From Robbsia sp. KACC 23696 (GTDB lineage: Bacteria > Pseudomonadota > Gammaproteobacteria > Burkholderiales > Burkholderiaceae), in contig NZ_CP156626.1 of assembly GCF_039852015.1 (NCBI RefSeq), positions 1,956,249 to 2,020,248 of the forward strand: a stretch of 64,000 nucleotides of DNA, in the 5' to 3' direction. Under the pieces are notes generated by a model. The model was not told where the DNA came from, made no database searches, and saw only the letters and a program-made list of their open reading frames with translations. This document shows, in pieces, positions 1 through 64,000 of the stretch. Numbering within the stretch: the stretch's first letter is position 1; the number at the start of each line of letters is the position of its first letter. The translations under genes and the position numbers were made by a program.

Positions 1-188
1 TGATCGGTCTGGTGCCGACGATACCGCTGCTGATCGTCGCGTATATGCGGATCGAGGGGGGCGAAAAGTGGCGCGTCAGCTTGACCCTGGCGTTCTGCGT
101 GACCGCCTTCATTTATGGGATCTTCGATCGCATCATTCATATTCCCTGGCCGAGCAGCGTCCTTGGCCAATGGCTTCCATGGCATTGA
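1..188 (+). CDS. TctB family protein of a tripartite tricarboxylate transporter (3' end only)
   Basis: The first 188 bases are the end of a gene that begins outside the window; the frame starting at base 3 reads 61 codons and stops with TGA at 186-188. The residues include a hydrophobic stretch, then a charged loop, a second hydrophobic stretch (TLAFCVTAFIYGIF) and the ending FDRIIHIPWPSSVLG. That ending matches the usual C-terminus of TctB (DUF1468), the small four-helix membrane subunit of TctABC carboxylate transporters. The carboxymuconolactone decarboxylase-like gene follows 14 bp later on the same strand, so the two are probably cotranscribed. Identification rests on the tail only. Confidence 0.7.
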   Translation, partial: IGLVPTIPLLIVAYMRIEGGEKWRVSLTLAFCVTAFIYGIFDRIIHIPWPSSVLGQWLPWH

Positions 189-202
189 AAGGAGAGAGCA
201 CA

Positions 203-730
203 ATGGACAAGCGACTCGCGCGTATCGACCCGGCGTCCGCGGACGCGGCACAAAAGACGGTTATCGACCGCTTGGGAGCAGGGCGTGGACGGATCCCGAC
301 GCCATTCAATATCTGGCTACACAATCCGAATCTTGCCGCAGGCATGGAGATCATCGGCACGCACGTCGATCACTCGCCCGTTCTAAGCGAAGCGGAAACG
401 GAAGTGGCCATCCTTTCGACGGCGGTTTTCTGGAACGCGCCGTACGTCATTGCCAATCACCGTCGCCACGCTTTGAAAGCGGGCGTGCCGGAACCGGTGG
501 TGGACGCGATCCTGGAAAAGCGACGACCGACGGCCGGCGCCGACCGCTTTGGTGCCGTATGCGATGCGGTCGCCGATATCCTCGGCGGCGCAATGGTCGA
601 CGACGCGCGCTTCGCGCGCTACGAGGCCACGCTGGGTCGCGCCGTCATTGCCGAACTCCTCGTCACTATCGGCTATTTCACGTCGGTATCGTTGGCGATG
701 AGTTTCCACGCGCTCGAACCGAAAAATTGA
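203..730 (+). CDS. Carboxymuconolactone decarboxylase (CMD) family protein
   Basis: This 175-residue protein has the CMD/AhpD-like all-helical fold signature around residues 65-100: an acidic residue, a hydrophobic run, a Trp-Asn-Ala-Pro-Tyr turn, a histidine (NHRRHA) and KAGVPE. It lacks the CxxC pair of peroxidase-type AhpD proteins, so it resembles the PcaC-like branch of lyases/decarboxylases acting on aromatic-acid breakdown products. The ATG at 203 is chosen over an earlier in-frame start because GGAGAG lies about 8 bp upstream; an upstream start would overlap tctB. The stop overlaps the porin start by one base (TGATG), suggesting translational coupling. The substrate is not readable; linkage to TctB and a porin suggests catabolism of an imported carboxylate. 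Confidence 0.8.
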   Translation: MDKRLARIDPASADAAQKTVIDRLGAGRGRIPTPFNIWLHNPNLAAGMEIIGTHVDHSPVLSEAETEVAILSTAVFWNAPYVIANHRRHALKAGVPEPVVDAILEKRRPTAGADRFGAVCDAVADILGGAMVDDARFARYEATLGRAVIAELLVTIGYFTSVSLAMSFHALEPKN

Positions 731-1737
731 TGCGCGCGGCATGCATTGCGGGGCTCGTACTGATCGCCAGCGCCGCGCAGGCGCAGTCGTCCGTGACACT
801 TTACGGGATTGCCGACAGTGGCATTCGCTATAGCAATGACGGACACGGCGCATTGACGACCATGGAGAGCAATGGCTGGTTATCATCCAGCCGTGTGGGC
901 TTTTTGGGCCATGAAGATCTTGGTGCCGGATGGAAGGCGAATTTCCAATTGGAAGAAGGATTCAGTGTCGCCAGCGGGGCGTTGGACAATACCACTGGGG
1001 TCTTGTTCAATCGGATGGCCTATATCGGATTAAGCGGTCCTTACGGCGCATTGACACTGGGCCGGCAATGGGCGCTGGCACATGACGTCGTCTTCGATCT
1101 CGATCCTTTCTACCTGCAATATCCGACCATCGTGCCGCTGACTCAGGCGCTCGACGGCATCCATTACAGCAATGACGCGAAGTATAAAGTCGACGTAGGG
1201 CCCTTCCTGTTCAGCATGGAAAACGCCTTCGGTAATGTCGCCGGCGATTTCAATAGCGGCGCGGCGCGCAGTGTCGGTCTCCGCTACAAGACGCCGAACG
1301 TCGAGTTGGGCACCGTCTACACGCACCGAACCGTGCTTGTGGGCACGAACTATCTCAGCGACGACTACTATGCTTTAGGCGCGCAAGCGGTGCTGGGCGG
1401 ATTGCGATTCGCGGGTGGCTTCATGAATCAGAACCAGAGCGGCCTCCTCACAACTCAGGCGGTCAGAACGGAAAACTATTGGTTCGGCATCACGTACGCG
1501 ATAAGTGCGGCGACACGCATCGGCGGCGCGGCGTATGAAACGCGGCTGCCGAATACCGGGGGCGCGCACGACCTGGGTATCGTCAGCGTGATCCATTCGC
1601 TTTCCAAGCGGACCAAGCTGTATGCGGAAACCGATTTCTCCCGCTACCGCGGTTCGTACGTGACGGACGCGACATTGAATCCACATCATGCGCAACGTCA
1701 GATCGGCGTCACCGTGGGAATCGACCATAGCTTTTGA
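730..1737 (+). CDS. Gram-negative porin (general diffusion, Burkholderia type)
   Basis: The 335-residue protein starts with a signal peptide ending SAAQAQS, followed by SVTLYGIADSGIRYSND, the classic opening strand of beta-proteobacterial trimeric porins (Porin_4 family). It shows alternating hydrophobic and polar beta-strand pattern, the AYIGLSGPYGALTLGRQ segment typical of the family, and ends in phenylalanine (GIDHSF), the outer-membrane assembly signal. Length is normal for the family (330-390). It begins inside the stop codon of the preceding gene, so it is part of the same operon. It probably lets small hydrophilic solutes for this locus cross the outer membrane; selectivity cannot be read. 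Confidence 0.93.
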   Translation: MRAACIAGLVLIASAAQAQSSVTLYGIADSGIRYSNDGHGALTTMESNGWLSSSRVGFLGHEDLGAGWKANFQLEEGFSVASGALDNTTGVLFNRMAYIGLSGPYGALTLGRQWALAHDVVFDLDPFYLQYPTIVPLTQALDGIHYSNDAKYKVDVGPFLFSMENAFGNVAGDFNSGAARSVGLRYKTPNVELGTVYTHRTVLVGTNYLSDDYYALGAQAVLGGLRFAGGFMNQNQSGLLTTQAVRTENYWFGITYAISAATRIGGAAYETRLPNTGGAHDLGIVSVIHSLSKRTKLYAETDFSRYRGSYVTDATLNPHHAQRQIGVTVGIDHSF

Positions 1738-1772
1738 ATCATAGCGGCAGTCGCGTAATGAAGGAGCGGTTG

Positions 1773-3023
1773 ATGAAGATAGGGTGGTATTCGGAACTGA
1801 CACCAATCGAACGACGGACCTATTGGGCCTGCTTCGGCGGCTATACGCTCGATTCGCTCGACTCGACGATGTATGCCTTGCTGGTGCCGGTATTGATCGC
1901 AGTGCTTGGCCTATCGAAACCGCAGATCGGCCTCCTGGCAACGTCGGGCCTGATCGGTAATGCGATCGGCGGGTGGGCGGCCGGTATCATGGCCGACCGA
2001 ATCGGACGGATCACCGTGCTGAAAAGCACGATCCTATGGGTCGCGGCTTTCAGCCTTCTGGCTGCGGCGACCTCCGGATTCCACGAATTACTGGTGGTAC
2101 GCGGCCTGCAAGGCCTCGGTTATGGCGGCGAGGCCGCCGTAGGCGGCGTGTTGATCAGCGAGGCGGTGCGGCCCGCGTTACGCGGCCGCGTGGCCGCCTC
2201 CGTTCAATCCGGCTTTGCGGTCGGCTATGCGATGTCGACAGCGCTGATGCCGATCGTTTTCCAGTTTTTTCCGCAGACCTCGGGATGGCGTGTGATGTTC
2301 GTCATCGGGGTCGTGCCCGCCGTCCTGGTCTTGCTAATCCGTCGGAGCGTTCCGGAAAGCGGGCTTTTCGAGACGTCGACGAAACGCGAACACGCGGCAC
2401 CGGCCGCGCTACCCGTCTGGCGCATCTTTCAAAGCGGCTACCGACGCTCGACCGCGCTGGGCCTGCTGTTGGCAACGGGAGTGCTTGGCGCCGGTTTCGG
2501 CATGAGTGCCTGGCTGCCGGCCTATCTGCGTCTGGAACTTCATTTGAGCGCGGCGTCGATGGCCGGCTATCTTGCGGCAGGGATCGTGGGATCCTTGTTA
2601 GGCCCCTTCCTCAGTGGCTTTGCCAGTGATCGGATCGGGCGTCGGGCAACTTTTATCGGTATAGCCCTGTGCGAGGCCGCCGTCATCAGCTTGCTGTTGT
2701 TCGCGCGGCTCGACGCGTCGGCGACACTGCTTTTGATCTTCCTGCACGGAACGCTTCAGAGTGGGTTCGCCGCCGGTCTGTCTCCGACCTTTGCCGAATT
2801 GTTCGAAACGCGCGTGCGGGCAAACGGCTCCGGGTTCTGCGTGACAGGCGGCCGGGGTATCGGTGCCATCTTTCCCGCCGCGGTCGGCACGCTATCGACC
2901 GTCATGCCGTTGGGCCATGCAATGGGCTTGACGGTTTTAGTCGCTTTTGCCGCGGCGATCGCCGCGGCGCTGCTGTTACCCGAGCGTTCCGGCACCGCCC
3001 TGGATGACGTGCATCCCGTGTGA
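1773..3023 (+). CDS. MFS transporter
   Basis: A 416-residue, 12-helix major facilitator. The loop between helices 2 and 3 reads GIMADRIGRITVLK, the MFS signature (GxxxDRxGR), and it recurs in the second half as GFASDRIGRRATF. The start ATG at 1773 is preferred because AAGGAG sits 6 bp upstream; two earlier in-frame starts (TTG 1734, ATG 1758) have weaker sites. It follows the porin by 35 bp and is probably in the same operon as TctB, CMD-like protein and porin, giving outer- and inner-membrane uptake for one compound. The general look is of organic-acid:H+ symporters; the substrate is unknown. Confidence 0.88.
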   Translation: MKIGWYSELTPIERRTYWACFGGYTLDSLDSTMYALLVPVLIAVLGLSKPQIGLLATSGLIGNAIGGWAAGIMADRIGRITVLKSTILWVAAFSLLAAATSGFHELLVVRGLQGLGYGGEAAVGGVLISEAVRPALRGRVAASVQSGFAVGYAMSTALMPIVFQFFPQTSGWRVMFVIGVVPAVLVLLIRRSVPESGLFETSTKREHAAPAALPVWRIFQSGYRRSTALGLLLATGVLGAGFGMSAWLPAYLRLELHLSAASMAGYLAAGIVGSLLGPFLSGFASDRIGRRATFIGIALCEAAVISLLLFARLDASATLLLIFLHGTLQSGFAAGLSPTFAELFETRVRANGSGFCVTGGRGIGAIFPAAVGTLSTVMPLGHAMGLTVLVAFAAAIAAALLLPERSGTALDDVHPV

Positions 3024-3025
3024 CA

Positions 3026-4585
3026 TCAGAATCGGAAGGGGGTGGTGACCGCCTGGAGATCGTCGGTCTGCGCCGAGAGGGAAGCGGCGGCAGCGGCCGC
3101 TTGCTCGACCAAAGCCGCATTCTGTTGCGTGACCTCATCCATTTGTGCAATGGCGACGTTGACTTGCGCAAGGCCCTTTGCCTGCTCATCAGAGGCGAAG
3201 CTGATGTCCGCAACGATTTGATTGACGCGCGCAATGGCAGCACTCAATTGGTTCATCGTGGTTCCCGCCGAGGCAACGCGCTTGTTAGCGTCACCGACGC
3301 GTGCGCCCGATGTTTCGATCAGCTCGCGAATTTCTTTCGACGCAGAAGCGGAGCGCTGTGCCAACGTGCGCACTTCCGAAGCAACCACGGCAAAGCCGCG
3401 GCCGGAGTCGCCGGCACGGGCGGCTTCCACCGCTGCATTCAGCGCGAGAATATTGGTCTGGAACGAAATCCCTTCGATCATCCCGACGAAATGTCGCATC
3501 TGCTCCGACGACGTGCTGATCGCCGTCATCGTACCGACGACCTCGTCAAACGCCACATTGCCTTCCTGCGCGATTCTCGCCGCTTCCACCGCGATGGTTT
3601 CGGCTTGCCGCGTGTGTTCCACATTTCGGGCCACGGTCCCCATCAATTCGCCGATGCTCGCAACGGATTCCTGCAACGCAGCCGCCTGCTCCTCGGTCCG
3701 TTGCGACAGATCCTGATTGCCCGCCGCGATTTCTCGGGTCGCTACTGCTATCGACTGTGCCGACTGTTTTACCTGGCTCATCGAGTGCGTAAGCTGGCTC
3801 TTCATCGTACGGATCGATGCCAGCAGACTATCGTCCGCACCGGCATCGACGTTCACCGTCCCGGAAAGATCATTGTCCGCGATCATCGCCGCGACGGATG
3901 CCGCGTAGCGCGGATCACCGCCGAGCGAGCGCAGCAAGCTGCGGTTGATGAAGAAGACGACCGAGGAAAGGCAGGCGGCGATCAGAACCAACACGCCCAG
4001 TGATGTCCAAAGCGATTGTCGGAAGGCGGCATCCAGATCATCGATATAGACGCCGGTGATCAAGGTCCAATGCCACGGTTCGAATTGGGCGGCGACGCTC
4101 AGCTTCGGCAACGGTTCGTTCTGGCCCGGACGCGGCCAACGGTAGTGGACGAATCCAATCCCTTGCGCTTGCGCGACTTGCGCTGCCGCGCGCCATAGAT
4201 AGACACCGTCCGGATCATGGATCGTGCTGCCATCCGAATTCTCAACCTTACGCGACGCGCCGTTTGCGACGATGATCAGCTTATCGTCGACCGCCGAGAA
4301 ATAGCCGTTTTCACCGTAGTGAAGCGTGCGTATGACGTCTTTTGCCCGACGCTGCGCTTCGGCTTCGTCGATTTGATTCGTTTTGACTTGCTGGTACACC
4401 GCATCCACCGCGGCGCGGGCGACTTCCACGTCCTGACGCAAGGCCGACTCGCGCTCATGCAGGCGAACAGAGCGCACCTGAAACGCATTGGCAACCGAGA
4501 GGATCACCAAGGCCAGCATGCCGAGCACGAGCGGCATCCATAAACGTTGTCGGAACGAAAGGCGGAACATTGAGAAGGTCTCCAT
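3026..4585 (-). CDS. Methyl-accepting chemotaxis protein with periplasmic single-Cache domain
   Basis: This 519-residue chemoreceptor has an N-terminal membrane helix (about residues 12-32), a periplasmic sCache_2-like sensor (about 35-195; the YGENGYFSAVDD and HWTLITGVYIDDLD segments are typical of this small-molecule binding fold), a second membrane helix (about 195-215), a HAMP region and a cytoplasmic signalling hairpin with the conserved tip (IEGISFQTNILALNAAVEAA). It ends with PFRF and has no NWETF-type CheR tether. The gene is convergent with the MFS gene, 2 bp apart. The first ATG is used; an ATG at 4570 with GGAG about 10 bp upstream is a possible alternative. Such sensors often bind carboxylates; the ligand here is unknown. 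Confidence 0.93.
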   Translation of the reverse strand: METFSMFRLSFRQRLWMPLVLGMLALVILSVANAFQVRSVRLHERESALRQDVEVARAAVDAVYQQVKTNQIDEAEAQRRAKDVIRTLHYGENGYFSAVDDKLIIVANGASRKVENSDGSTIHDPDGVYLWRAAAQVAQAQGIGFVHYRWPRPGQNEPLPKLSVAAQFEPWHWTLITGVYIDDLDAAFRQSLWTSLGVLVLIAACLSSVVFFINRSLLRSLGGDPRYAASVAAMIADNDLSGTVNVDAGADDSLLASIRTMKSQLTHSMSQVKQSAQSIAVATREIAAGNQDLSQRTEEQAAALQESVASIGELMGTVARNVEHTRQAETIAVEAARIAQEGNVAFDEVVGTMTAISTSSEQMRHFVGMIEGISFQTNILALNAAVEAARAGDSGRGFAVVASEVRTLAQRSASASKEIRELIETSGARVGDANKRVASAGTTMNQLSAAIARVNQIVADISFASDEQAKGLAQVNVAIAQMDEVTQQNAALVEQAAAAAASLSAQTDDLQAVTTPFRF

Positions 4586-5289
4586 TACGCCCTGCGGGCG
4601 AAATGTATCGAATACACGGAAAGTTTCAGGATGGGATAATCAAATAGCGGCGCGCGCTTTCATGTCAGTGTTTACACTTAGACGATCGGCGCTTGCATTA
4701 TTGTTCCTTGCCCCGCGCTTTTTGAAACGTGATCGCTGTGGCAATAGAACGTCGGAATACGCCGATGAGAGAACGCCTGGTCATTCAAAATGCAATGCCT
4801 GTTATGCCTTCTGTTTATCGACTGGCCGCATGCTCGCGCCCCTAAGTGTCCCGCTGCAAAACGCCAGGCGAGAGTGAAGTGCCCTCGAATCAAGCGATTG
4901 TATGATCGCCGCTTCAGCGACCTTTTTATCGACGGCTGACGTTACGGCATCGAGACGCTGAAGAATAAGGGTTTACCCTAAATTGGATTTTTTAATGAAT
5001 ATTGGGATGAATGGGCAGTATCGATAACGCCGAAATCCGTCAGAAAGATCGGGTATTTCTTCACGCGCATGCAGAAAAGAGACATATCAAGATCGGTCGT
5101 GAATCTCGGTCGGAGAATCGTGTCGCCGCACCCCGCATGTTGTCGCCTATATAAGGTAAGTCAATTTCCTTCGTTGTTGCGTCGCGGAGCCGCATCTTAG
5201 AATGCGATGCGCGTCGACCTTGCCGCTTATATCGGGACAGCGGGGGCGCCGTATCTCACTCACCTCCAAGCGAACAAGAAGGGGATGGC
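4586..5289. other. Intergenic region of about 700 bp with no convincing gene
   Basis: The stretch separates the divergent chemoreceptor and substrate-binding-protein genes and presumably carries both promoters. Short open frames here show no family features and no good ribosome sites. The part from about 4960 to 5060 is AT-rich compared with its surroundings and contains the palindrome at 4968-4979. I see no tRNA or other structured RNA. Confidence 0.6.
4968..4979. promoter_or_regulatory. Palindrome AGGGTTTACCCT, candidate operator
   Basis: Perfect 5-bp arms AGGGT and ACCCT around a TT spacer, followed at once by AT-rich DNA (TTGGATTTTTTAATG). It lies about 310 bp upstream of the substrate-binding-protein gene and about 380 bp from the chemoreceptor start. 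A regulator site is plausible, but no regulator is encoded next to it and its function is inferred only from symmetry and position. Confidence 0.3.
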
Positions 5290-6363
5290 ATGGCCACTCA
5301 AACCGACAAGCTATTGTCACGCCGTCGCACCTTGGCTTCCCTAATGGCCGGTGCACTCAGTGTCACGGCGGGCAGAGTATTCGCCGCAAACGAGATGGCG
5401 GGGATGGATATGTCCGGTGCACCGTTTCCCGAATTGGGCCCTTTGCCGCCGCGACCCGCGTCTTTAAGAAAGGTAACGCTGGCCTGGAATGAAAACGCCA
5501 TTTGCACGGCGGCCATTCCGGTCGCGATCAAGAAAGGGATCTTTGCGCGCTACGGACTCGACGTGGATTTCGTGAACTACTCGGGTTCGACCGATCAGCT
5601 ATTGGAATCGATCGCTACCGGCAAAGCCGACGGTGCGGTCGGCATGGCATTGCGCTGGTTGAAGCCCTTGGATCAAGGTTTCGACGTGAAGTTGGTGGCC
5701 GGCCTGCATGGCGGCTGCATGCGCCTGCTGTCTGCGCAGAACGGCGGCGTGAAATCGCTATCCGACCTGAAAGGGAAGACCATCGGTACATCGGATCTCG
5801 CTAGTCCGGACAAGGCTTTTTTCTCGATCCTGTTGCAGCAGGCGGGTTTGAATCCCGACGCCGATGTCACATGGCGCGCCTTCCCCGGCGACCTGTTGCC
5901 GGTTGCCTTGCAGCGCGGTGAAGTCGGTGCGATATGTGGCGGCGATCCGCTCGCCTGGGAGTTTCGCAAACAGCATAATCTGCACGAGGTGGCGAACAAT
6001 ATGCAGGGGCAATACGCCCATCGCACCTGTTGCGTCGTAGGGATCCGGGGTCAATTGCTGCGTAAGGAACCCTATATTGCAAACGCGCTGGTGCGAAGCA
6101 TTCTCGAAGGCGGTCGCGTGGTAGGAGAGCAACCGGCCGAGGCCGCGGCGATCTTCTCGCAATACGCGCCCAAGGTCCCGGTTGCCGATTTGACGGCCAT
6201 GCTTCGCGAGCACGCGCATCACGATCAGCAGATCGGCACGGTATTCCAGGGACAGATCGCTGCCTATGCGCAAGACTTGAAGAGCATCGGCGTGTTTTCC
6301 GACGGCCTGAATGCGCAGAAGTTTGCACAGCGTGTGACGTCGGATCCGTTCAAGACGGCTTGA
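5290..6363 (+). CDS. NitT/TauT-type ABC transporter substrate-binding protein, Tat-exported
   Basis: A 357-residue periplasmic binding protein. The N-terminus has a twin-arginine leader (LSRRRTLASLM... ending RVFAA). The mature part opens with a Met-rich segment (NEMAGMDMSG), then a type-2 periplasmic-binding fold: VTLAWNENAICTAAIPVAIKKGIFARYGLDV, then the SDLKGKTIGTSD hinge motif typical of NMT1/SsuA-like (nitrate, sulfonate, taurine, pyrimidine precursor) binding proteins. The RBS-like AAGGGG is 7 bp upstream of the ATG. No permease or ATPase gene is adjacent: the next gene is a convergent SDR. It is therefore an orphan binding protein whose partners must lie elsewhere. The ligand is unknown. 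Confidence 0.85.
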   Translation: MATQTDKLLSRRRTLASLMAGALSVTAGRVFAANEMAGMDMSGAPFPELGPLPPRPASLRKVTLAWNENAICTAAIPVAIKKGIFARYGLDVDFVNYSGSTDQLLESIATGKADGAVGMALRWLKPLDQGFDVKLVAGLHGGCMRLLSAQNGGVKSLSDLKGKTIGTSDLASPDKAFFSILLQQAGLNPDADVTWRAFPGDLLPVALQRGEVGAICGGDPLAWEFRKQHNLHEVANNMQGQYAHRTCCVVGIRGQLLRKEPYIANALVRSILEGGRVVGEQPAEAAAIFSQYAPKVPVADLTAMLREHAHHDQQIGTVFQGQIAAYAQDLKSIGVFSDGLNAQKFAQRVTSDPFKTA

Positions 6364-6422
6364 AGCAAGGCGATCACGTCGCCTCGCTCGCACGTGCCAG
6401 CGATCATTCCCGGTATGCGTGC

Positions 6423-7196
6423 TTAGATCAGCATGCCGCCGGCGACTTCGATCCGCTGTGCATTCACCCATCCGAGGTCATCCGAGAGCAGCGCGGCGAT
6501 GACCGGGCCCACATCGCCGGGCAAGCCGGCGCGGCCGAGGGCCGTGTGGCCCGCAACCGCTTTGTTGACTTCGGGGTTGTCGCGGACCACGCCCCCGCTG
6601 AAATCGGTCGCGATCGCGCCGGGCGCCACGACGTTGACCGCGATCCGGCGCGGGCCGAGTTCCAATGCCATATAACGCGTCAACGCTTCCACCGCCGCTT
6701 TCATCGGTCCGTAGATGGCGCGGCCATTCATCGCGAAACGGGCCAAGCCCGACGAAATGTTGACGATACGGCCGCCGTCGTTGATCAGCGGCAGCAAGGT
6801 CTGCGTCAACAAGAATGGCGCTTTGAAATGCACGGCGAATTGCAGGTCCAATTCCGTCGCCGTACCGTTCGACAACGTCGCGGTGGAGGAGGTGCCGGCA
6901 TTGTTGACGAGATAGTCGAAGCGATCCGCCTTCATCGTCTGCAATGCTTCGCGCACCTGCGCGGCGAAGGCGCCGAAGGTGTCGCTTTTCGCCACGTCCA
7001 GCGGCAACGCCAATGCATCGACGCCGGCCGCCTGCGCCAACGCGCACACTTTCTCGGCCTCTTCGCGGTTGGTGTTGTACGTCAAGATGACGCCGATGCC
7101 GCGTTGCGCGAGACGCAACACCGTGTCGCGGCCGATGCCACGGCTTCCACCGGTGATCAGGGCAATTTTCTGGGATGTCGTAGAAGTAGCAGACAT
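6423..7196 (-). CDS. SDR family NAD(P)-dependent oxidoreductase
   Basis: A 257-residue classical short-chain dehydrogenase. The cofactor motif TGGSRGIG lies near residues 15-22, NNAG in the middle, and the catalytic Ser-Tyr-Lys set as NISSG then YGPMK. The sequence ends LGWVNAQRIEVAGGMLI, the usual C-terminal dimer strand. The start at 7196 is supported by GAGGAAT about 5 bp upstream; a longer frame to 7271 would use an unsupported start. It is divergent from the LysR gene at 7308, the usual arrangement of a LysR regulator and its target, so this reductase is probably controlled by that regulator. The substrate is unknown. Confidence 0.9.
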   Translation of the reverse strand: MSATSTTSQKIALITGGSRGIGRDTVLRLAQRGIGVILTYNTNREEAEKVCALAQAAGVDALALPLDVAKSDTFGAFAAQVREALQTMKADRFDYLVNNAGTSSTATLSNGTATELDLQFAVHFKAPFLLTQTLLPLINDGGRIVNISSGLARFAMNGRAIYGPMKAAVEALTRYMALELGPRRIAVNVVAPGAIATDFSGGVVRDNPEVNKAVAGHTALGRAGLPGDVGPVIAALLSDDLGWVNAQRIEVAGGMLI

Positions 7197-7307
7197 GGCG
7201 GATTCCTCGTCAATGGTGGGGTAGGTTCCGACGCACTTTACTATTCGAAATATCCGTGATAAAGAGGGCATTCACGACATCACTGGTCGAAAAACGCGAC
7301 CAATACA

Positions 7308-8222
7308 ATGAACGACCACCAGCCTGGCATCGACGACTTGCGGATCTTCGCGTTGGTGAGCCGCTTATCCAGTTTCACTGCAGCGGCACTGCAGTTGTCG
7401 GTGCCGCGTTCGACCGCATCGACCGCCGTGAAACGCCTGGAAGATCAGCTGGGTGTGCGGCTGCTGCAGAGAACCACCCGGCGCGTCGTGCTCACGCATG
7501 AGGGCCAGGCACTGCTTGAGCGTAGCGAGCGACTGCTCGAGGACTTCGGGGAGCTCGCGACGATGTTTCACACCGGCACCACTGGGTTGAGCGGTCGGCT
7601 CAGTGTGGCGCTGCCACTCGGTATGGCAACCGGCATCATCATGACGGCGCTCCCCACCTTCACCGCGTCGCACCCGGCTTTGGAGATCGACATACACAGC
7701 GCCGATCGGCGGGTCGATGTCGTGGCCGACGGCTATGACTGCGTGGTCAGAGTAGGGCGCATCGTCGACGAATCGGTTGCTTGTCGACCGCTGGGGCAAT
7801 TGGCGCTGATCAATGTCGCGAGCAGCGGGTATATCGCGCGACACGGCAAGCCGGATGACGTCGACGCGCTGGCGCATCATAGCCTGGTGAACTACCGGCC
7901 TAATCCGACCGATCCCCCCGACGAGTTCGTTTATCAAGATGCGGAACGCACCGTCCGCGTGCCAATGCGGCATCGCGTGACCGTCGACAATAGCGCCGCC
8001 TACAACGCGGCGTGTCGGGCCGGGTATGGCATCACGCAGACACCCTACATTTCGGCCGCGGCGGATTTGAAATCCGGCGTACTGGTAGAAATTCTCCCCG
8101 GCTATCGGGCCCAGCCCATGCCGATTTATCTGCTTTACCCGCACCGTCGCAACCTCCCGCCGAGAGTCCGTCTGTTCGGCGATTGGTTGAGCGAGGTCGT
8201 ACGGACGCAAATGTCGGCTTAG
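7308..8222 (+). CDS. LysR family transcriptional regulator
   Basis: A 304-residue LysR-type regulator: N-terminal winged helix (about residues 8-65, with ALQLSVPRSTASTAVKRLEDQLGVRLLQRTTRRVVLT) followed by a type-2 periplasmic-binding-like effector domain. The pattern resembles the subgroup that often controls a divergent dehydrogenase or oxidoreductase. The ATG at 7308 lies 111 bp from the start of the divergent SDR gene; that shared intergenic region should hold its binding site. The effector is unknown. A 41-bp gap separates it from the convergent 2HCT transporter. Confidence 0.93.
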   Translation: MNDHQPGIDDLRIFALVSRLSSFTAAALQLSVPRSTASTAVKRLEDQLGVRLLQRTTRRVVLTHEGQALLERSERLLEDFGELATMFHTGTTGLSGRLSVALPLGMATGIIMTALPTFTASHPALEIDIHSADRRVDVVADGYDCVVRVGRIVDESVACRPLGQLALINVASSGYIARHGKPDDVDALAHHSLVNYRPNPTDPPDEFVYQDAERTVRVPMRHRVTVDNSAAYNAACRAGYGITQTPYISAAADLKSGVLVEILPGYRAQPMPIYLLYPHRRNLPPRVRLFGDWLSEVVRTQMSA

Positions 8223-8263
8223 CCGCACCATCGCGGCGGGACGGCGTTACCGTTTCCGGCGTA

Positions 8264-9649
8264 CTAATGCACCCATGCGAACGCAGCGAGCGCAAGCATG
8301 ACCGTTATCGCACCGCCGATCCGCGTTGCGATCTGAGCGAACGGCATCAGCGCCATCCGATTCGCAGCGGTCAAGATGGCGACATCGCCCGTCCCGCCCA
8401 AGCCGCTATGCGTGGCGTTGACGATCGCCGCTTCGATCGGATACATCCCGATCCATCGCGCAACGACGAAACCGGTGACGACCAAGGTCAGCACGGTGGA
8501 CACGGCAGTCAGAATATTGGTCCAATGAAACGCCGTGGCGATTTCGCCCCACGGCGTCATCGCCACACTGATGGCGAACATCAAGGGGTAGGTTACCGAG
8601 GTCGAGAAAAAGCGATACATGACGCGCGCGCCGCCGCGAACGCTCGGGGAAACCAGATGGAAAATCTGCGCCGCGACGACGAACAGCAACATCATCACCG
8701 GCGCCGGCCAGCCCAGCGTCTGCTGCAACAGCATGCCGGCCAGATACAGTGCGATCGCGGTGGCGCCGGCCGCTGCAAGTGCGGTGACATCGATGCCGGC
8801 GGACGCCTCCTCGAAGGGCGATTCCTCACGTGCCTCATCCTGCGCCGATGCGATCGTCAGGCGTCCGTTTCCCGTCCAGGCCCGCTTGTGCGTTCCGAGA
8901 TAGCTCAGCACGCCGGCGCAGCAGATGGCCACGATATTTCCGAGCATGACCGCGGACAAGGCCTGCGCAAAAATCGGCCCTTGTTCGACGCCCATGATGT
9001 GCGCATAACCGGCCGACAGCGGCAAGGCGCCTTCGCCGACGCCGCCGGCCATGATCGGAATGACCACCATGAACAGGGCGTGCCGGAGATCCAGGCCCAG
9101 CGCCACGCCCACTGCGGTACCGACGCAGGCGGCGGCAACGGAACCGACGGCGATCGGAATGAAAATACGCGCGAAGCCGCTGATCAGCGTACGACGGTCC
9201 ATACTCAATACACTGCCGACGATGATGGCTGCGATGAACAGGTAGAGAAAATTCGACGACTTCGTGAAGTCGGTGATCGCCTTCGTCAATGGCGCCGGCA
9301 TCCAGTGATAATAGACCAGCATCGACGGCAGGAAGGCGGCGAAAATCGAAGTCGCACCGATATGCCGAATCCACGGAATCCGCTTCGCGAGTTCGGCGCA
9401 GGTAAAGCCGCCTACGGCCACCAAGGCAATGCCGGTAGGGAGATCGGATGCCAGCTTGCCATGCAGCGTCATCGCGGCCAGGATGCCGATCAATAGCAGA
9501 TAGATCGGCAGCGGTAGCGAGCCGATGCGTATATCGAACAGGCGCCACCACCGATGGCGCCAGCGTGTCGCCTCAGCGGGGCGGCCCGCGGATGTTGCGT
9601 GCAGGCGCGCGGCTTCCGTACCAGCATGATCTGTTGCAAGGGGTTTCAT
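8264..9649 (-). CDS. 2-hydroxycarboxylate transporter (2HCT) family symporter
   Basis: A 461-residue inner-membrane carrier with about 11 hydrophobic segments. It carries the two family re-entrant-loop motifs: GGVGEGALPLS in the first half and GLGGTGDVAILTAANRM near the C-terminus, which in CitS, MleP and CimH form the substrate site for molecules bearing a 2-hydroxycarboxylate group (citrate, malate, lactate). The ATG at 9649 has GGAGA 7 bp upstream; a longer frame to 9718 is not supported. It is the last gene of a leftward series with AtoE-like transporter, amidohydrolase, CoA-transferase and CitE-like lyase, which suggests it brings in the 2-hydroxy (di)carboxylate that those enzymes degrade. 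Confidence 0.88.
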   Translation of the reverse strand: MKPLATDHAGTEAARLHATSAGRPAEATRWRHRWWRLFDIRIGSLPLPIYLLLIGILAAMTLHGKLASDLPTGIALVAVGGFTCAELAKRIPWIRHIGATSIFAAFLPSMLVYYHWMPAPLTKAITDFTKSSNFLYLFIAAIIVGSVLSMDRRTLISGFARIFIPIAVGSVAAACVGTAVGVALGLDLRHALFMVVIPIMAGGVGEGALPLSAGYAHIMGVEQGPIFAQALSAVMLGNIVAICCAGVLSYLGTHKRAWTGNGRLTIASAQDEAREESPFEEASAGIDVTALAAAGATAIALYLAGMLLQQTLGWPAPVMMLLFVVAAQIFHLVSPSVRGGARVMYRFFSTSVTYPLMFAISVAMTPWGEIATAFHWTNILTAVSTVLTLVVTGFVVARWIGMYPIEAAIVNATHSGLGGTGDVAILTAANRMALMPFAQIATRIGGAITVMLALAAFAWVH

Positions 9650-9671
9650 CGCACCGTCTCCGTTTGTCGTT

Positions 9672-11036
9672 CTAGACCAGCACAAACAACGCGACGCCGT
9701 AAATGACGGCGCTGACAAGAAACGTCATCATCGTGAAACCGAGCACGCGTTGGACACCCACGCCGGCCATGGCGACGACGGGCGCGGCCCAAAAGGGCTG
9801 CAACATATTCGAGACTTGCTCGCCCATCGCAACCGCCATCGTCGTGGCGGGGACGGACGCATGCAGCGATACCGCCGCCGGCACCACGAAGGGGCCTTGT
9901 ACCGCCCAATGGCCGCCACCGCTCGGAATGAAGAACGTCACGATCAACGAACAGATATAGCTCCAGAACGGCAGCGTGTGCGCGTTCGAGATCGCGATGA
10001 AGAAATGCGAGACGACATCCGGCAAGCCGGTCGCGTCCATCATGCCCATGATGCCGCCGTAAAGCGGATACTGGAGCAACATCGAACCGCTCTGCTTTGT
10101 GGCGTTCTTGACCGCTTCACCATAGGCCAGCGGCGAACCGTGCAGGATCACGCCGGCAATGAACATCGTAAATATCACGGCGTTGACGCCGGAGACATTC
10201 AAGTGCTGAAACTGCGCCATCACAAAAACGCCGATGCCGCCTACGCCGATGAACGCACTGCCGATCCATGAGTGTTCGATCCAATGGGCAAAGCTGAGCT
10301 TGCCGACCGGGCGCTGACAAGGGGGCGGCTCCGGGTGTTTCTGCGTGTCCAGTACGACGGCGTTCTCGTCCGACGGTTTGAGCCAGGCAAGCACGAAAGG
10401 CATCACTGCCAGCGTAAGCAGCGTCGGAACGAGATTGAATACCGTGAACACGGTGCTCCCGAGTGGCAGCACCTGGCCGGTCAACTTCTGTACGACGTTC
10501 ATCGGACTGCCCGCGGTGGCTTGGGCAAGAGCGATCGAACTCGACATACCGCTTGCCCAGACTACCCATCCTGAAAAACCGGCGGCAACGATCCAGGCGA
10601 AATCGACGCGCATGCGCTTCGCCACTTCACGCGCCAACAACGCACTGATCACCAGGCCGAAACCCCAGTTGAAGAAGGAGGCGACAGCCACGAGGACAAA
10701 GGTCAATGCGGCGGCTTGAATCGGCGTGCGGGCGATCGATACGATCGCCTTGAACACGCGCTGCACCGGTGGTGCATGCGCGAACGCATGGCCGGTCACA
10801 AGGATCAAGGTGATCTGGATCGCGAACGTCAGGATATCGAAAAACCCCTTGTACCAACCGCCGAAAAGACGCGGCAAGGTGGCATGCGGCGCGATCGCCA
10901 GCGACAGCACGGCGACGATCGCGGTGATCAGGATCGCCAGCACAAAGGGATCGGGCATCCAACGCTCGAAGAATCCGATGATCGCTTCGGTGAAACGTGT
11001 CTTAGGATCGGACGGGGCAACGGCCGCTTGCTTCAT
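9672..11036 (-). CDS. Short-chain fatty acid transporter, AtoE family
   Basis: A 454-residue integral membrane protein. Recognisable family stretches are FFERWMPDPFVLAILITAIVA near the N-terminus, WGFGLVISALLAREVAKR, and SLIVTFFIPSGGGHWAVQGPFVVPAA toward the C-terminus, the last being the signature of AtoE-type short-chain fatty acid carriers (TIGR00366). The ATG at 11036 follows CAGGAGAC; the frame continues upstream but that part overlaps non-coding DNA. It is separated by 22 bp from the 2HCT gene, so two carboxylate transporters sit side by side in one operon. The likely substrates are short monocarboxylates such as acetoacetate or butyrate; the real one is not known. Confidence 0.88.
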   Translation of the reverse strand: MKQAAVAPSDPKTRFTEAIIGFFERWMPDPFVLAILITAIVAVLSLAIAPHATLPRLFGGWYKGFFDILTFAIQITLILVTGHAFAHAPPVQRVFKAIVSIARTPIQAAALTFVLVAVASFFNWGFGLVISALLAREVAKRMRVDFAWIVAAGFSGWVVWASGMSSSIALAQATAGSPMNVVQKLTGQVLPLGSTVFTVFNLVPTLLTLAVMPFVLAWLKPSDENAVVLDTQKHPEPPPCQRPVGKLSFAHWIEHSWIGSAFIGVGGIGVFVMAQFQHLNVSGVNAVIFTMFIAGVILHGSPLAYGEAVKNATKQSGSMLLQYPLYGGIMGMMDATGLPDVVSHFFIAISNAHTLPFWSYICSLIVTFFIPSGGGHWAVQGPFVVPAAVSLHASVPATTMAVAMGEQVSNMLQPFWAAPVVAMAGVGVQRVLGFTMMTFLVSAVIYGVALFVLV

Positions 11037-11131
11037 TTTTTTGTCTCCTGAGATGCGAGTGAGGGCGGCGCGTTCTACGCGCGCTCGTCCGTTTATGCCG
11101 CTTTTTTTTCTGTGTGGAATGCCGGATTTGT

Positions 11132-12001
11132 TCAGAAAGGGAAGTCGTACAGAACGCCGGGATTCCGTACCAGAATGCGTTCGCGAAGCGCCGTGTCGTC
11201 CGCCCATGTATCGAGGAGGGCGCGCAATCGGCCATCGTCCGGCTTCTGTGTTTCGGTCGTGTGCGGCCAGTCGCTGCCCCACACGACGCGTTCGGGAAGC
11301 GTGCCGATCCAGGCCTTTGCAACCGCACATCGATCGGCGTAAGAATCGGCCGCGCCCGTCAGCGAATCGAGATACGGCCCCGAAAGCTTGACCCAGACGC
11401 GGCCGGTTTCAGCCAGATCGCGGACGATGTCGAATGCCGGATGCTTAATGCCCGCAGGCTGCGGCAATCGCGCCATATGATCGAATACGATCGTGCACGG
11501 CAGGCGCTTCAACATCACGCGATGCGCGACGATCTGATCGGCTCGCCAATGCAACTGCACATGCCAGCCCAGATCGGCCATCCGATGCGACAGCGGTTCC
11601 ACCATATCGAAGGACACTGCCGCGTTTGCCGGCGTGTACAAGGTGAAGCGGATACCGCGAATGCCGCCTGCATGAAGTGCCGCGAGTGCCGCATTGCTGA
11701 TATCGGGATGCACCACGGCAACGCCGCGCGCCCGATCGACGCCCAGTTGTTGGATGGCGTCCAACGTGACGCGGTTATCGGTGCCGTAGTCGCGCGGTGT
11801 CACCACCACCGTGCGCTGCGTGCCTAGATCACGCTGGACCCGCCGGTAGTCCGATACGGACGCCGCGCTGCCGTGCGCGGCCATCGCGATACCGTCCGGT
11901 AGAAAGCGGGAATCATAGATATGCATATGCGCATCGCACGCCCTGTTGAGCATGGCGGCAGGCCGCGTCGGCGCATCGTTTTCAGTCCGGTGCGGGTCCA
12001 C
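11132..12001 (-). CDS. TIM-barrel amidohydrolase, 2-pyrone-4,6-dicarboxylate hydrolase (LigI)-like
   Basis: A metal-dependent hydrolase of about 289 residues (PF04909). The N-terminal DAHMHIYD supplies the HxH metal site and the C-terminal WGSDWPH carries the catalytic aspartate; RGIRFTLYTP and VFDHMARLP are typical of the LigI-like lactonase subgroup. The GTG at 12001 is chosen since GGGAG lies just upstream; an ATG at 12028 has no ribosome site. In its operon it stands beside a CoA-transferase and a CitE-like lyase, so it may open a lactone form of the substrate or trim a side product. The exact reaction is not readable from the sequence. Confidence 0.85.
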   Translation of the reverse strand: MDPHRTENDAPTRPAAMLNRACDAHMHIYDSRFLPDGIAMAAHGSAASVSDYRRVQRDLGTQRTVVVTPRDYGTDNRVTLDAIQQLGVDRARGVAVVHPDISNAALAALHAGGIRGIRFTLYTPANAAVSFDMVEPLSHRMADLGWHVQLHWRADQIVAHRVMLKRLPCTIVFDHMARLPQPAGIKHPAFDIVRDLAETGRVWVKLSGPYLDSLTGAADSYADRCAVAKAWIGTLPERVVWGSDWPHTTETQKPDDGRLRALLDTWADDTALRERILVRNPGVLYDFPF

Positions 12002-12067
12002 CGTCGTCTCCCTTTTTAGGTCGCGCATCTTGGGCGCTGTTATCGTATTTCCATCGCAACGGCGCGA

Positions 12068-13273
12068 CTACAAGACCGCCCGCGTTTCGCGCAAGGCGGC
12101 AATGTCGTCTTCGCTCCAGCCGGCTTCTCGCAATACCGCCGTCGAGTGCTGACCGAAAGCCGGTGCGGCGAGCGGTTGCCCGGAGGGCATATCGCCGAAG
12201 CGGATCGGCTGCCGGAAGCCGCGATACCGCCCCACGCCGGGATAATCGTAGGTGGTGACCATTTCCTCGGCCAGCACTTGCGCATCGTCGAACATGTCTT
12301 CGACACTGCGGGCAGCGGCGCAGGGCACGGCCTCACCGAAGCAGTGTTCCCATTCGAGCGCACTGCGTGCGGACAGCGCCTCATGCAGCAGCGGAACGAT
12401 TTCGTCGCGGTGCTGCGCGCGTTTTCGCACGCTGTCGTATCGCGCATCGTTCGCAAGCACATCGAGGCCGGTCTTTTCGCACAGCGCCTGCCAGAAGTGG
12501 GGCGTATTGGCCGAAATATAGAGATAGCCATCGCGCGTCGGATGAATGCCGGTGATGCCGCCGGAGCGCATGTCGCGACCGACATCCTTGCCCTCGCTCT
12601 CGGCCCAGATCATCCGCGCCGACTGCATTGTCAGCGCACTGCGCAGCAGGGAAACGCCGACGTATTGACCCACGCCGTTGCGTTCACGCGCGAACAACGC
12701 CGACGACACGCCGGCCGCGACCAATGACGCGGCGTAGTAGTCGACGACGGAGCCGTACAAGACTTCCGGCGGACCGTCTTGCTTGCCTTGCAAGGTGCAC
12801 ATGCCGGTCATCGTTTGCAAGACCTGATCGTAACCGGCCTTGTCTTTATTCGGCCCGGTTTCCCCATAGCCGGTCACCGCGCAGTAGACGAGCCGAGGGT
12901 TGATCGCACGTAACTGTTCATAGGCGATACCCAATCGAGCGGGGACGCTGGGCCGGAAATTGTGCACCAGCACGTCGGCTGTCTTGACCAGCGCCATCAA
13001 CACCTGCAAGGCGGCTGCTTGTTTGAGATCGAGAACCAGACCGCGTTTGCCGCGATTGACGCCGAGAAAGGCACGGCTTTCCGCTTCCAACGTCGACGGA
13101 TATTTGCGCAGATTATCGCCGGTAGGCGGTTCGATCTTGATGACCTCGGCACCCTGGTCGGCGAGTAGCGTGCAACCATAAGGCCCGGCGATATAGGCGC
13201 TCAGATCCAGCACGCGCACGCCGGAAAGCGGCCCGGCGGTGTCTCGGTTGTCGACCTGCGGCGTGGTATCCAT
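12068..13273 (-). CDS. CaiB/BaiF family class III CoA-transferase
   Basis: A 401-residue class III CoA-transferase. It opens with LSGVRVLDLSAYIAGPYG and contains the catalytic-region pattern (GRDMRSGGITGIHPTRDGYLYIS) plus DVLVHNFRPSVPARLG, all hallmarks of the family. Such enzymes move CoA from succinyl-CoA or another acyl-CoA onto a carboxylate (carnitine, formate, malate, citramalate, itaconate). The start at 13273 follows GAGGGAAC; the longer frame to 13321 is rejected. The adjacent CitE-like lyase would cleave the CoA ester it makes. That gene pair resembles the citramalate and itaconate degradation pairs (CoA-transferase and citramalyl-CoA lyase). Confidence 0.9.
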   Translation of the reverse strand: MDTTPQVDNRDTAGPLSGVRVLDLSAYIAGPYGCTLLADQGAEVIKIEPPTGDNLRKYPSTLEAESRAFLGVNRGKRGLVLDLKQAAALQVLMALVKTADVLVHNFRPSVPARLGIAYEQLRAINPRLVYCAVTGYGETGPNKDKAGYDQVLQTMTGMCTLQGKQDGPPEVLYGSVVDYYAASLVAAGVSSALFARERNGVGQYVGVSLLRSALTMQSARMIWAESEGKDVGRDMRSGGITGIHPTRDGYLYISANTPHFWQALCEKTGLDVLANDARYDSVRKRAQHRDEIVPLLHEALSARSALEWEHCFGEAVPCAAARSVEDMFDDAQVLAEEMVTTYDYPGVGRYRGFRQPIRFGDMPSGQPLAAPAFGQHSTAVLREAGWSEDDIAALRETRAVL

Positions 13274-13351
13274 CTGTTGTTCCCTCAAAATCTTGATAAA
13301 AAACGTCGGTGCTGCAGGCATCGCGTCGCGCGATCCTGAAAAACTGCCGTG

Positions 13352-14224
13352 CTACTTTGCATCGATCAGCCCAAGCCTTTCGGCTTCTCGAACGAGTGCC
13401 AGAGCCCGATTGAAGAAGGGCGGGTCGATCATCCTGCCATCCACCACATAAGCGCCCACGCCGTTTTTTTCTGCGGTATGCGCCGCCTCGACCACGCGTA
13501 CCGCATGCGCGATGTCGTCGTCGGACGGTCGGAACACATCGTTCGCGATGGCAATCTGACTGGGGTGGATGCAGGTCTTGCCGAGAAAGCCCAGACCGTG
13601 AGCGAGTTGTGCTTCTTCCCGATAGCCGTCCGTGTCCTTGATATTGGCGAAGGCACCGTCGTAGGCATAAATGCCGGCTTCGCCCGCAGCGAGACGCACG
13701 GCAAACATCGCCTGCTGGATCGCCACCGTCACGCCGCGTCGGATACCGAGCGGCTCGAACAAATCGCCAAGCCCGAGTTGTAAGCCCTTGACCCGCGGAT
13801 GCGCGGCGGCCAAATGGGCAGCAAGGCGCAACGATCGCGGCGTCTCGATATTCAGCAGAAGTCCAATCGGAGAGGGCACATCGTGGCGTGCTTCAGCGTC
13901 TTCCAGCGCACCGATGACGCGCAATACATCGTCGACGGATTCTGCCTTGGGAAGATTGATCAGATCCAATCCGGGACGTACGACGGCCGCGATATCGGCT
14001 GCGAAATGCACGGTATCCAATGCATTGACGCGCACGATCCATGTCTGCGTTTTCGTCGCAACGGAATCGGGGGAGAGCAGTGCGCGTAAGTTGTCGCGCG
14101 CCTCCGGCTTGCGTTCGGGGCTTACCGCATCTTCGAGATCGAAGGACAGCGCGTCGGCCGCGCCGGCGCGTGCTTTCGCGAACAACTCCGGTCGCGAAGC
14201 AGGAACGAACAGCTTGCTTCTCAT
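13352..14224 (-). CDS. HpcH/HpaI (CitE-like) CoA-ester lyase
   Basis: A 290-residue TIM-barrel lyase of the CitE/malyl-CoA/citramalyl-CoA lyase group. The N-terminus RSKLFVPASRPELFAKA and the following ALSFDLEDAVSPERK with the magnesium-binding acidic residues are diagnostic, as is RVNALDT. These enzymes cleave a 2-hydroxyacyl-CoA to acetyl-CoA and a 2-oxoacid (glyoxylate from malyl-CoA, pyruvate from citramalyl-CoA). It is the first gene of the leftward operon; the CoA-transferase begins 78 bp downstream. The start is close to GGAG. It faces a divergent LysR gene 103 bp away, which probably controls the whole operon. Confidence 0.9.
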   Translation of the reverse strand: MRSKLFVPASRPELFAKARAGAADALSFDLEDAVSPERKPEARDNLRALLSPDSVATKTQTWIVRVNALDTVHFAADIAAVVRPGLDLINLPKAESVDDVLRVIGALEDAEARHDVPSPIGLLLNIETPRSLRLAAHLAAAHPRVKGLQLGLGDLFEPLGIRRGVTVAIQQAMFAVRLAAGEAGIYAYDGAFANIKDTDGYREEAQLAHGLGFLGKTCIHPSQIAIANDVFRPSDDDIAHAVRVVEAAHTAEKNGVGAYVVDGRMIDPPFFNRALALVREAERLGLIDAK

Positions 14225-14272
14225 GTCTCCGCATCCATTCTTGTTTTTAATGAGAGACAGTCTAGATGTTGC

Positions 14273-14315
14273 GCTTAATAAGATAAACTATTCACCTCTA
14301 CCTTTTACATTAAGC
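14273..14315. promoter_or_regulatory. Inverted repeat GCTTAAT...ATTAAGC, candidate LysR site
   Basis: Perfect 7-bp arms at 14273-14279 and 14309-14315 with a 29-bp spacer, in the AT-rich gap between the lyase gene (start 14224, leftward) and the LysR gene (start 14328, rightward). The right arm is 13 bp from the LysR start codon, a position suited to autoregulation. Assignment to this LysR is by position only. Confidence 0.4.
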
Positions 14316-14327
14316 AAAACTATCTTC

Positions 14328-15200
14328 ATGGACGTATCGTTTCTAGCCAATCTGTTGCTGGTCGTCGATTGCGGATCGATGGCGGAGGCGGCCAGACGGA
14401 TCGGCGTGACGCCCGCCGCGGTTGCGCAGCAAGTCCAGGCCTTGGAGCGGGAAATGGGCGTGGACTTGCTGGTGCGTTCAGGTCGCACGGTGATGCCGAC
14501 GGAAGCCGGGTATCGCGTCATTGCGCGTGCGCGCGACTTGGTGCGCGACTTCGCTGCACTAAAAGCATTCGCGCAGGAGGGCGAGCCGGTAGGAGAGCTG
14601 CGAATCGGCACGATCATGACGGCGCTCCTGAGCCTGATGCCGGACGTGCTTGCCGGCTTCTCCGGCGCATTCCCGAAGGCGAAGGTGTTGATTCGCGCCG
14701 GTACGTCGATGGAACTCTATGAGGATCTACAGCGCGGGGATTTGGATGTCGCCGTCTGCCTGCACCCCGATTTCGCTCTACCGAAGGCGTATGACTGGCA
14801 TTTGCTGCGCGAGGAAGCGATCGTCGTCATGGCGCCCGGCGCCCTGGCGGATCAGGACCCACACGATCTATTGCGCCGCGAGCCCTTCATCCGATACGAC
14901 CGGTCGCTTGGCGGCGGCAAGCAAGCAGACGACTATCTCCGCAGCGTGAAGATCGTGCCGCAGGAATTGTTCGAACTGAATTCCCTGGTCGCCATCATGA
15001 TGATGGTGGAGCGGGGCTTGGGGGTCTCGTTGGTACCCGACATCGTCTCGCCGGTGACACGCTCTTTGAACGTCGCGAAACTGCCGCTACCGATTGCTAC
15101 GCCACCGCGCCGCTTCGGCGTGTTGTGGCATCGAACCTCGCCGCGTGGACGCCTCATCCGCGGCTTTCTGGAATGTGCCGATAAGGTGGTGCAGACGTAA
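14328..15200 (+). CDS. LysR family transcriptional regulator
   Basis: A 290-residue LysR regulator. The helix-turn-helix is near residues 1-60 (GSMAEAARRIGVTPAAVAQQVQALEREMGVDLLVRSGR with TEAGYRV following), then a co-inducer domain with a segment of several methionines (SLVAIMMMVERGLGVSLVPD). The frame extends far upstream antisense to the lyase gene, but homology begins at the ATG at 14328. It is divergent from the CitE-like lyase and CoA-transferase operon and most likely regulates it in response to the substrate or an intermediate. A strong hairpin follows the stop. Confidence 0.93.
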   Translation: MDVSFLANLLLVVDCGSMAEAARRIGVTPAAVAQQVQALEREMGVDLLVRSGRTVMPTEAGYRVIARARDLVRDFAALKAFAQEGEPVGELRIGTIMTALLSLMPDVLAGFSGAFPKAKVLIRAGTSMELYEDLQRGDLDVAVCLHPDFALPKAYDWHLLREEAIVVMAPGALADQDPHDLLRREPFIRYDRSLGGGKQADDYLRSVKIVPQELFELNSLVAIMMMVERGLGVSLVPDIVSPVTRSLNVAKLPLPIATPPRRFGVLWHRTSPRGRLIRGFLECADKVVQT

Positions 15201-15207
15201 AAGCGCA

Positions 15208-15236
15208 GCGGCCGAAACACACGCTGTTTCGGCCGC
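15208..15236 (+). terminator. Strong hairpin after the LysR gene, probable terminator
   Basis: Perfect 12-bp arms GCGGCCGAAACA and TGTTTCGGCCGC around a 5-nt loop, 8 bp after the LysR stop codon. The 3' side reads ATTCATTCTC rather than a clean T-run, so intrinsic termination may be partial; it would also serve the convergent lipoprotein gene. Confidence 0.65.
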
Positions 15237-15268
15237 ATTCATTCTCTATCTTGCAATAAAACAGATCT

Positions 15269-15586
15269 TTATTTCTTCGGGTGGCATTCGCCGTTCGAAT
15301 AGGCCGCTTTATCCAAGGGCGTAAGGCCCGGGATCACGAACGCAGTGCAGGTGAAGCGCCGGCCGCGAGCGGTAGTCGCGTCGTACGAGATCTGTCTGCC
15401 ACCCAAGCTGTTCTTCTGTTCGTAAATGACATTCGTCACGGTGATTTCATCCGACGATGCCAGCCCGAGCGTCTTCGCGGTCGTCGTCTGCATTTCCGTC
15501 ATATTCAATTGTGCGCTGCCGCAAGCGGATAGGGCAGCCACTGCCACGAGCAAGCCGACGCGCTGCACTGTTACGGATAACCCCAT
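15269..15586 (-). CDS. Small predicted lipoprotein, unknown function
   Basis: A 105-residue protein with a lipoprotein signal peptide: a hydrophobic core followed by the lipobox LSAC at residues 19-22. The mature part has EMQTTTAKTLGL, an ITVTNV strand and a two-cysteine tail (FTCTAF, GECHPKK) that may form a disulfide. It probably sits in the outer or inner membrane facing the periplasm. I do not recognise the family. It is convergent with the LysR gene and 135 bp from the AraC gene, which runs the same way. Confidence 0.75.
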   Translation of the reverse strand: MGLSVTVQRVGLLVAVAALSACGSAQLNMTEMQTTTAKTLGLASSDEITVTNVIYEQKNSLGGRQISYDATTARGRRFTCTAFVIPGLTPLDKAAYSNGECHPKK

Positions 15587-15721
15587 TTCTCAACCCTGAA
15601 AGGAATATTAAGATCTGTAATGTACCATTACATCGGCGAAAGGAACAAATACTTTTTGAGATAGCCAGCTTCGGTACGAGTCAGTATTCCCGTAGTGCAT
15701 TACCATTGCGCGTGGCGCGAT

Positions 15722-16756
15722 TCATCCGAAATCGCGAATTTCTTTCGGGCCTTTTCCGGTCCATCGCTTGAGCGCACGGCGGAAGTTGGCCGTGTCGGTA
15801 AAGCCGACAAGCATCGCGACGTCGTCGGTGCTGAGCTTCGTCGTTTTAAGATATTCCGTGGCGAGCGAGCAGCGCACATCGTCCACGAGCGTCACGAAAG
15901 ACGTGCCTTCCGCTTCCAGGCGCCGCCGTAACGTCCTGCTCGTCATTTTCAAGGCGTCCGCCACCGTTTCCATACTGGGAAACGCGCCAGGCTTGCGCAT
16001 CAGGACTTGATACACTTCGCCGGACACGCCCGTCGAGGTCTTGGCTTCGCCGATCAGGCGATCGCACGTCTCTTGCAACATCGCGGCGGAATGGCGGTGC
16101 GCCAGATGCGGCTGCATGTCCAATATCGCGCTGTCGTAAATCAATTGGCAGTGCTCGGCACCGAACTCGCACGGGCAGCCGAGATATTCCGTATAGAGCG
16201 GCGCATGAGGCGGCTCGGGGTAAGAGAAGCGCGCCAGCAGCGGCGGACAACGTCGGCCCGCGACATCCTCCAAATGCGTCACGTGTTGCGTGTACTGCTG
16301 CTCAAGCAGAAACTGCTGCACCTCATGCGGGAGATTCGTCGAAAAGGCCTCGGGAAAGGTCCATTCCGACGTCTCCGGATATTCGTGCCATTCGATGGTC
16401 GTCGTCGGGGTCGCGAGTGGATGGTATTTCACGCCGAGACGGAAATAGTCTCTCAAAGAAAGACAGGACATCAGGGCATACCCGTACATGCCATACGCAG
16501 CGAGATGGAGTCTTGCTCCCGTCCGGAATGGCGTGCCGGGATCCGACGACAGGCTGATCGCATTTCGACATACCAGCGCATATTGACGAACCGACGTCAT
16601 CACCGATGCATCGTAGATCTCGTCCGGTGTGACCCCTGTGCCTTTGAGGCTGTCCGCCGGATCGATACCTTGCGCCGCGAGGACTTCCACCAAGGCCGCA
16701 ATCTTGTAGGGCGCGTAGATACGTTCGTTCGATACCGGAAATCGCGTAGACACCAC
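15722..16756 (-). CDS. AraC family transcriptional regulator (Arabinose_bd-type N-domain)
   Basis: A 344-residue regulator. The N-terminal 200 residues match the OruR/ArgR-like ligand domain (KIAALVEVLAAQGIDPADSLKGTGV near the start, the conserved GLSMHL-like stretch replaced here by ARLHLAAYGMYGYALMSC). The C-terminal AraC double helix-turn-helix is clear (SMETVADALKMTSRTLRRRLEAEGTSF, then DVAMLVGFTDTANFRRALKRWTGKGPKEIR). It is divergent from the BKACE gene, 109 bp apart, so it is the likely activator of the BKACE, MFS and SDR genes. The start may be either of two adjacent GTG codons. Confidence 0.92.
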   Translation of the reverse strand: MVSTRFPVSNERIYAPYKIAALVEVLAAQGIDPADSLKGTGVTPDEIYDASVMTSVRQYALVCRNAISLSSDPGTPFRTGARLHLAAYGMYGYALMSCLSLRDYFRLGVKYHPLATPTTTIEWHEYPETSEWTFPEAFSTNLPHEVQQFLLEQQYTQHVTHLEDVAGRRCPPLLARFSYPEPPHAPLYTEYLGCPCEFGAEHCQLIYDSAILDMQPHLAHRHSAAMLQETCDRLIGEAKTSTGVSGEVYQVLMRKPGAFPSMETVADALKMTSRTLRRRLEAEGTSFVTLVDDVRCSLATEYLKTTKLSTDDVAMLVGFTDTANFRRALKRWTGKGPKEIRDFG

Positions 16757-16865
16757 AGCCCCTGATCGATGTCCTGAAGGGACATCAGATTGTCCGAAAA
16801 TGACCTTTCACGTCGGATCGTATCTCACTACGATGAGCGAGACAAGAATACGGGAGACAATCCGA

Positions 16866-17804
16866 ATGAGCCATCCGAACAGCAAAGTCATCATCACATG
16901 TGCCGTGACGGGATCGGCCCATGTGCCATCGATGTCGGACTATTTGCCGTTGACGCCGGACGACATCCGGACCCAGGCCCTGGAAGCCGCGGAAGCGGGC
17001 GCCGCGATCCTGCATCTGCATGCGCGTCATCCCGAAGATGGCCGACCGACGCCGGCACCGGAGGTGTTCCGGCAGTTCGTTCCGGCGATCGCCGCGCAAA
17101 CGGATGCGGTGATCAATATCTCGACAGGCGGCAGCACGCGGATGACGCTCGACGAACGCCTGGCGTATGCGCGCCTCGCCAAACCCGAAATGTGTTCATT
17201 GAACATGGGATCGATGAACTTTTCCCTGCATCCGGTGGCGGCCAAGATAACGTCCTGGCGCTTCGACTGGGAGAAAGAATATATCGAGGGAATGGAAGAC
17301 ATGATCTTCCGCAACACCTTTCTCGATATCAAACGCATCCTGACCGAGTTTCACGAATACGGTACGCGTTTCGAGTTCGAATGCTACGACGTGGGACATC
17401 TCTATAACCTGGCGTATTTCGTCGATGCCGGCTTGGTCAAGCCACCGTTCTTTATCCAGGCTGTCATCGGCATCCTCGGCGGCATCGGTCCGGATCCGGA
17501 GAATCTCGGCGTCATGCGTGCGACGGCGGACCGCTTGTTCGGACGCGAGAACTATCACTTCTCGGTACTGGGCGCAGGTCGACATCAGATGTCGCTCGTC
17601 ACCATGGGCGCGATCCTGGGCGGCAACGTTCGGGTCGGATTGGAGGACAGCGTCTATCTTGCAAAAGGCGTGAAGGCCAAATCGAATGCGGAGCAGGTGA
17701 GAAAGATCCGACAGATTCTTGAGGCCCTTTCATTCGAGATCGCGACGCCGTCCGACGCCCGTGCCATGCTCGGCCTGAAGGGACGCGACAAGGTCTCGCT
17801 GTAG
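16866..17804 (+). CDS. 3-keto-5-aminohexanoate cleavage-type enzyme (BKACE, DUF849)
   Basis: A 312-residue TIM-barrel enzyme of the beta-keto acid cleavage family. It begins KVIITCAVTGSAH and carries the zinc HxH motif in ILHLHARHPEDGRPTP, plus ISTGGS, CSLNMGSMNF and the late SVLGAGRHQM stretch, all characteristic. BKACE enzymes condense a beta-keto acid with acetyl-CoA to give acetoacetate and a new CoA ester; lysine, carnitine and many other beta-keto acids are used in different members. The ATG at 16866 has GGGAGA upstream, better than an earlier ATG at 16800. It is followed by an MFS carrier and two SDRs, which could supply the beta-keto acid by oxidising a beta-hydroxy acid. Confidence 0.92.
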   Translation: MSHPNSKVIITCAVTGSAHVPSMSDYLPLTPDDIRTQALEAAEAGAAILHLHARHPEDGRPTPAPEVFRQFVPAIAAQTDAVINISTGGSTRMTLDERLAYARLAKPEMCSLNMGSMNFSLHPVAAKITSWRFDWEKEYIEGMEDMIFRNTFLDIKRILTEFHEYGTRFEFECYDVGHLYNLAYFVDAGLVKPPFFIQAVIGILGGIGPDPENLGVMRATADRLFGRENYHFSVLGAGRHQMSLVTMGAILGGNVRVGLEDSVYLAKGVKAKSNAEQVRKIRQILEALSFEIATPSDARAMLGLKGRDKVSL

Positions 17805-17927
17805 CGGCGTGGGCGCCGCGCGCTTGCACGCCGTGTGAAGTGACATTATTTCCCGCATCCTGCACATCGACCTTCGATACGACAGGGCCAATAAAGGGGC
17901 GAAGCGGGGCCCTTTACGGAGACAACG

Positions 17928-19283
17928 ATGACTGCCACGACGTATGACCCCGAAGTAGACGCGCCGCATCGACGCGCCACCGCCAAAGCCATGGCGCGCC
18001 TGCTGCCGATGATGTGCGCGATCTACTTCATGTCCTTCATCGATCGCACGAATGTGGCGCTGGCCAAGACGGCGCTGGCTGCCGACCTCGGTATCAGTGC
18101 CTCGGCGTACGGCCTGGGCGCCGGCATTTTCTTTATCGGCTATGCACTGCTGGAGGTTCCAAGCAATCTCGCCGCCCATCGCTATGGCCCGCGCAAGTGG
18201 ATCGCGCGTATCGCCGTGACGTGGGGGGTGCTCTCGACGGCGATGATGTTCGTGCAGGGGACCACGTCGTTCTATGTGTTGCGCGTGCTGCTCGGCATCG
18301 CCGAAGCCGGCTTGTTTCCCGCGCTGATGTATATGGTCACGCTGTGGTTCGCCCCGAAGGATCGCCCGGTCGCGGTCGGTTGGATCTATACCGCGCCGTC
18401 CGTCGCCTTGATCGTCGGCAGCCCGCTGGGCGCCGCATTGATGCAGTTAGGTGGGCGGGGCGGCTTGCATGGCTGGCAATGGATGTTTCTTCTGGAGGGG
18501 GTACCGACGGTGCTATTGGGTATCGTCCTGTATTTCACGCTGCCTGACCGTCCCACCGACGTTCGCTGGTTGTCGTCCCAGGAAGCGCAGGCACTCGAAA
18601 CGCACGCGGTGATCGATACCCACGGACGCGCGGACCTCAGCTCGGCGCATTGGATCGCGGCGATCAAGCGCCCGACTACGATCCTGATCGCCTTGATCTA
18701 TTTCCTGAATCAAGTCGCCTTCGTCGGCCTCTATTTCTTCACGCCGTCGATCGTTGCGCAGATGCATGTTGCGTCGCCGCTTCTCGTCGGCGTGTTATCG
18801 AGTAGCGTCGGGATCGGTTTCCTCGTTGGGGTGCTGACGCTTCCACGCATACACCGTCGGGTCAAGAACGAATGTCGTTTCCTCGGCATTCTGACCGCGG
18901 GCGTGGTCATCAGTGCCTGCACGTTTATCGCCACGCGCAATCAGGCCGCGCAGATCACGCTACTCGGCATCACCGGCTTTTTCGCCGGCGGCATCCTTCC
19001 GTCGTACTGGTCCATCGCGATGAAACGGCTTCAGGGCGTGCAGGCCGCGGCCGGCCTGGCCTTCATCAATACCGTCGGCTTATTGGGCGGATTTGTCGGC
19101 CCTTATCTCTTCGGGCTGGCAGAAGCAATGACGGGAAGAAGCGACGCCGGCTTCAATATCGTCGTGGCGGCGTCCGTACTGGGGCTGATCCTCGTGCCGC
19201 TTTTGGCCAAAGCGATTCATACTGCCGAGCGGCCGTCTTACCTGGCCGGCGGCGCGAGCGACTTGCACATCTCAAAAAGCTGA
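17928..19283 (+). CDS. MFS transporter, anion:cation symporter (ACS) type
   Basis: A 451-residue 12-helix carrier. The first helix region reads CAIYFMSFIDRTNVALAKTALAADLGIS, the ACS-family signature, followed by GAGIFFIGYALLEVPSNLAAHRYGPRKWIARI. ACS members bring in organic anions such as phthalate, tartrate, glucarate or 4-hydroxyphenylacetate with protons. It lies 123 bp after the BKACE gene and 82 bp before the first SDR and is presumably part of the same AraC-controlled unit, importing the beta-hydroxy or beta-keto acid substrate. GGAG is present 8 bp before the ATG. Confidence 0.92.
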   Translation: MTATTYDPEVDAPHRRATAKAMARLLPMMCAIYFMSFIDRTNVALAKTALAADLGISASAYGLGAGIFFIGYALLEVPSNLAAHRYGPRKWIARIAVTWGVLSTAMMFVQGTTSFYVLRVLLGIAEAGLFPALMYMVTLWFAPKDRPVAVGWIYTAPSVALIVGSPLGAALMQLGGRGGLHGWQWMFLLEGVPTVLLGIVLYFTLPDRPTDVRWLSSQEAQALETHAVIDTHGRADLSSAHWIAAIKRPTTILIALIYFLNQVAFVGLYFFTPSIVAQMHVASPLLVGVLSSSVGIGFLVGVLTLPRIHRRVKNECRFLGILTAGVVISACTFIATRNQAAQITLLGITGFFAGGILPSYWSIAMKRLQGVQAAAGLAFINTVGLLGGFVGPYLFGLAEAMTGRSDAGFNIVVAASVLGLILVPLLAKAIHTAERPSYLAGGASDLHISKS

Positions 19284-19365
19284 ACGACTTTCAGTTTCGT
19301 CGGGCGCCGTTCGAAGCGGCCGCCATGACGAATGTCATCTAGCCATTTCGCAGCGATATGAACCT

Positions 19366-20157
19366 ATGAATACCTATGCGCTTCTGAAACCGCAGCCCGG
19401 CTTGCGCGTATTGATCTCGGGCGCCGCGTCCGGCATCGGTGCCGCCATCGCCGATGCCTTCCTCGAAGTGGAGGCGCAAGTCTATATCTGCGACGTCGAT
19501 GCCGCAGCGGTCGAGGCCGCCCGCGATCGCAAACCAACGCTGTACGCCGGCGTTGCCGATGTCGGCAGTCGGGAAGCGGTGGACAAGGTCATCGACGACG
19601 CATGCGCCAAGTTAGGCGGCATCGATCTGCTGATCAACAATGCGGGCATTGCCGGTCCGACCGGCGAGGTCGAAAAGATCGCGCCCGACGCGTGGGAACG
19701 CACGATATCGACCAATCTCAACAGCCAGTATTACTTCCTGCACAAAGCGGTGCCGGTGCTTAAAGCCAGCTCGCAACAGGCTGGCATCATCGCCATGTCG
19801 TCGGTGGCGGGCCGCTTGGGATACGCGTTTCGCACGCCGTACGCCGCGAGCAAATGGGCGATCGTCGGCATGGTCAAATCGCTCGCCATCGAACTGGGCC
19901 CCAGCAATATCCGCGTGAACGCGATCCTGCCAGGCATCGTCGAGGGGGAGAGAATGGACAAGGTCATCGCCGCGCGTGCGGAGGCGAAGGCACTGCCTTT
20001 CGATGAAATGAAAGCCGAATATCTGAACAAGATCTCGCTCCGTCGCATGGTCACCGTGGACGATATCGCGGCAACCGCACTGTTTCTCGCTTCGCCGGCA
20101 GGGCGCAACATTTCAGGACAAGCCATTAGCGTCGATGGCAATGTCGAATATCTATGA
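19366..20157 (+). CDS. SDR family oxidoreductase
   Basis: A 263-residue classical short-chain dehydrogenase. SGAASGIGAA near residues 19-28 is the nucleotide site and an aspartate at the end of the second strand (ICDVD) suggests NAD preference. INNAGIAGPTGEVE and the catalytic MSSVAGRLGYAFRTPYAASKW (Ser, Tyr, Lys) are intact. It ends FLASPAGRNISGQAISVDGNVEYL. The second SDR starts 12 bp later, so the two are cotranscribed. In the BKACE context it probably oxidises a beta-hydroxy acid to the beta-keto acid; the substrate itself is not readable. Confidence 0.92.
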   Translation: MNTYALLKPQPGLRVLISGAASGIGAAIADAFLEVEAQVYICDVDAAAVEAARDRKPTLYAGVADVGSREAVDKVIDDACAKLGGIDLLINNAGIAGPTGEVEKIAPDAWERTISTNLNSQYYFLHKAVPVLKASSQQAGIIAMSSVAGRLGYAFRTPYAASKWAIVGMVKSLAIELGPSNIRVNAILPGIVEGERMDKVIAARAEAKALPFDEMKAEYLNKISLRRMVTVDDIAATALFLASPAGRNISGQAISVDGNVEYL

Positions 20158-20169
20158 CAAGGCCGTCAG

Positions 20170-20910
20170 ATGAAATTGGAAGGTAAGGTCGCGATCATCA
20201 CCGGTGCCGGGCAAGGCATCGGCGCCGCCACGGCGCGGAAATTTGCGAGAGAAGGGGCCATCGTCGTTGCCTGCGATACAAACACGGACGCGGTGCAGTC
20301 CATTGCTGCGGCTTGCCTGGAAAACGGTAGCCACGCGATCGGCATCACGCTCGATGTCGCGAACCGTGCGGCGATCGACGATATGGTGCACACCGTGGCC
20401 GAGCGTTTCGGACGCGTCGACATCCTAGTCAACAATGCCGGCATCACCCGTGACGCCCGCCTGGAGAAGATGACGCTTGCGCAGTTCGATCAGGTCATCG
20501 ACGTGAATCTGCGTGGGGTATTTCACGCGACACAGGCCGTCAGCGAGTACATGGTGCGACAACAGGCCGGGGTCATTCTGAACGCGAGTTCGGTCGTCGG
20601 CATTTATGGCAATTTTGGCCAGACCAACTACGCGGCCGCAAAGTTTGGCGTGATCGGATTCACGAAGACCTGGAGCCGTGAACTCGGGCCGAAAGGCATC
20701 CGTGTGAATGCCGTCGCACCCGGGTTTATCGAGACACCGATCCTGTCGACGGTACCGCATGAGGTCATCGAAAAGATGCGGGGACAGGTGCCGCTGCGAC
20801 GTCTCGGAAAGCCGGAGGAAATCGCCAATGTTTACGCGTTTCTGGCCAGCGACGAGGCCAGTTATATTAATGGCGCCGTAATCGAAGTATCGGGGGGCAT
20901 GACGCTTTGA
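20170..20910 (+). CDS. FabG-like SDR family oxidoreductase
   Basis: A 246-residue short-chain dehydrogenase close to 3-oxoacyl-ACP reductase (FabG) in length and motifs: [57 protein letters not shown] and the ending [31 protein letters not shown]. The VNNAGITRD string is typical of FabG and acetoacetyl-CoA reductases. Being 12 bp behind another SDR and downstream of BKACE and an ACS carrier, it is better read as a catabolic dehydrogenase than as the fatty-acid synthesis enzyme. Two SDRs in one unit may act on two stereoisomers or two steps. Confidence 0.92.
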
Positions 20911-20929
20911 GCGGGGTGCCAGACCGCCG

Positions 20930-21676
20930 TCAAGGCTCGGCCTGCGTCGTATCGTCGATGCCTGAATGATGCCCGGCACCGCTTGCGTGGGCCGGCATCG
21001 ATCCGCTTCCTCCGCCTCCGCCTCCACCGCCGCCGCCAGCGTTCTTGCCGCTCCCATCGCCACCACCGCCTTCTTTCCCTTTGCCGCCCGCGGGTCGCGC
21101 CGGACCCTGTGGCGGAATCGTGATATCGCCAGGCATGCGATCCAAATCGAGCACCTTGCGGATGAAGTCGCGCAGCGAGACGACCAGCGCCGCCGTATGC
21201 ACGGTATGGCCTTGGATCATTTGCTGCGCCGCCTCGGCGGCAAGGCGCACCTGCTCCTCGGTACCCAGCAGAATAATATCGGCGAGGGCGCCTTCGACCG
21301 CGTCACGGATACGGCGCGAGCGGTCGGACCCGCCTGGCTCCCTGGCCTCGTCGATCGGTCCATGTAGAGGCGCCGCGCCTTCGGCACGGTCCAGTGCCGC
21401 TTCGGCGGCTGGGGGGACCGCCATCGACGCGCGCTTGAGGTCGCGAAGATGGGTCGGATCGACGTCGAGATTGCCGGTAAACGATCCCCCCAGCGTCTTG
21501 TAGGCGGCGATCAGCGTGCGCAACCTTTCATTGATCTGTCGGTTCTGCCGCTCCCGTCGCTGCTGCACCACCTGCATCACCAGCAGCCGGATACCGACGC
21601 CAAGCAGGGTGATGATCGCAAGCCCGAGCAACGTCGACAGCATGGCTTGCCATGAACTGAAATCCAGATTACGCAT
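20930..21676 (-). CDS. Membrane-anchored protein with Gly-rich tail, unknown function
   Basis: A 248-residue protein with one N-terminal membrane helix (about residues 12-34, AMLSTLLGLAIITLLGVGIRLLVM), a charged coiled stretch (QQRRERQNRQINERLRTLIAAYKTLGGSF), a helical middle with IRDAVEGALADIILLGTEEQVRLAAEAA, and a low-complexity tail rich in glycine (about 200-235). It therefore looks like an inner-membrane protein with a soluble domain. I know of no function for this kind of protein and see no catalytic motif. It is convergent with the SDR pair and divergent from the chemoreceptor that follows. Confidence 0.75.
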   Translation of the reverse strand: MRNLDFSSWQAMLSTLLGLAIITLLGVGIRLLVMQVVQQRRERQNRQINERLRTLIAAYKTLGGSFTGNLDVDPTHLRDLKRASMAVPPAAEAALDRAEGAAPLHGPIDEAREPGGSDRSRRIRDAVEGALADIILLGTEEQVRLAAEAAQQMIQGHTVHTAALVVSLRDFIRKVLDLDRMPGDITIPPQGPARPAGGKGKEGGGGDGSGKNAGGGGGGGGGGSGSMPAHASGAGHHSGIDDTTQAEP

Positions 21677-21960
21677 TCAAAACGGTCAAAAGAAGGGCGA
21701 CTCAGCGCCGGACGGGCCATGCCAGGGCGGCGGAGCCGCCTCGGCATTGGCACAGACATCCTTTCCAGTATGAAACAGCCTTGGAAATGGTGCAGCGTCG
21801 CGGCGCGCGCGACGGTGGGACTGTGCGACGGGTGCGATCCAGAAGCGGCCGGCTTAACAAAAACGAATCCCCAATATCAGAAAACGTATGTTCAGACGAG
21901 CGATCGAATGTCGTAAAGGAGGTACTCGAGAAAAAAACGATTCAACGGAGGAGACTTACG

Positions 21961-23565
21961 ATGCGTGTGTCCATTCAATCGCGGCTTGCGCTGGCGATGG
22001 GGTTGTTGTCGGTATTACTGCTCTCGGTGGGCGTGTTCGGCATCGTCGGCATGACCTATAGCAACGACGCCAATCTCGATACCTATACGAACAAGCTGCC
22101 CAGCGCGAACTTTATCGGTGAGGCCGAACTCAGCTTGCAGCGCGAACGCACGGCCTTATTGCGCGGCGCATTGGATACGTCCTCCGCGAAGAATATTCAA
22201 GATACCGTCGAACATGAAAAAGCGTTCCGCCGGATGGCGCGGAACGCCTTGGACGGTTATATGAAACTGCCGCAGTCGGCGGACGAGGCGGTATTGGCGA
22301 AAGCGTTGATGGCACGACGCGCGGACATGGATCAGGGCCTCGATGTCTTCGCGCAGGCGCTGATGGCGAGGGACGGCCCGCAAATCATGCACGCGGCGCT
22401 CGAGAACAATACCTTATACGGCGCCTACCATGATGCCAGCGATACCTTGCGCAAGCTGCAAGTTCACGATGCGGGCATCGCATTCGACGCGCAACAACGT
22501 TGGTATCGGGTGCTTCGCCTGGTCACGGTCGCGTCGCTGATCGTCGGGCTGATCACGGCAGTCTGGAGTTTTCTCAGTCTGCGACGTGCCATTGCCCGTC
22601 CGCTCGCCGAATCGCTGTCGCATTTCGCGCGTATCGCGGAAGGGGACCTGACACAACGCGTCACGGTCAGCTCCGAAGACGAGATGGGGCAATTGATGCG
22701 CGGGATTGCCGATATGCAAGCACGGCTCTTGCAAACGGTGCGCGACGTGCGTCAGGGTAGCGAGGCCATCGCGCTGGCCACCACGGAAGTGGCGGCCGGC
22801 AATCAAGACCTTTCGGCGCGCACTGAAGAACAGGCGGCATCGCTGCAGGAGACGGCTGCGAGCATGGAAGAACTGACGGCGACGGTGAAGCACAATACCG
22901 ATAATGCCGCGCTGGCGCGTCAACTCGCGTCCACTGCGCGCGATGTCACCGTATCCGGCGGTGCCTTGGTAAAAGACGTGGTCCACACGATGACCGAGAT
23001 CAGCGGAAGTGCCACGCACATCGCCGACATCACCAGCATCATCGAGGGCATCGCGTTCCAAACCAATATCCTCGCGCTGAATGCGGCGGTGGAAGCGGCG
23101 CGCGCTGGGGAACACGGTCGTGGGTTTGCCGTTGTCGCCTCCGAGGTCCGCACGCTGGCGCACCGCTCCAGCGTGGCGGCAAAAGAAATCAAGGGTTTGA
23201 TCGGCACATCGGTCGACCATGTCCGTAACGGCAGTGCGCTGGTGGTCAAGACCGGCTCGGCGATGGCGGAGATCAGCAGCTCGATACAGCGTGTTTATGA
23301 CATCGTCGAGGAGATCGCCGCGGCGTCGGAGGAACAAAGTCGCGGCATCGAGCAGGTCAATCAAGCGGTGTCTCAGATGGATAGCGTCACGCAGCAGAAC
23401 GCTGCTCTGGTCGAGCAGGCTGCCGCCGCGGCCGCATCGTTGGAAGCACAGGCGGAAAACCTGCGTGCGACCGTGGTCAGCTTCAAGACCGATGCCGTGG
23501 CGAAGGAGAGCATGCGCCTGGGTAATCCGCAGCGACTTGGCGCGCCATCGATGGCCTTTCCTTGA
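21961..23565 (+). CDS. Methyl-accepting chemotaxis protein (Tar-like four-helix sensor)
   Basis: A 534-residue chemoreceptor: first membrane helix about residues 8-30, a periplasmic helical bundle (30-185) of the Tar/4HB_MCP type, second membrane helix about 190-210, a HAMP domain starting RRAIARPLAESLSHFARIAEGDLTQRV, and the signalling hairpin (IEGIAFQTNILALNAAVEAARAGEHGRGFAVVA split by the conserved tip). No C-terminal NWETF pentapeptide is present. The ATG at 21961 has GGAGGAGA 7 bp upstream; the frame is open for 60 codons before that but shows nothing coding. The ligand is unknown; this is the second chemoreceptor in the window. Confidence 0.94.
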   Translation: MRVSIQSRLALAMGLLSVLLLSVGVFGIVGMTYSNDANLDTYTNKLPSANFIGEAELSLQRERTALLRGALDTSSAKNIQDTVEHEKAFRRMARNALDGYMKLPQSADEAVLAKALMARRADMDQGLDVFAQALMARDGPQIMHAALENNTLYGAYHDASDTLRKLQVHDAGIAFDAQQRWYRVLRLVTVASLIVGLITAVWSFLSLRRAIARPLAESLSHFARIAEGDLTQRVTVSSEDEMGQLMRGIADMQARLLQTVRDVRQGSEAIALATTEVAAGNQDLSARTEEQAASLQETAASMEELTATVKHNTDNAALARQLASTARDVTVSGGALVKDVVHTMTEISGSATHIADITSIIEGIAFQTNILALNAAVEAARAGEHGRGFAVVASEVRTLAHRSSVAAKEIKGLIGTSVDHVRNGSALVVKTGSAMAEISSSIQRVYDIVEEIAAASEEQSRGIEQVNQAVSQMDSVTQQNAALVEQAAAAAASLEAQAENLRATVVSFKTDAVAKESMRLGNPQRLGAPSMAFP

Positions 23566-23673
23566 GCCGCCCACGGACCGGGTGAATATCGTCAGTGAAA
23601 ATACCGGCCTGTCGCTCCGCGCAATCCCGCATAGAATGGTTTTGGTTTCGACCCTATAGCGGAGCGGAAAATT

Positions 23674-25158
23674 TTGAATCGTCTCAATATCAAACGGCGG
23701 CGTGTCATCCAGCTTGCGGCAGCATTGGCGGCCGGTTCGACTTCTTTCACCCAGCACGTCTTTGCGGCATCCGAATCGGCGCCTGGAACCGGGGAGGGCG
23801 CCACGCCACCGGATGTGACCGCTCAACTGGCACGCTATATCGTGCGATCGCGCGACCAAGCGCTACCCGCGGAAGTCGCCACTGCCTGCAAGAACCATAT
23901 TCTCGATACGCTAGGGGCGATGGTCTCGGGCTCCCGGATGCGTCCGGGCGAAATGGCGACACGGTATGTCCGCAGCTTGGGCGGCACGCCGCAAGCGTCT
24001 GTCGTCGGGACGACGTTTCGCACCACGTGCGTCAACGCCGCGTTGGCGAATGCCATGTGCGCCCATTCCGACGAGACCGACGATTTCGAACCCGTCACCA
24101 AGGCCCATCCCGGTAGTTCGGTGATCCCGGCAGCGCTCGCCTTGGGGGAGTCCAGCCACTGTAGCGGTGAGTCCTTTATCCGAAGCGTGGCGCTAGGCTA
24201 CGACACCGCATGTCGTTTGTTGATGGCCTTGGGTCCCGATCTGGTTCGTGCCTCGCATCGCAGTGCCGAGGGCACGGCATCGACGTTTGGCGCCGTTGGC
24301 GCGGGGGCCGCGCTCGGCGGACTCGACGAGCGAGGAACGCGTTTCGCCCTGTCCTATGCAGCGCAACAGGAATCCGGTCTCTGGAGTTGGGTCAAGGACA
24401 AGGACCATATCGAGAAGGCATTCGATTTCGCCGGGATGGGTGCGCGCAATGGCGTACAAGCGGTGACCATGGTCCAGTCGGGGATGACGGGCGTCGATGA
24501 TGTCCTCGACGGCACGCACAATCTCCTGATCGCGCTGTCCAGCAGGCCGAATCCGCAGGCAATGCTCGACGGCTTGGGCACGCACTTCTATGTCAGCGAT
24601 ACGGCGATTAAGACCTATTCCGTCGGCTATCCGATCCAGTCGCCGCTGGACGCGTTTCTCGCGCTCCGCGCGCAGTACGGACTTACACCGGAACAAGTAC
24701 GTCAGATCGCCGTACATGTTCCGAGCGACGCGGTCGGCATCGTCGGCGATAGCGCCATGCCGGATGTCAATTGCGCGCACATGGTGGCGGTTGCCTTGAT
24801 CAAGGGCAAAGTATCGTTCGAAGACAGTCACGACGTCTCGCTGATGCATGATGCGAAATACGTCGCGATCGCGCAGAAAGTGACGGTCACGGCGGACAAG
24901 GCGCTCGACGATCCGGCGGCACCACGCGGCGCGCGCGTCGACGTGACGTTGAACGACGGTCGAACCGTCACGCACACGACGCGATTCCCGCCGGGGACCA
25001 AAGAAAACCCGCTGACCGTGGAACGCGTCAACGACAAGGTGCGCGACTTGATGGCGCCGGTGCTCGGCCAGGCCAAGACCGATCGGATTATCGCGACGGT
25101 CAATCACCTGGAATCGTTACACGATATCCGCACGTTGACGACGTTGCTGTCGGCCTGA
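23674..25158 (+). CDS. MmgE/PrpD family protein with Tat signal peptide
   Basis: A 494-residue MmgE/PrpD (2-methylcitrate/aconitate-type dehydratase or racemase fold) protein. Typical stretches are HILDTLGAMVSGS, NAMCAHSDETDDFEPVTKAHPGSSVIPAALALGE, and VGYPIQSPLDAFLALR. Unusually, it starts with a twin-arginine leader, NIKRRRVIQLAAALAAGS, followed by FTQHVFAAS, so it should be exported to the periplasm, unlike the cytoplasmic PrpD. The start is a TTG at 23674 with GGAG 9 bp upstream; no ATG fits. A YciI family gene follows 77 bp later. Known members act on 2-methylcitrate, cis-aconitate-decarboxylase substrates or iminodisuccinate; this one is not assignable. Confidence 0.88.
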   Translation: MNRLNIKRRRVIQLAAALAAGSTSFTQHVFAASESAPGTGEGATPPDVTAQLARYIVRSRDQALPAEVATACKNHILDTLGAMVSGSRMRPGEMATRYVRSLGGTPQASVVGTTFRTTCVNAALANAMCAHSDETDDFEPVTKAHPGSSVIPAALALGESSHCSGESFIRSVALGYDTACRLLMALGPDLVRASHRSAEGTASTFGAVGAGAALGGLDERGTRFALSYAAQQESGLWSWVKDKDHIEKAFDFAGMGARNGVQAVTMVQSGMTGVDDVLDGTHNLLIALSSRPNPQAMLDGLGTHFYVSDTAIKTYSVGYPIQSPLDAFLALRAQYGLTPEQVRQIAVHVPSDAVGIVGDSAMPDVNCAHMVAVALIKGKVSFEDSHDVSLMHDAKYVAIAQKVTVTADKALDDPAAPRGARVDVTLNDGRTVTHTTRFPPGTKENPLTVERVNDKVRDLMAPVLGQAKTDRIIATVNHLESLHDIRTLTTLLSA

Positions 25159-25235
25159 CGCGGAATCTGATAAATTCGGTTTCGCGATCCATGCATCTGA
25201 CTTCGTGAACGTTTATTCCAAAAAAGGAAAAGCTT

Positions 25236-25523
25236 GTGAAATTCGTCAATAACGCGCGTTACATCAAGGATACGGACAAAATCAACAGCGTCCGCCCCGC
25301 CCACCGGGAATATCTGGCAAAGATCTTCGCCGAAGGCAAGCTGCTCTTGGCGGGTCCCTACGTCGATGGCTCCGGCGCGACGATCGTCTACGAAGCGGAC
25401 AGCATCGACGCGGCGCATGAACTGGCGAAAGGCGATCCCTTCTTCTACGAAGGCGTATTCGAACATTATGAACTGAAAGAATGGAAGGCCGTTTTCGTCA
25501 GTAAGGCGATCGAGGCGCAGTGA
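25236..25523 (+). CDS. YciI family protein
   Basis: A 95-residue ferredoxin-like-fold protein. The family features are RPAHREYLAKIFAEGKLLLAGPYVDGSGATIVYEA, with a histidine-bearing loop (H in RPAHREY) and the downstream DPFFYEGVFEHYELKEW. YciI proteins are small dimers; some dechlorinate muconolactones, most have no known reaction. The start is GTG at 25236, placed by the AAAAAGGAAAAG stretch 3-12 bp upstream. It sits 77 bp after the PrpD-like gene and may be cotranscribed with it. Confidence 0.88.
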   Translation: MKFVNNARYIKDTDKINSVRPAHREYLAKIFAEGKLLLAGPYVDGSGATIVYEADSIDAAHELAKGDPFFYEGVFEHYELKEWKAVFVSKAIEAQ

Positions 25524-25732
25524 CTATGGCGCTCCGTAATGGTCGCCGGGCGCGCCCGCGGTCTCCCCGTTGCGCGTAAGAAATGCGCATACGACTTCGG
25601 TGACGTCGGCCGTCGTTGCCTGGCCGCTTTAGTCGCGTCGGCGAAGCGTGTCCGCTTCGGATCGATATTGCCCGTGGGTGCGATGCCCAGGCTAGCGGCC
25701 AACATCATTGCGCCATTCTGGCGCCATACGCT

Positions 25733-26227
25733 TTACTTGGACTCGTCCAACGCGTGCGCGGCAGTGGTGGCGATCAGATCGTCGTTCGGCGCCGTCGCGG
25801 TGCTTACGCCCACGGCGCCGACCACCTGGCCATTGACAACGATCGGCTCGCCACCACTCATCATATTCAGTCCAGCAGTCATGATCGCCTGGCGCCCTCC
25901 GGCGATGGTGTTTTCATAATTCTTGCTGGGTGCGCGAAATAGAGCTGCCGTCCGCGCCTTCCCCGGGGCGACCAGAGTACTGGCAATCGTCGCGCCATCC
26001 ATCCGTTCGGTGATCAGCATATTGCCGCCGTCATCGACCACGGCGATCACGCCAGGCGTGCCGCGACGCGTGGCATCGCGTTCTGCCGCATCGACCACGA
26101 TACGTGCCGCCGCCAACGTCAAGATGGGCTTGGTAGGTAAGTTCAGCGTTTCGGCATGTCCAGAGGTCGACACCAACGACGTGGAGGTCGCAGCACAAAG
26201 AAGGGAAGCGAGCAGCAAGCGTGTCAT
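25733..26227 (-). CDS. Exported GlcG/HbpS family (DUF336) protein
   Basis: A 164-residue protein. Residues 1-25 form a signal peptide ending SGHAET. The mature part is a single GlcG/HbpS domain: LTLAAARIVVDAAERDATRRG, VAVVDDGGNMLITERMDGA, and the GGEPIVVNGQVVGAVGVS motif near the C-terminus, the diagnostic part of the family. HbpS binds heme in Streptomyces; many proteobacterial homologues lie in catabolic loci with unknown roles. It runs towards the YciI gene with a 209-bp gap that shows no gene. The IclR gene lies upstream on the same strand, 65 bp away. Confidence 0.88.
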   Translation of the reverse strand: MTRLLLASLLCAATSTSLVSTSGHAETLNLPTKPILTLAAARIVVDAAERDATRRGTPGVIAVVDDGGNMLITERMDGATIASTLVAPGKARTAALFRAPSKNYENTIAGGRQAIMTAGLNMMSGGEPIVVNGQVVGAVGVSTATAPNDDLIATTAAHALDESK

Positions 26228-26292
26228 GTAAAGCCTTGTATGTATGGGAAGTAGAAGCGGCGCAACGGAAAGCGGCAGCGGAGGGCCAGTAA

Positions 26293-27033
26293 CTAGGATA
26301 GCGGCAAAGCCTTAACGACATCCTGCAAGATCTTCGCCAGCGCTTCCGGATCGCCCAAACGTGCGGAGGGCCCCGAGACGGATAAAGCGCCGCGAATGTG
26401 CTTTCCGCTCATCACCGGCACCGCCACGCAGGTGAGGCCATCGATCAGTTCTTCTGCATCCAGCGCGTATCCTTGCTCGCGGATTCGCGCAAGCGCCTCT
26501 TCCAGCTTTTCTTTTTCGACGATGGTTTGCCGCGTGAACCGTTCCAGTCCTTGATCGCAGATGCGAGAAAGGAAGGCCGCGTCCGTCCCGGCCAACAACA
26601 CCTTCCCTGCGCCTGACGCATGCAGCGGACCGCGCCAGCCTATCTCGGAAAACATCCGAATGGGATGCGGAGAATCTACTTTCGCCAGGTACACGACGCG
26701 ATCCCCATCGAGCGCGGCGAAGTGCGCCGTCTCGCCTGTTTTGTCTACGAGGCGATGCAATAGCGGCGTCATGCGCGCAGCCAGCGCGGCCCCTGCGCCG
26801 GCACCCACACCATGAAAAAGGCCGGCAAGCCGGAAACTGAGCCGGTAGGTCTTGTCTTCCTGAATGACCCATTCGCGCTGCGCCAGCGTTTTGAGCAAGC
26901 GATAGACCGTCGCACGCGGTAGATCAAGCGATTGCGCCATCTGGCTGACGCCCAGTCCATTTTCTGAGACAGCCAGTAATTCGACGAGACGGATCGCGTG
27001 CTCCACGCTATTGACGGTTGTAATTTCACCCAT
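26293..27033 (-). CDS. IclR family transcriptional regulator
   Basis: A 246-residue IclR regulator. The winged helix (SVEHAIRLVELLAVSENGLGVSQMAQSLDLPRATVYRLLKTL) occupies residues 7-55, followed by the GAF-like effector domain (HRLVDKTGETAHFAALDGDRVVYLAK and SVSGPSARL at the end). The start at 27033 is chosen because CAGGAGC lies 7 bp upstream; a longer frame to 27165 is rejected. It is divergent from the threonine-dehydratase-like gene at 27243 and a tandem operator-like repeat lies in between, so it probably regulates that gene and perhaps the nitrile hydratase operon behind it. Confidence 0.93.
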   Translation of the reverse strand: MGEITTVNSVEHAIRLVELLAVSENGLGVSQMAQSLDLPRATVYRLLKTLAQREWVIQEDKTYRLSFRLAGLFHGVGAGAGAALAARMTPLLHRLVDKTGETAHFAALDGDRVVYLAKVDSPHPIRMFSEIGWRGPLHASGAGKVLLAGTDAAFLSRICDQGLERFTRQTIVEKEKLEEALARIREQGYALDAEELIDGLTCVAVPVMSGKHIRGALSVSGPSARLGDPEALAKILQDVVKALPLS

Positions 27034-27096
27034 GACGCTGCTCCTGAACGATAGGCGATGGCAAATATGCCCCTTGTTCCGGATCGAGCAAGCGGG

Positions 27097-27138
27097 TAGT
27101 ATGTTCGATATTGATACTAACATGTTCACTACTGATAC
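27097..27138. promoter_or_regulatory. Tandem 17-bp repeats between IclR and dehydratase genes, candidate IclR operator
   Basis: Two direct copies, ATGTTCGATATTGATAC (27101-27117) and ATGTTCACTACTGATAC (27122-27138), agree at 14 of 17 positions and are spaced 21 bp centre to centre, two helical turns. The first copy also contains an inverted repeat TAGTAT...ATACTA (27097-27102 and 27114-27119). The position between divergent genes fits an IclR tetramer site. The function is inferred. Confidence 0.5.
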
Positions 27139-27242
27139 ACAAGTTGGATGCGCCAACCGTGTCAAACGTGGAAATGTCGAAACCGATGCTGATTCGAGGT
27201 GAGGGCGCGTCGACCCAAAGCCCGTAACGAGGATTGTGATAA

Positions 27243-28172
27243 ATGGTCACAAAAGAAGATATCCGCGCTGCCGCGCAGCGTATCGCGCCCTATATCCGAA
27301 CCACGCCCGTCCTGCCGCTGGAGGCCGATTGGTTCGACATTCCCGGCGATACCTTCCTGAAGCTAGAATCCCTTCAGGTCACCGGTTCCTTCAAGCCGCG
27401 CGGTGCATTCAATCGTCTTCTCCGCGGCCCGATTCCCGCCGCAGGCGTCATCGCGGCCTCGGGCGGCAATCACGGTATCGCCGTGGCGTATGCCGCGCAA
27501 AAACTCGGTGCCCGCGCGGAGATTTATGTGCCGGACCTTGCTACCGCGCTGAAGCGCAAAATGTTGGCCGATCTTGGTGCGGAGGTGGTGGTAGCGGGAC
27601 ATAACTATGTCGAGGCCCTTGCCGCAAGCGAAGCGCGCTCCGCCGAAACGGGCGCGCTGCAGGTGCATGCGTTCGACGACGCGTCGACAGTGGCCGGGCA
27701 GGGCACCATCGCGGTCGAACTCGAAGCGCAATTACCGAACGTCGATACCTTACTGGTCTCGGTGGGCGGCGGCGGGTTTATCGGCGGAATTGCAGCCTGG
27801 TTTTCCGATCGGGTGAAAATCGTTGCCGTCGAACCCGAGCAATGCCCGACGTTCAACCGCGCCTTGCAAGCGCGTACGCCGGTCGACGTCGCGACGAGCG
27901 GGATCGCGGCGGACTCGCTAGGATGCAGACGTGTCGGTAATGTGCCATTCTCAGTGCTATTGTCGGCCGTCCACAACAGCGTGCTGGTATCGGATGAACA
28001 GATTCGCACTGCGCAAACGGTATTATGGGAAAAGCTCCGAATCGTTTCGGAGCCGGGCGGGGCAACGGCACTGGCGGCATTGATTTCAGGCGCGTATGTC
28101 CGGTCTCCCGGTGAACGCGTCGCCGTCGTCATCTGTGGCGGCAACGCGGATCCGGCGTCATTTGCACAATGA
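27243..28172 (+). CDS. PLP-dependent threonine/serine dehydratase-like protein
   Basis: A 309-residue fold-type II PLP enzyme. TPVLPLEAD near the start, then the Schiff-base lysine in VTGSFKPRGAF (Lys51), ASGGNHGIAVAYAAQKLG, and the phosphate-binding loop SVGGGGFIGG are as in threonine/serine dehydratases and diaminopropionate-type lyases. There is no C-terminal ACT domain, so it resembles the short catabolic form. It is divergent from IclR and 131 bp upstream of the nitrile hydratase operon. Its substrate could be an amino acid related to nitrile metabolism, for example 3-cyanoalanine or a beta-hydroxy amino acid; this is inference. Confidence 0.9.
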   Translation: MVTKEDIRAAAQRIAPYIRTTPVLPLEADWFDIPGDTFLKLESLQVTGSFKPRGAFNRLLRGPIPAAGVIAASGGNHGIAVAYAAQKLGARAEIYVPDLATALKRKMLADLGAEVVVAGHNYVEALAASEARSAETGALQVHAFDDASTVAGQGTIAVELEAQLPNVDTLLVSVGGGGFIGGIAAWFSDRVKIVAVEPEQCPTFNRALQARTPVDVATSGIAADSLGCRRVGNVPFSVLLSAVHNSVLVSDEQIRTAQTVLWEKLRIVSEPGGATALAALISGAYVRSPGERVAVVICGGNADPASFAQ

Positions 28173-28303
28173 GCCTGGCGATCGCGGCATGGGTGGACAC
28201 AACACAAATGATCCGCTATATCACCACTCGCCGAGCCGTTCGTTTCGGCACACAACGCCTCCTATTTTGAGAAAGTCTGCGGGACCAGCAAGGAGCAAGC
28301 AAC

Positions 28304-28978
28304 GTGTCTTCGACTCACACTCCCGGTCACGACGACCACGAAGCGCATGACCATGACCATGCTCACGAACACGAGCACAGTGCCCTTGAGGAAGTGGATA
28401 TCCGCGTGCGCGCGCTGGAATCACTGCTGATTGAAAAAGGGTATGTCGATCGACAAACCTTGGACGTGTTGGTGGATACCTATGAAACACGCGTCGGGCC
28501 GCGTAATGGTGCGCATGTCGTCGCAAAATTCTGGACCGATGCAGCGTTTCGCGATTGGGCCAGAAGAGATGCGACTGCAGCCATCCATTCACTCGGTTTC
28601 TCCGGTCGCCAAGGCGAGCACATGGCCGTCGTCGAGAATACCGATACCGTGCATAACCTCGTCGTGTGCACCTTGTGTTCATGCTATCCCTGGCCCGTTT
28701 TAGGTTTGCCGCCGGCCTGGTACAAAGCGCCGGCGTATCGGGCCAAAGCGGTGATCGACCCGCGTGGCGTGCTTGCAGATTTTGGCGTTACGTTGCCGCC
28801 CGACGTGCGTATTCGCATATGGGATTCAACCGCGGAAGCGCGCTATCTGGTCATTCCGTCCCGACCCGCCGGTACCGAGGGTTGGGATGAAACGCGATTG
28901 GCGGCCCTGGTCAGTCGGGACTCCATGATCGGAACGGCCCTCGTGCAGTTGCCGCTCGATACGGAGAGCGTCGCATGA
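28304..28978 (+). CDS. nthA: Nitrile hydratase subunit alpha, cobalt type
   Basis: A 224-residue alpha subunit that hydrates nitriles to amides. The metal-binding motif CTLCSC at residues 122-127 has threonine at the second position, the mark of cobalt-type enzymes (iron types have serine); two of its cysteines would be oxidised to sulfenic and sulfinic acid. The N-terminus has an unusual acidic and His-rich stretch, [17 protein letters not shown] (residues 9-25), not part of the catalytic core, which could bind metal. The GTG start follows AAGGAG 9 bp upstream. It overlaps the beta gene by 4 bp (ATGA). No amidase gene is nearby. Confidence 0.95.
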
Positions 28979-29631
28979 ACGGCGCACAGGACCTCGGCGG
29001 GATGATGGGTTTCGGAGCGGTGAAACCCGAGGCCGAATTACCGGTTTTCCATGCAGACTGGGAAAAGAAAGCGTTTGCCTTGACGCTGGCAATGGGCGGC
29101 CTTGGGCGCTGGAGCATCGATGAAGCCCGCCATGCGAGGGAAACGCTCCATCCTGTCGACTATCTACAATCTCCCTATTACGACATTTGGCTCAAAGCCT
29201 TGACCAAGCTCATGCTGCAAGAGGGTTTGGTGACGGAAGCGGAGATAGCGGCCGGCGCGAGTATCGACCCACGTTTGCCGATCGTCGCAGTATCGCCCGA
29301 GCGCATCGTGAAGATGCTGGCAACGGGCACACCCTATGATCGCCCGCCTAGCAAAGCAGCCGATTTCAAAGTGGGTGATACGGTGCTGACGCGCAATGAT
29401 CATCCTCTGGGGCACACCCGTTTGCCGCGGTATGCACGCGCCCGGCGCGGTGTGATCGAACGCGTCATCGGTTTCTTTGTCTTCCCGGACGCCGCCGCGG
29501 CGAAGGAAGGCGACAGTCCGCAGTGGCTTTACACGGTGACGCTCACTGGAAGCGAGCTATGGGGCGCGGCGGCCGATCCGTCGTCTACCGTTTCCATCGA
29601 CGCTTGGGAGTCTTATCTTGAAAAACACTGA
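28975..29631 (+). CDS. nthB: Nitrile hydratase subunit beta
   Basis: A 218-residue beta subunit. It starts with [16 protein letters not shown], the hallmark N-terminus, and contains [23 protein letters not shown], the [11 protein letters not shown] segment opening the SH3-like C-domain, and [14 protein letters not shown], which normally reads GHTRxPxYxRGxxG. With the alpha subunit it forms the heterodimer that holds the cobalt centre at the subunit interface. It begins inside the alpha stop codon and overlaps the activator gene by 14 bp, an arrangement that keeps the three products in step. Confidence 0.95.
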
Positions 29632-29980
29632 GCAATCCAAGCATGCCTTACGTGACCTGCTCGCAAGCGATGACCACGCGGACGCCGTGTTCGCGGAGCC
29701 TTGGCAGGCACAGGTATTTTCAATGGCGGTGAGTTTGAGTGAAGCCGGCTATTTCAGCTGGCCGGAATGGGTGGCGCGTTTTGCCTGTGAGCCGGAAGAG
29801 CAGGGCAAAGCGTATTTCGAACGGTGGCTCGCCGCGCTCGAAGGCATCGTCAATGAGAGAAATCTTGTAACAGGAACGGAGTTGGCGAGTCGTCAAGAAG
29901 CATGGCGACGGGCCGCCTTAGCAACCCCGCATGGTCATCCCATCGATGTGGAACCGCATCTTCTCGCGGATGGACAATAG
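29618..29980 (+). CDS. Nitrile hydratase accessory (activator) protein
   Basis: A 120-residue protein of the cobalt nitrile hydratase activator group (P14K/NhlE-like). It looks like the N-terminal part of a beta subunit: FAEPWQAQVFSMAVSLSEAGYFSWPEWVARF, then KAYFERWLAALEGIVNERNLV. Activators of this type form a complex with alpha and pass cobalt into it by subunit swapping. The start is TTG at 29618, inside the end of nthB; ATG alternatives would cut conserved residues. Downstream, about 200 bp of AT-rich DNA leads into the IS element. Confidence 0.9.
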   Translation: MKNTEQSKHALRDLLASDDHADAVFAEPWQAQVFSMAVSLSEAGYFSWPEWVARFACEPEEQGKAYFERWLAALEGIVNERNLVTGTELASRQEAWRRAALATPHGHPIDVEPHLLADGQ

Positions 29981-30180
29981 GCCGAGGCCTTTAGCACACA
30001 GGCGCGACTCGGGCCGTTGTTTCGCTCGGATACATCGAAAGAAAGTCTTGCGCGCGTCATGCAACGAAAGACGTCGGCCTGATGTCATATCGCGATCGCG
30101 CTACACGATGGCGCAACACAAAGGCAGAGAAAACCGCACACAAATACAATTTAACATAACACAAATTATCCACCAAAAAA

Positions 30181-30233
30181 TTTGTTAGCGTTCAATAGTA
30201 ATGTCGTGCTTGCGATCAATTGAAATGTCGCAC
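30181..30233 (+). repeat. Left terminal repeat of the IS1202-like element
   Basis: Contains AATGTCGTGC (about 30200-30209) and TTGAAATGTCGCAC (30220-30233). The complement of the right end has the same two-motif layout, the spacer differing by one base. Outside the motif the match to the right end is weaker but continues to TTTGT at 30181. Confidence 0.65.
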
Positions 30234-30288
30234 TGAGCTCGTTTTGGGCGCAAGCTAAGCGTCCACCGACCTTAGTTGCGAGCGCGCC

Positions 30289-31761
30289 ATGGATAACTCT
30301 GGATCTATTACCATGAGCATGCGCGAACTTGGACGAATCAAGATCATCCAAGCCGTCATAGACGGCTTGTTGATGCCATGGCGAGCGGCTGAGCAACTCA
30401 AGCTCAGCGTGCGCCAGGTGGAACGTCTGTGTCGACGTTATCGCGATGAAGGTCCGGCGGGTTTAATCTCTCGCAAGCGTGCCCACGCGAGTAATCATCA
30501 ATTGCCACCGGGCCTGGCGGAACGTGTTTTGGGTTTGGTTGCCAAACGCTATCTTGACTTCGGCCCGACCTTCGCTTGTGAGAAGCTACGCGAGGCGCAC
30601 GGCTTTGATCTGTCGGTGGCTACCGTTCGTCGGTTAATGACTGCTGCCGGCTTCTGGGTTCCTCGCAAGCTCCGTCCACCGAAGATTCATCAGCCGCGCA
30701 ATCGACGCGCGTGTGTGGGCGAGTTAATCCAAATTGATGGCAGCGATCATCGGTGGTTTGAGGAACGCGCGGCGTCGTGCGTATTACTCGTATTTATCGA
30801 TGATGCGACAAGCCGATTGATGACCTTGCACTTCACGCAGACAGAGTCGACGTTTAGCTATTTCGAGGCGTTGCGCCAATACCTGGACAACCATGGCAAA
30901 CCGATGGCGCTGTACAGTGATAAATTTTCGGTGTTTCGCATCAATGGCAATAGCAATGAGGAAAAGAGCTTTGGCAAAGGCATAACGCAGTTTGGTCGTG
31001 CTTGCTTCGAGCTTAATATCGACACATGGTGCGCGAATAGTAGCCAGGCAAAAGGCCGAGTAGAACGCGCAAACTTGACCTTGCAGGATCGATTGGTCAA
31101 GGAACTCAGGTTGCGAGAAATCAGCACAAAGGAGGCAGCCAACGCGTATGCGCCCTCCTTCATCGCAGACTATAACCGACGATTCGGCAAGCCGCCCAAA
31201 AGTGATCACGACGCACATCGTTCGGTGCGAAACGATGAAATATTGTCATCGATTTTGACGGTGCGCGTATTGCGCAAAGTGACGCAAACACTGACTGTGC
31301 AGTACGATCGCGTGATGTATTTATTGGAAGACACGCCAGCGAATCGGACGCTGATTCATACCTACATTGATGTTTTTGAATTCCCGGATGGCGAGGTCGA
31401 AATACAGTCCCATGGACGCCCTCTTACGCACACGCGTTACGACCGTTTATCGAACGTCGATCAGGGAGCCATTGTGGAGAACAAACGGCTTGGACATGTG
31501 CTGCAAATCGCTCAGACCCTGCAAGCGCAGCGTGATAATCGACGCATCATTGCATCACCATCAAGGACGCATCGAGGTGAGCTAGTAAACCCAAAGCACA
31601 CTTTGCCGGGCCTGAAGAAACAACGGGAGATCAACCGTGACGACTTCAATAAGGCGATCGAAAACGTTGCGCAGAGCAAGGAAAGTCAAACAAAAGTTGC
31701 TGAGCAAATCGTCTTAAAGTCGATGAAAAGAGCAACAACGAAACCGACGATAAAACACTGA
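30289..31761 (+). CDS. ISNCY family transposase (DDE integrase core)
   Basis: A 490-residue transposase. The N-terminus has a helix-turn-helix (DGLLMPWRAAEQLKLSVRQVERLCRRYRDEG, residues 23-53) and an HTH_29-like part, followed by the rve integrase core: first acidic residue in IQIDGSDHRWFEE, second in LYSDKFSVF, and the glutamate in QAKGRVERANLTLQ. These strings are standard in IS1202-group transposases and no frameshift is seen, so the enzyme should be active. It fills nearly the whole element, as expected. Base composition and codon use differ from the neighbours, in line with recent arrival. Confidence 0.95.
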   Translation: MDNSGSITMSMRELGRIKIIQAVIDGLLMPWRAAEQLKLSVRQVERLCRRYRDEGPAGLISRKRAHASNHQLPPGLAERVLGLVAKRYLDFGPTFACEKLREAHGFDLSVATVRRLMTAAGFWVPRKLRPPKIHQPRNRRACVGELIQIDGSDHRWFEERAASCVLLVFIDDATSRLMTLHFTQTESTFSYFEALRQYLDNHGKPMALYSDKFSVFRINGNSNEEKSFGKGITQFGRACFELNIDTWCANSSQAKGRVERANLTLQDRLVKELRLREISTKEAANAYAPSFIADYNRRFGKPPKSDHDAHRSVRNDEILSSILTVRVLRKVTQTLTVQYDRVMYLLEDTPANRTLIHTYIDVFEFPDGEVEIQSHGRPLTHTRYDRLSNVDQGAIVENKRLGHVLQIAQTLQAQRDNRRIIASPSRTHRGELVNPKHTLPGLKKQREINRDDFNKAIENVAQSKESQTKVAEQIVLKSMKRATTKPTIKH

Positions 31762-31762
31762 A

Positions 31763-31816
31763 GTACGACATTTCAACTTATTTCTAGGTACGACATTTCA
31801 ACTTAACTTTGACAAA
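31763..31816 (-). repeat. Right terminal repeat of the IS1202-like element
   Basis: Two copies of GTACGACATTTCAA at 31763-31776 and 31788-31801, complementary to the left-end motif, then AACTTAACTTTGACAA to the outer edge. It starts 2 bp after the transposase stop. Confidence 0.65.
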
Positions 31817-31861
31817 AACTGTAAAGGCTTTTTAGTAATGTCTGGTTTGGGGGTGCGGCGG

Positions 31862-31884
31862 ACATTTGAACTTGGCTTTGACAA
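31862..31884 (-). repeat. Probable relic end of a second, related IS
   Basis: The 23 bp at 31862-31884 match the right end of the intact element (31793-31815) at 20 of 23 positions, same orientation, 69 bp apart. The matched region stops just where similarity to a TRAP permease begins, so it looks like the end of an older related element that cut the permease gene. The match is short and could be chance. Confidence 0.45.
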
Positions 31885-32057
31885 GCCTGTTCGCACCGTC
31901 TTTCGGCGTGGGATACTATGCTGCGTGCTCGTTCGGCAAGGTCGATCCGAATCACGGTCTGCGGCGCATCTGGCCTTACATGGGCGCCTTGGCGGCGGGA
32001 TTATCGATCGTCGCCATCGTACCCTGGATTTCGACGGGTTTGCTGCCGAAGCGGTGA
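31885..32057 (+). pseudogene. 3' remnant of a TRAP transporter large permease (DctM)
   Basis: The open frame ending TGA at 32055-32057 reads LFAPSFGVGYYAACSFGKV and later RRIWPYMGALAAGLSIVAIVPWISTGLLPKR in two stretches, the usual C-terminal end of DctM/TRAP-T large permeases (about 430 residues when complete). Only about 57 codons remain; upstream is IS-related DNA and a stop codon at 31836, and no SBP or small permease gene is present. The LysR gene begins 20 bp after it, so it was probably the last gene of a TRAP operon lost through IS-driven deletion. Confidence 0.8.
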
Positions 32058-32076
32058 ACGGATAACACAAAGGACT

Positions 32077-32979
32077 ATGCGCATTCCACCGTTAAAAGCG
32101 ATCATGGCTTTCGAATGTATCGCTCGCACGAAGAGCGTCAACCGGGCCGCTGAAGAAATGGGCTTGACGGCATCGGCCGTCAGCCACCAGCTGAGCAATC
32201 TCGAATCGATCATCGGACAGCCGCTGTTTCAGCGCACCGGCCGCGGCCTGATTCTGACGCTCACTGGCGAGCGATATCTGTCGGACGTCAGCGGATCGCT
32301 GGCGGACTTGAGCCGCGCCACCGAACGCGCATCGCGTCGCGACGAAGTCGACATCCTGCGCGTGCACTCCAGCCCGACGTTCGGCCTGATGTGGCTGGTT
32401 CCGCGTCTCACGTCGTTCCAGGAAATCAACGGCGACATCCAACTCAATCTCGCCTGCTCTTACGAAAATGTGTCTTTCACGAATGGGATGTATGACATCG
32501 ATATTCGCCATGGTTATGGCGAGTGGAGCAACGTCGACGTAAAAACGATCCGCGGTGAAACCATCGCGCCTCTCGCCTCGCCCGCCTATCTCGCGCGTCA
32601 TCCTGTGACGAACCCCGAGGATCTGCTGACACATCGTCTGATCAATTCTGAGACGCCACTCGTGCAGTGGCGCCAATGGTTCGGACGGGTCGGCGTCTCG
32701 GCAGCGCAGAAGACATTCGATTTTTCCTTCGATCGCTCCTACCTTTCCATCGAAACGGCAGCGCTCGGGCTCGGCATCGCACTGGAAAGCCTGATGGTCG
32801 CCTCTTCCAAGATCGCGGAAGGTTTGCTCGTGCCCGTTTTCGATACCCGCTACGCGGTGGAAGTGGGCGCCCATCATCTGGTATACCCGAGTCCAAACGC
32901 CGAACTGTCGCGGGTCTCGAGGTTTCTATCGTGGATCGATCGGGAGCTGGAGAAAAGCCGCGCGAACGCACTAGGGTAA
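32077..32979 (+). CDS. LysR family transcriptional regulator (GcvA-like)
   Basis: A 300-residue LysR regulator of the GcvA-like subgroup. It opens RIPPLKAIMAFECIARTKSVNRAAEEMGLTASAVSHQLSNLE, with the typical IGQPLFQRTGRGLILT that follows. The ATG at 32077 has AAAGGA 2 bp upstream; the longer frame to 31918 runs through the TRAP remnant and is rejected. It is followed on the same strand after 108 bp by an SDR, MFS and split transketolase, so it may regulate that operon. Originally it may have belonged to the lost TRAP operon instead. Confidence 0.92.
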   Translation: MRIPPLKAIMAFECIARTKSVNRAAEEMGLTASAVSHQLSNLESIIGQPLFQRTGRGLILTLTGERYLSDVSGSLADLSRATERASRRDEVDILRVHSSPTFGLMWLVPRLTSFQEINGDIQLNLACSYENVSFTNGMYDIDIRHGYGEWSNVDVKTIRGETIAPLASPAYLARHPVTNPEDLLTHRLINSETPLVQWRQWFGRVGVSAAQKTFDFSFDRSYLSIETAALGLGIALESLMVASSKIAEGLLVPVFDTRYAVEVGAHHLVYPSPNAELSRVSRFLSWIDRELEKSRANALG

Positions 32980-33087
32980 GCCCGAACTTCTGAAAATTTA
33001 TCAGCCACGCCTGAAAGAAACGCGGTTGATTCGCCCTTCCGACACAGCGACACTGCCCATACCAAAAACACTCATGGAGGCGGCATC

Positions 33088-33837
33088 ATGTTGCTCGACA
33101 ATCAGGTGGTCGTTATCACCGGAGCAGCGTCGGCACGCGGCATCGGCAAGGCGACAGCAAAGGCCATGGCGGCGCAGGGCGCACGCATCGCCATCCTCGA
33201 TCTGAACCAGCAGGACGCCGAGCGTGCCGCCCTCGATCTCGGCGATGGGCATTATGGGATGGCATGCGATGTCACCGATCAGGCGGCATGCTTCACCGCG
33301 GCCAACGCCGTAATCGATCGTTATGGGCGCATCGACGTACTCGTCAACAATGCCGGCATCACGCAACCGATCAAGACGATGGAGATTGCACGAGAAAACT
33401 TTGACGCAGTCGTCGGCGTGAGTCTGCTCGGCACGCTTTATATGTCACAAGCGGTTATCCCGCAGATGAAGCGACAACAGCATGGCAGTATCGTCTGCAT
33501 GTCGTCGGTCTCCGCCCAGCGCGGTGGCGGCATTTTCGGCGGCCCACATTACAGTGCAGCGAAGGCAGGTGTCCTTGGCCTTGCCAAAGCGATGGCGCGC
33601 GAATTGGGCCCCGATCATATCCGCGTCAATAGCATCACGCCGGGCCTGATTCAAACGGATATCACCGGCGGCAAACTGACACCGGAAATGCGCGCGGACA
33701 TCGTCAAGGGCATTCCGCTCGGACGCCTCGGCGAAGCGAACGACATCGCCAATGCCTGCCTGTTTCTCGCAAGCGACCTGTCGACCTATCTGACAGGCAT
33801 CACACTCGACGTCAACGGCGGCATGCTTATTCATTAA
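33088..33837 (+). CDS. SDR family oxidoreductase
   Basis: A 249-residue classical SDR. GAASARGIGKATAKAM is a slightly extended nucleotide motif (two extra residues compared with TGxxxGIG, common in some sugar dehydrogenases), an aspartate at the end of strand 2 (AILDLN) suggests NAD, and NNAGITQP, MSSVSAQRGGGIFGGPHYSAAKAG hold the Ser-Tyr-Lys set. It ends ITLDVNGGMLIH. The MFS gene follows within 140 bp. In the transketolase context it may oxidise a polyol or sugar to the keto form. Confidence 0.9.
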   Translation: MLLDNQVVVITGAASARGIGKATAKAMAAQGARIAILDLNQQDAERAALDLGDGHYGMACDVTDQAACFTAANAVIDRYGRIDVLVNNAGITQPIKTMEIARENFDAVVGVSLLGTLYMSQAVIPQMKRQQHGSIVCMSSVSAQRGGGIFGGPHYSAAKAGVLGLAKAMARELGPDHIRVNSITPGLIQTDITGGKLTPEMRADIVKGIPLGRLGEANDIANACLFLASDLSTYLTGITLDVNGGMLIH

Positions 33838-33974
33838 GGTCGGATGTCGCGAGAAACCAAGACGACAACACGATTGGGCGTAACGGAAACAAGCGACACT
33901 CGACGCCCGATTCGATGACCCGGAAAAAAATGACGCGCTTTGCGCCATGCTCGGCGCGTCGGCAGGAGACAGCC

Positions 33975-35303
33975 ATGCGATCAAAAATCACGGCGCCGCC
34001 GTTCGGCGCCGAAGCGCCCATCCATTGCGATGCGATGGCGTTCGAAGCCAAGACTTACCGCAAGGTGGCGCGCAGACTCATCCCATTTTTGATGCTGTGC
34101 TATCTCGGCGCGTACCTCGACCGCGTCAATGTCGGGTTTGCCAAGCTGCAGATGCTGAGCGACCTGAAATTTTCCGAAACCGTGTATGGCATGGGTGCCG
34201 GGATCTTTTTTCTCGGTTACTTCCTGTTCGAGGTTCCCAGCAATCTGATTCTGCATAAGGTAGGCGCACGTAACTGGCTTGCTCGGATCATGCTGACCTG
34301 GGCAGTCCTGTCGGCGAGCTTCGTCTTTGTGAAGTCCCCTATCGTTTTTTATGCACTGCGCTTCCTACTTGGCGTTGCCGAAGCCGGCTTCGCGCCGGGC
34401 ATCATTCTCTATCTGACATATTGGTTTCCGGCCGCCCGACGTGCGAAAGCCCTGTCACTGTTCTTTATGGCGATTCCGCTCGCGGGCATCATCGGCGGCC
34501 CGCTGTCGGGTGCGATCATGCACACCCTCCATCAGGCGCATGGCCTGGCTGGCTGGAAATGGCTTTTCATGCTCGAAGCGATCCCCTCACTGGTGCTCGG
34601 GATCGCAATCGTGCTGTATCTCGATAACGGTATCACTAGTGCGAAATGGCTCGACGACGAGGAAAAGACCTTTCTCGCGCGCAATGTCGAAAAGGATCGC
34701 ACACAGACGACGGAGCATGCCTCGATCCGGCAATTCGCCGCAGACCGACGACTGTGGCTAATGGCGACAATCTACTTCTGCGTGGTGCTGGGACAGTATG
34801 GGTTGACGTTCTGGCTGCCTACGATCGTGCGACGCACAGGTGTAATGGACCCGCTCTGGGTCGGCATCCTAACCGCAATTCCCTACCTCTGCGCGATCGT
34901 CGCCTTGCCCCTCGTGGGTGGGAGTGCCGACCGCATGAAGGAACGCCGGCTGCACCTGGCAATACCGATGTTTATATCGGCGGTCGGTTTCGCAAGCCTA
35001 CCCTTATTGAGCAGCGTCGGCGCATCGATTGCTTTTCTAAGCATTGCCGCTGCCGGCATCCTGTCGTCCTCGTCGCTGTTCTGGGCATTGCCCACCGCCC
35101 TGCTTGGTGGCGTATCTGCGGCAGCCGGGATCGCCGCCGTCAATTGCATCGCTAACTTAGCCGGTTTCTTTTCTCCCGCTATCGTGGGTTGGCTCAACGA
35201 CGTGACCGGAAATCCGACGGCGGGCCTCGTTTTCATCGCTGCCGCCGTCGTGATCGGCGCGGTCCTGGTGTTTTTTGTGCCCGCCAAGTCGGTCAATCGT
35301 TAA
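33975..35303 (+). CDS. MFS transporter, ACS type
   Basis: A 442-residue MFS carrier of the anion:cation symporter group: LIPFLMLCYLGAYLDRVNVGFAKLQMLSDLKFS, then GAGIFFLGYFLFEVPSNLILHKVGARNWLARI. The ATG at 33975 follows CAGGAGAC 4 bp upstream; the longer frame to 33915 is unsupported. It lies between an SDR and the split transketolase genes (25 bp to the next start), so it likely imports the sugar acid or related compound used by that pathway. Confidence 0.9.
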   Translation: MRSKITAPPFGAEAPIHCDAMAFEAKTYRKVARRLIPFLMLCYLGAYLDRVNVGFAKLQMLSDLKFSETVYGMGAGIFFLGYFLFEVPSNLILHKVGARNWLARIMLTWAVLSASFVFVKSPIVFYALRFLLGVAEAGFAPGIILYLTYWFPAARRAKALSLFFMAIPLAGIIGGPLSGAIMHTLHQAHGLAGWKWLFMLEAIPSLVLGIAIVLYLDNGITSAKWLDDEEKTFLARNVEKDRTQTTEHASIRQFAADRRLWLMATIYFCVVLGQYGLTFWLPTIVRRTGVMDPLWVGILTAIPYLCAIVALPLVGGSADRMKERRLHLAIPMFISAVGFASLPLLSSVGASIAFLSIAAAGILSSSSLFWALPTALLGGVSAAAGIAAVNCIANLAGFFSPAIVGWLNDVTGNPTAGLVFIAAAVVIGAVLVFFVPAKSVNR

Positions 35304-35328
35304 GCCCGGTTTTTTTGGAGATAGTTTT

Positions 35329-36180
35329 ATGAGCACGCCCGTCATCGAAGATCTGACGCTTGCCGAACGCGCTTATCGCATCCGGCGCAATGCCCTGCTG
35401 ATGGGAGAGGTCCAAGGTCAAGGCTATATCGGCCAAGCGCTCGACATTGCCGACGTCCTAGCGGTCGCGTATTTCGGTGCGATGCGCTACCGACCCGCCG
35501 ATCCCGACTGGGAGGGCCGCGATCGTTTCCTTTTATCCAATGGCCATTATGCGATCGCGCTGTACGCCGCCTTATTCGAAGCCGGTGTCCTCCCGCCGGA
35601 GGAGCTCGAAACCTATGGCAGCGATGACAGTCGGCTGCCGATGTCCGGCATGGCCAGTTATACGCCCGGCATGGAGATGTCCGGCGGCTCGCTCGGACAA
35701 GGGCTGACGATTGCAGTCGGTCGCTGTCTCGGCCTCAAGCGGAAAGGATCCCGGTCTTTCGTGTACACGCTTTTCTCGGACGGCGAACTCGACGAAGGCG
35801 CGATCTGGGAAGGATTGATGTCGGCGGCGCATTGGAAACTCGACAATCTGATCGCGATCATCGACGTCAATAATCAGCAGGCGGACGGGCCGTCGACGCA
35901 GATCATGGCTTTTGAACCCTTGCTACCCAAACTCGAAGCCTTTGGCTGGCACGTGCAACGGATAGACGGCAACGACATCGACGCGGTGCAGGAGGCATTC
36001 GACAACGCACGCAGCACGAAAGAGGCCAAGCCGCGCATCATTATTTGCGACACAAAGATGGGGTGTGGCGTCCCTTTCTTGGAAGCGCGGGAAAAGAACC
36101 ACTTTATTCGCGTCGAGGCAGACGAGTGGCAGCTTGCCTTGGACGCACTCGATGAAACGTACGCGGGGAGCAAAGCATGA
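35329..36180 (+). CDS. Transketolase, N-terminal subunit
   Basis: A 283-residue half of transketolase that binds the thiamine diphosphate pyrophosphate group. It has GYIGQALDIADVLAV, DRFLLSNGHYAIALYAAL, GMEMSGGSLGQGLTIAVG, and the ThDP motif GDG-like LFSDGELDEGAIWEGLMSAAHWKLDNLIAIIDVNNQQADG in its two halves. The GGAG is 9 bp upstream of the ATG at 35329. The C-terminal partner overlaps it by 4 bp. Split transketolases of this type often serve in special sugar routes rather than the core pentose phosphate pathway. Confidence 0.93.
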   Translation: MSTPVIEDLTLAERAYRIRRNALLMGEVQGQGYIGQALDIADVLAVAYFGAMRYRPADPDWEGRDRFLLSNGHYAIALYAALFEAGVLPPEELETYGSDDSRLPMSGMASYTPGMEMSGGSLGQGLTIAVGRCLGLKRKGSRSFVYTLFSDGELDEGAIWEGLMSAAHWKLDNLIAIIDVNNQQADGPSTQIMAFEPLLPKLEAFGWHVQRIDGNDIDAVQEAFDNARSTKEAKPRIIICDTKMGCGVPFLEAREKNHFIRVEADEWQLALDALDETYAGSKA

Positions 36181-37181
36181 GTTCGATCATGGAAAAAAAA
36201 CCACGCCTGAAAACCTCGGCGATGATCGCCTCGATCGCCGGTGACGGGCAGGCGACACGTTCCGCGCCGTTCGGTCATGCGCTGGTGGAGCTTGCCAGAA
36301 AGACGTCCGATGTCATCGGGATGACGGCGGACCTGGGAAAATACACCGATCTGCATATTTTTGCCAAAGCGTTTCCCGATCGTTTCTACCAGATGGGGAT
36401 GGCAGAGCAATTACTAATGGGGGCCGCGGCGGGACTGGCGCATGAAGGCGCACAACCGTTCGTCACGACCTACGCGGTTTTTGCGACGCGACGCGCTTAT
36501 GACTTCATTCACCAGGCGATTGCCGAGGACCATCTCGACGTAAAAATCGTCTGCGCGCTGCCGGGGCTGACCACCGGCTATGGGCCAAGCCACCAGGCTG
36601 CGGAGGATCTGGCCATGATGCGCGCAATGCCGAACATGACGGTCATCGATCCATGCGATGCGCTCGACATTGCGCAAATGGTGCCCGCCATTGCCGCGCA
36701 CAAGGGGCCTGTCTACGCGCGGCTGCTGCGCGGCAACGTCCCCGCCGTATTGGACGAATACGACTACCAGTTCGAGTTGGGCAAGGCCAAATTATTGCGA
36801 GACGGCGCGGACGTACTGGTGATCGCCTCAGGCATCATGACGATGCGGGCGTTGGAAACGGCGAAGGCGCTCGAAGCGGACAATGTCGGCGTCGCCGTAT
36901 TGCATGTTCCGACGATCAAGCCTCTCGATACAGAAAAGATCATCCGCGAAGCGAAGCGCGGCGGCAGGATCGTCGTGGTTGCGGAGAACCACACTGTAAT
37001 CGGCGGCCTGGGAGAAGGCGTGGCGATGGCCCTGCTGACAGCCGGCGTGTCCTGTGTCTATAAACAGATAGCGCTTCCAGACGCCTTTCTCGATGCAGGG
37101 GCGTTGCCGACCCTGCATGATCGCTATGGCATCTCGACGAAGGCGATGGTCGATTCGATCAAGCACTGGCTGGGGCGCTGA
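36177..37181 (+). CDS. Transketolase, C-terminal subunit
   Basis: A 334-residue half of transketolase with the pyrimidine-binding and C-terminal domains. Recognisable parts are SAPFGHALVELARKTSDVIGMTADLGKYTDLHIFAKAFPDRFYQMGMAEQ, where the final glutamate activates ThDP, and GGRIVVVAENHTVIGGLGEGVAMAL in the C-domain. The gene starts inside the stop codon of the N-terminal subunit. The next gene downstream runs the other way and ends 10 bp away, so this closes the SDR-MFS-transketolase operon. The acceptor and donor sugars are unknown. Confidence 0.93.
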   Translation: MSSIMEKKPRLKTSAMIASIAGDGQATRSAPFGHALVELARKTSDVIGMTADLGKYTDLHIFAKAFPDRFYQMGMAEQLLMGAAAGLAHEGAQPFVTTYAVFATRRAYDFIHQAIAEDHLDVKIVCALPGLTTGYGPSHQAAEDLAMMRAMPNMTVIDPCDALDIAQMVPAIAAHKGPVYARLLRGNVPAVLDEYDYQFELGKAKLLRDGADVLVIASGIMTMRALETAKALEADNVGVAVLHVPTIKPLDTEKIIREAKRGGRIVVVAENHTVIGGLGEGVAMALLTAGVSCVYKQIALPDAFLDAGALPTLHDRYGISTKAMVDSIKHWLGR

Positions 37182-37191
37182 TCCGCCTCGA

Positions 37192-38094
37192 TCAATACAC
37201 CATCGCCTCGCCGACCGGACGATGTTTGAAACGACGGTGAACCCAATAATATTGATCAGGCAGCCGCGACACCTGCGTTTCCAGAAAGCGATTCATGACC
37301 GCGGCGTCTTCTGCTTCGTCATTCGACGGATAATTGGCCAGCGGCTCGAAAACCGTCAGTTTGTAGCCCTGAAAATCCGGCAGCACTTCGGTGACGAACG
37401 GCACGACTTGCGCCTTGCCCAGCTTCGCCATGCGTGACACCGACGTGAGCGTACAAGCCGGTACGCCGAAAAACGGTGCGAATACGGATCCTTGCACGCC
37501 ATGGTCCATATCGGCTGCCAGCATCACCGGCACGCCACGCTTCAGCATCCGCAGACTGTCTTTGGCGCTGACGCTGCGCTCGATCATCTTTGCACCGAAT
37601 CGCCCACGCTTTTGCCGCGCCAATTCGCACATCTCCTTATCGGACATATGCGTGTAAAGCGAGGCCACGGGAAATTTCGTCGAGTAATAGATGCAGCCCG
37701 CCTCGATGCCGACGAAGTGAAACCCCATGAAAATAGTCGGCGTGTCGGCGATAGTCGCCAGATCGATGCGACTTTCCACTTGCATCAGCCGATCGAGCTT
37801 GGCGGCGCTGCCGAACCACTGCACGCCCCGTTCCAGATAGCTTCGAATCACTTGCTGAAAATGCAGGCTACCCAGGCGATCGCGCTCGAGCAGTGTCTGC
37901 GTCGGAAAACAGAGCTGGAGATTGATCAATACGATCCGCTTGCGCCTACTCGGAATGCGGTACAGCAAGGCGCCGAGGAGACAACCAAACTGGCCGACCA
38001 AGCGGTAAGGTAAGGCGGCTGTCAGACGGAGCACAAAAACGCTCACGGAAAACCAAAATTGCTTCACAGCGTCTACCCACGTTGTCGACTGCAC
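37192..38094 (-). CDS. Lipid A biosynthesis acyltransferase, LpxL/HtrB type
   Basis: A 300-residue inner-membrane acyltransferase (LABLAT family) that adds a secondary acyl chain to lipid A. An N-terminal hydrophobic helix (residues 10-30) anchors it. The catalytic HX4E motif is His126 to Glu131 in GFHFVGIE, and AADMDHGVQGSVFAPFFGVPACTLT carries the second conserved block. Length is normal. The start is GTG at 38094 without a strong ribosome site. It is convergent with the transketolase operon and not functionally linked to it; paralogues of LpxL for modified lipid A often lie in accessory regions. Confidence 0.9.
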   Translation of the reverse strand: MQSTTWVDAVKQFWFSVSVFVLRLTAALPYRLVGQFGCLLGALLYRIPSRRKRIVLINLQLCFPTQTLLERDRLGSLHFQQVIRSYLERGVQWFGSAAKLDRLMQVESRIDLATIADTPTIFMGFHFVGIEAGCIYYSTKFPVASLYTHMSDKEMCELARQKRGRFGAKMIERSVSAKDSLRMLKRGVPVMLAADMDHGVQGSVFAPFFGVPACTLTSVSRMAKLGKAQVVPFVTEVLPDFQGYKLTVFEPLANYPSNDEAEDAAVMNRFLETQVSRLPDQYYWVHRRFKHRPVGEAMVY

Positions 38095-38435
38095 ATACTG
38101 TTTTATACGGGTCCACGTACCATAAATGTATGGGAAATTGGACCATTTCGTAACGCGGACACGCTTATCAACGTTCTATCGTATAACGTCAATTCGGCAG
38201 AAATATTAAGGGATTCTGATATTTCCCGATATTTCTCCGCCTTTCGCGCGGGAAGATGCCAGAGAAGCGGTATGACAGGCGTTTTGGACGGCTAAATGCC
38301 ACACCCGCCCCTTCCGCGTCGATGTACGCAGTGTAGGGCTTTGACGGCGTCCGTGGGTCTTGATCTGTTACGTCATGTTTCTAACGCGCGACGGAAACGC
38401 GCCGATAGCCGTTCCGCCGCTGACGCCGGCGATAC
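38095..38435. other. Intergenic region of about 340 bp, no gene seen
   Basis: The gap lies upstream of the acyltransferase gene (transcribed leftward) and downstream of the small exported protein gene. It is AT-rich at 38100-38240 and probably contains the acyltransferase promoter. No open frame has family features or a ribosome site. Confidence 0.5.
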
Positions 38436-38741
38436 TTATTCGCGATTCTCCGGCCACAAAACGGCCTGCGCGTGCATGCAAGTGTTCGTAGTGGGATTGA
38501 CGGCGATACTCACCCCGCCAATTGGGTTGGCACCTTTGCTCAACGCATCGTTCACTTTGTCCGTCAGCGCCCTCGCCCCGTCGTCCAGGCACTCGCTACT
38601 GAAGGCGCCGCCGGTCGAGACGGCGATGATCTGATAGCGTCCCGTTACTTTGGTATTTCGCTCGGCGGCGGACGCGCCGCTCGACAATATCGCGACCGTG
38701 GCAAATGCGGCGATGCATCCGATCGTTTTGGTTTTACCCAT
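38436..38741 (-). CDS. Small exported protein, unknown function
   Basis: A 101-residue protein with a clean signal peptide (KTKTIGCIAAFATVAILSSGASAAE) and a mature part with two cysteines (SSECLDDG and TNTCMHAQ) that could form a disulfide. The mature part ends AQAVLWPENRE. The ATG at 38741 has GGGAG 5 bp upstream; an earlier ATG at 38753 is less likely. I do not recognise the family. The genes on either side run leftward and rightward, so it appears to be a single-gene unit. Confidence 0.75.
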   Translation of the reverse strand: MGKTKTIGCIAAFATVAILSSGASAAERNTKVTGRYQIIAVSTGGAFSSECLDDGARALTDKVNDALSKGANPIGGVSIAVNPTTNTCMHAQAVLWPENRE

Positions 38742-39205
38742 CTTGACTCCCATCCTATGCAGGCTGATTGCGCCCTGTGGTGTGATCTTAGCATTGGGGT
38801 TGATCTGGTTTGGTTCGGTATCCGTCTGTTAGTTGCATAAAAGAATAAACCACGCCAATTTATGAGATTGCCGTCGCTTTGCGATCTTCTTAGCGTCCCA
38901 TACTTTTTACTTATCGCCGATGCGGTGGCCCGAGCGCTCGAATTCTCATCCCGAAAACGGTCATGTCATCTCAGAATGCCGTATTTACTGGGCTGTACGC
39001 ATCGAATGGGCCTGTTGTCCGCCGCTCTCCGCTGCTTCAATTGCGCTTATGTCCATGCGAACATGGTTAACCCTTACTTCCCCTCCTTCGCCTGAATCCC
39101 GTAACGTGCGTCACAGAGGATCGGGCTCGGCGCCAGCCAGCCGATCACCGTTGCAGCATCGGGATGACAAACCCTTAGAGATCGCATTTCGGCAAAGGAA
39201 ACACC
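38742..39205. other. Intergenic region of about 460 bp, no gene seen
   Basis: The stretch lies between the divergent small exported protein and the LigJ gene. The AT-rich part near 38830-38950 is a likely promoter zone. Short frames present show no coding character. Confidence 0.5.
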
Positions 39206-40231
39206 ATGATCATCGATATCCATGGCCACTATACGACGGCGCCGAAAGCGCTCGAAACGTGGCGCAACCGGCAGATCGCCGGTATCAACAGCCCTTCCGA
39301 GATGCCCAAGCCTTCCGAGCTGAAGATCAGCGACGACGAGCTACGCGAGTCGATCGAAACGAATCAACTGCGGATCATGAAGGAACGCGGACTGGATCTG
39401 ACCATCTTCAGCCCACGCGCGAGCTTCATGGCCCACCACATCGGCGACGTCAACGTCTCCAGCACCTGGGCGGCGATCTGCAACGAGTTGTGCTATCGCG
39501 TGAGTCAGTTGTTTCCGGATAACTTCGTGCCCGCCGCAATGCTGCCGCAAAGCCCGGGCGTGGACACGGCCAGTTGTATCGCTGAAATCGACAAGTGCGT
39601 GACGCAGTTCGGCAATGTCGCGATCAATCTGAATCCGGACCCGTCCGGCGGTCATTGGACCTCCCCTCCGCTGTCGGATCGCTACTGGTATCCGATCTAC
39701 GAGAAGATGGTCGAGCACGACATCCCGGCGATGATTCACGTCAGCACCAGTTGCAACCACTGCTTCCACACCACCGGCGCGCACTATCTCAATGCCGACA
39801 CGACGGCCTTCATGCAATGCCTGACGTCGGACCTGTTCAAGGACTTCCCGTCCTTGAAGTTCGTCATCCCGCATGGCGGCGGCGCCGTTCCCTATCACTG
39901 GGGCCGCTTCCGCGGGCTGGCGCAGGAAATGAAAAAGCCTTTGCTGAAGGATCATTTGCTGAAGAACATCTTTTTCGATACCTGCGTCTATCACCAGCCA
40001 GGCATCGATTTGCTGACCACCGTCATCCCGACCGACAACATCCTGTTTGCAAGCGAGATGATCGGCGCCGTGCGCGGCATCGATCCGGAAACCGGCCATT
40101 ACTACGACGATACGAAGCGCTATATCGAGGCATTAAATATCGATGCCGCGACCCGTCACAAGATCTACGAAGGCAATGCGCGTCGCGTCTATCCGCGCCT
40201 GAATGCCATTTTGGAAAGCAAGGGGCACTGA
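39206..40231 (+). CDS. ligJ: 4-oxalomesaconate hydratase (amidohydrolase family)
   Basis: A 341-residue amidohydrolase-fold enzyme. The start [15 protein letters not shown] carries the HxH metal motif; ISPR-like [23 protein letters not shown]-like [17 protein letters not shown], and [22 protein letters not shown] are typical of LigJ, which hydrates 4-oxalomesaconate to 4-carboxy-4-hydroxy-2-oxoadipate in the protocatechuate 4,5-cleavage and gallate pathways. AAAGG lies upstream of the ATG at 39206. It is followed by the aldolase LigK after 1 bp, which fits the pathway order. The upstream ring-cleavage steps are not in the window. Confidence 0.93.
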
Positions 40232-40232
40232 T

Positions 40233-40916
40233 ATGTATGAACTCGGAGTGGTCTATCGCAACATCGTGCGTACCGATCGCGCAACGGCGGACCAATTGGG
40301 CAAGCTCGGCAGCGCCACGGTCCATGAAGCAATGGGCCGCGTCGGCTTGCTGCAGCCCTATATGCGGCCCATCTACCGCGGCGCCAGCGTCTCGGGCACC
40401 GCCGTCACGGTGCTGCTGCAGCCGGGCGACAACTGGATGCTGCACGTCGCCGCCGAACAGATTCAGCCCGGTGACCTGGTGATCGCCGCTTGCACGGCGG
40501 CGTCGACCGATGGCTTCTTCGGCGATCTGTTGGCCACCAGCTTCCAGGCGCGCGGTGCACGCGGACTGGTCATCGACGGCGGCGTGCGCGACATCGCCAC
40601 GCTAACCGAGATGGGCTTTCCGGTCTGGAGCAAAGCCGTTTCGTCCAAGGGCACCGTCAAGGCCACATTGGGCTCGGTGAACATCCCCGTGGTGTGCGCC
40701 GGCGCCCTTGTCCATCCGGGCGATGTCGTCGTAGCGGACGACGACGGCGTGGTCGTCGTACCGGCCGCCCTCGCGGCATCGGTGCTGGACAAGGCCACGG
40801 CACGCGAGGCGAACGAGGAAGAGAAACGTCGTAAGCTCGCCTCGGGCGTACTCGGTCTCGATATGTACAGCATGCGCGAACCGCTCGCCAAAGCCGGACT
40901 GCGCTATGTCGACTGA
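40233..40916 (+). CDS. ligK: 4-carboxy-4-hydroxy-2-oxoadipate aldolase/oxaloacetate decarboxylase
   Basis: A 227-residue class II aldolase of the RraA-like fold (LigK/ProA/GalC). [33 protein letters not shown] is the N-terminal signature, and the metal/pyruvate site is in [24 protein letters not shown]. It cleaves 4-carboxy-4-hydroxy-2-oxoadipate into pyruvate and oxaloacetate, and can decarboxylate oxaloacetate. It starts 1 bp after LigJ and its last 11 bp overlap the next gene. Together LigJ and LigK finish the meta-cleavage route from protocatechuate or gallate. Confidence 0.93.
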
Positions 40917-41631
40917 ACCGCGACACGGCCGTGCGCTGACAGGCATCTCCTCGATGGCGACGCGCGCACTGTTGTCGGCGGTCACCGCGCAATACGAACG
41001 CGAGACGCAGACGACGGTATCGATCGCGTCCATCGGCGGCGTCGATGCGGCAAAGCGCGTCGATGCCGACGAAGCGTTCGATATCGTCGTTCTGGCCTCG
41101 GATGCGATCGCCCGTCTTGTCGACGCAAAGAAGATCGTCCCGGACAGCGTTGTCGACGTGGTGCATTCGTCGATCGCTCTGGCCGTCAAGTCAGGGCGCG
41201 ATGTTCCGCGCATCGCCACGGCCGCGGACGTCCGCAGCGCCGTGCTGCAGGCCCGGAGCGTCGGCTATTCGACGGGCCCCAGCGGCGTCCATATACGCCG
41301 CGTGCTGGCAGAGTGGGGGCTGACCGAAGACGACGTCGCGCCCGCGCCGAATCGACCGCGCATCGTGCAAGCACGGCCAGGCATTCCCGTCGGATCGCTG
41401 ATCGCCGACGGCGAGGTGGACCTCGGCTTCCAGCAGTTGAGCGAGCTTCAGTCTGTCGAAGGCATCACCATCGTCGGCCTGCTGCCCGCCCCGATTCAAG
41501 CAGTGACGACGTTCTGCGCCGGGATCGCGACCACGGCGACCGACCGGACATCGGCAAGCGCATTCCTGGCTTTTCTGGCCTCGCCGGCGCTCGCCGAACT
41601 GAAGGCGGCACACGGCATGCAGCCGGCCTGA
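40906..41631 (+). CDS. ModA-like type-2 substrate-binding-fold protein without signal peptide
   Basis: A 241-residue protein with the type-2 periplasmic-binding fold seen in molybdate-binding ModA: a start [56 protein letters not shown], and [21 protein letters not shown] with the late [17 protein letters not shown] strand. Unlike ModA it lacks any signal peptide or lipobox, so it should stay in the cytoplasm. The gene overlaps LigK by 11 bp and is thus part of the LigJ-LigK operon. No permease or ATPase is present. A role as an enzyme or ligand sensor in the pathway is possible; the function is unknown. Confidence 0.75.
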
Positions 41632-41677
41632 ACGCCAGCACTTCGCGATAATCCGGTCGAGATTGCGGCACCGCATT

Positions 41678-41722
41678 AACGTTTTTTACGGAAAGGGGTA
41701 AAATCAGAACGTTTTTACACCC
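41678..41722. promoter_or_regulatory. Repeat-rich promoter region of the Fic gene, candidate operator
   Basis: Direct repeats AACGTTTTTTAC (41678-41689) and AACGTTTTTAC (41708-41718) lie 30 bp apart, and an inverted repeat GGGTAAAA (41696-41703) with TTTTTACACCC (41712-41722) overlaps them. ATTAACG also occurs again at about 41725. This all falls in the 116-bp gap before the Fic start and suggests repressor binding. Confidence 0.4.
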
Positions 41723-41747
41723 GTATTAACGAAATTTCGGTGCCTCG

Positions 41748-43304
41748 ATGGAAAATATGATCGGCTATCGATGGTTGAGTCGCCACTACGGCGTGGATGC
41801 CATCCAGCCCTACCCCATCGAGAGCGACATCGGACCGACGCGTCGGACGACGCTGCACGACGGGACCGTTCGCGAAACCTACACCGCCGCCATGAAGCCG
41901 GCCGATACGCTGGCCGGACACCTCACCTTCGCGCTGAAGCATGAAGGGGTGTTTCTCGAATTGCTCGCGCGGCTTTTCGACGTCCTGCCGGTCGCCGAAC
42001 TAATCGACTGGGTCATGGCCGAGCGTACCGGTCAATATGCCCGCCGCGCCGGCTTTCTCTACGAATGGCTCACCGGAACCACCCTGGAAGGTGTGCCGCC
42101 GGTGACGGGCGGCGCCTATGTCGAGGCACTCGATCCTAAACACTATATCGTCGGCACGACCCCGACGAACAATAAACGTTGGCATATCCGCGACAATGTG
42201 CCCGGCACGCGTGCATTTTGCGCGACGGTCCGGCGCACGAAGGCCGTCATCGCAGCCGAAACGTACGATATCGCGGCGCAGCTCGATGCGCTGCAGGCCG
42301 AATATGGCGTGGACATTCTTCGGCGCAGTGCCGTCTGGCTGACGTTGAAGGAAAGCCGCGCCAGCTTCCAGATCGAGCACGAACAGGATCGTCGCGACCG
42401 CATCAAACGCTTCGCCGAGGTGATGGAGACACGGATCGGCCTCTATGATCGGCCGCTCGACCGCGAGACGCTGGCCGAACTGCAACGCGAGGTTATCGGC
42501 GATCGGACGACGATCACCCGCTTCGGCATACGCCAGTCGCCGGTCTTCGTCGGCGCCACCGAGCATTTCCGCGATGTCATTCATTACATCGCGCCGCACT
42601 GGGACGACGTCGACGGCATGCTGGATGGCTTGGAAGCGTTTCTGGCGACGACGATAGGCGCCTCGGCGATCGCACGCGCCGCGGTGCTGGCCTTCGCTTT
42701 TGTCTATATTCACCCATTTGTCGACGGCAACGGCCGGATTCATCGCTTCTTGATCAACGATATCCTGCGCCGCGACGGCGCGGTACCGCGTCCTTTCGTA
42801 TTGCCGGTCTCGGCGGCGATCACCAGCCGTGCGCAATACGTTGCCGCTTACGATCAAGTATTGGAAACATTGTCGAAACCGCTGATGCAGCGCTACGGGC
42901 AATTCGCCTCGTTCGGCGCGCACCAACGTTATCCCGACGGCGTCCTGTCGAGTCTGGATTTCACCGCCTATGCGGACGCCCGCTTTGCCTGGCGTTATCC
43001 GGACCTCAGCGCACATACCGAATACCTTGCCGATTTGATCGATCGCACGATCCGTACCGAAATGCGTCAGGAAGCCAAGCTGATGCGTGACTGGGATAAC
43101 GCGCGAACGGCGGTAAAGGACATCCTCGATGGCCCGAATACCGATATCGATCGCATCATTCGCGGCGTCCGCGATAATCAATGGCGTGTCTCGCATAAGC
43201 TGAGCAAGGAATTCCCGATCATCGAATCGGCCGGCCTTGGCGAGGCGATCATCGAGGCGATTCGGACGGCCTTCGACGATGCCGATGTCGGGCACGACGC
43301 ATAA
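41748..43304 (+). CDS. Fic-domain protein (probable AMP transferase)
   Basis: A 518-residue Fic protein. The catalytic motif HPFVDGNGRIHR at residues 322-333 is complete (His catalytic, Asp binds Mg, GNGR loop), so it is likely active as an adenylyl transferase. An N-terminal region of about 200 residues precedes it. A possible inhibitory helix, SFQIEH at 206-211, resembles the (S/T)xxxE(G/N) motif of class II Fic proteins but ends in His. The C-terminal part is helical with a winged-helix-like ending. No dedicated antitoxin gene of the VbhA type is beside it. The target protein is unknown. The start has no clear ribosome site. Confidence 0.9.
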   Translation: MENMIGYRWLSRHYGVDAIQPYPIESDIGPTRRTTLHDGTVRETYTAAMKPADTLAGHLTFALKHEGVFLELLARLFDVLPVAELIDWVMAERTGQYARRAGFLYEWLTGTTLEGVPPVTGGAYVEALDPKHYIVGTTPTNNKRWHIRDNVPGTRAFCATVRRTKAVIAAETYDIAAQLDALQAEYGVDILRRSAVWLTLKESRASFQIEHEQDRRDRIKRFAEVMETRIGLYDRPLDRETLAELQREVIGDRTTITRFGIRQSPVFVGATEHFRDVIHYIAPHWDDVDGMLDGLEAFLATTIGASAIARAAVLAFAFVYIHPFVDGNGRIHRFLINDILRRDGAVPRPFVLPVSAAITSRAQYVAAYDQVLETLSKPLMQRYGQFASFGAHQRYPDGVLSSLDFTAYADARFAWRYPDLSAHTEYLADLIDRTIRTEMRQEAKLMRDWDNARTAVKDILDGPNTDIDRIIRGVRDNQWRVSHKLSKEFPIIESAGLGEAIIEAIRTAFDDADVGHDA

Positions 43305-43398
43305 ACACGCATCCCGCCCGGCATGTAATAAATTTACACTCTCATCCCGAAATACGCCGCTTGCGTCTTTTTTGTCCGCCTAGAATGCCGCATGCGAT

Positions 43399-43411
43399 GT
43401 AATGTTATTAC
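43399..43411. promoter_or_regulatory. Palindrome GTAATGTTATTAC, candidate RpiR/HexR-type operator
   Basis: A 5-bp perfect inverted repeat with 3-bp centre, 14 bp before the MFS start codon. It closely follows the known operator pattern of RpiR-family regulators such as HexR (TGTAATNNNATTACA). An RpiR gene lies directly downstream of the MFS gene, which supports a repressor site. Position near the ribosome site would block transcription. Confidence 0.6.
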
Positions 43412-43424
43412 CTAGGGAGAGGTG

Positions 43425-44738
43425 ATGCAATCTCATGCAACGGCAGTGAATAACGGGACGGAATCGCTTGCGCGCAAGCGCGCCGCCTACGGCGCATCGG
43501 TCGGAACGCTGATCGAATATTACGATTACTACCTGTATGGCCTGGCGGCGGCCACGATTTTCCCGAAAGTGTTTTTCCCGGGCCATGACGTGACGATGGC
43601 GCAGCTGGCGTCGTTCGCCTCGTTTGCCGTCGGCTTTTTGCTGCGCCCGTTGGGCGGCATCGTGTTCGGGCATATCGGCGACCGTGTCGGCCGTAAAGCC
43701 GCGCTGATGATCACCGTGATCGGCATGGGGCTTGCAACCGCCGCGATCGGCCTGATCCCGTCCGCGCAACACTGGGGCGCCCTGTCGCCGTTGCTACTGA
43801 TCGTATGTCGCAGCTTTCAAGGCCTATTCGTCGGTGGCGAGATGGGCGGCGCCGCGACACTGATCGTCGAGCATGCGCCGCCCGGCAAGCGCGGCTTCTA
43901 CGGCTCCCTGCTGATCGTCGGCGCCGGCATCGCGAATGTCCTCTCGGCCGGCCTGATGGCCTTGCTCGCACGCAATCAAACGTGGTTCCTGGATTGGGGA
44001 TGGCGGCTGCCGTTTCTGTTCTCGCTCGTGCTGGTGCTCATCGCCACGGTGCTTCGGTCGCGTATCGAGGAATCGGACGAGTTCAAACAACGACAGCGCG
44101 AGACGCAGCGTGGACAGCAGAAGCGCCGTGCGCCGCTGTTCGAGGCGATCGTCAAGCACCCGAAGAACGTCGTGCTCGGGATTCTGATGGGCCTCGTACA
44201 AAGCATTGCCGGCTACGTCATCCTGACCTTCGGCCTGTCGCTCGTCGTCAAGCAAGGCGTGTCGCCGCAAGTCGGTTTCATCGGCACCTTCATCGTCGGC
44301 ATACTGCAGATCTTCATGGCACCGGCCTGGGGCGCGCTGTCCGATCGCATCGGCCGGCGCACGCTGTATATCGCCGCGGCCATCGCCCTCGCCGTCTTCG
44401 TCTATCCGGTCCTGCTGCTCTACCAAACCAAAGAGCCCATGCTGATCTGGCTCGGCATGGTCATCGGTTTCGTCATACCGGGCGTGGCGATGCAGGCAAC
44501 GTTCCAGACGATGCTGACGGAGATGTTCGACGTCGCGGCGCGCACGACAGGCGTGGGGCTCGGGTATCAACTGTCCAACGTCTTCGGTGGCGGCTTCGCC
44601 CCGATGATCTGCGTGGCCCTGGTCGCCTCGGCGGGCGGTGCGGTGTGGCCGGTCTTGATCTACGTCTCGGTGATTGCCGCGGTCAGTGTGCTGGCGACGA
44701 TCTTTGCCTCACTGCGGCCGGACCACGCGATAAAATAG
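43425..44738 (+). CDS. MFS transporter, metabolite:H+ symporter (MHS) type
   Basis: A 437-residue MFS carrier of the MHS group: GTLIEYYDYYLYGLAAATIFPKVFFPG at the N-terminus, GHIGDRVGRKAALMITVIGMGLATAAIGLIPSA, and a second-half GALSDRIGRRTLYI. MHS members (ShiA, ProP, CitA, KgtP) import shikimate, proline/betaine, citrate or alpha-ketoglutarate. The start ATG at 43425 with GGGAGAGG upstream is preferred to the GTG one codon earlier. It lies between a RpiR-type operator and the RpiR gene, so it is probably repressed by that regulator. Confidence 0.92.
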   Translation: MQSHATAVNNGTESLARKRAAYGASVGTLIEYYDYYLYGLAAATIFPKVFFPGHDVTMAQLASFASFAVGFLLRPLGGIVFGHIGDRVGRKAALMITVIGMGLATAAIGLIPSAQHWGALSPLLLIVCRSFQGLFVGGEMGGAATLIVEHAPPGKRGFYGSLLIVGAGIANVLSAGLMALLARNQTWFLDWGWRLPFLFSLVLVLIATVLRSRIEESDEFKQRQRETQRGQQKRRAPLFEAIVKHPKNVVLGILMGLVQSIAGYVILTFGLSLVVKQGVSPQVGFIGTFIVGILQIFMAPAWGALSDRIGRRTLYIAAAIALAVFVYPVLLLYQTKEPMLIWLGMVIGFVIPGVAMQATFQTMLTEMFDVAARTTGVGLGYQLSNVFGGGFAPMICVALVASAGGAVWPVLIYVSVIAAVSVLATIFASLRPDHAIK

Positions 44739-44827
44739 GCCTCCGCCGTCGCTGTTTTTTGAGAAACGGCAAGGCACGACCGCGTCGCCGACAAGCGCCG
44801 AGGCCGTGCCGCGCAACTGTGTTTTTG

Positions 44828-45712
44828 ATGACCGATCTACTCAAAAAGCTGCATGACCGCCTGTCCGATCTGCCCGATGCGCAACAACGAGTCGCCCGAT
44901 GTGTTCTGGACGCGCCTCGCGCCGCCGTCGGTGCGACGGTAGAGCAACTGGCGCTGCAAGCCGGCGTGTCGATGCCGACCGTCGTTCGCACATGCCGCGT
45001 CTTCGGGTATGCCTCGGTCAGGGAGTTCATGCTGGCACTGGCGCAGGATCTGGCGGTCACCGGCTCCTACCTGCATCGTAGCGTGCTGCCCGAAGACGGC
45101 ACGCGGCAGGTCGTCAGCAAGATCATTCATGCGGCGGTATCGTCGCTGACGGACCTGAATCGCCTGATCGATATCGCCATGATCGAACGCGTGGTCGAGC
45201 ATCTGGCGACGGCGCATCGCATCGATTGCTACTCCGTCGGCGCCACCTCCACCTTCATGGCGCAGGAATTGCAAAGTCGCCTGTTCCGACTGGGACGCCC
45301 GGCGAATGCGATATTCGACTTCCATCAGCAACTGGTTTCCGCGAACGACCTCGGGCCCGGCGGCGTGGCGTTCGTGATTTCACACGTCGGGCGCATGCCG
45401 CATACCTTGGAAGCGGCCAAATTCGCGCGCGCGCAAGGCGCGATCGTCGTCGCGCTGACGCAGCCCGGCACCCCCTTGGCAAAGATCGCGGATTTGCCGT
45501 TGTTGGTCTCGGTGCCGGAGGATGCGGTCATGCGCGTAGGCACGGAGGCCTATCTCGCGCATCTCGTGGTAATAGAAGCGCTGATGGTCTGTCTGGCGCA
45601 AAAGCTCGGCCCGGGTGCCACGCGTGGCCTGCGCCAGTATCACGATCTTCTCCGCGTCCATGGCTTCGATAGCGCCGAAGGACCGGATCTCGGAACGGAC
45701 ACGACGGCCTGA
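44828..45712 (+). CDS. MurR/RpiR family transcriptional regulator
   Basis: A 294-residue regulator. The N-terminal HTH_6 domain (LPDAQQRVARCVLDAPRAAVGATVEQLALQAGVSMPTVVRTCRVFGYASVREFMLAL, residues 14-70) is followed by a SIS domain (IDCYSVGATSTFMAQELQSRLFRLGRPANAIFD) that normally binds a sugar phosphate. The ATG at 44828 is preferred; a longer frame from 43805 runs through the MFS gene. It directly follows the MHS transporter gene and likely controls it, with the palindrome at 43399 as its site. Its ligand would be a phosphorylated sugar or a related metabolite. Confidence 0.93.
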   Translation: MTDLLKKLHDRLSDLPDAQQRVARCVLDAPRAAVGATVEQLALQAGVSMPTVVRTCRVFGYASVREFMLALAQDLAVTGSYLHRSVLPEDGTRQVVSKIIHAAVSSLTDLNRLIDIAMIERVVEHLATAHRIDCYSVGATSTFMAQELQSRLFRLGRPANAIFDFHQQLVSANDLGPGGVAFVISHVGRMPHTLEAAKFARAQGAIVVALTQPGTPLAKIADLPLLVSVPEDAVMRVGTEAYLAHLVVIEALMVCLAQKLGPGATRGLRQYHDLLRVHGFDSAEGPDLGTDTTA

Positions 45713-45803
45713 GCACACCTCGCCGACCTCGTCCGGCAAGGCACCCCACCCCACAACACCCCAAAACCTCGCATCGCGGCGGCGCCACGATCCAATGCCT
45801 GGC

Positions 45804-46115
45804 TCAGAGTGCGACAGCCTGCAGCGCAAGCTCGCTGTCGCGTCCACGCCGCTTGCGTCGACGCAGCGTCACGGGGGCCTGCGCGATCCCGCTCCACGCC
45901 TCCACCGCGCGACGCACCGCGCAGTCGAAAGACACGTCTTCGACCAGACAGCCGTCATCGATGGTGATGCGCCACACGGTACCGATGCGCGTGCTGCGGA
46001 TGCGGCCATCCTCCATCAAATCCGCGTACCAACGCCACAGACGTGCATCGTCGATATTCGCACTCGCGGCGGCACGCAAACGTGCTATTTCGAGACTATG
46101 GTGATTCGTGCCCAC
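45804..46115 (-). CDS. Small hypothetical protein
   Basis: A 103-residue protein beginning GTG at 46115, supported by AAAGGAG 5 bp upstream. It contains a helical start, DARLWRWYADLMEDGRIRSTRIGTVWRITIDDGC in the middle, and a basic segment near the C-terminus (LRRRKRRGRD). No signal peptide, membrane segment or known motif is seen. It starts 42 bp after the amidohydrolase stop codon (both leftward) and could be its operon partner, or stand alone. I do not recognise the family. Confidence 0.6.
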   Translation of the reverse strand: MGTNHHSLEIARLRAAASANIDDARLWRWYADLMEDGRIRSTRIGTVWRITIDDGCLVEDVSFDCAVRRAVEAWSGIAQAPVTLRRRKRRGRDSELALQAVAL

Positions 46116-46156
46116 CGTCACTCCTTTATGCCGCCGCGGCCTGGGGTTCGCTCATC

Positions 46157-48049
46157 TCAGAATGCAAAGCAACTGCAGCCCAACGCACCCCAGAATCCAT
46201 TGGCGTCGCCGATGGGAACATTGCTGCGCCATGCAAAGGCGTGCGCGTGCTGGTGCACGCCGCAAAGCTTCACGCAGGCATCGCTGCAGGACGGATCCGT
46301 CGCCGCACGTGCTTGCGAGGCGAGCGGCCGATACCGCGCATAGCCGCCGAATTCCGCCACCGGCGACCAGGACGGACTCACCGGCAAAGCCGGCGGCGCC
46401 AATGTCTCGAAATCGCCGTCGGCATAGACGATCCGTCCATTGACCACGGTCAAGTTCGACGTCAGGTGTTTGATGTCGTCTTCGTCGATCGAAAAATAGT
46501 CGTCGCTCAATACCGCGAAGTCGGCGTACTGCCCGACCACCAAGGCCCCCTTCTTGGTTTCATCGTTTGAAAACCAGGCGCTGCCGACCGTGTAGCGCCG
46601 CAACGCTTCCATCCGGTCCAGACGATCGCGTACCGCATACATCTGCGTGCCGCCGACCGTGCGGCCCGACACCATCCAGAACAGCGAAACGAAGGGATTG
46701 AAGCTCGCCACACGCGTCGCATCGGTCCCGGCGCCCACCGGCAGACCGGCCGCCAGCATCTTGCGAATGGGGGGCGTATGTGCGGCGGCTTCGGCGCCGT
46801 AACGGGAAATGAAATACTCGCCTTGATAGGCCATCCGATGCTGCACGGCGATGCCGCCGCCAAGCGCGGCGATTCGATCGATATTGCGTTCGGTGATCGT
46901 CTCGCAATGATCGAAAAACCAGCGCAGGCCATTGAAGGGCGTATCGGCGTCGACGCGTTCGAATACGTCCAGGAAGCGCGCGATCGATTCGTCGTAGGTC
47001 GCGTGCAGCCGGAAAGGCCAGCGGTTTTGTACCAGCAGACGCACCACCGATTCCAGCTCGTCCTCCATCCCGTCGGGAAGATCCGGGCGAGGCTCCAGGA
47101 AGTCCTCGAAATCGGCCGCGGAAAATACCAGCATTTCCCCGGCGCCATTGACCTTCAGAAAATCATCGCCATCGCCCGGGCGCGTCGCCTTGACCCACTT
47201 CGTGAAGTCCTCGATTTCACGCTTCGCGTTTTGCGTGAAGAGGTTGTAGGCGATGCGCATCGTCAGTTCGCCGCGTTTCGCCAGATCCATGATGACGGCA
47301 TAGTCGTCCGGATAGGCCTGATAGCCGCCGCCCGCGTCGATCGCGCTGGTCACGCCGAGGCGATTCAACTCACGCATGAAATGCCGCGTCGAATTCGCCT
47401 GATCGGCGAGTGGCAATTTCGGGCCCTTGGCCAGCGTGGCGTAGAGCAATCCGGCGTTGGGACGCGCGATCAGCATGCCGGTGGGATTACCCCGCTTGTC
47501 GCGTTGAATCTCGCCGCCAGGCGGATTCGGCGTCTCGCTGGTATAGCCGACCGCGCGCAGGGCGGCGGCGTTGAGCAAGGCGCTGTCGTATAGATGCAGG
47601 ATAAAGACCGGCGTATCGGGCGCGATCGCATTGATCTCGTCGAGCGTCGGACCGCGCTTCTCGGCAAACTGAAACTCGTTCCAGCCACCGACGACCCGCA
47701 CCCACTGCGGCGCCGGCGTGCGCGCCACCTGCGCACGCAACATCGCCAGCGCGTCATGCAGCGACGGCACGCCGTCCCAGCGCAGCTCCATATTGAAATT
47801 CAGCCCGCCGCGGATGACGTGCAGATGGGAATCATTGAGGCCGGGGATGACCGTTCGGCCGTTCAAATCGATCCGTCGGGCATCGTCACGCGCCCACGCC
47901 ATCACCTGCGCCTCGCTACCGCTGGCGACGATCTTGCCGTCGGCGATGGCGAGCGCGGTGACGAAGGAACGTCGCGCGTCCTGGGTGGCGATCTTGCCGT
48001 TGTACACCACCAGATCGGCTATGCGGTTCACTTGTTCGACTGCGCTCAT
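46157..48049 (-). CDS. YtcJ-like amidohydrolase (Amidohydro_3 family)
   Basis: A 630-residue metal-dependent hydrolase. The start has DLVVYNGKIATQDARRSFVTALAIADGKIVASG, followed by the metal motif IPGLNDSHLHVIRGG. Later blocks include WFFDHCETITERNIDRIAALGGGIAVQHRMA and GAGTDATRVASFNPFVSLFWMVSGRT. These match YtcJ/exoenzyme-regulatory-protein-like amidohydrolases. The C-terminus bears a conserved cysteine- and histidine-rich tail (CSDACVKLCGVHQHAHAF, then GCSCFAF). AGGA lies 6 bp before the ATG at 48049. The wHTH-ATPase regulator is upstream, 168 bp away. The substrate is unknown; amides or cyclic amides are typical. Confidence 0.9.
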   Translation of the reverse strand: MSAVEQVNRIADLVVYNGKIATQDARRSFVTALAIADGKIVASGSEAQVMAWARDDARRIDLNGRTVIPGLNDSHLHVIRGGLNFNMELRWDGVPSLHDALAMLRAQVARTPAPQWVRVVGGWNEFQFAEKRGPTLDEINAIAPDTPVFILHLYDSALLNAAALRAVGYTSETPNPPGGEIQRDKRGNPTGMLIARPNAGLLYATLAKGPKLPLADQANSTRHFMRELNRLGVTSAIDAGGGYQAYPDDYAVIMDLAKRGELTMRIAYNLFTQNAKREIEDFTKWVKATRPGDGDDFLKVNGAGEMLVFSAADFEDFLEPRPDLPDGMEDELESVVRLLVQNRWPFRLHATYDESIARFLDVFERVDADTPFNGLRWFFDHCETITERNIDRIAALGGGIAVQHRMAYQGEYFISRYGAEAAAHTPPIRKMLAAGLPVGAGTDATRVASFNPFVSLFWMVSGRTVGGTQMYAVRDRLDRMEALRRYTVGSAWFSNDETKKGALVVGQYADFAVLSDDYFSIDEDDIKHLTSNLTVVNGRIVYADGDFETLAPPALPVSPSWSPVAEFGGYARYRPLASQARAATDPSCSDACVKLCGVHQHAHAFAWRSNVPIGDANGFWGALGCSCFAF

Positions 48050-48217
48050 CATCCATCCTTCAGGAAAGTCGGCCGATCCCTCCCGATACGCGCGACGCGC
48101 ACGTCATCGCATCGTTGGGATCCGAAGCGACAGCCTAACCAGTGCAGAATCCCCGGTCCTGACGAAAATCTGAAATGTTCTGAAAGATGTGCGCCCTGCG
48201 TCGGACGCGGATACGCA

Positions 48218-49948
48218 TTACGCGGCGTACCAGAGCGGCATATCGCCGTCATGGCTGAAACGCGCCGCACCCGATGCGGCGTCCGTCGATGCCGCCGACA
48301 TACCGGCGTCGCGCGCCGACTTCGAGACCGGTCTCGGCTTCGTACCCCACGGGGTGCCGCGCCTACCGCTCCAATCGGCCAGCGTGCCCGGCGCCTCGCC
48401 CTCGGCCCGCTCGATCGATTCGAACTTGGCTTGCAGCCGCACGTTTTTGGTATGAAGCAACCAGTTGGCTTCGCCGGCCTCGATCAATTTGTCGAGGGCG
48501 AAATGCCGAGTCGATCGCAGCATGCCATAACGGTTGCCGACGCCTCCACCGCTCGCCTCGCCCGGCAGCGCCGATTCGGTGCGAACCAAGGATTTGGCGA
48601 CCAATCCGTAGAGTGCGTGGAACACGTCTTCGCCGTTCAACCGATTGCAGGAAACGGCATTGCAGGCCGCCCCCAAGGTGAACGCTTGCTCGAAAAGCGA
48701 TAGTCGCCGAAAGACCGCCTGTTCGAAGTCGCTGAGCATGTCATAGCTCCACTGCAGCATCGACTGCAGCGTACGATGCCGGCGCGGCGCGCCGCGCACG
48801 CCATTGGACAACGTCAACATGCTGGCATCGAGCTGCGTCATCAGCGCACCCAGCCCGATCAATTCGGCGCGTTGCGCCGCCAGTTCGATGGCCAGCGGCA
48901 AGCCATCCATCAGACGGCAGACGCTCGCCACCATCTGAATCGGAAACGCCGCATCGTTTTCATGTGCGCTCAGCACGCGCCCGCGTTTCATGAACAACTG
49001 GACCGCGGGACTGCGTCGCGCTTCGGTATCGCTAGCGTGGACGCCCGGCACGGCAAGCGGACCGACACGCCATAAACACTCGCCCGCCATGCCCAGCGGC
49101 TCGCGACTCGTCGCCATCACGCGCATCTCCGGACAGGCGGCCATCGCGTGCTGACACAGGGCGATGGCGGCATCGATATCGCGCTCGCAACTCTCGAGCA
49201 CCAGCAGGACCGGCCCGGAACGGCCTGCCGTGTCGGGCCAATGCCGAGGGTGATTGCCCCGAATACTGTTTGCGCCGTGGGGCGCGTCGCGATCATCCCC
49301 CTTGCGCGCATCGTCGGGGTCGGCGACGTCGGCAAGGTCGAGGCACTCCAGGCGCGCCCCGGTCCGCTCGCACCAGCTCCGAGCGAATGCAAACGCCAAT
49401 GCCGTCTTCCCGACGCCCCCTGGACCGAGCAGCGTCACGAAGGGCTCCGCCGAAAACCGCTCCATCAGGTCCGCCAGCATCGATTCGCGGCCGATCAGAA
49501 GCGGACCCCGTACCACGCGTTGCAAGGTAGGCGACAGCGGATGCTGCGGCACGGGCGCCATCGGCGTCGCCATCACCGTCACGGCGCCGACCTCGCCAAC
49601 GGTTGCGCCGATGCCCTGCATCGCCTCGGCGGCATGGTTCGCCTCCGTCACTGCGACGGGCACGCTGTCGGGCGCCGCCAGCCGATAACCCCGGCCGGCA
49701 ATCGTTTTGATCCATGCTTTGCCCAACAACTTGCGCAGCGCGGAGACATGGACCTGAATATTGTTATCGATGACCACCGCATGCGGCCAGACGGCGGCCA
49801 GGATGGCATCCTTGGACACGATGCCTCCGTCGGCCGCGATCAGCAGCTCGAGGATGTCGAACGCCCGCATGCTGATAGGCTGCGGGATGCCATCAAGATA
49901 GACTTCGCGTCGTGCCAGCGACACGTCCAGCCGATCGAATCGGTGCAT
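48218..49948 (-). CDS. Winged-helix (OmpR-type) regulator fused to a P-loop ATPase
   Basis: A 576-residue regulator. Residues 1-92 are an OmpR/PhoB-type DNA-binding domain (VSLARREVYLDGIPQPISMRAFDILELL and IQVHVSALRKLLGKAWIKTIAGRGYRL). A linker to about 145 follows, then a STAND/NB-ARC-like ATPase with RGPLLIGRESMLADL and Walker A GPGGVGKT at 175-182, and LVLESCERDIDAA as the Walker B area. The C-terminal part is helical (DGLPLAIELAAQRAELIG). The ATG at 49948 follows GAGCGAG; the longer frame is rejected. The gene precedes a YtcJ-like hydrolase on the same strand, which it probably controls. The ligand is unknown. Confidence 0.9.
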   Translation of the reverse strand: MHRFDRLDVSLARREVYLDGIPQPISMRAFDILELLIAADGGIVSKDAILAAVWPHAVVIDNNIQVHVSALRKLLGKAWIKTIAGRGYRLAAPDSVPVAVTEANHAAEAMQGIGATVGEVGAVTVMATPMAPVPQHPLSPTLQRVVRGPLLIGRESMLADLMERFSAEPFVTLLGPGGVGKTALAFAFARSWCERTGARLECLDLADVADPDDARKGDDRDAPHGANSIRGNHPRHWPDTAGRSGPVLLVLESCERDIDAAIALCQHAMAACPEMRVMATSREPLGMAGECLWRVGPLAVPGVHASDTEARRSPAVQLFMKRGRVLSAHENDAAFPIQMVASVCRLMDGLPLAIELAAQRAELIGLGALMTQLDASMLTLSNGVRGAPRRHRTLQSMLQWSYDMLSDFEQAVFRRLSLFEQAFTLGAACNAVSCNRLNGEDVFHALYGLVAKSLVRTESALPGEASGGGVGNRYGMLRSTRHFALDKLIEAGEANWLLHTKNVRLQAKFESIERAEGEAPGTLADWSGRRGTPWGTKPRPVSKSARDAGMSAASTDAASGAARFSHDGDMPLWYAA

Positions 49949-50158
49949 GATGTTCTCGCTCAATAAACAGCGCTCCAAGCTCGAATGATCCGGATATAAC
50001 CACCGCCCGGACGCAATGCGTATCGGGCGCGTGGGGCATCCTAGCCCGGCACGATGGATCCGTCTTGGCGAATACTGACCCGTTTTGTCGAAAATTGCGC
50101 CGAAGCGGGCATCATGGCCGTCGGATGCCGCACGTGCGACGCGTCGATCCGCGCGCCC

Positions 50159-51097
50159 TCACCGCCGACTTTCCGACATGATCCCATGGCGACGTCGCCA
50201 CTGGCCCGGCGAGACGCCGACGACCTTGGAGAAGACGCGCGTGAAATGCGCTTGATCGGAAAATCCGCAGGCACTGGCCACATCGACCAGCGTCATCGCA
50301 CCCTGCGCCAGCCACACCTGCGCACGCGCAATACGTTGGGTCAGTTGCCATTGGTACGGCGTCTGCCCCATCGATCCCCGAAACGCCCGAATGAAATAGC
50401 TCGGGGATAGCCGACATTCGGCGGCGATCGACTCGATCGATACCCCGACGCCGGCACCGGTGGCGCTCAGCAACTCTTTCGCACGCGCCACCTGCGGCGC
50501 CGACAGAACGGCACGGCGCGGCTGGGTCGTGACAGGGCTGCCCGCGTATTGCGAGACGAGATGGCAGCCTACCGCCAAGCCGATCTGTTCCAAAAAAAGC
50601 GCCTGCGAGTCGTCCGGCAAGGCAAAAGCCGGCAGCATGGCGCGCATCAGATGCCCGAGCGTATCGTCGCGACAGCCGGTGCGATTGCGCAAACCGCCGA
50701 CGGGGCGCCGCGTGACATCGGCGCCGAGCCGCGCCAGCCAGTCGTGACTGAATTCCACCAGCATGAAATCGAAGGCGCCCGACAGCGCCGCGCGATAGGG
50801 ATCCGCGAAATCGCGGATATAGATCGCGTTTTCCGAGAAATCATGGGTCGCGGCACTCCGGCCGCGCAGGAGTCGGCGTCGATGGCCGCCGCGCAGGGAG
50901 ACGCCCAGCAGAAAGCCGCGATCCGCCGCCGGCGTTTCGACCTCGATGGCGACATCCTGCCCCGCGTATTTACGATGAAAACGAAGGGCACCCGCGTCGC
51001 GTTGCCGACTCAAGGTCAGGCGATCCAGTGCGCAGCCCAATCCATCCACCGGTGCGGCGGAGGGTAAGACGTCGTGGCATCGATTCTCGGTGATCAC
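50159..51097 (-). CDS. AraC family transcriptional regulator
   Basis: A 312-residue regulator with an N-terminal sensor domain (about 1-195) and a C-terminal AraC domain: SIESIAAECRLSPSYFIRAFRGSMGQTPYQW and MTLVDVASACGFSDQAHFTRVFSKVVGVSPGQWRRRHG (second helix-turn-helix with the conserved GFSDQ-HFTRVFS). It sits 210 bp upstream of the wHTH-ATPase gene on the same strand, with no clear target beside it on the other side, where a broken gene lies. It may act on distant genes or on the YtcJ unit. Confidence 0.92.
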   Translation of the reverse strand: MITENRCHDVLPSAAPVDGLGCALDRLTLSRQRDAGALRFHRKYAGQDVAIEVETPAADRGFLLGVSLRGGHRRRLLRGRSAATHDFSENAIYIRDFADPYRAALSGAFDFMLVEFSHDWLARLGADVTRRPVGGLRNRTGCRDDTLGHLMRAMLPAFALPDDSQALFLEQIGLAVGCHLVSQYAGSPVTTQPRRAVLSAPQVARAKELLSATGAGVGVSIESIAAECRLSPSYFIRAFRGSMGQTPYQWQLTQRIARAQVWLAQGAMTLVDVASACGFSDQAHFTRVFSKVVGVSPGQWRRRHGIMSESRR

Positions 51098-51377
51098 GGG
51101 CGTATTCTCCGAAAACGTCGAAAACGCGATAAGCGCGCGTTCTCCAGCACGCTTAACTGTAGTAATGCGTAGTAAAGTGCGGCACGCGGCGCGCCATTGA
51201 TCGCATGCGTGCCGCAGTATAAATCATGTCGATTTTCCGTGCTGCGATGCAGTGTGCCGTTTGTGCCCGGCATCTCGGGCGAGCACCTTTTATGTCGCGC
51301 GACACCGTCCCACTATGTGGCAAGGTGGCTTGTCCTTCCCCGCGTCGTGCCTTGCCGACCGACGACGGGCTGGTCGA

Positions 51378-51978
51378 TCGGCTGCGCAGCAATTCCCGCT
51401 TGGCGATGATGTCGCGGCGATAATCGATCATCGCGTCGTGCGCATGATCGCGTGCTTTTTCCAGGCGTTCGCGCGTGGGCGACTCGCTTGGAAACGCCCC
51501 GAAAAACGTCAGGTAGTCGGCGCGATAGCTTTGCGGCGGCTACGCCTCGTAATCGCGGTTGTCCTGATCGGTGTTGTCCCAATCCAAGAAGGCCGGGGCA
51601 TGGCGTTTCATCGCCTTGCTCAGCGCGACATGCGTCAGGTAGATGGCCGTGCAGCCGGCGCTGTTACGCACCTGCCCGCGCAGGTAGGTCATGCAGTGCT
51701 CCGGCGCATCGAGCCAATGCGCCATCACCGATGTCGTGAGAAGGGGCGCCTCCTGGATATCGACGTTGCTTGCGGGCAAATTCATCACGGCCACGCGATG
51801 GACATGCTCGCTGACCAACGCGCGCAGATTCGCGATGGTCGGCCGGTCGAGCGTGATCGGTCAGCGTCGCGCCGTCGGGCACGTGGATCGTCTGGCCGTC
51901 CGCCGCCAGCGTGACGCTCGGCGCACGCGGCACTGCGGGAACGGGTATCGCCGACGCCGCAGATGCCGCGGATGCCAC
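51378..51978 (-). pseudogene. Broken gene: frameshift and in-frame stop, unknown family
   Basis: Three coding-like pieces read leftward. The first (51978 to about 51850) gives VPRAPSVTLAADGQTIHVPDG. A shift of reading frame near 51850 leads to a second piece, with LDRPTIANLRALVSEHV and APEHCMTYLRGQVRNSAG, ending at a TAG at 51540-51542. In the same frame after that stop the sequence again looks coding (YRADYLTFFGAFPSESPTR, RERLEKARDHAHDAM) to about 51378. All three together would make roughly 200 residues. I cannot identify the family. Flanking DNA to 51097 shows nothing further. Confidence 0.55.
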
Positions 51979-52027
51979 GCGCTCCGCGGTGCCGAAGACG
52001 ACGTGCGCGCGTCGGATAGATGGGCGC

Positions 52028-52864
52028 TCAGGTTTTTGGGATAAGCGACACTTCGCGCAGCGCTTCGGGCGTTGCCGTGCCGAAACCGAAGAATTCGAGA
52101 TAGGCCGGGATCATCTCGTACAACATATCGGTACCGACCTGGACCTGACAGCCCTTTTCCCGCGCCGCCTGCAGTAGCGGCGTATAGACCTTCGTCATCA
52201 CGACTTCACCCACGAAGGTTTCCGGCGCGATGCGATCGACATCGAACGGGATCGGATCGCCTTCCTTCATGCCCAGCGGCGTCGCATTGACGATCAGGTC
52301 ATAGCCGTGCGGATCGCGTGAGCCGACATCGACGCGCAAAGCGGGATAGTGCTGCTTCAGCCGCCCCGCCAGCGCATCGACGCTCTGGGTCTGGGTATCG
52401 AAGAGCATCATCTCGGCGACGCCCGCGCCGGCCAGCGACGCGGCAATGGCGGAGCCGACACCCCCGCTGCCTAGCACCAGCACGCGCGCGCCCTGCAGGA
52501 CCTTGCCTTTGCGCAACACGCCGCGCACGAAGCCCGCGCCGTCGAACTGGTCGCCCAGCAGGCTCCCGTCCGGGCGCTTGAGAATCGCGTTGCAGGCACC
52601 GGCGATCGCCGCTGTAGGCGTGACCTCGTCCATCAATTCGCTGGTGACGATCTTATGCGGCATCGTCACCAGCGCGCCGGTGATGTTGGTCAACTTGAAC
52701 AACGTCGGTATGAAGCTGCGATAGTCGTCGGGCACCACGCCCATCGGCACCACCACCGCGTCGATGCCCTGCTTGTCGAACCAAGGATTGTAGATCAGCG
52801 GTGCCTTGAAACCCTCGGTCGGATAACCGAGGTGCGCGATCAACGTCGTCTTTCCGGAAATCAT
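52028..52864 (-). CDS. Shikimate dehydrogenase-like protein
   Basis: A 278-residue oxidoreductase of the AroE family. The substrate motif GALVTMPHK holds the catalytic lysine, GACNAI the conserved asparagine, DQFDGAGFVRG the catalytic aspartate, GSGGVGSAIA the NAD(P) loop and NATPLGM the C-terminal binding loop. GGAG lies 6 bp before the ATG at 52864; a longer frame to 52999 is rejected. The gene is followed upstream by an MFS carrier gene with a 49-bp gap, both leftward. The pair fits uptake and dehydrogenation of shikimate or quinate, as in hydroaromatic catabolism; the housekeeping AroE role is less likely here. Confidence 0.88.
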   Translation of the reverse strand: MISGKTTLIAHLGYPTEGFKAPLIYNPWFDKQGIDAVVVPMGVVPDDYRSFIPTLFKLTNITGALVTMPHKIVTSELMDEVTPTAAIAGACNAILKRPDGSLLGDQFDGAGFVRGVLRKGKVLQGARVLVLGSGGVGSAIAASLAGAGVAEMMLFDTQTQSVDALAGRLKQHYPALRVDVGSRDPHGYDLIVNATPLGMKEGDPIPFDVDRIAPETFVGEVVMTKVYTPLLQAAREKGCQVQVGTDMLYEMIPAYLEFFGFGTATPEALREVSLIPKT

Positions 52865-52913
52865 AAAATGCTCCACCCCTTCAATGTCATGCGCCGGCGA
52901 TCCGGCCGATGCC

Positions 52914-54266
52914 TCAGTCCAAGGGGATATCGACACGGCGCACATCGCCGATAATAAAAATATACGACAAGGCGCCCAGCAGTGCTGCCGCGCCCACATA
53001 CGTCAACGCGTAAAAGAACGAACCGGTCTTCGCCACGATCAGGCCAATCACCAGCGGCGTGATGATGCCGGCCAGGTTGGCGCAGAAATTGAAGATGCCG
53101 CCAGTCAGACCCATCAGCTTCTTCGGCGCGATGTCCGAGATCAGCGTCCAGCCCAGTCCCACCATGCCTTGCCCGAAGAAAGCGAACGACAGGATGGCGA
53201 TGACGACGGCGTCGTTGTTGACGAAATTGGCCGAGATGATCGTCGAGGCCGCCAGCAGGCCGAAGATGATCGGGGCCTTGCGTGCGATGCTTGCCGAGCC
53301 CGTGCGCTTCAGCAATGCATCGGAGATCCACCCGCCCAGCATCACGCCGATAGCGGCCGCCAGGAACGGCATCACAGCGAAGAAGCCGACTTTCAACCAA
53401 CCCATATGGCGCTCGGTGGCCAGATAGGTCGGGAACCAAGTCAGGAAGAACACCAGCGTCGTGTTACCGGCGAACTGGCCCAGGCAGGCACCGGCGATCT
53501 GCCGCTTGCCCAACAAGGCACGCACGCGGCCCCAGGAGAAGCCCATCGGCTGCTCGCTCTTCGATTCCAGGCCACCGCCTTCGGCGATGTAATCCAGCTC
53601 GGCACGGTTGACGGTCTTCGAGTCGCCCGGTTCGCGATAGATTACCCACCACACCAGCGCGAACAGGATGCCGATCGCGCCGACGACGATGAACAGCGCA
53701 CGCCAGCCCCACGTGCCCATCAACCAGAACAAGGCCGGTGCGAAACAGGCCAGACCCAGGTATTCACCCACCGTGTAGATCCCGGTGGCACGCGCGCGCT
53801 CCTGCTGCGGGAACCACGTCGCGACGACGCGGCTATTGGTCGGAAAGCACGGGGCTTCGCTGGCACCCAACAGAAAGCGCGCCAGCAGCAAGGACTTCAA
53901 GCCGAAGGCGAAGCCCTGCACTAGCGTGAAAGCCGACCAGAACGCGAGCGACAGCGCATACGTCAAGCGGCTACCGAAACGGTCGAGGAACAGGCCGCCG
54001 GGAATCTGGAAGAATGCATAGGTCCAGGAGAATGCCGAGAACACGAGGCCCATGATCGCCGCATCGATGCCCAGCTCTTTCGTCATCGTCGGTGCGGCAA
54101 TGCCGAGGACCGTGCGGTCCATGTAGTTGATCATCGTGGCAATCGCCAGCAAGGCGAGGACGACGAAGCGCACGCGCGTGCGTCGAACGGCACGCGTATC
54201 GGCCTGTGCATCGGTCCCTGGTTCCCCGCTTCCCCGTTGCGGGTTGTCACCGGTGAGGTGTCGCAT
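52914..54266 (-). CDS. MFS transporter, ACS type
   Basis: A 450-residue MFS carrier. FVVLALLAIATMINYMDRTVLGIAAPTMTKELGIDAA and GLVFSAFSWTYAFFQIPGGLFLDRFGSRLTYALSL are typical of the ACS group, close to glucarate/galactonate-like carriers. AGGAGAG lies 5 bp before the ATG at 54266; the longer frame to 54446 is not supported. It is upstream of the shikimate-dehydrogenase-like gene and likely cotranscribed. A palindrome about 190 bp upstream may be the control site. The substrate may be a hydroaromatic acid, which is inference. Confidence 0.9.
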   Translation of the reverse strand: MRHLTGDNPQRGSGEPGTDAQADTRAVRRTRVRFVVLALLAIATMINYMDRTVLGIAAPTMTKELGIDAAIMGLVFSAFSWTYAFFQIPGGLFLDRFGSRLTYALSLAFWSAFTLVQGFAFGLKSLLLARFLLGASEAPCFPTNSRVVATWFPQQERARATGIYTVGEYLGLACFAPALFWLMGTWGWRALFIVVGAIGILFALVWWVIYREPGDSKTVNRAELDYIAEGGGLESKSEQPMGFSWGRVRALLGKRQIAGACLGQFAGNTTLVFFLTWFPTYLATERHMGWLKVGFFAVMPFLAAAIGVMLGGWISDALLKRTGSASIARKAPIIFGLLAASTIISANFVNNDAVVIAILSFAFFGQGMVGLGWTLISDIAPKKLMGLTGGIFNFCANLAGIITPLVIGLIVAKTGSFFYALTYVGAAALLGALSYIFIIGDVRRVDIPLD

Positions 54267-54451
54267 TGCTCTCTCCTGAGGCCGTTCCCGGCGCTGAATC
54301 CGCCGAATTTTTCCGCGCGCCGTCTTTTTGATCGCGGCGCGGGCATCGGCTGTTTGCTGAACACGCAAGATCCCGGCTATTGAAATCGGGCCCTTTCGTG
54401 GGGACCAGGCGATGCGACATCCCGCCGCATTGCCTGCATGACGCAAAATGT

Positions 54452-54465
54452 ACGAACTAGTACGT
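54452..54465. promoter_or_regulatory. Near-perfect palindrome ACGAACTAGTACGT upstream of the MFS gene, candidate operator
   Basis: A 14-bp sequence symmetric about ACTAGT; all pairs match except one. It is followed by GTTAACG, adding a partial second symmetry. It lies about 190 bp upstream of the leftward MFS start. The layout resembles GntR-type operators, but no regulator gene is adjacent. Confidence 0.4.
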
Positions 54466-54649
54466 TAACGTGTCAACTGCCCCGGCAAGGCGGAAATAGC
54501 GCGTCACTGCGGTCAGCACGATTCGAGAGATGCAAAAAATTGCATCGAAATCAATTGCTTCCGATGCCTCTATCTTAAATTTTTGCAGGCATCGCTGTCA
54601 TGCAATAAGGCCCGGCCTGCGGGTAAACCTGATCCCTGAGAAGCAATAA

Positions 54650-54683
54650 AAAAGCCGAACCGTGGCTAAACGGCTCGGCTTTT
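54650..54683 (-). terminator. Rho-independent terminator after the cytochrome c gene
   Basis: Read leftward: AAAAGCCGAGCCGT, a 6-nt loop, then ACGGTTCGGCTTTTTTATT. The stem is nearly perfect with one mismatch and the T-run is on the leftward 3' side. It lies 57 bp after the cytochrome gene stop and may also act, more weakly, on transcripts from the other side. Confidence 0.85.
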
Positions 54684-54739
54684 ACCTGCCTTGTCATGGT
54701 CTGACGCCGACTCGTTTCGACAAGACGCGCGCGCGCGAA

Positions 54740-56278
54740 TCAGTACTTCGGCGTGCCTCGCTTGCGCCCCCGATTCACGCCGATCAGCACGCATAGCAGG
54801 ATCACCAGCAACACGATGGCGATGCCGATACCCAACCCCCAATGCGCCAGCGACAGCAGCGGCGACGGCGCGCCGCCCGAACGCAACACGGCAACATCGG
54901 CGGCACTGACGGGCTCGGCCGGGTGCCCGTAGTTCGCCATCAGATAGTTCGTCAGCGTCGCCACTTGCGTGTCCGACAGCTTATCCGCGAAGGCCGGCAT
55001 GTCCACCGGCAGCAGGCCCTTGCTGTCCTGCTCGGCCGCTTCGGCGGTCGTGATCAAACGGTCGGCCGCCGCGGCACTCGCCCCATTCGCCGTGGCCGCC
55101 TCCTTGCTGGGATGCGACACGCCTTGCAGGATCGCCATCACCAGATTGTCGGTCCTCGCATGCCCCAGCGCCGTGTTGTGGAACAACGATGGCAGGCCGC
55201 CATCGGCACTGCCCTGGCCATTGGCCTGGTGGCAGCTCGCGCAATTCGCGTCATACAGCTGCGCGCCGCTGGCCTTGTTGGCGTCGTCTGGCCAGGGCTG
55301 CAGGCGCACGGCGTCCGGCTGCTGCGTCGGCGCACCCCAGGCATACGGCGCCGACGTGTCGGCCGCGTCGTGCACGGCGGGCACCGATTGCAGATACACG
55401 GCCATCGCCCGCAGGTCCGCATCGCTCATGTGCTGGAAACTGTGTTCGATCGCTTCGGCCATCGGGCCGGCAGCCTGCGCCTTGCCCGCCGCCACACCGG
55501 TCTTCAGGTAGGAGACGATCTCGGCTTCGCTCCAGCCGCCGATGCCGCTGTGCGCATCGGAAGTGATGTTCGGCGCGTACCACGTGCCCACCGTCCCGCC
55601 TGCCAGCGCCAGCTTGTCGTTTTCCGCCATCAATGCATTCCGCGGCGTATGGCAGGTGCTGCAATGCGCGAGGCCTTCCACCAGATAGGCGCCACGATTC
55701 CATTCGGCGCTCTTCGCGCTATCCGGCTGGAAGCGATGCCCGTCGAGGAAGAGCAGATTCCACGCGGCCATCGACAGTCGAATGTTGAACGGGAACGGCA
55801 AGGCCGTCGGCGGCGCGGCATGATCGGCGGCCGGCACCCCCTTCATGAAGTAGGTGTAGAGCGCGTGGACGTCCTCGTCGCTGACTTTCGCATACGAGGT
55901 GTAGGGCATGGCCGGATACAACTGCGCGCCGTCGGCACGCTTGCCTTCACGCAAGGCCGCGGCAAACTGCGCCTCGGTGTAGCGACCGATGCCATCCTGC
56001 TGCGACGGCGTGATATTCGTCGAATAGATCGTGCCGAGCGGCGTCGCGATCGGCAATCCGCCGGCGAACGGCGTACCGCCCTTCGCGGTGTGGCAGGCGA
56101 TGCAGTCGCCGGCCTGCGCGAGATAGCTGCCGCGCGCGATCAGCGCGGACTCGCTTTCCGGCGCCGCCGGCGTTTGCGCAAAGGCCATGCTTGCGGGGAG
56201 CAGGCAGGTGGCGGCCAGCAGCAGCGGCGCGCGCGGCACCAGGCGACGCAAAGGGGCCATCAGGAAGCGCATCATCAT
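54740..56278 (-). CDS. Triheme cytochrome c subunit of an FAD-dependent sugar/polyol dehydrogenase
   Basis: A 512-residue exported cytochrome c with three heme sites: CIACH (residues 59-63), CSTCH and CASCH. A signal peptide (LLLAATCLLPASMAFAQ) precedes, and a C-terminal membrane helix (HWGLGIGIAIVLLVILLCVLIG) anchors it. This matches the electron-transfer subunit of gluconate 2-dehydrogenase and FAD-dependent sorbitol/glucose dehydrogenases, passing electrons from the GMC subunit to quinone or terminal oxidase. The ATG at 56278 overlaps the flavoprotein stop (ATGA), showing one operon. A terminator lies 57 bp after the stop codon. Confidence 0.94.
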   Translation of the reverse strand: MMMRFLMAPLRRLVPRAPLLLAATCLLPASMAFAQTPAAPESESALIARGSYLAQAGDCIACHTAKGGTPFAGGLPIATPLGTIYSTNITPSQQDGIGRYTEAQFAAALREGKRADGAQLYPAMPYTSYAKVSDEDVHALYTYFMKGVPAADHAAPPTALPFPFNIRLSMAAWNLLFLDGHRFQPDSAKSAEWNRGAYLVEGLAHCSTCHTPRNALMAENDKLALAGGTVGTWYAPNITSDAHSGIGGWSEAEIVSYLKTGVAAGKAQAAGPMAEAIEHSFQHMSDADLRAMAVYLQSVPAVHDAADTSAPYAWGAPTQQPDAVRLQPWPDDANKASGAQLYDANCASCHQANGQGSADGGLPSLFHNTALGHARTDNLVMAILQGVSHPSKEAATANGASAAAADRLITTAEAAEQDSKGLLPVDMPAFADKLSDTQVATLTNYLMANYGHPAEPVSAADVAVLRSGGAPSPLLSLAHWGLGIGIAIVLLVILLCVLIGVNRGRKRGTPKY

Positions 56279-57909
56279 GCCCCCTTCAGGATGTGATCGA
56301 CGGTGCGCAGCGCCAGCGCGGCGCCCGTCAGTGTCGAGTTGACCGTCGCCGCCGTCGGCATGACGCCGGTGCTCGCCAGGAACAGATTCTCGTGATCGTG
56401 CGTGCGCCCGAACGCATCGCACACCGAGTCGCTCGGGTCATGGCCCATCGATAAAGTGCCGGTGATATGTTGGTTATTGCTGTAGACGCCGTCCGGCGAC
56501 TTGCGCAGATTGGTGCCGCCCATCAGCGCCGCGATCTTCAGATAGAAGTCCATCGACGCCTGCATGCCTTTCTCGACGTAGTCGCTCATCCGATACTCGA
56601 CGGCCGGCCGCGGCAGACCCATCGCATCCTTCTGGTCACTGAGGAAGATACGGTTGCGAGGATCCGGCAGGATTTCCAGCACGTTCTTCAAGCTGGTCTG
56701 GCGTGCCGCACGATGGCGGATCTGCTTTGCCAATTCGGGACCATAGACGCCTTGGTCGATCAGGTTCTGCGTCACCGACAGCACTTGCGAGGAATTGCTG
56801 ATATCCACGCGGAACGCCGCGTGTTCGCCGCGGAAGTCGCCGTCGCGCATCATCTGGATCGATGACGGGCTCATCGGCCCGCGCCCGGCCCAGACCTCGT
56901 CCTCCGCCTCGAAGGTCAGCGAATTGCTCGGGTGATCCATCAAGTTGCGCCCGACCGTACCCGAGCTGTTGGCCAAGCCGTCCTTGAACTTGTCGCTGGC
57001 CGACATCAGCAGCAGGCGCGGACTTTCGATGCCATTCGCGGCGACGATAAACGTCTTGCCGGTCACGCGATGCGAGACCTTGTTGCGATCGTAGTAATGC
57101 ACGGCGACGATCTTGCCGCGGGCATCGTGTTCGATCCGATAAACGACTGCGTTCTCGACCAGACGCGCACCGGCCGCCTCTGCCGCATCGGCGGCCAGGC
57201 CACCGTGATATTGCGCATCGATCGGACAGATCGGCATGCAGTTGTTATTGCCGCAACAGGCCGGACGACCGTCATAGCTCCGGCTGTTGCGCGCGGTGGT
57301 ATTGGTCACCACCGGAATGCCGGCCGGTGCCAACCGTTCGCGAAAGCGCTGCTCCAGATAGGATTCGGTTACCGGCTGCATCGGAAACGGCTTGCTGCGC
57401 GGCGAACCGTTATCCACCGGACCGGAGACGCCCATCTTGACTTCGGCTTCGTAATAAAACGGTTCGAGCGCCGCATAATCGATCGGCCAGTCGCGACCGA
57501 TACCATAGAGCGACTTGATCTTCATATCGTTCGGCAACACGCGCCACGCTTGCGCCGCCCAGTGCCAGGTCGTGCCGCCGACGATACGAATATATTCGGG
57601 CTCGTACGGATAGGGCCCTTTTTGCACGATGTAGTTGTTCTTCTCCGGCTTATACAACGGATGCGGCGACCACTCGGAGAAGGGATAAGGCGACATGAAG
57701 TCGTTCTTGCGCGGCGAATTGCGGAAGTTCGCGACGATATGCGCGCGGTCGATACGCGGTCCCGATTCGAGGATCAGCACCGACGCGCCCGCCTGGGCGA
57801 ACTTATGCGCCGACAGCGAGCCGATAATGCCCGAGCCGATGACGACGACATCGGCATTCGTTGGCACCGGACCGCGGGGGCCGGCAGTATCGTTTGATGA
57901 GCTTGACAT
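56275..57909 (-). CDS. GMC-family flavoprotein subunit, FAD-dependent glucose/sorbitol/gluconate dehydrogenase type
   Basis: A 544-residue GMC oxidoreductase. The FAD-binding VVVIGSGIIGS near residue 21 starts the fold. CCGNNNCMPIC at 218-228 gives C-x5-C-x3-C (218, 224, 228), the spacing of the 3Fe-4S ligands of Burkholderia cepacia FAD-dependent glucose dehydrogenase. The C-terminus has TGTLSMGHDPSDSVCDAFG and VSTLTGAALALRT-like VNSTLTGAALALRT with the catalytic histidine and asparagine region. The ATG at 57909 starts at the MSSSSND N-terminus; the longer frame is rejected. The small subunit gene is upstream (160 bp) and the cytochrome gene overlaps its end. Confidence 0.92.
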   Translation of the reverse strand: MSSSSNDTAGPRGPVPTNADVVVIGSGIIGSLSAHKFAQAGASVLILESGPRIDRAHIVANFRNSPRKNDFMSPYPFSEWSPHPLYKPEKNNYIVQKGPYPYEPEYIRIVGGTTWHWAAQAWRVLPNDMKIKSLYGIGRDWPIDYAALEPFYYEAEVKMGVSGPVDNGSPRSKPFPMQPVTESYLEQRFRERLAPAGIPVVTNTTARNSRSYDGRPACCGNNNCMPICPIDAQYHGGLAADAAEAAGARLVENAVVYRIEHDARGKIVAVHYYDRNKVSHRVTGKTFIVAANGIESPRLLLMSASDKFKDGLANSSGTVGRNLMDHPSNSLTFEAEDEVWAGRGPMSPSSIQMMRDGDFRGEHAAFRVDISNSSQVLSVTQNLIDQGVYGPELAKQIRHRAARQTSLKNVLEILPDPRNRIFLSDQKDAMGLPRPAVEYRMSDYVEKGMQASMDFYLKIAALMGGTNLRKSPDGVYSNNQHITGTLSMGHDPSDSVCDAFGRTHDHENLFLASTGVMPTAATVNSTLTGAALALRTVDHILKGA

Positions 57910-58068
57910 GGTCTGTGTGGACAGGCAGGGAGCGCGCGGACGGCCGGCCCTGCTTATTGTTCGATTTCGGTACGTTGGTGATGCGGATAGAGGCCACCGG
58001 GCCCTGCGGCGGACGGTGCGCGATGCGTTGCAACGCAAGGCGGAACCGACGCGCGGCGGGATCCTCGG

Positions 58069-58743
58069 TTAGACCATCGGCGGCAAGGTGAGCGTCGACG
58101 GATCGACGCGCCAGGTGCCGTAGCTGCCATACGCGTAGCTCGGCGGGCGCAAACGATCCGCCGTCACCCGATACATCAGGCTGCTGACATAGGTCAGCGC
58201 CCGCGCCTTCGTGCCGCTGCCGACCACGCCGATGAACCAGGCACCCAGGATCCGGCGCGGCAGCGCGGCGAACGGCGCCTTTGCCGCATCCAGCGCGGCC
58301 TGCCACTGCAGCGGATCCGCGGGCTGGCCCTTGAGGAAGGTGTCGAGCGCCACGCAGGCGTCGCCGAATCCGGCGTCCTGCTGTTGCAGCGCCGCCAGCA
58401 ACACCTCGGCTTGCGTGGCATCCAGCGGAATGTCGCCGCTGAGGGCATGGGAGACGCGCAAAAACGCCGCCCGTGCTTCCGCGCTGATGACGGCAGCGGG
58501 CGCCGTGGACGCGGCGGGAACGCCATCGGCGGCCCAGGCCTTGTGCTGCCACAGTCCGCCGAGCAGCATCGGCAGCCAGGGCGCCGTGCCCAATGCCAAT
58601 GCCCCACCAATAAAAAAGCGGCGGGCGGTATCGATGGGCGGGGAATGACGGGCGGTCGAGACATCGGCCGCGTGCGCGACGGCGCGTGAGGCGGCGGCGT
58701 CCGGTGCTGGCGCCTGCGTCGTCCTGGGTAAACCTGATTGCAT
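58069..58743 (-). CDS. Small (gamma) subunit of the FAD-dependent dehydrogenase, Tat-exported
   Basis: A 224-residue protein with a twin-arginine signal (DTARRFFIGGALALGTAPW). The mature part (FLRVSHALSGDIPLDATQAEVLLAALQQ and RILGAWFIGVVGSGTKARALTYVSSLMY, ending TWRVDPSTLTLPPMV) is that of the sorbitol/glucose dehydrogenase small subunit, which acts as the chaperone and carries the flavoprotein through the Tat pore. The order small, flavoprotein, cytochrome is standard for the family. It is divergent from a LysR gene at 59099. The GGGG run 9 bp before the ATG serves as ribosome site. Confidence 0.9.
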   Translation of the reverse strand: MQSGLPRTTQAPAPDAAASRAVAHAADVSTARHSPPIDTARRFFIGGALALGTAPWLPMLLGGLWQHKAWAADGVPAASTAPAAVISAEARAAFLRVSHALSGDIPLDATQAEVLLAALQQQDAGFGDACVALDTFLKGQPADPLQWQAALDAAKAPFAALPRRILGAWFIGVVGSGTKARALTYVSSLMYRVTADRLRPPSYAYGSYGTWRVDPSTLTLPPMV

Positions 58744-58963
58744 TTTTGGGACCCCTTGTTCTTATGCTTCTTACGAAACGGGCCAATTATGGCTAGGGCA
58801 AGCTTTCAGGGTCCAATGCGATTTCTGTCGCCGACGATTCACAAAATGAATGAAGGACCGGTCGCGCCCTCGATGTACTGCTGCGACCGATAGACACAGC
58901 GCGCGCGGACGGGTCGCGCGAACCCGCGAAAGAGCGGACTTTTTGCGCACGCGGTAATATGTC

Positions 58964-58982
58964 GAACCGGCAAAACCGGTTC
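58964..58982. promoter_or_regulatory. Inverted repeat GAACCGG-CAAAA-CCGGTTC, candidate operator
   Basis: Perfect 7-bp arms with a 5-nt centre, in the 355-bp region between the divergent dehydrogenase small subunit (start 58743) and LysR gene (start 59099). It lies 116 bp before the LysR start. A regulator site is plausible, but the length and spacing are not diagnostic for one family. Nothing else coding is seen in this region. Confidence 0.4.
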
Positions 58983-59098
58983 CAATGTGGTACAGCGCAC
59001 GCCGCGCCGCAGTGGATCGAGGGGGAGGCTCCGTATCGAACGCAAGCGATCCCTGCCCGGCGCCTACCCGCTGCCGAACGATCTCGAATGGCCCAGCC

Positions 59099-60157
59099 AT
59101 GTCGCCGAATATCAAGCATCTGAAAGCCTTTCTCCACGTCGCGCAAAGCGGTGGATTCATCCTGGGCGCGATTCGCGCCAACATGTCCCAGCCCACATTG
59201 AGCCGGACCATCCGGATGCTCGAAGACGAGTTGGGCACCCGCCTGTTCGACCGCGACGCGCGCGGCACGGTGCTGACGCCCGCGGGACGCGAGCTGGTCA
59301 ATGTGGCGCGACGTCTGATCGAACGCAATCAGGTGGAATGGACGCACTTCCAGCGCTTTTTAAATGGCGAACAGGGCCGCATCGGCATCGCCACGCTGCC
59401 GTCGCTGTCCAGCGCCTTGCTGCCAGGGGCGATCACCAGCGTGGCGACAGCGCATCCCGACTTGCAGTTCGGCATCGACGAGGCCGCCGCAGAAGAGGTG
59501 GAGTCGAGCGTCCTGAAAGGGACTGTCGATATCGGCTTGACGGTGAAGCCGGCCGACGAAGCGTTGTTCGAGTGGGAGCCGCTGCTGACCGACCGATTCG
59601 GCCTGGTGATGCGCACCGACGATCCGCTAGCGCACGCGGCGGCCTGCGAATGGCAGACGCTTGGCGAACGTGCCTTCGCCTCGCACGTTTCGGGCACCAG
59701 TCATTGCCGCTATCAGACTTCGGCGCTTTGGACCGCCGGCATCCAGGCGGAACCGGCGATACGCTGCCGTGAAATCGCGACATTGGCAGCCTTCGTCGAA
59801 AGCGGCTTCGCGCTGGGCTTGCTGCCGCAGCTCTGCATGCCGCTGATCCATCAAACCACCCTCACCTGGCGCCCGCTGATCGCGCCCGTCGCGAGTCGGC
59901 AACTGGGCGTCCTGTTCCGTCGTACCGAAGCCGGTAATGGGCCCGCGCAACGGGCACCGGCGGTGGACGCCTTGCTGGTCGCCCTGCGCAAAACCGCGGC
60001 GATCACGGCGCTCCCGGGTTTCGATCCGGCAGGCCTGAAGATCGAGGCGGAAATGGCGACAAACACGGCGCTGGCAGAGTCCGCCGACCTTCCCGCGTCT
60101 CGCTTGGCCGCGGCATGCTTTGTGCTAGGAAATACCCCTGTATCCACACCCCGCTAG
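59099..60157 (+). CDS. LysR family transcriptional regulator
   Basis: A 352-residue LysR regulator, about 50 longer than usual because of an extra C-terminal tail. It starts NIKHLKAFLHVAQSGGFILGAIRANMSQPTLSRTIRMLEDELGTRLF with AGRELVNVARR next, then the effector domain (IGIATLPSLSSALLPGAITSVATAHP). The ATG at 59099 is placed by homology; upstream frame is non-coding. It lies between the divergent dehydrogenase operon and the aldo/keto reductase gene 51 bp downstream and is a good candidate to control both. Confidence 0.9.
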   Translation: MSPNIKHLKAFLHVAQSGGFILGAIRANMSQPTLSRTIRMLEDELGTRLFDRDARGTVLTPAGRELVNVARRLIERNQVEWTHFQRFLNGEQGRIGIATLPSLSSALLPGAITSVATAHPDLQFGIDEAAAEEVESSVLKGTVDIGLTVKPADEALFEWEPLLTDRFGLVMRTDDPLAHAAACEWQTLGERAFASHVSGTSHCRYQTSALWTAGIQAEPAIRCREIATLAAFVESGFALGLLPQLCMPLIHQTTLTWRPLIAPVASRQLGVLFRRTEAGNGPAQRAPAVDALLVALRKTAAITALPGFDPAGLKIEAEMATNTALAESADLPASRLAAACFVLGNTPVSTPR

Positions 60158-60208
60158 TGCCGGTCCGCGAGACCGGCGCTAGCCGTTTGTCGAAAAGGAG
60201 CGTTTTCC

Positions 60209-61042
60209 ATGTCGCAATCCCCCATCCTCACGTTGAACGATGGTATCCAGATTCCGCAAGTCGGCCTGGGCGTCTGGCAACTCGACGATGCGCAGACCGA
60301 GGCTGCCTGCCTGGCCGCCTTTGACGCCGGCTATCGGCATATCGATACGGCGAAGATGTACAACAACGAAGAAGCGGTCGGCCGCGCGCTGAAGCGTACA
60401 TCGGTGCCGCGCGACGAGATCTTCATCACGACCAAGCTGGCCAATGCGGATCAGGGTTACGATTCGACCTTGAAGGCGTTCGACGCCAGCATGAAGCGAC
60501 TCGGTCTGGAAAAGCTGGATCTCTATCTAATCCATTGGGCCGCACCGAAGCAGCTGAAGTACAAAGACACGTGGCGCGCTTTCGTGCGGCTGAAGGAAGA
60601 AGGCCGCGTCCGCTCGATCGGCGTTTGCAATTTCAACCAGTCGCATCTGGACGACATCATCGCGGATAGCGGCGTTGCACCGTCGGTGAATCAGATCGAG
60701 ATTCATCCGGACTTCAACCAGCAAACGCTGCTGGAATTCTGTCAGTCGCGCAAGATCCGTACGGAAGCGTGGAGCCCGCTGGGCCAGGGTGGCGAATTGC
60801 TGAAGGCGCCGCTCTTCAAGCAATTGGCGCAGAAGCATGGCAAGGAACCGGTGCAGGTGATCCTTCGCTGGCATATCCAGGCAGGCCACGTCGTGATCCC
60901 GCGCTCGAAGAACCCCGAGCGCATCAAATCGAACTTCGATATCTTCGATTTCACGCTCGACGATGCCGATATGAAAGCGATCGCATCGATGCCGCAAACA
61001 GGCCGACTCGGCCCGGATCCGGAAACGTTCGGCAATCCGTAA
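60209..61042 (+). CDS. Aldo/keto reductase, 2,5-diketogluconate-reductase-like
   Basis: A 277-residue NADPH-dependent aldo/keto reductase. It starts TLNDGIQIPQVGLGVWQL and has the catalytic tetrad Asp46, Tyr51, Lys76 and His109 in the contexts GYRHIDTAKMYNNEE, ITTKLAN and LIHWAAP. NADPH-site IPRSKNPERIKSN is near the C-terminus. Length and motifs match the 2,5-diketo-D-gluconate reductases (DkgA/YqhE) and related ketoaldehyde reductases. GGAG is 10 bp before the ATG. Sitting by an FAD-dependent sugar dehydrogenase operon, it may reduce ketoaldonates made in the periplasm. Confidence 0.92.
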   Translation: MSQSPILTLNDGIQIPQVGLGVWQLDDAQTEAACLAAFDAGYRHIDTAKMYNNEEAVGRALKRTSVPRDEIFITTKLANADQGYDSTLKAFDASMKRLGLEKLDLYLIHWAAPKQLKYKDTWRAFVRLKEEGRVRSIGVCNFNQSHLDDIIADSGVAPSVNQIEIHPDFNQQTLLEFCQSRKIRTEAWSPLGQGGELLKAPLFKQLAQKHGKEPVQVILRWHIQAGHVVIPRSKNPERIKSNFDIFDFTLDDADMKAIASMPQTGRLGPDPETFGNP

Positions 61043-61051
61043 GTGCGCGGC

Positions 61052-61087
61052 GCGTGAGCGGGTAGATCACTTTCTTCCCGCTCGCGC
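61052..61087. terminator. Hairpin between convergent genes, possible terminator
   Basis: Arms GCGTGAGCGGG and CCCGCTCGCGC (one wobble pair) with a 14-nt loop, between the reductase stop (61042) and the acyltransferase stop (61126). There is no T-run, so efficiency is uncertain. Confidence 0.4.
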
Positions 61088-61125
61088 TAAACGGACTCCA
61101 AACGTCTATCTATCCCCTTCCCCGA

Positions 61126-62343
61126 CTAGCGCGCGTCCACGCGCGGCTCACGCCCTGCCGTCACACCTTCCGCGGCCGGTACCCCATCGGGATGCGGCGT
61201 CGTCCGCTTTTTCCCCAGCAAACGGCGCACGAGGGCAATCGCCGGCTTCTCGATCAGGAACCACGACCCCGCGGCAATGATCGTCGTGATCGCCAGGGAG
61301 ATCAGCAAACCTAACAGATTGTCCTGCTGCGGGAAATAGGACGCCACCACTTGCTGCACAAAGAAGCCGTAGATATAGAGCCCGTACGAGATGTCCCAAT
61401 CCGGGCGCAATGCCTTGAATTGCGGCAAGGCCGAAAACACCATCAGGCCGTAGATAAAAGTCACATACAGCAAGGGGTTCGCCCAGGCGTGTCCGCGCGA
61501 GAACGCGTACGCGATACACAGGACGATCGCCACATCACCCCGCAAGACAATCTTGTCGCGATAGTGATACGCGACGAAACCGGCGATAAAGAACGGCACG
61601 GGATGGGCTGAAAAATCACCCGGCTTATCGGTGAGATCCTTGATGATGGTGCCGATGACCGGCAGATGCGTATGCACGTGGAACATCGCGAGCCACACCG
61701 CGACCGCGAGAACCGCGCCGATCAGCACACGTGCCTTGCCGCGCGACAGCGTCAATACCCCCAACACTGCGACCATCACATAACACATCACCTCGACAGG
61801 CAAAGTCCACAACGACGAATTGACGCCGTGGAAGACATTGTCTTCGAACAAGCCTGGCAGACGCGTTCGCAAGCCCGAGAACAACACGATATTGCGCGTC
61901 AGGAAACCAACCGTCATCTTATCGTGCAGATAGGCGGACCATGGCAGCGACGACAGCAAAGGCCCCGCCACCAGGGTGATCAGGCCGACGCAGACGATCA
62001 AAGCCGGCCAGATCCGACCGATACGCAATGCCGCATAAGACCCCAAGGCGTCTTGCCGCTCCCAGCTCTGGCTGATCAGAATGCCGCTCAAGAAGAAAAA
62101 CGCGTACACGGCCAAGCTACCGCTATAGTCGTGCCCCGTCAGCGTGTGCAGCGGATCCACGCGGCTCATAGCCGGCTGGAGGATGAAGGAATGGCCGAAC
62201 ATCACCAGTACGGCCGCAACCAGGCGGACAATACCGAAATTGTTATCGTGGCCGCGCAAGGTATCGGCAAGCGTGCGTCGGGATGACAGCACACGATTGG
62301 CATTGCGGGATGAATCACCCTCGATCGGGCGGGTTGTCGACAT
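61126..62343 (-). CDS. Acyltransferase-3 family membrane protein (OafA/YrhL-like)
   Basis: A 405-residue membrane protein of the acyltransferase-3 family with about ten helices. The first part reads DNNFGIVRLVAAVLVMFGHSFILQP, with the conserved R-x10-H arrangement (RLVAAVLVMFGH) that forms the active site, then AFFFLSGILISQSWERQ and LWTLPVEVMCYVMVAV, both family marks. It transfers acyl groups, usually acetyl, to exopolysaccharide, O-antigen or lipid-linked sugars from the cytoplasmic side. The frame starts at 62343; the charged N-terminal tail is about 35 residues. It is convergent with the aldo/keto reductase gene and its target sugar is unknown. Confidence 0.9.
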   Translation of the reverse strand: MSTTRPIEGDSSRNANRVLSSRRTLADTLRGHDNNFGIVRLVAAVLVMFGHSFILQPAMSRVDPLHTLTGHDYSGSLAVYAFFFLSGILISQSWERQDALGSYAALRIGRIWPALIVCVGLITLVAGPLLSSLPWSAYLHDKMTVGFLTRNIVLFSGLRTRLPGLFEDNVFHGVNSSLWTLPVEVMCYVMVAVLGVLTLSRGKARVLIGAVLAVAVWLAMFHVHTHLPVIGTIIKDLTDKPGDFSAHPVPFFIAGFVAYHYRDKIVLRGDVAIVLCIAYAFSRGHAWANPLLYVTFIYGLMVFSALPQFKALRPDWDISYGLYIYGFFVQQVVASYFPQQDNLLGLLISLAITTIIAAGSWFLIEKPAIALVRRLLGKKRTTPHPDGVPAAEGVTAGREPRVDAR

Positions 62344-62811
62344 CGAACGTCTCCGTCTGGATACGAGCCAAGAGAACGGGAGCCGGCACGGCAGCTTCCC
62401 CGGAAGGCCGCATAGCGCCGCACGGACCGGCGCCCCGCATCGATGCGATGTCGAGGAGCGAACCGAGGCGGACCTTCTACGCGTTATTCATAATAGCCAG
62501 CCTTTGCGATATGCACAGCGGCAAGATAGGGGCATTGACGCAGCAAGGCTTGTTTTCTGTCTGAAACAAGATCGCTTCGGAAAGCTGATAGCGTCCGAAG
62601 ACACACGCTATATTCTCTAAATAACCTTTGTGTAAAGGCAGATATATCTATTACCAACGAAAGCGACAACGATGCCACGCCCAGAAATTCGGGCTTTCAA
62701 ACGACCGTAAACAACGTCGTGTAAAAGTCGTAACGAAATCTATGTTTTAGCGATCGGATGGCCGAAGCGACGCCGCGCGACAAAACAACTGCCGCGAAAG
62801 GTTCGGACAAA
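62344..62811. other. Intergenic region of about 470 bp, no gene seen
   Basis: It separates two leftward genes. CCTTTGTGTAAAGG (about 62627-62640) is a small inverted repeat in an AT-rich stretch (62600-62760) that may hold the acyltransferase promoter. No coding frame with family features is found. Confidence 0.5.
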
Positions 62812-63072
62812 TCAGACGACGGCGCAGAGCCAATCCATCGGGACGTCAAGCAAGGTCGAGAGGCGGCGGACCTGGCGGATGGTCGGCACGGTGACGCCGG
62901 CGCGCCAGAATTGCAGATGCTGAACCGCGACGCCCAATTGGCGCGCGATATGCGTCGACGACAACTTCTTGCGCTTCAGCGTCATATCGAGGCGGATCGA
63001 GAATTTCCGACGGATCGTCTCGTCCTCGAGGCGATCCTGGATCACGGCATCCAATGGTTTGTGCAGCAACAT
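62812..63072 (-). CDS. Small XRE-like helix-turn-helix protein
   Basis: An 86-residue protein. After a basic start it reads FSIRLDMTLKRKKLSSTHIARQLGVAVQHLQFWRAGVTVPTIRQVRRLSTLLDVPMDWLCAVV, in which the span about 30-85 has the pattern of an XRE/Cro helix-turn-helix (ALSxLLGVPxxWL-type third helix). It has no other domain and could be a stand-alone regulator or an antitoxin-like protein without partner. No partner toxin gene is adjacent. The gene is upstream of the acyltransferase gene and downstream of the CorA-like gene, all leftward, but long gaps separate them. Confidence 0.7.
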   Translation of the reverse strand: MLLHKPLDAVIQDRLEDETIRRKFSIRLDMTLKRKKLSSTHIARQLGVAVQHLQFWRAGVTVPTIRQVRRLSTLLDVPMDWLCAVV

Positions 63073-63197
63073 GAATCAGTTTCCTAGACCGGACGACGCC
63101 AGTCTAGTGCGCAGTGATGATGCTGATATGACGGCGCGAAGGCAGAAAAGTTGCAGCGCGCGATGAAACGGCATGACACGCGATATAAATAAATATT

Positions 63198-64000
63198 TCA
63201 GCGATCGTTTCGGCGGAATGCCCAGTAGCCGCCCACGGCGGTGAAGGTGGCCACCAACAGCACCAACAGCCAGAAACCGTGTTTATTTTCCGACAACGGT
63301 ATGCCGCCCACATTCATCCCAAAAAACCCGGCGACGATATTGATCGGCAGTGCGAGGACCGTCACCATCGTAAGGGTGAACAGGGTGCGGTTGCTCTGCT
63401 CGTCCCGGCGCACCGAAATGTCTTCTTGAATCAAACGAATCCGCTCGATCAAGCCGGCCAGATCGCCGAGCACCAGCGAGAACTCTTCGGTCGATTCGCG
63501 CAGATCCTGCACGTCCTCGTGTTGCAACCAACCGGGCGGCCGTGCCAGCAGTCGGAACAGCGAGCCGGGTTCGGGCGCGAGGGTTCGCTGCAGCCGCACC
63601 AGAATCCGACGCAATCCCCCCAGATCCTGCCGGAAGGAAAACGGCCGCTGGGACAGCAGTTGATCCTCGATGCCATCGACATCGGCGCTGGTGTCGCGGA
63701 CGATCTTCGCCATCAGGTCGGCCTGGTCGCGCAGCAGATGCACCAGCAGCTCGGCAGGCGTGCGAAACCGTTCGCCCGCCATCACGCTGGCCCGCAGGCG
63801 GTCCACCGAGCGCAGCGGCTTGACGCGCAGCGTCACCATCATCCGGCGATGCGTGTAGACCCAGAGCGTCGCGATCTCGGTCGGCTTTTGTTCGAAGCTG
63901 AACGTGACATCGTTGACCACCGCCAGCAGGGAACCGTCCTGCTGTTCGATCCGGGTCGAACGGGAGCCTTCCTGCAACGCCTCGAAAAACGCCTCGGGCA
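63198..64000 (-). CDS. CorA-family transporter, ZntB-like (5' end outside window)
   Basis: A 267-residue part of a CorA-type divalent cation transporter. The cytoplasmic domain (WVYTHRRMMVTLRVKPLRSVDRLRA, AELLVHLLRDQADLM) leads to two C-terminal membrane helices with the signature FFGMNVGGIPLSENKHGF and a last helix ending FRRNDR. The GMN motif followed by VGGIP favours ZntB (zinc) over CorA (magnesium). The protein reads open to the window edge, so the N-terminal 60-70 residues are missing. Zinc transport by ZntB is proton-driven uptake; regulation is not readable here. Confidence 0.9.
   Translation of the reverse strand, partial: PEAFFEALQEGSRSTRIEQQDGSLLAVVNDVTFSFEQKPTEIATLWVYTHRRMMVTLRVKPLRSVDRLRASVMAGERFRTPAELLVHLLRDQADLMAKIVRDTSADVDGIEDQLLSQRPFSFRQDLGGLRRILVRLQRTLAPEPGSLFRLLARPPGWLQHEDVQDLRESTEEFSLVLGDLAGLIERIRLIQEDISVRRDEQSNRTLFTLTMVTVLALPINIVAGFFGMNVGGIPLSENKHGFWLLVLLVATFTAVGGYWAFRRNDR

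Follow-up and report, generated by a model that had tools for sequence, protein, structure and literature searches.

Gene content of the locus

Within the window (the whole stretch of 64,000 nucleotides that was analysed), positions 8264-14224 hold five intact open reading frames (ORFs), all on the minus strand and separated by 30, 39, 95 and 22 bp. The first gene (13352..14224) encodes a CitE-like beta-hydroxyacyl-CoA lyase of 290 aa (PF03328, 126 bits), followed by a class III (CaiB/BaiF) CoA-transferase of 417 aa (12068..13321; PF02515, 398 bits; an alternative start, Met17, lies at 13273), a LigI-like amidohydrolase (AH) of the cog3618 type, a probable lactonase of 298 aa (11132..12028; PF04909, 137 bits), an AtoE-like (SCFA_trans) carrier of 454 aa (9672..11036; PF02667, 366 bits) and a 2HCT-family symporter of 461 aa (8264..9649; PF03390, 456 bits). 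The carrier lengths count from Met codons at 11036 and 9649, which are probably the starts, rather than the ORF ends; the former was placed by homology and has AGGAGA upstream. Facing the series on the plus strand is a divergent LysR regulator gene recognized by Pfam (14328..15200, ATG at 14328), and a conserved operator/promoter element, defined by an alignment of 28 loci, lies at 14259..14324 (minus strand). A second LysR gene (7308-8222, plus strand) adjoins the 2HCT gene; it shows no conservation with the operon.

The leftward five-gene series facing a LysR, as described in the initial annotation, is thus real and intact, by the ORFs and Pfam matches of all five genes, and the five families likewise bear out its proposal of a complete module for uptake, CoA activation and C-C cleavage of a 2-hydroxy acid. 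It had also remarked on the absence of an itaconyl-CoA hydratase, and none is encoded among the five genes. Its statement that no operon with these five members is described holds for the literature searched, in which we found none; the operon itself is common, and seems to represent a widespread, apparently undescribed two-entry module for hydroxy-acid breakdown.

Two cassettes under one regulator

The core of a CitE-like lyase and a class III CoA-transferase, usually with a LysR, recurs across the Burkholderiales. At least 14 complete loci besides the window (15 with it) have the identical five-gene order, and the lyase/CoA-transferase core is found in most of the 80 named genome loci, so the arrangement is not random. 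Caballeronia, Paraburkholderia and Pandoraea share this order, with CoA-transferase, lyase and LysR 68-85% identical, and a LysR adjoining the lyase (57-82% identical) is present in most loci of the Burkholderiaceae and Comamonadaceae.

The operon is composed of two transport-plus-enzyme cassettes under one regulator, the lyase, CoA-transferase and 2HCT carrier forming one, and the LigI-like hydrolase and AtoE-like carrier the other. These are lost independently: Trinickia and three Pandoraea have neither AH nor AtoE, yet keep the lyase, CoA-transferase and 2HCT genes. In loci without TTT (Bug) receptors, AtoE is present in 23 of 25 that have AH versus none of 10 that do not (Fisher, 3.6e-7), and in loci using TTT receptors a second receptor occurs in 25/33 with AH versus 3/14 without it (p 9e-4), both statistics ignoring kinship among loci. 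In another genome of the same genus (G002) the cassettes are physically apart, the leftward 2HCT, CoA-transferase and lyase genes being followed by the rightward LysR gene and then by leftward AtoE and AH genes, and there they have the operator in common. The operator consensus from the 28 loci reads GATAGnTT..CT...AAGATAG...GATAGTTTATCT...TAGACT. The copy in the window scores 40.9 with a matrix built without it, the next best match in the 64 kb scoring -33.1, and the two best matches in 14 kb of G002 precede the lyase and AH genes (scores -0.0 and -11.1, with 100 shuffles peaking at -12.0).

These data bear on whether the AH and AtoE genes belong to the pathway at all. They could be hitchhikers from an unrelated pathway for a lactone or a short-chain acid, merely co-located in the operon, as some core loci have no AH and cog3618 paralogues are abundant in the genome (10 matches). 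This is improbable: the separated AH-AtoE unit of G002 still bears the operator of the lyase promoter, and AH accompanies the lyase in four locus types (Burkholderia-, Variovorax-, Methylobacterium- and Roseomonas-type) despite differing carriers and gene orders. Elsewhere the AH position is taken by a carboxylesterase, by an amidase plus an isochorismatase, or by a cyclase. Paraburkholderia (five loci) and Methylobacterium (one locus) have MmgE/PrpD genes next to AtoE or AH.

The enzymes and carriers compared with known systems

The lyase belongs to the CitE-like superfamily by its TIM-barrel fold match and by equivalents of Arg64, Glu112 and Asp138 (Rv2498c numbering) and the C-terminal Asp; its Mg-binding and catalytic residues R65, E127, D154 and D267 are kept in all 90 of the 90 subfamily members. 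The best PDB matches of its AlphaFold model (pLDDT 95) are malyl-CoA and citramalyl-CoA lyases. Mycobacterial Rv2498c (CitE), an (S)-citramalyl-CoA and (R)-HMG-CoA lyase (PMC6689899), shares with it the fold, the equivalents of R65/E127/D154 and the C-terminal Asp at approximately 35% identity, but has Met133, Leu and Val181 in the pocket where the operon lyase, read through aligned residues, has Gln149, Asn125 and Ala191. In the tree the lyase occupies a separate clade (100/100 support) with no characterised member, outside the groups of Pseudomonas aeruginosa Ccl and Yersinia pestis RipC; the clade is represented in 35 of 250 Burkholderiaceae genomes and 7 of 25 genera. Both the lyase and the CoA-transferase fall far short of the curated cut-off for any characterised family, the lyase scoring 155 bits against RipC/Ccl (NF038242, cut-off 375) and 187 bits against citrate lyase beta (TIGR01588, its best NCBIfam match, cut-off 443). 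With no characterised clade member and all cut-offs missed, the proposed chemistry of CoA activation followed by cleavage to acetyl-CoA and a 2-oxo acid is supported, while any substrate is only a candidate, and the initial assignment to 'citramalate or a close relative' is not supported as it was worded.

The CoA-transferase carries the GYD motif of its class, with Asp165 (in AGYDQV) presumably the active-site Asp as in other members of the family, and its nearest solved structure is SUGCT (196 bits). The 2HCT carrier retains both GG motifs and the equivalent of CitS Arg428, but has Leu at CitS Arg402 and scores 247 bits against the citrate-specific CitS equivalog (cut-off 600). As both arginines are citrate ligands in CitS (PMC4718727), its sequence makes citrate an unlikely cargo. 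AH has LigI as its best PDB match, and scores 152 bits against the SlmHylase family (cut-off 500). With the cog3618 lactonases LigI and 4-sulfomuconolactone hydrolase it shares a fold family and a His/Asp set, LigI H31/H33/H180/D248 aligning with AH H34/H36/H184/D253, residues that we take to be catalytic. In the pairwise alignment LigI Arg130 and Arg217, which hold the substrate carboxylates, correspond to Pro133 and Ser222, and PDC was rejected as an AH substrate because both are absent.

Two known systems invite comparison. The itaconate cluster (ict-ich-ccl / rip; P. aeruginosa PA0878-0886, Y. pestis ripABC) likewise uses a CoA-transferase and a CitE-like lyase to yield acetyl-CoA and a 2-oxo acid, and it can also include a lactonase (PA0880) and an MmgE/PrpD gene (PMC9875883, PMC12290011). 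The operon falls outside this pathway in having no itaconyl-CoA hydratase among its five genes, and itaconate itself was rejected as a substrate on this ground; it also differs in its lyase, under the RipC/Ccl cut-off and in a different clade, in its lactonase, of the amidohydrolase superfamily while PA0880 is of the glyoxalase type, and in its carriers, 2HCT and AtoE. Citrate lyase (CitDEF) with CitS shares a 2HCT carrier and acyl transfer followed by CitE-type cleavage, but the operon has a class III CoA-transferase instead of the acyl carrier protein (CitD), CitF, CitC, CitX and CitG, its carrier is missing CitS Arg402, and it falls outside citrate lyase by the score of its lyase and the lack of CitD and CitF. 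No CitE was recognized by TIGR01588 in the 185 genomes searched.

A citrate-type tricarboxylate pathway, in which the class III transferase and the CitE homologue act as a free-CoA citrate lyase on hydroxycitrate or homocitrate, with the hydrolase opening their lactones and cleavage giving acetyl-CoA and a 2-oxo diacid, appears doubtful. Citrate lyase beta is the best family match of the lyase, E. coli CitE was its sister in a first tree (93/78), and hydroxycitrate and homocitrate do form gamma-lactones. However, this grouping dissolved once further CitE-type rows were added, and was discarded; Glu157 stands where E. coli CitE has Arg; no additional basic residue that could take a third carboxylate is seen; and the carrier has lost CitS Arg402. 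Citrate itself was rejected, being already a TCA intermediate and in view of the missing Arg402.

A proposed two-entry pathway and its candidate substrates

The arrangement is probably, if by no wide measure, that of a catabolic module controlled by the LysR and having two entry routes, one for an open acid and one for its ring-closed form, every reaction and both substrates being predicted. In the first, the 2HCT carrier would bring in a 2-hydroxy dicarboxylate in open-chain form, CoA would be moved onto its CH2-COOH end by the class III CoA-transferase, and the lyase would perform a retro-Claisen cleavage to acetyl-CoA and a 2-oxo acid. In the second, the AtoE-like carrier would take in the same acid in its cyclic form, which carries less charge, and the hydrolase would open the ring, feeding the first. 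That the hydrolase feeds the pathway is suggested by its travelling with its own carrier and sharing the operator in G002, and this part of the initial suggestion is supported. To our knowledge a gamma-lactone is possible for neither citramalate nor malate; the acid that was proposed thus lacks the suggested lactone form, and the hydrolase cassette fits these two acids poorly. Against the two-entry model count the loci of sphingomonad and xanthomonad type (lyase, LysR and an SSS carrier, with no adjoining CoA-transferase) and AtoE carriers, whose only substrates known to us are simple short-chain acids. Genes inserted in some Variovorax loci (L-2-hydroxyglutarate-oxidase-like) and in one MAG locus (FMN 2-hydroxyacid dehydrogenase) also count against it, since such enzymes need a secondary alcohol, which citramalate and itatartarate do not have.

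A citramalate (or malate) operon, with citramalyl-CoA formed by the CoA-transferase and cleaved by the lyase to acetyl-CoA and pyruvate and the hydrolase acting on a citramalate ester or amide, is a tentative alternative. Citramalyl-CoA/malyl-CoA cleavage is the nearest characterised chemistry, no protein anywhere in the genome exceeds the RipC/Ccl cut-off, and AH-less loci served by Bug receptors or 2HCT are plain uptake-activate-cleave sets. Gln149 recurs in a CitE-type subunit, putatively of a citramalate lyase, that adjoins methylaspartate mutase in Peptoclostridium; citramalate is therefore still a candidate, and Gln149 does not prove that the substituent is polar. Besides leaving the conserved lactonase-like cassette unexplained, citramalate must contend with a lyase that scores far under the RipC/Ccl cut-off and lies outside the Ccl and RipC groups in the tree. 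This lyase has polar residues, Asn125 and Glu157, at two positions that are mostly apolar in other CitE-like lyases and hydrophobic or small in citramalyl-CoA lyases.

Our lead candidate for the two-entry module, as tentative as citramalate, is itatartarate, with 2-hydroxyparaconate as its lactone. Another HOOC-CH2-C(OH)(R)-COOH acid with a polar R and lactones, of the hydroxycitrate/homocitrate type, is rather unlikely, and the substrate may, with modest probability, be something else. 2-Hydroxyglutarate lactone was rejected, as its CoA ester would not be a beta-hydroxyacyl-CoA. The (S)-citramalyl geometry corresponds to the (R)-itatartaryl geometry, and fungal 2-hydroxyparaconate is reported as (S). 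No MOFRL-type reductase was found in the genome as a sink for hydroxypyruvate; it encodes one hydroxypyruvate-isomerase-like protein, below the cut-off. Both 2-hydroxyparaconate and itatartarate are fungal itaconate derivatives and a dead end in Pseudomonas (PMC9875883), and the literature searched described no characterised catabolic enzyme for itatartarate. Engineered Ustilago produces 2-hydroxyparaconate (PMC11626831). It is conceivable, though we would not expect it, that this is the first bacterial route using 2-hydroxyparaconate (through AtoE and the LigI-like hydrolase) and itatartarate (through 2HCT) as carbon, via itatartaryl-CoA to acetyl-CoA and hydroxypyruvate.

Overall, the kind of pathway is already known, and the operon is a variant of it; new here are the two-cassette structure and the lyase clade with no characterised member. 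Pairs of a CoA-transferase and a CitE-like lyase are numerous, mostly with no assigned substrate. Here an entire lyase clade is accompanied by a regulator, an operator and two import cassettes that can be separated, and thus one deletion set and a small panel of acids would identify the substrate in hundreds of genomes at once. Should the acid be itatartarate, the route would close what has been reported as a dead end for an antimicrobial from fungi.

The operon and its distribution

All five leftward genes (8264-14224, -) and the divergent LysR gene (14328-15200, +) are present, intact and tightly spaced, encoding, leftward from 14224, a CitE-like lyase, a class III CoA-transferase, a LigI-like amidohydrolase (AH), an AtoE-like carrier and a 2HCT carrier. 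The reading frames of the two carriers are too long at their 5' ends, the likely starts being at 11036 for AtoE and at 9649 for 2HCT. None of the five proteins reaches a curated NCBIfam equivalog cut-off, and thus their subfamilies are unnamed. When ten aligned lyases were used to scan the genome collection, at least 459 relatives came up, and 80 named loci were kept. The gene order, along with the divergent LysR, is identical in Caballeronia, Paraburkholderia and Pandoraea, with 15 complete loci of identical five-gene order, the window counted. The lyase is present in 35 of 250 Burkholderiaceae genomes (7 of 25 genera) and, at a looser threshold, in 5 of 399 Pseudomonadota genomes.

Variations on the locus are also apparent. 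An L-2-hydroxyglutarate-oxidase-like gene (checked by Pfam/NCBIfam) is inserted in the operon of Variovorax L082, with the same gap in Variovorax L102 and L103, and an FMN 2-hydroxyacid dehydrogenase gene in that of a MAG (L036). In five Paraburkholderia loci, the gene after AtoE belongs to the MmgE/PrpD family, as does the one after AH in Methylobacterium (L033, L035, L041, L043, L060, L024); the closest PDB entries are cis-aconitate decarboxylase and iminodisuccinate epimerase. A methylisocitrate-lyase-like gene (PEP mutase/ICL superfamily) lies near the lyase in five loci (L020, L052, L079, L029, L086). In four loci (L028, L152, L153, L154), an SSS symporter of 800 residues, whose long N-terminal part has no family assignment, accompanies the lyase and LysR (49-53% identical), and no CoA-transferase adjoins them. 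Elsewhere in the window, a BKACE protein (16800-17804, +) scores 506 bits, exceeding the 430-bit cut-off of NF053538 (3,5-dioxohexanoate:acetyl-CoA acetone transferase); an MFS carrier gene (17928-19283) comes after it, and an AraC regulator faces it. The window's genome (G000) holds 10 cog3618-type amidohydrolase matches.

Enzymes, carriers and the candidate substrate

The initial annotation proposed uptake, CoA activation and cleavage of citramalate or a close relative; the chemistry was right in outline, while this substrate is unproven. The lyase structure model (pLDDT 95) matches malyl-CoA and citramalyl-CoA lyases, and the lyase clade (support 100/100) contains no characterised enzymes. 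The counterparts of Met133, Gly135 and Val181, which contact the substrate methyl in Rv2498c (PMC6689899), are Gln149, Gly151 and Ala191. Among 90 subfamily lyases, Gln149 is found in 90, Asn125 in 89 and Glu157 in 88; in the enzymes used for comparison, residue 125 is small or apolar, and position 149 is occupied by Ile, Val, Met, Ser, Ala or Tyr. As evidence that the substituent is polar (CH2OH, for example), these residues are weakened by a Peptoclostridium CitE-type subunit that also has Gln at position 149; it comes from a citrate-lyase-type cluster and, as methylaspartate mutase adjoins, is perhaps a citramalate lyase. Asn125 and Glu157 are still clade-specific after this control. In two small-genome Burkholderiaceae (G053, G019), a different, RipC-like lyase (L127, L128; about 34% identical) adjoins a 2HCT carrier, an independent pairing of lyase and 2HCT.

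The operon 2HCT carrier retains both GG motifs and Arg428 of CitS, but has Leu and Val in place of Arg402 and Asn186, all three being citrate ligands in CitS (PMC4718727). This difference speaks against citrate. AH retains the LigI catalytic set and has lost the equivalents of R130 and R217, which are carboxylate ligands; the lactone that it binds should carry fewer carboxylates than PDC does. In other genomes, the same lyase has different hydrolases as neighbours: Variovorax SRS16 encodes an amidase and an isochorismatase, Sphingopyxis and a sphingomonad-type genome a carboxylesterase, and Cupriavidus EM10 a cyclase-family protein. Hydrolysis ahead of activation is thus recurrent, by unrelated enzymes. 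Alternatively, the substrate of AH may be an ester or amide, and citramalate would then be possible.

For the lyase reaction, the acid has to be HOOC-CH2-C(OH)(R)-COOH or else a 3-substituted malate. Closure to a gamma-lactone needs a hydroxyl or carboxyl on R and is impossible for malate (R = H) or citramalate (R = CH3); the lactone form suggested initially is therefore chemically inconsistent with citramalate, though it points to a real second entry. R = CH2OH gives itatartarate, whose lactone is 2-hydroxyparaconate, R = CH2CH2COOH homocitrate, and R = CH(OH)COOH hydroxycitrate. Itatartarate, with its lactone, is a candidate substrate, and its products would be acetyl-CoA and hydroxypyruvate. 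2-Hydroxyparaconate is a bacteria-inhibiting product of fungi, and in P. aeruginosa a lactonase unrelated to AH opens it to itatartarate, which the bacterium cannot use further (PMC9875883). Against itatartarate, the fungal lactone is reported as (S), conflicting with the family geometry, a MOFRL hydroxypyruvate reductase was not found in the window's genome, and a few relatives carry inserted oxidases for secondary alcohols.

Two cassettes and a shared operator

Of the loci that lack a tripartite-transporter receptor, 23 of 25 with AH have AtoE, versus 0 of 10 without AH, and 2HCT occurs independently of AH (p 0.27), both counts ignoring kinship. The Trinickia and three Pandoraea loci are reduced to lyase, CoA-transferase and 2HCT. 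Cupriavidus, Variovorax and their relatives have a receptor gene between lyase and CoA-transferase, and a second one accompanies AH (25 of 33 loci with AH versus 3 of 14 without, kinship ignored). In a same-genus genome (G002), 2HCT, CoA-transferase and lyase genes run leftward, facing away from LysR, and AtoE and AH follow past the regulator, also leftward.

The LysR-lyase intergenic element was turned into a weight matrix from 28 loci, with the window excluded, by which the window copy scores 40.9 and the runner-up in 64 kb -33.1; the element core has one exact copy and one copy with a mismatch in the window's genome. The top two matches in 14 kb of G002 score -0.0, at the lyase promoter, and -11.1, at the AH promoter, the latter barely beyond the best of 100 shuffles (-12.0). 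The G002 layout and operator matches support two cassettes independently of the locus counts.

Overall, the module is real, widespread and catabolic, and apparently undescribed, and we read it as one regulon serving two imports, of the open acid and of a form that the hydrolase turns into the open acid.
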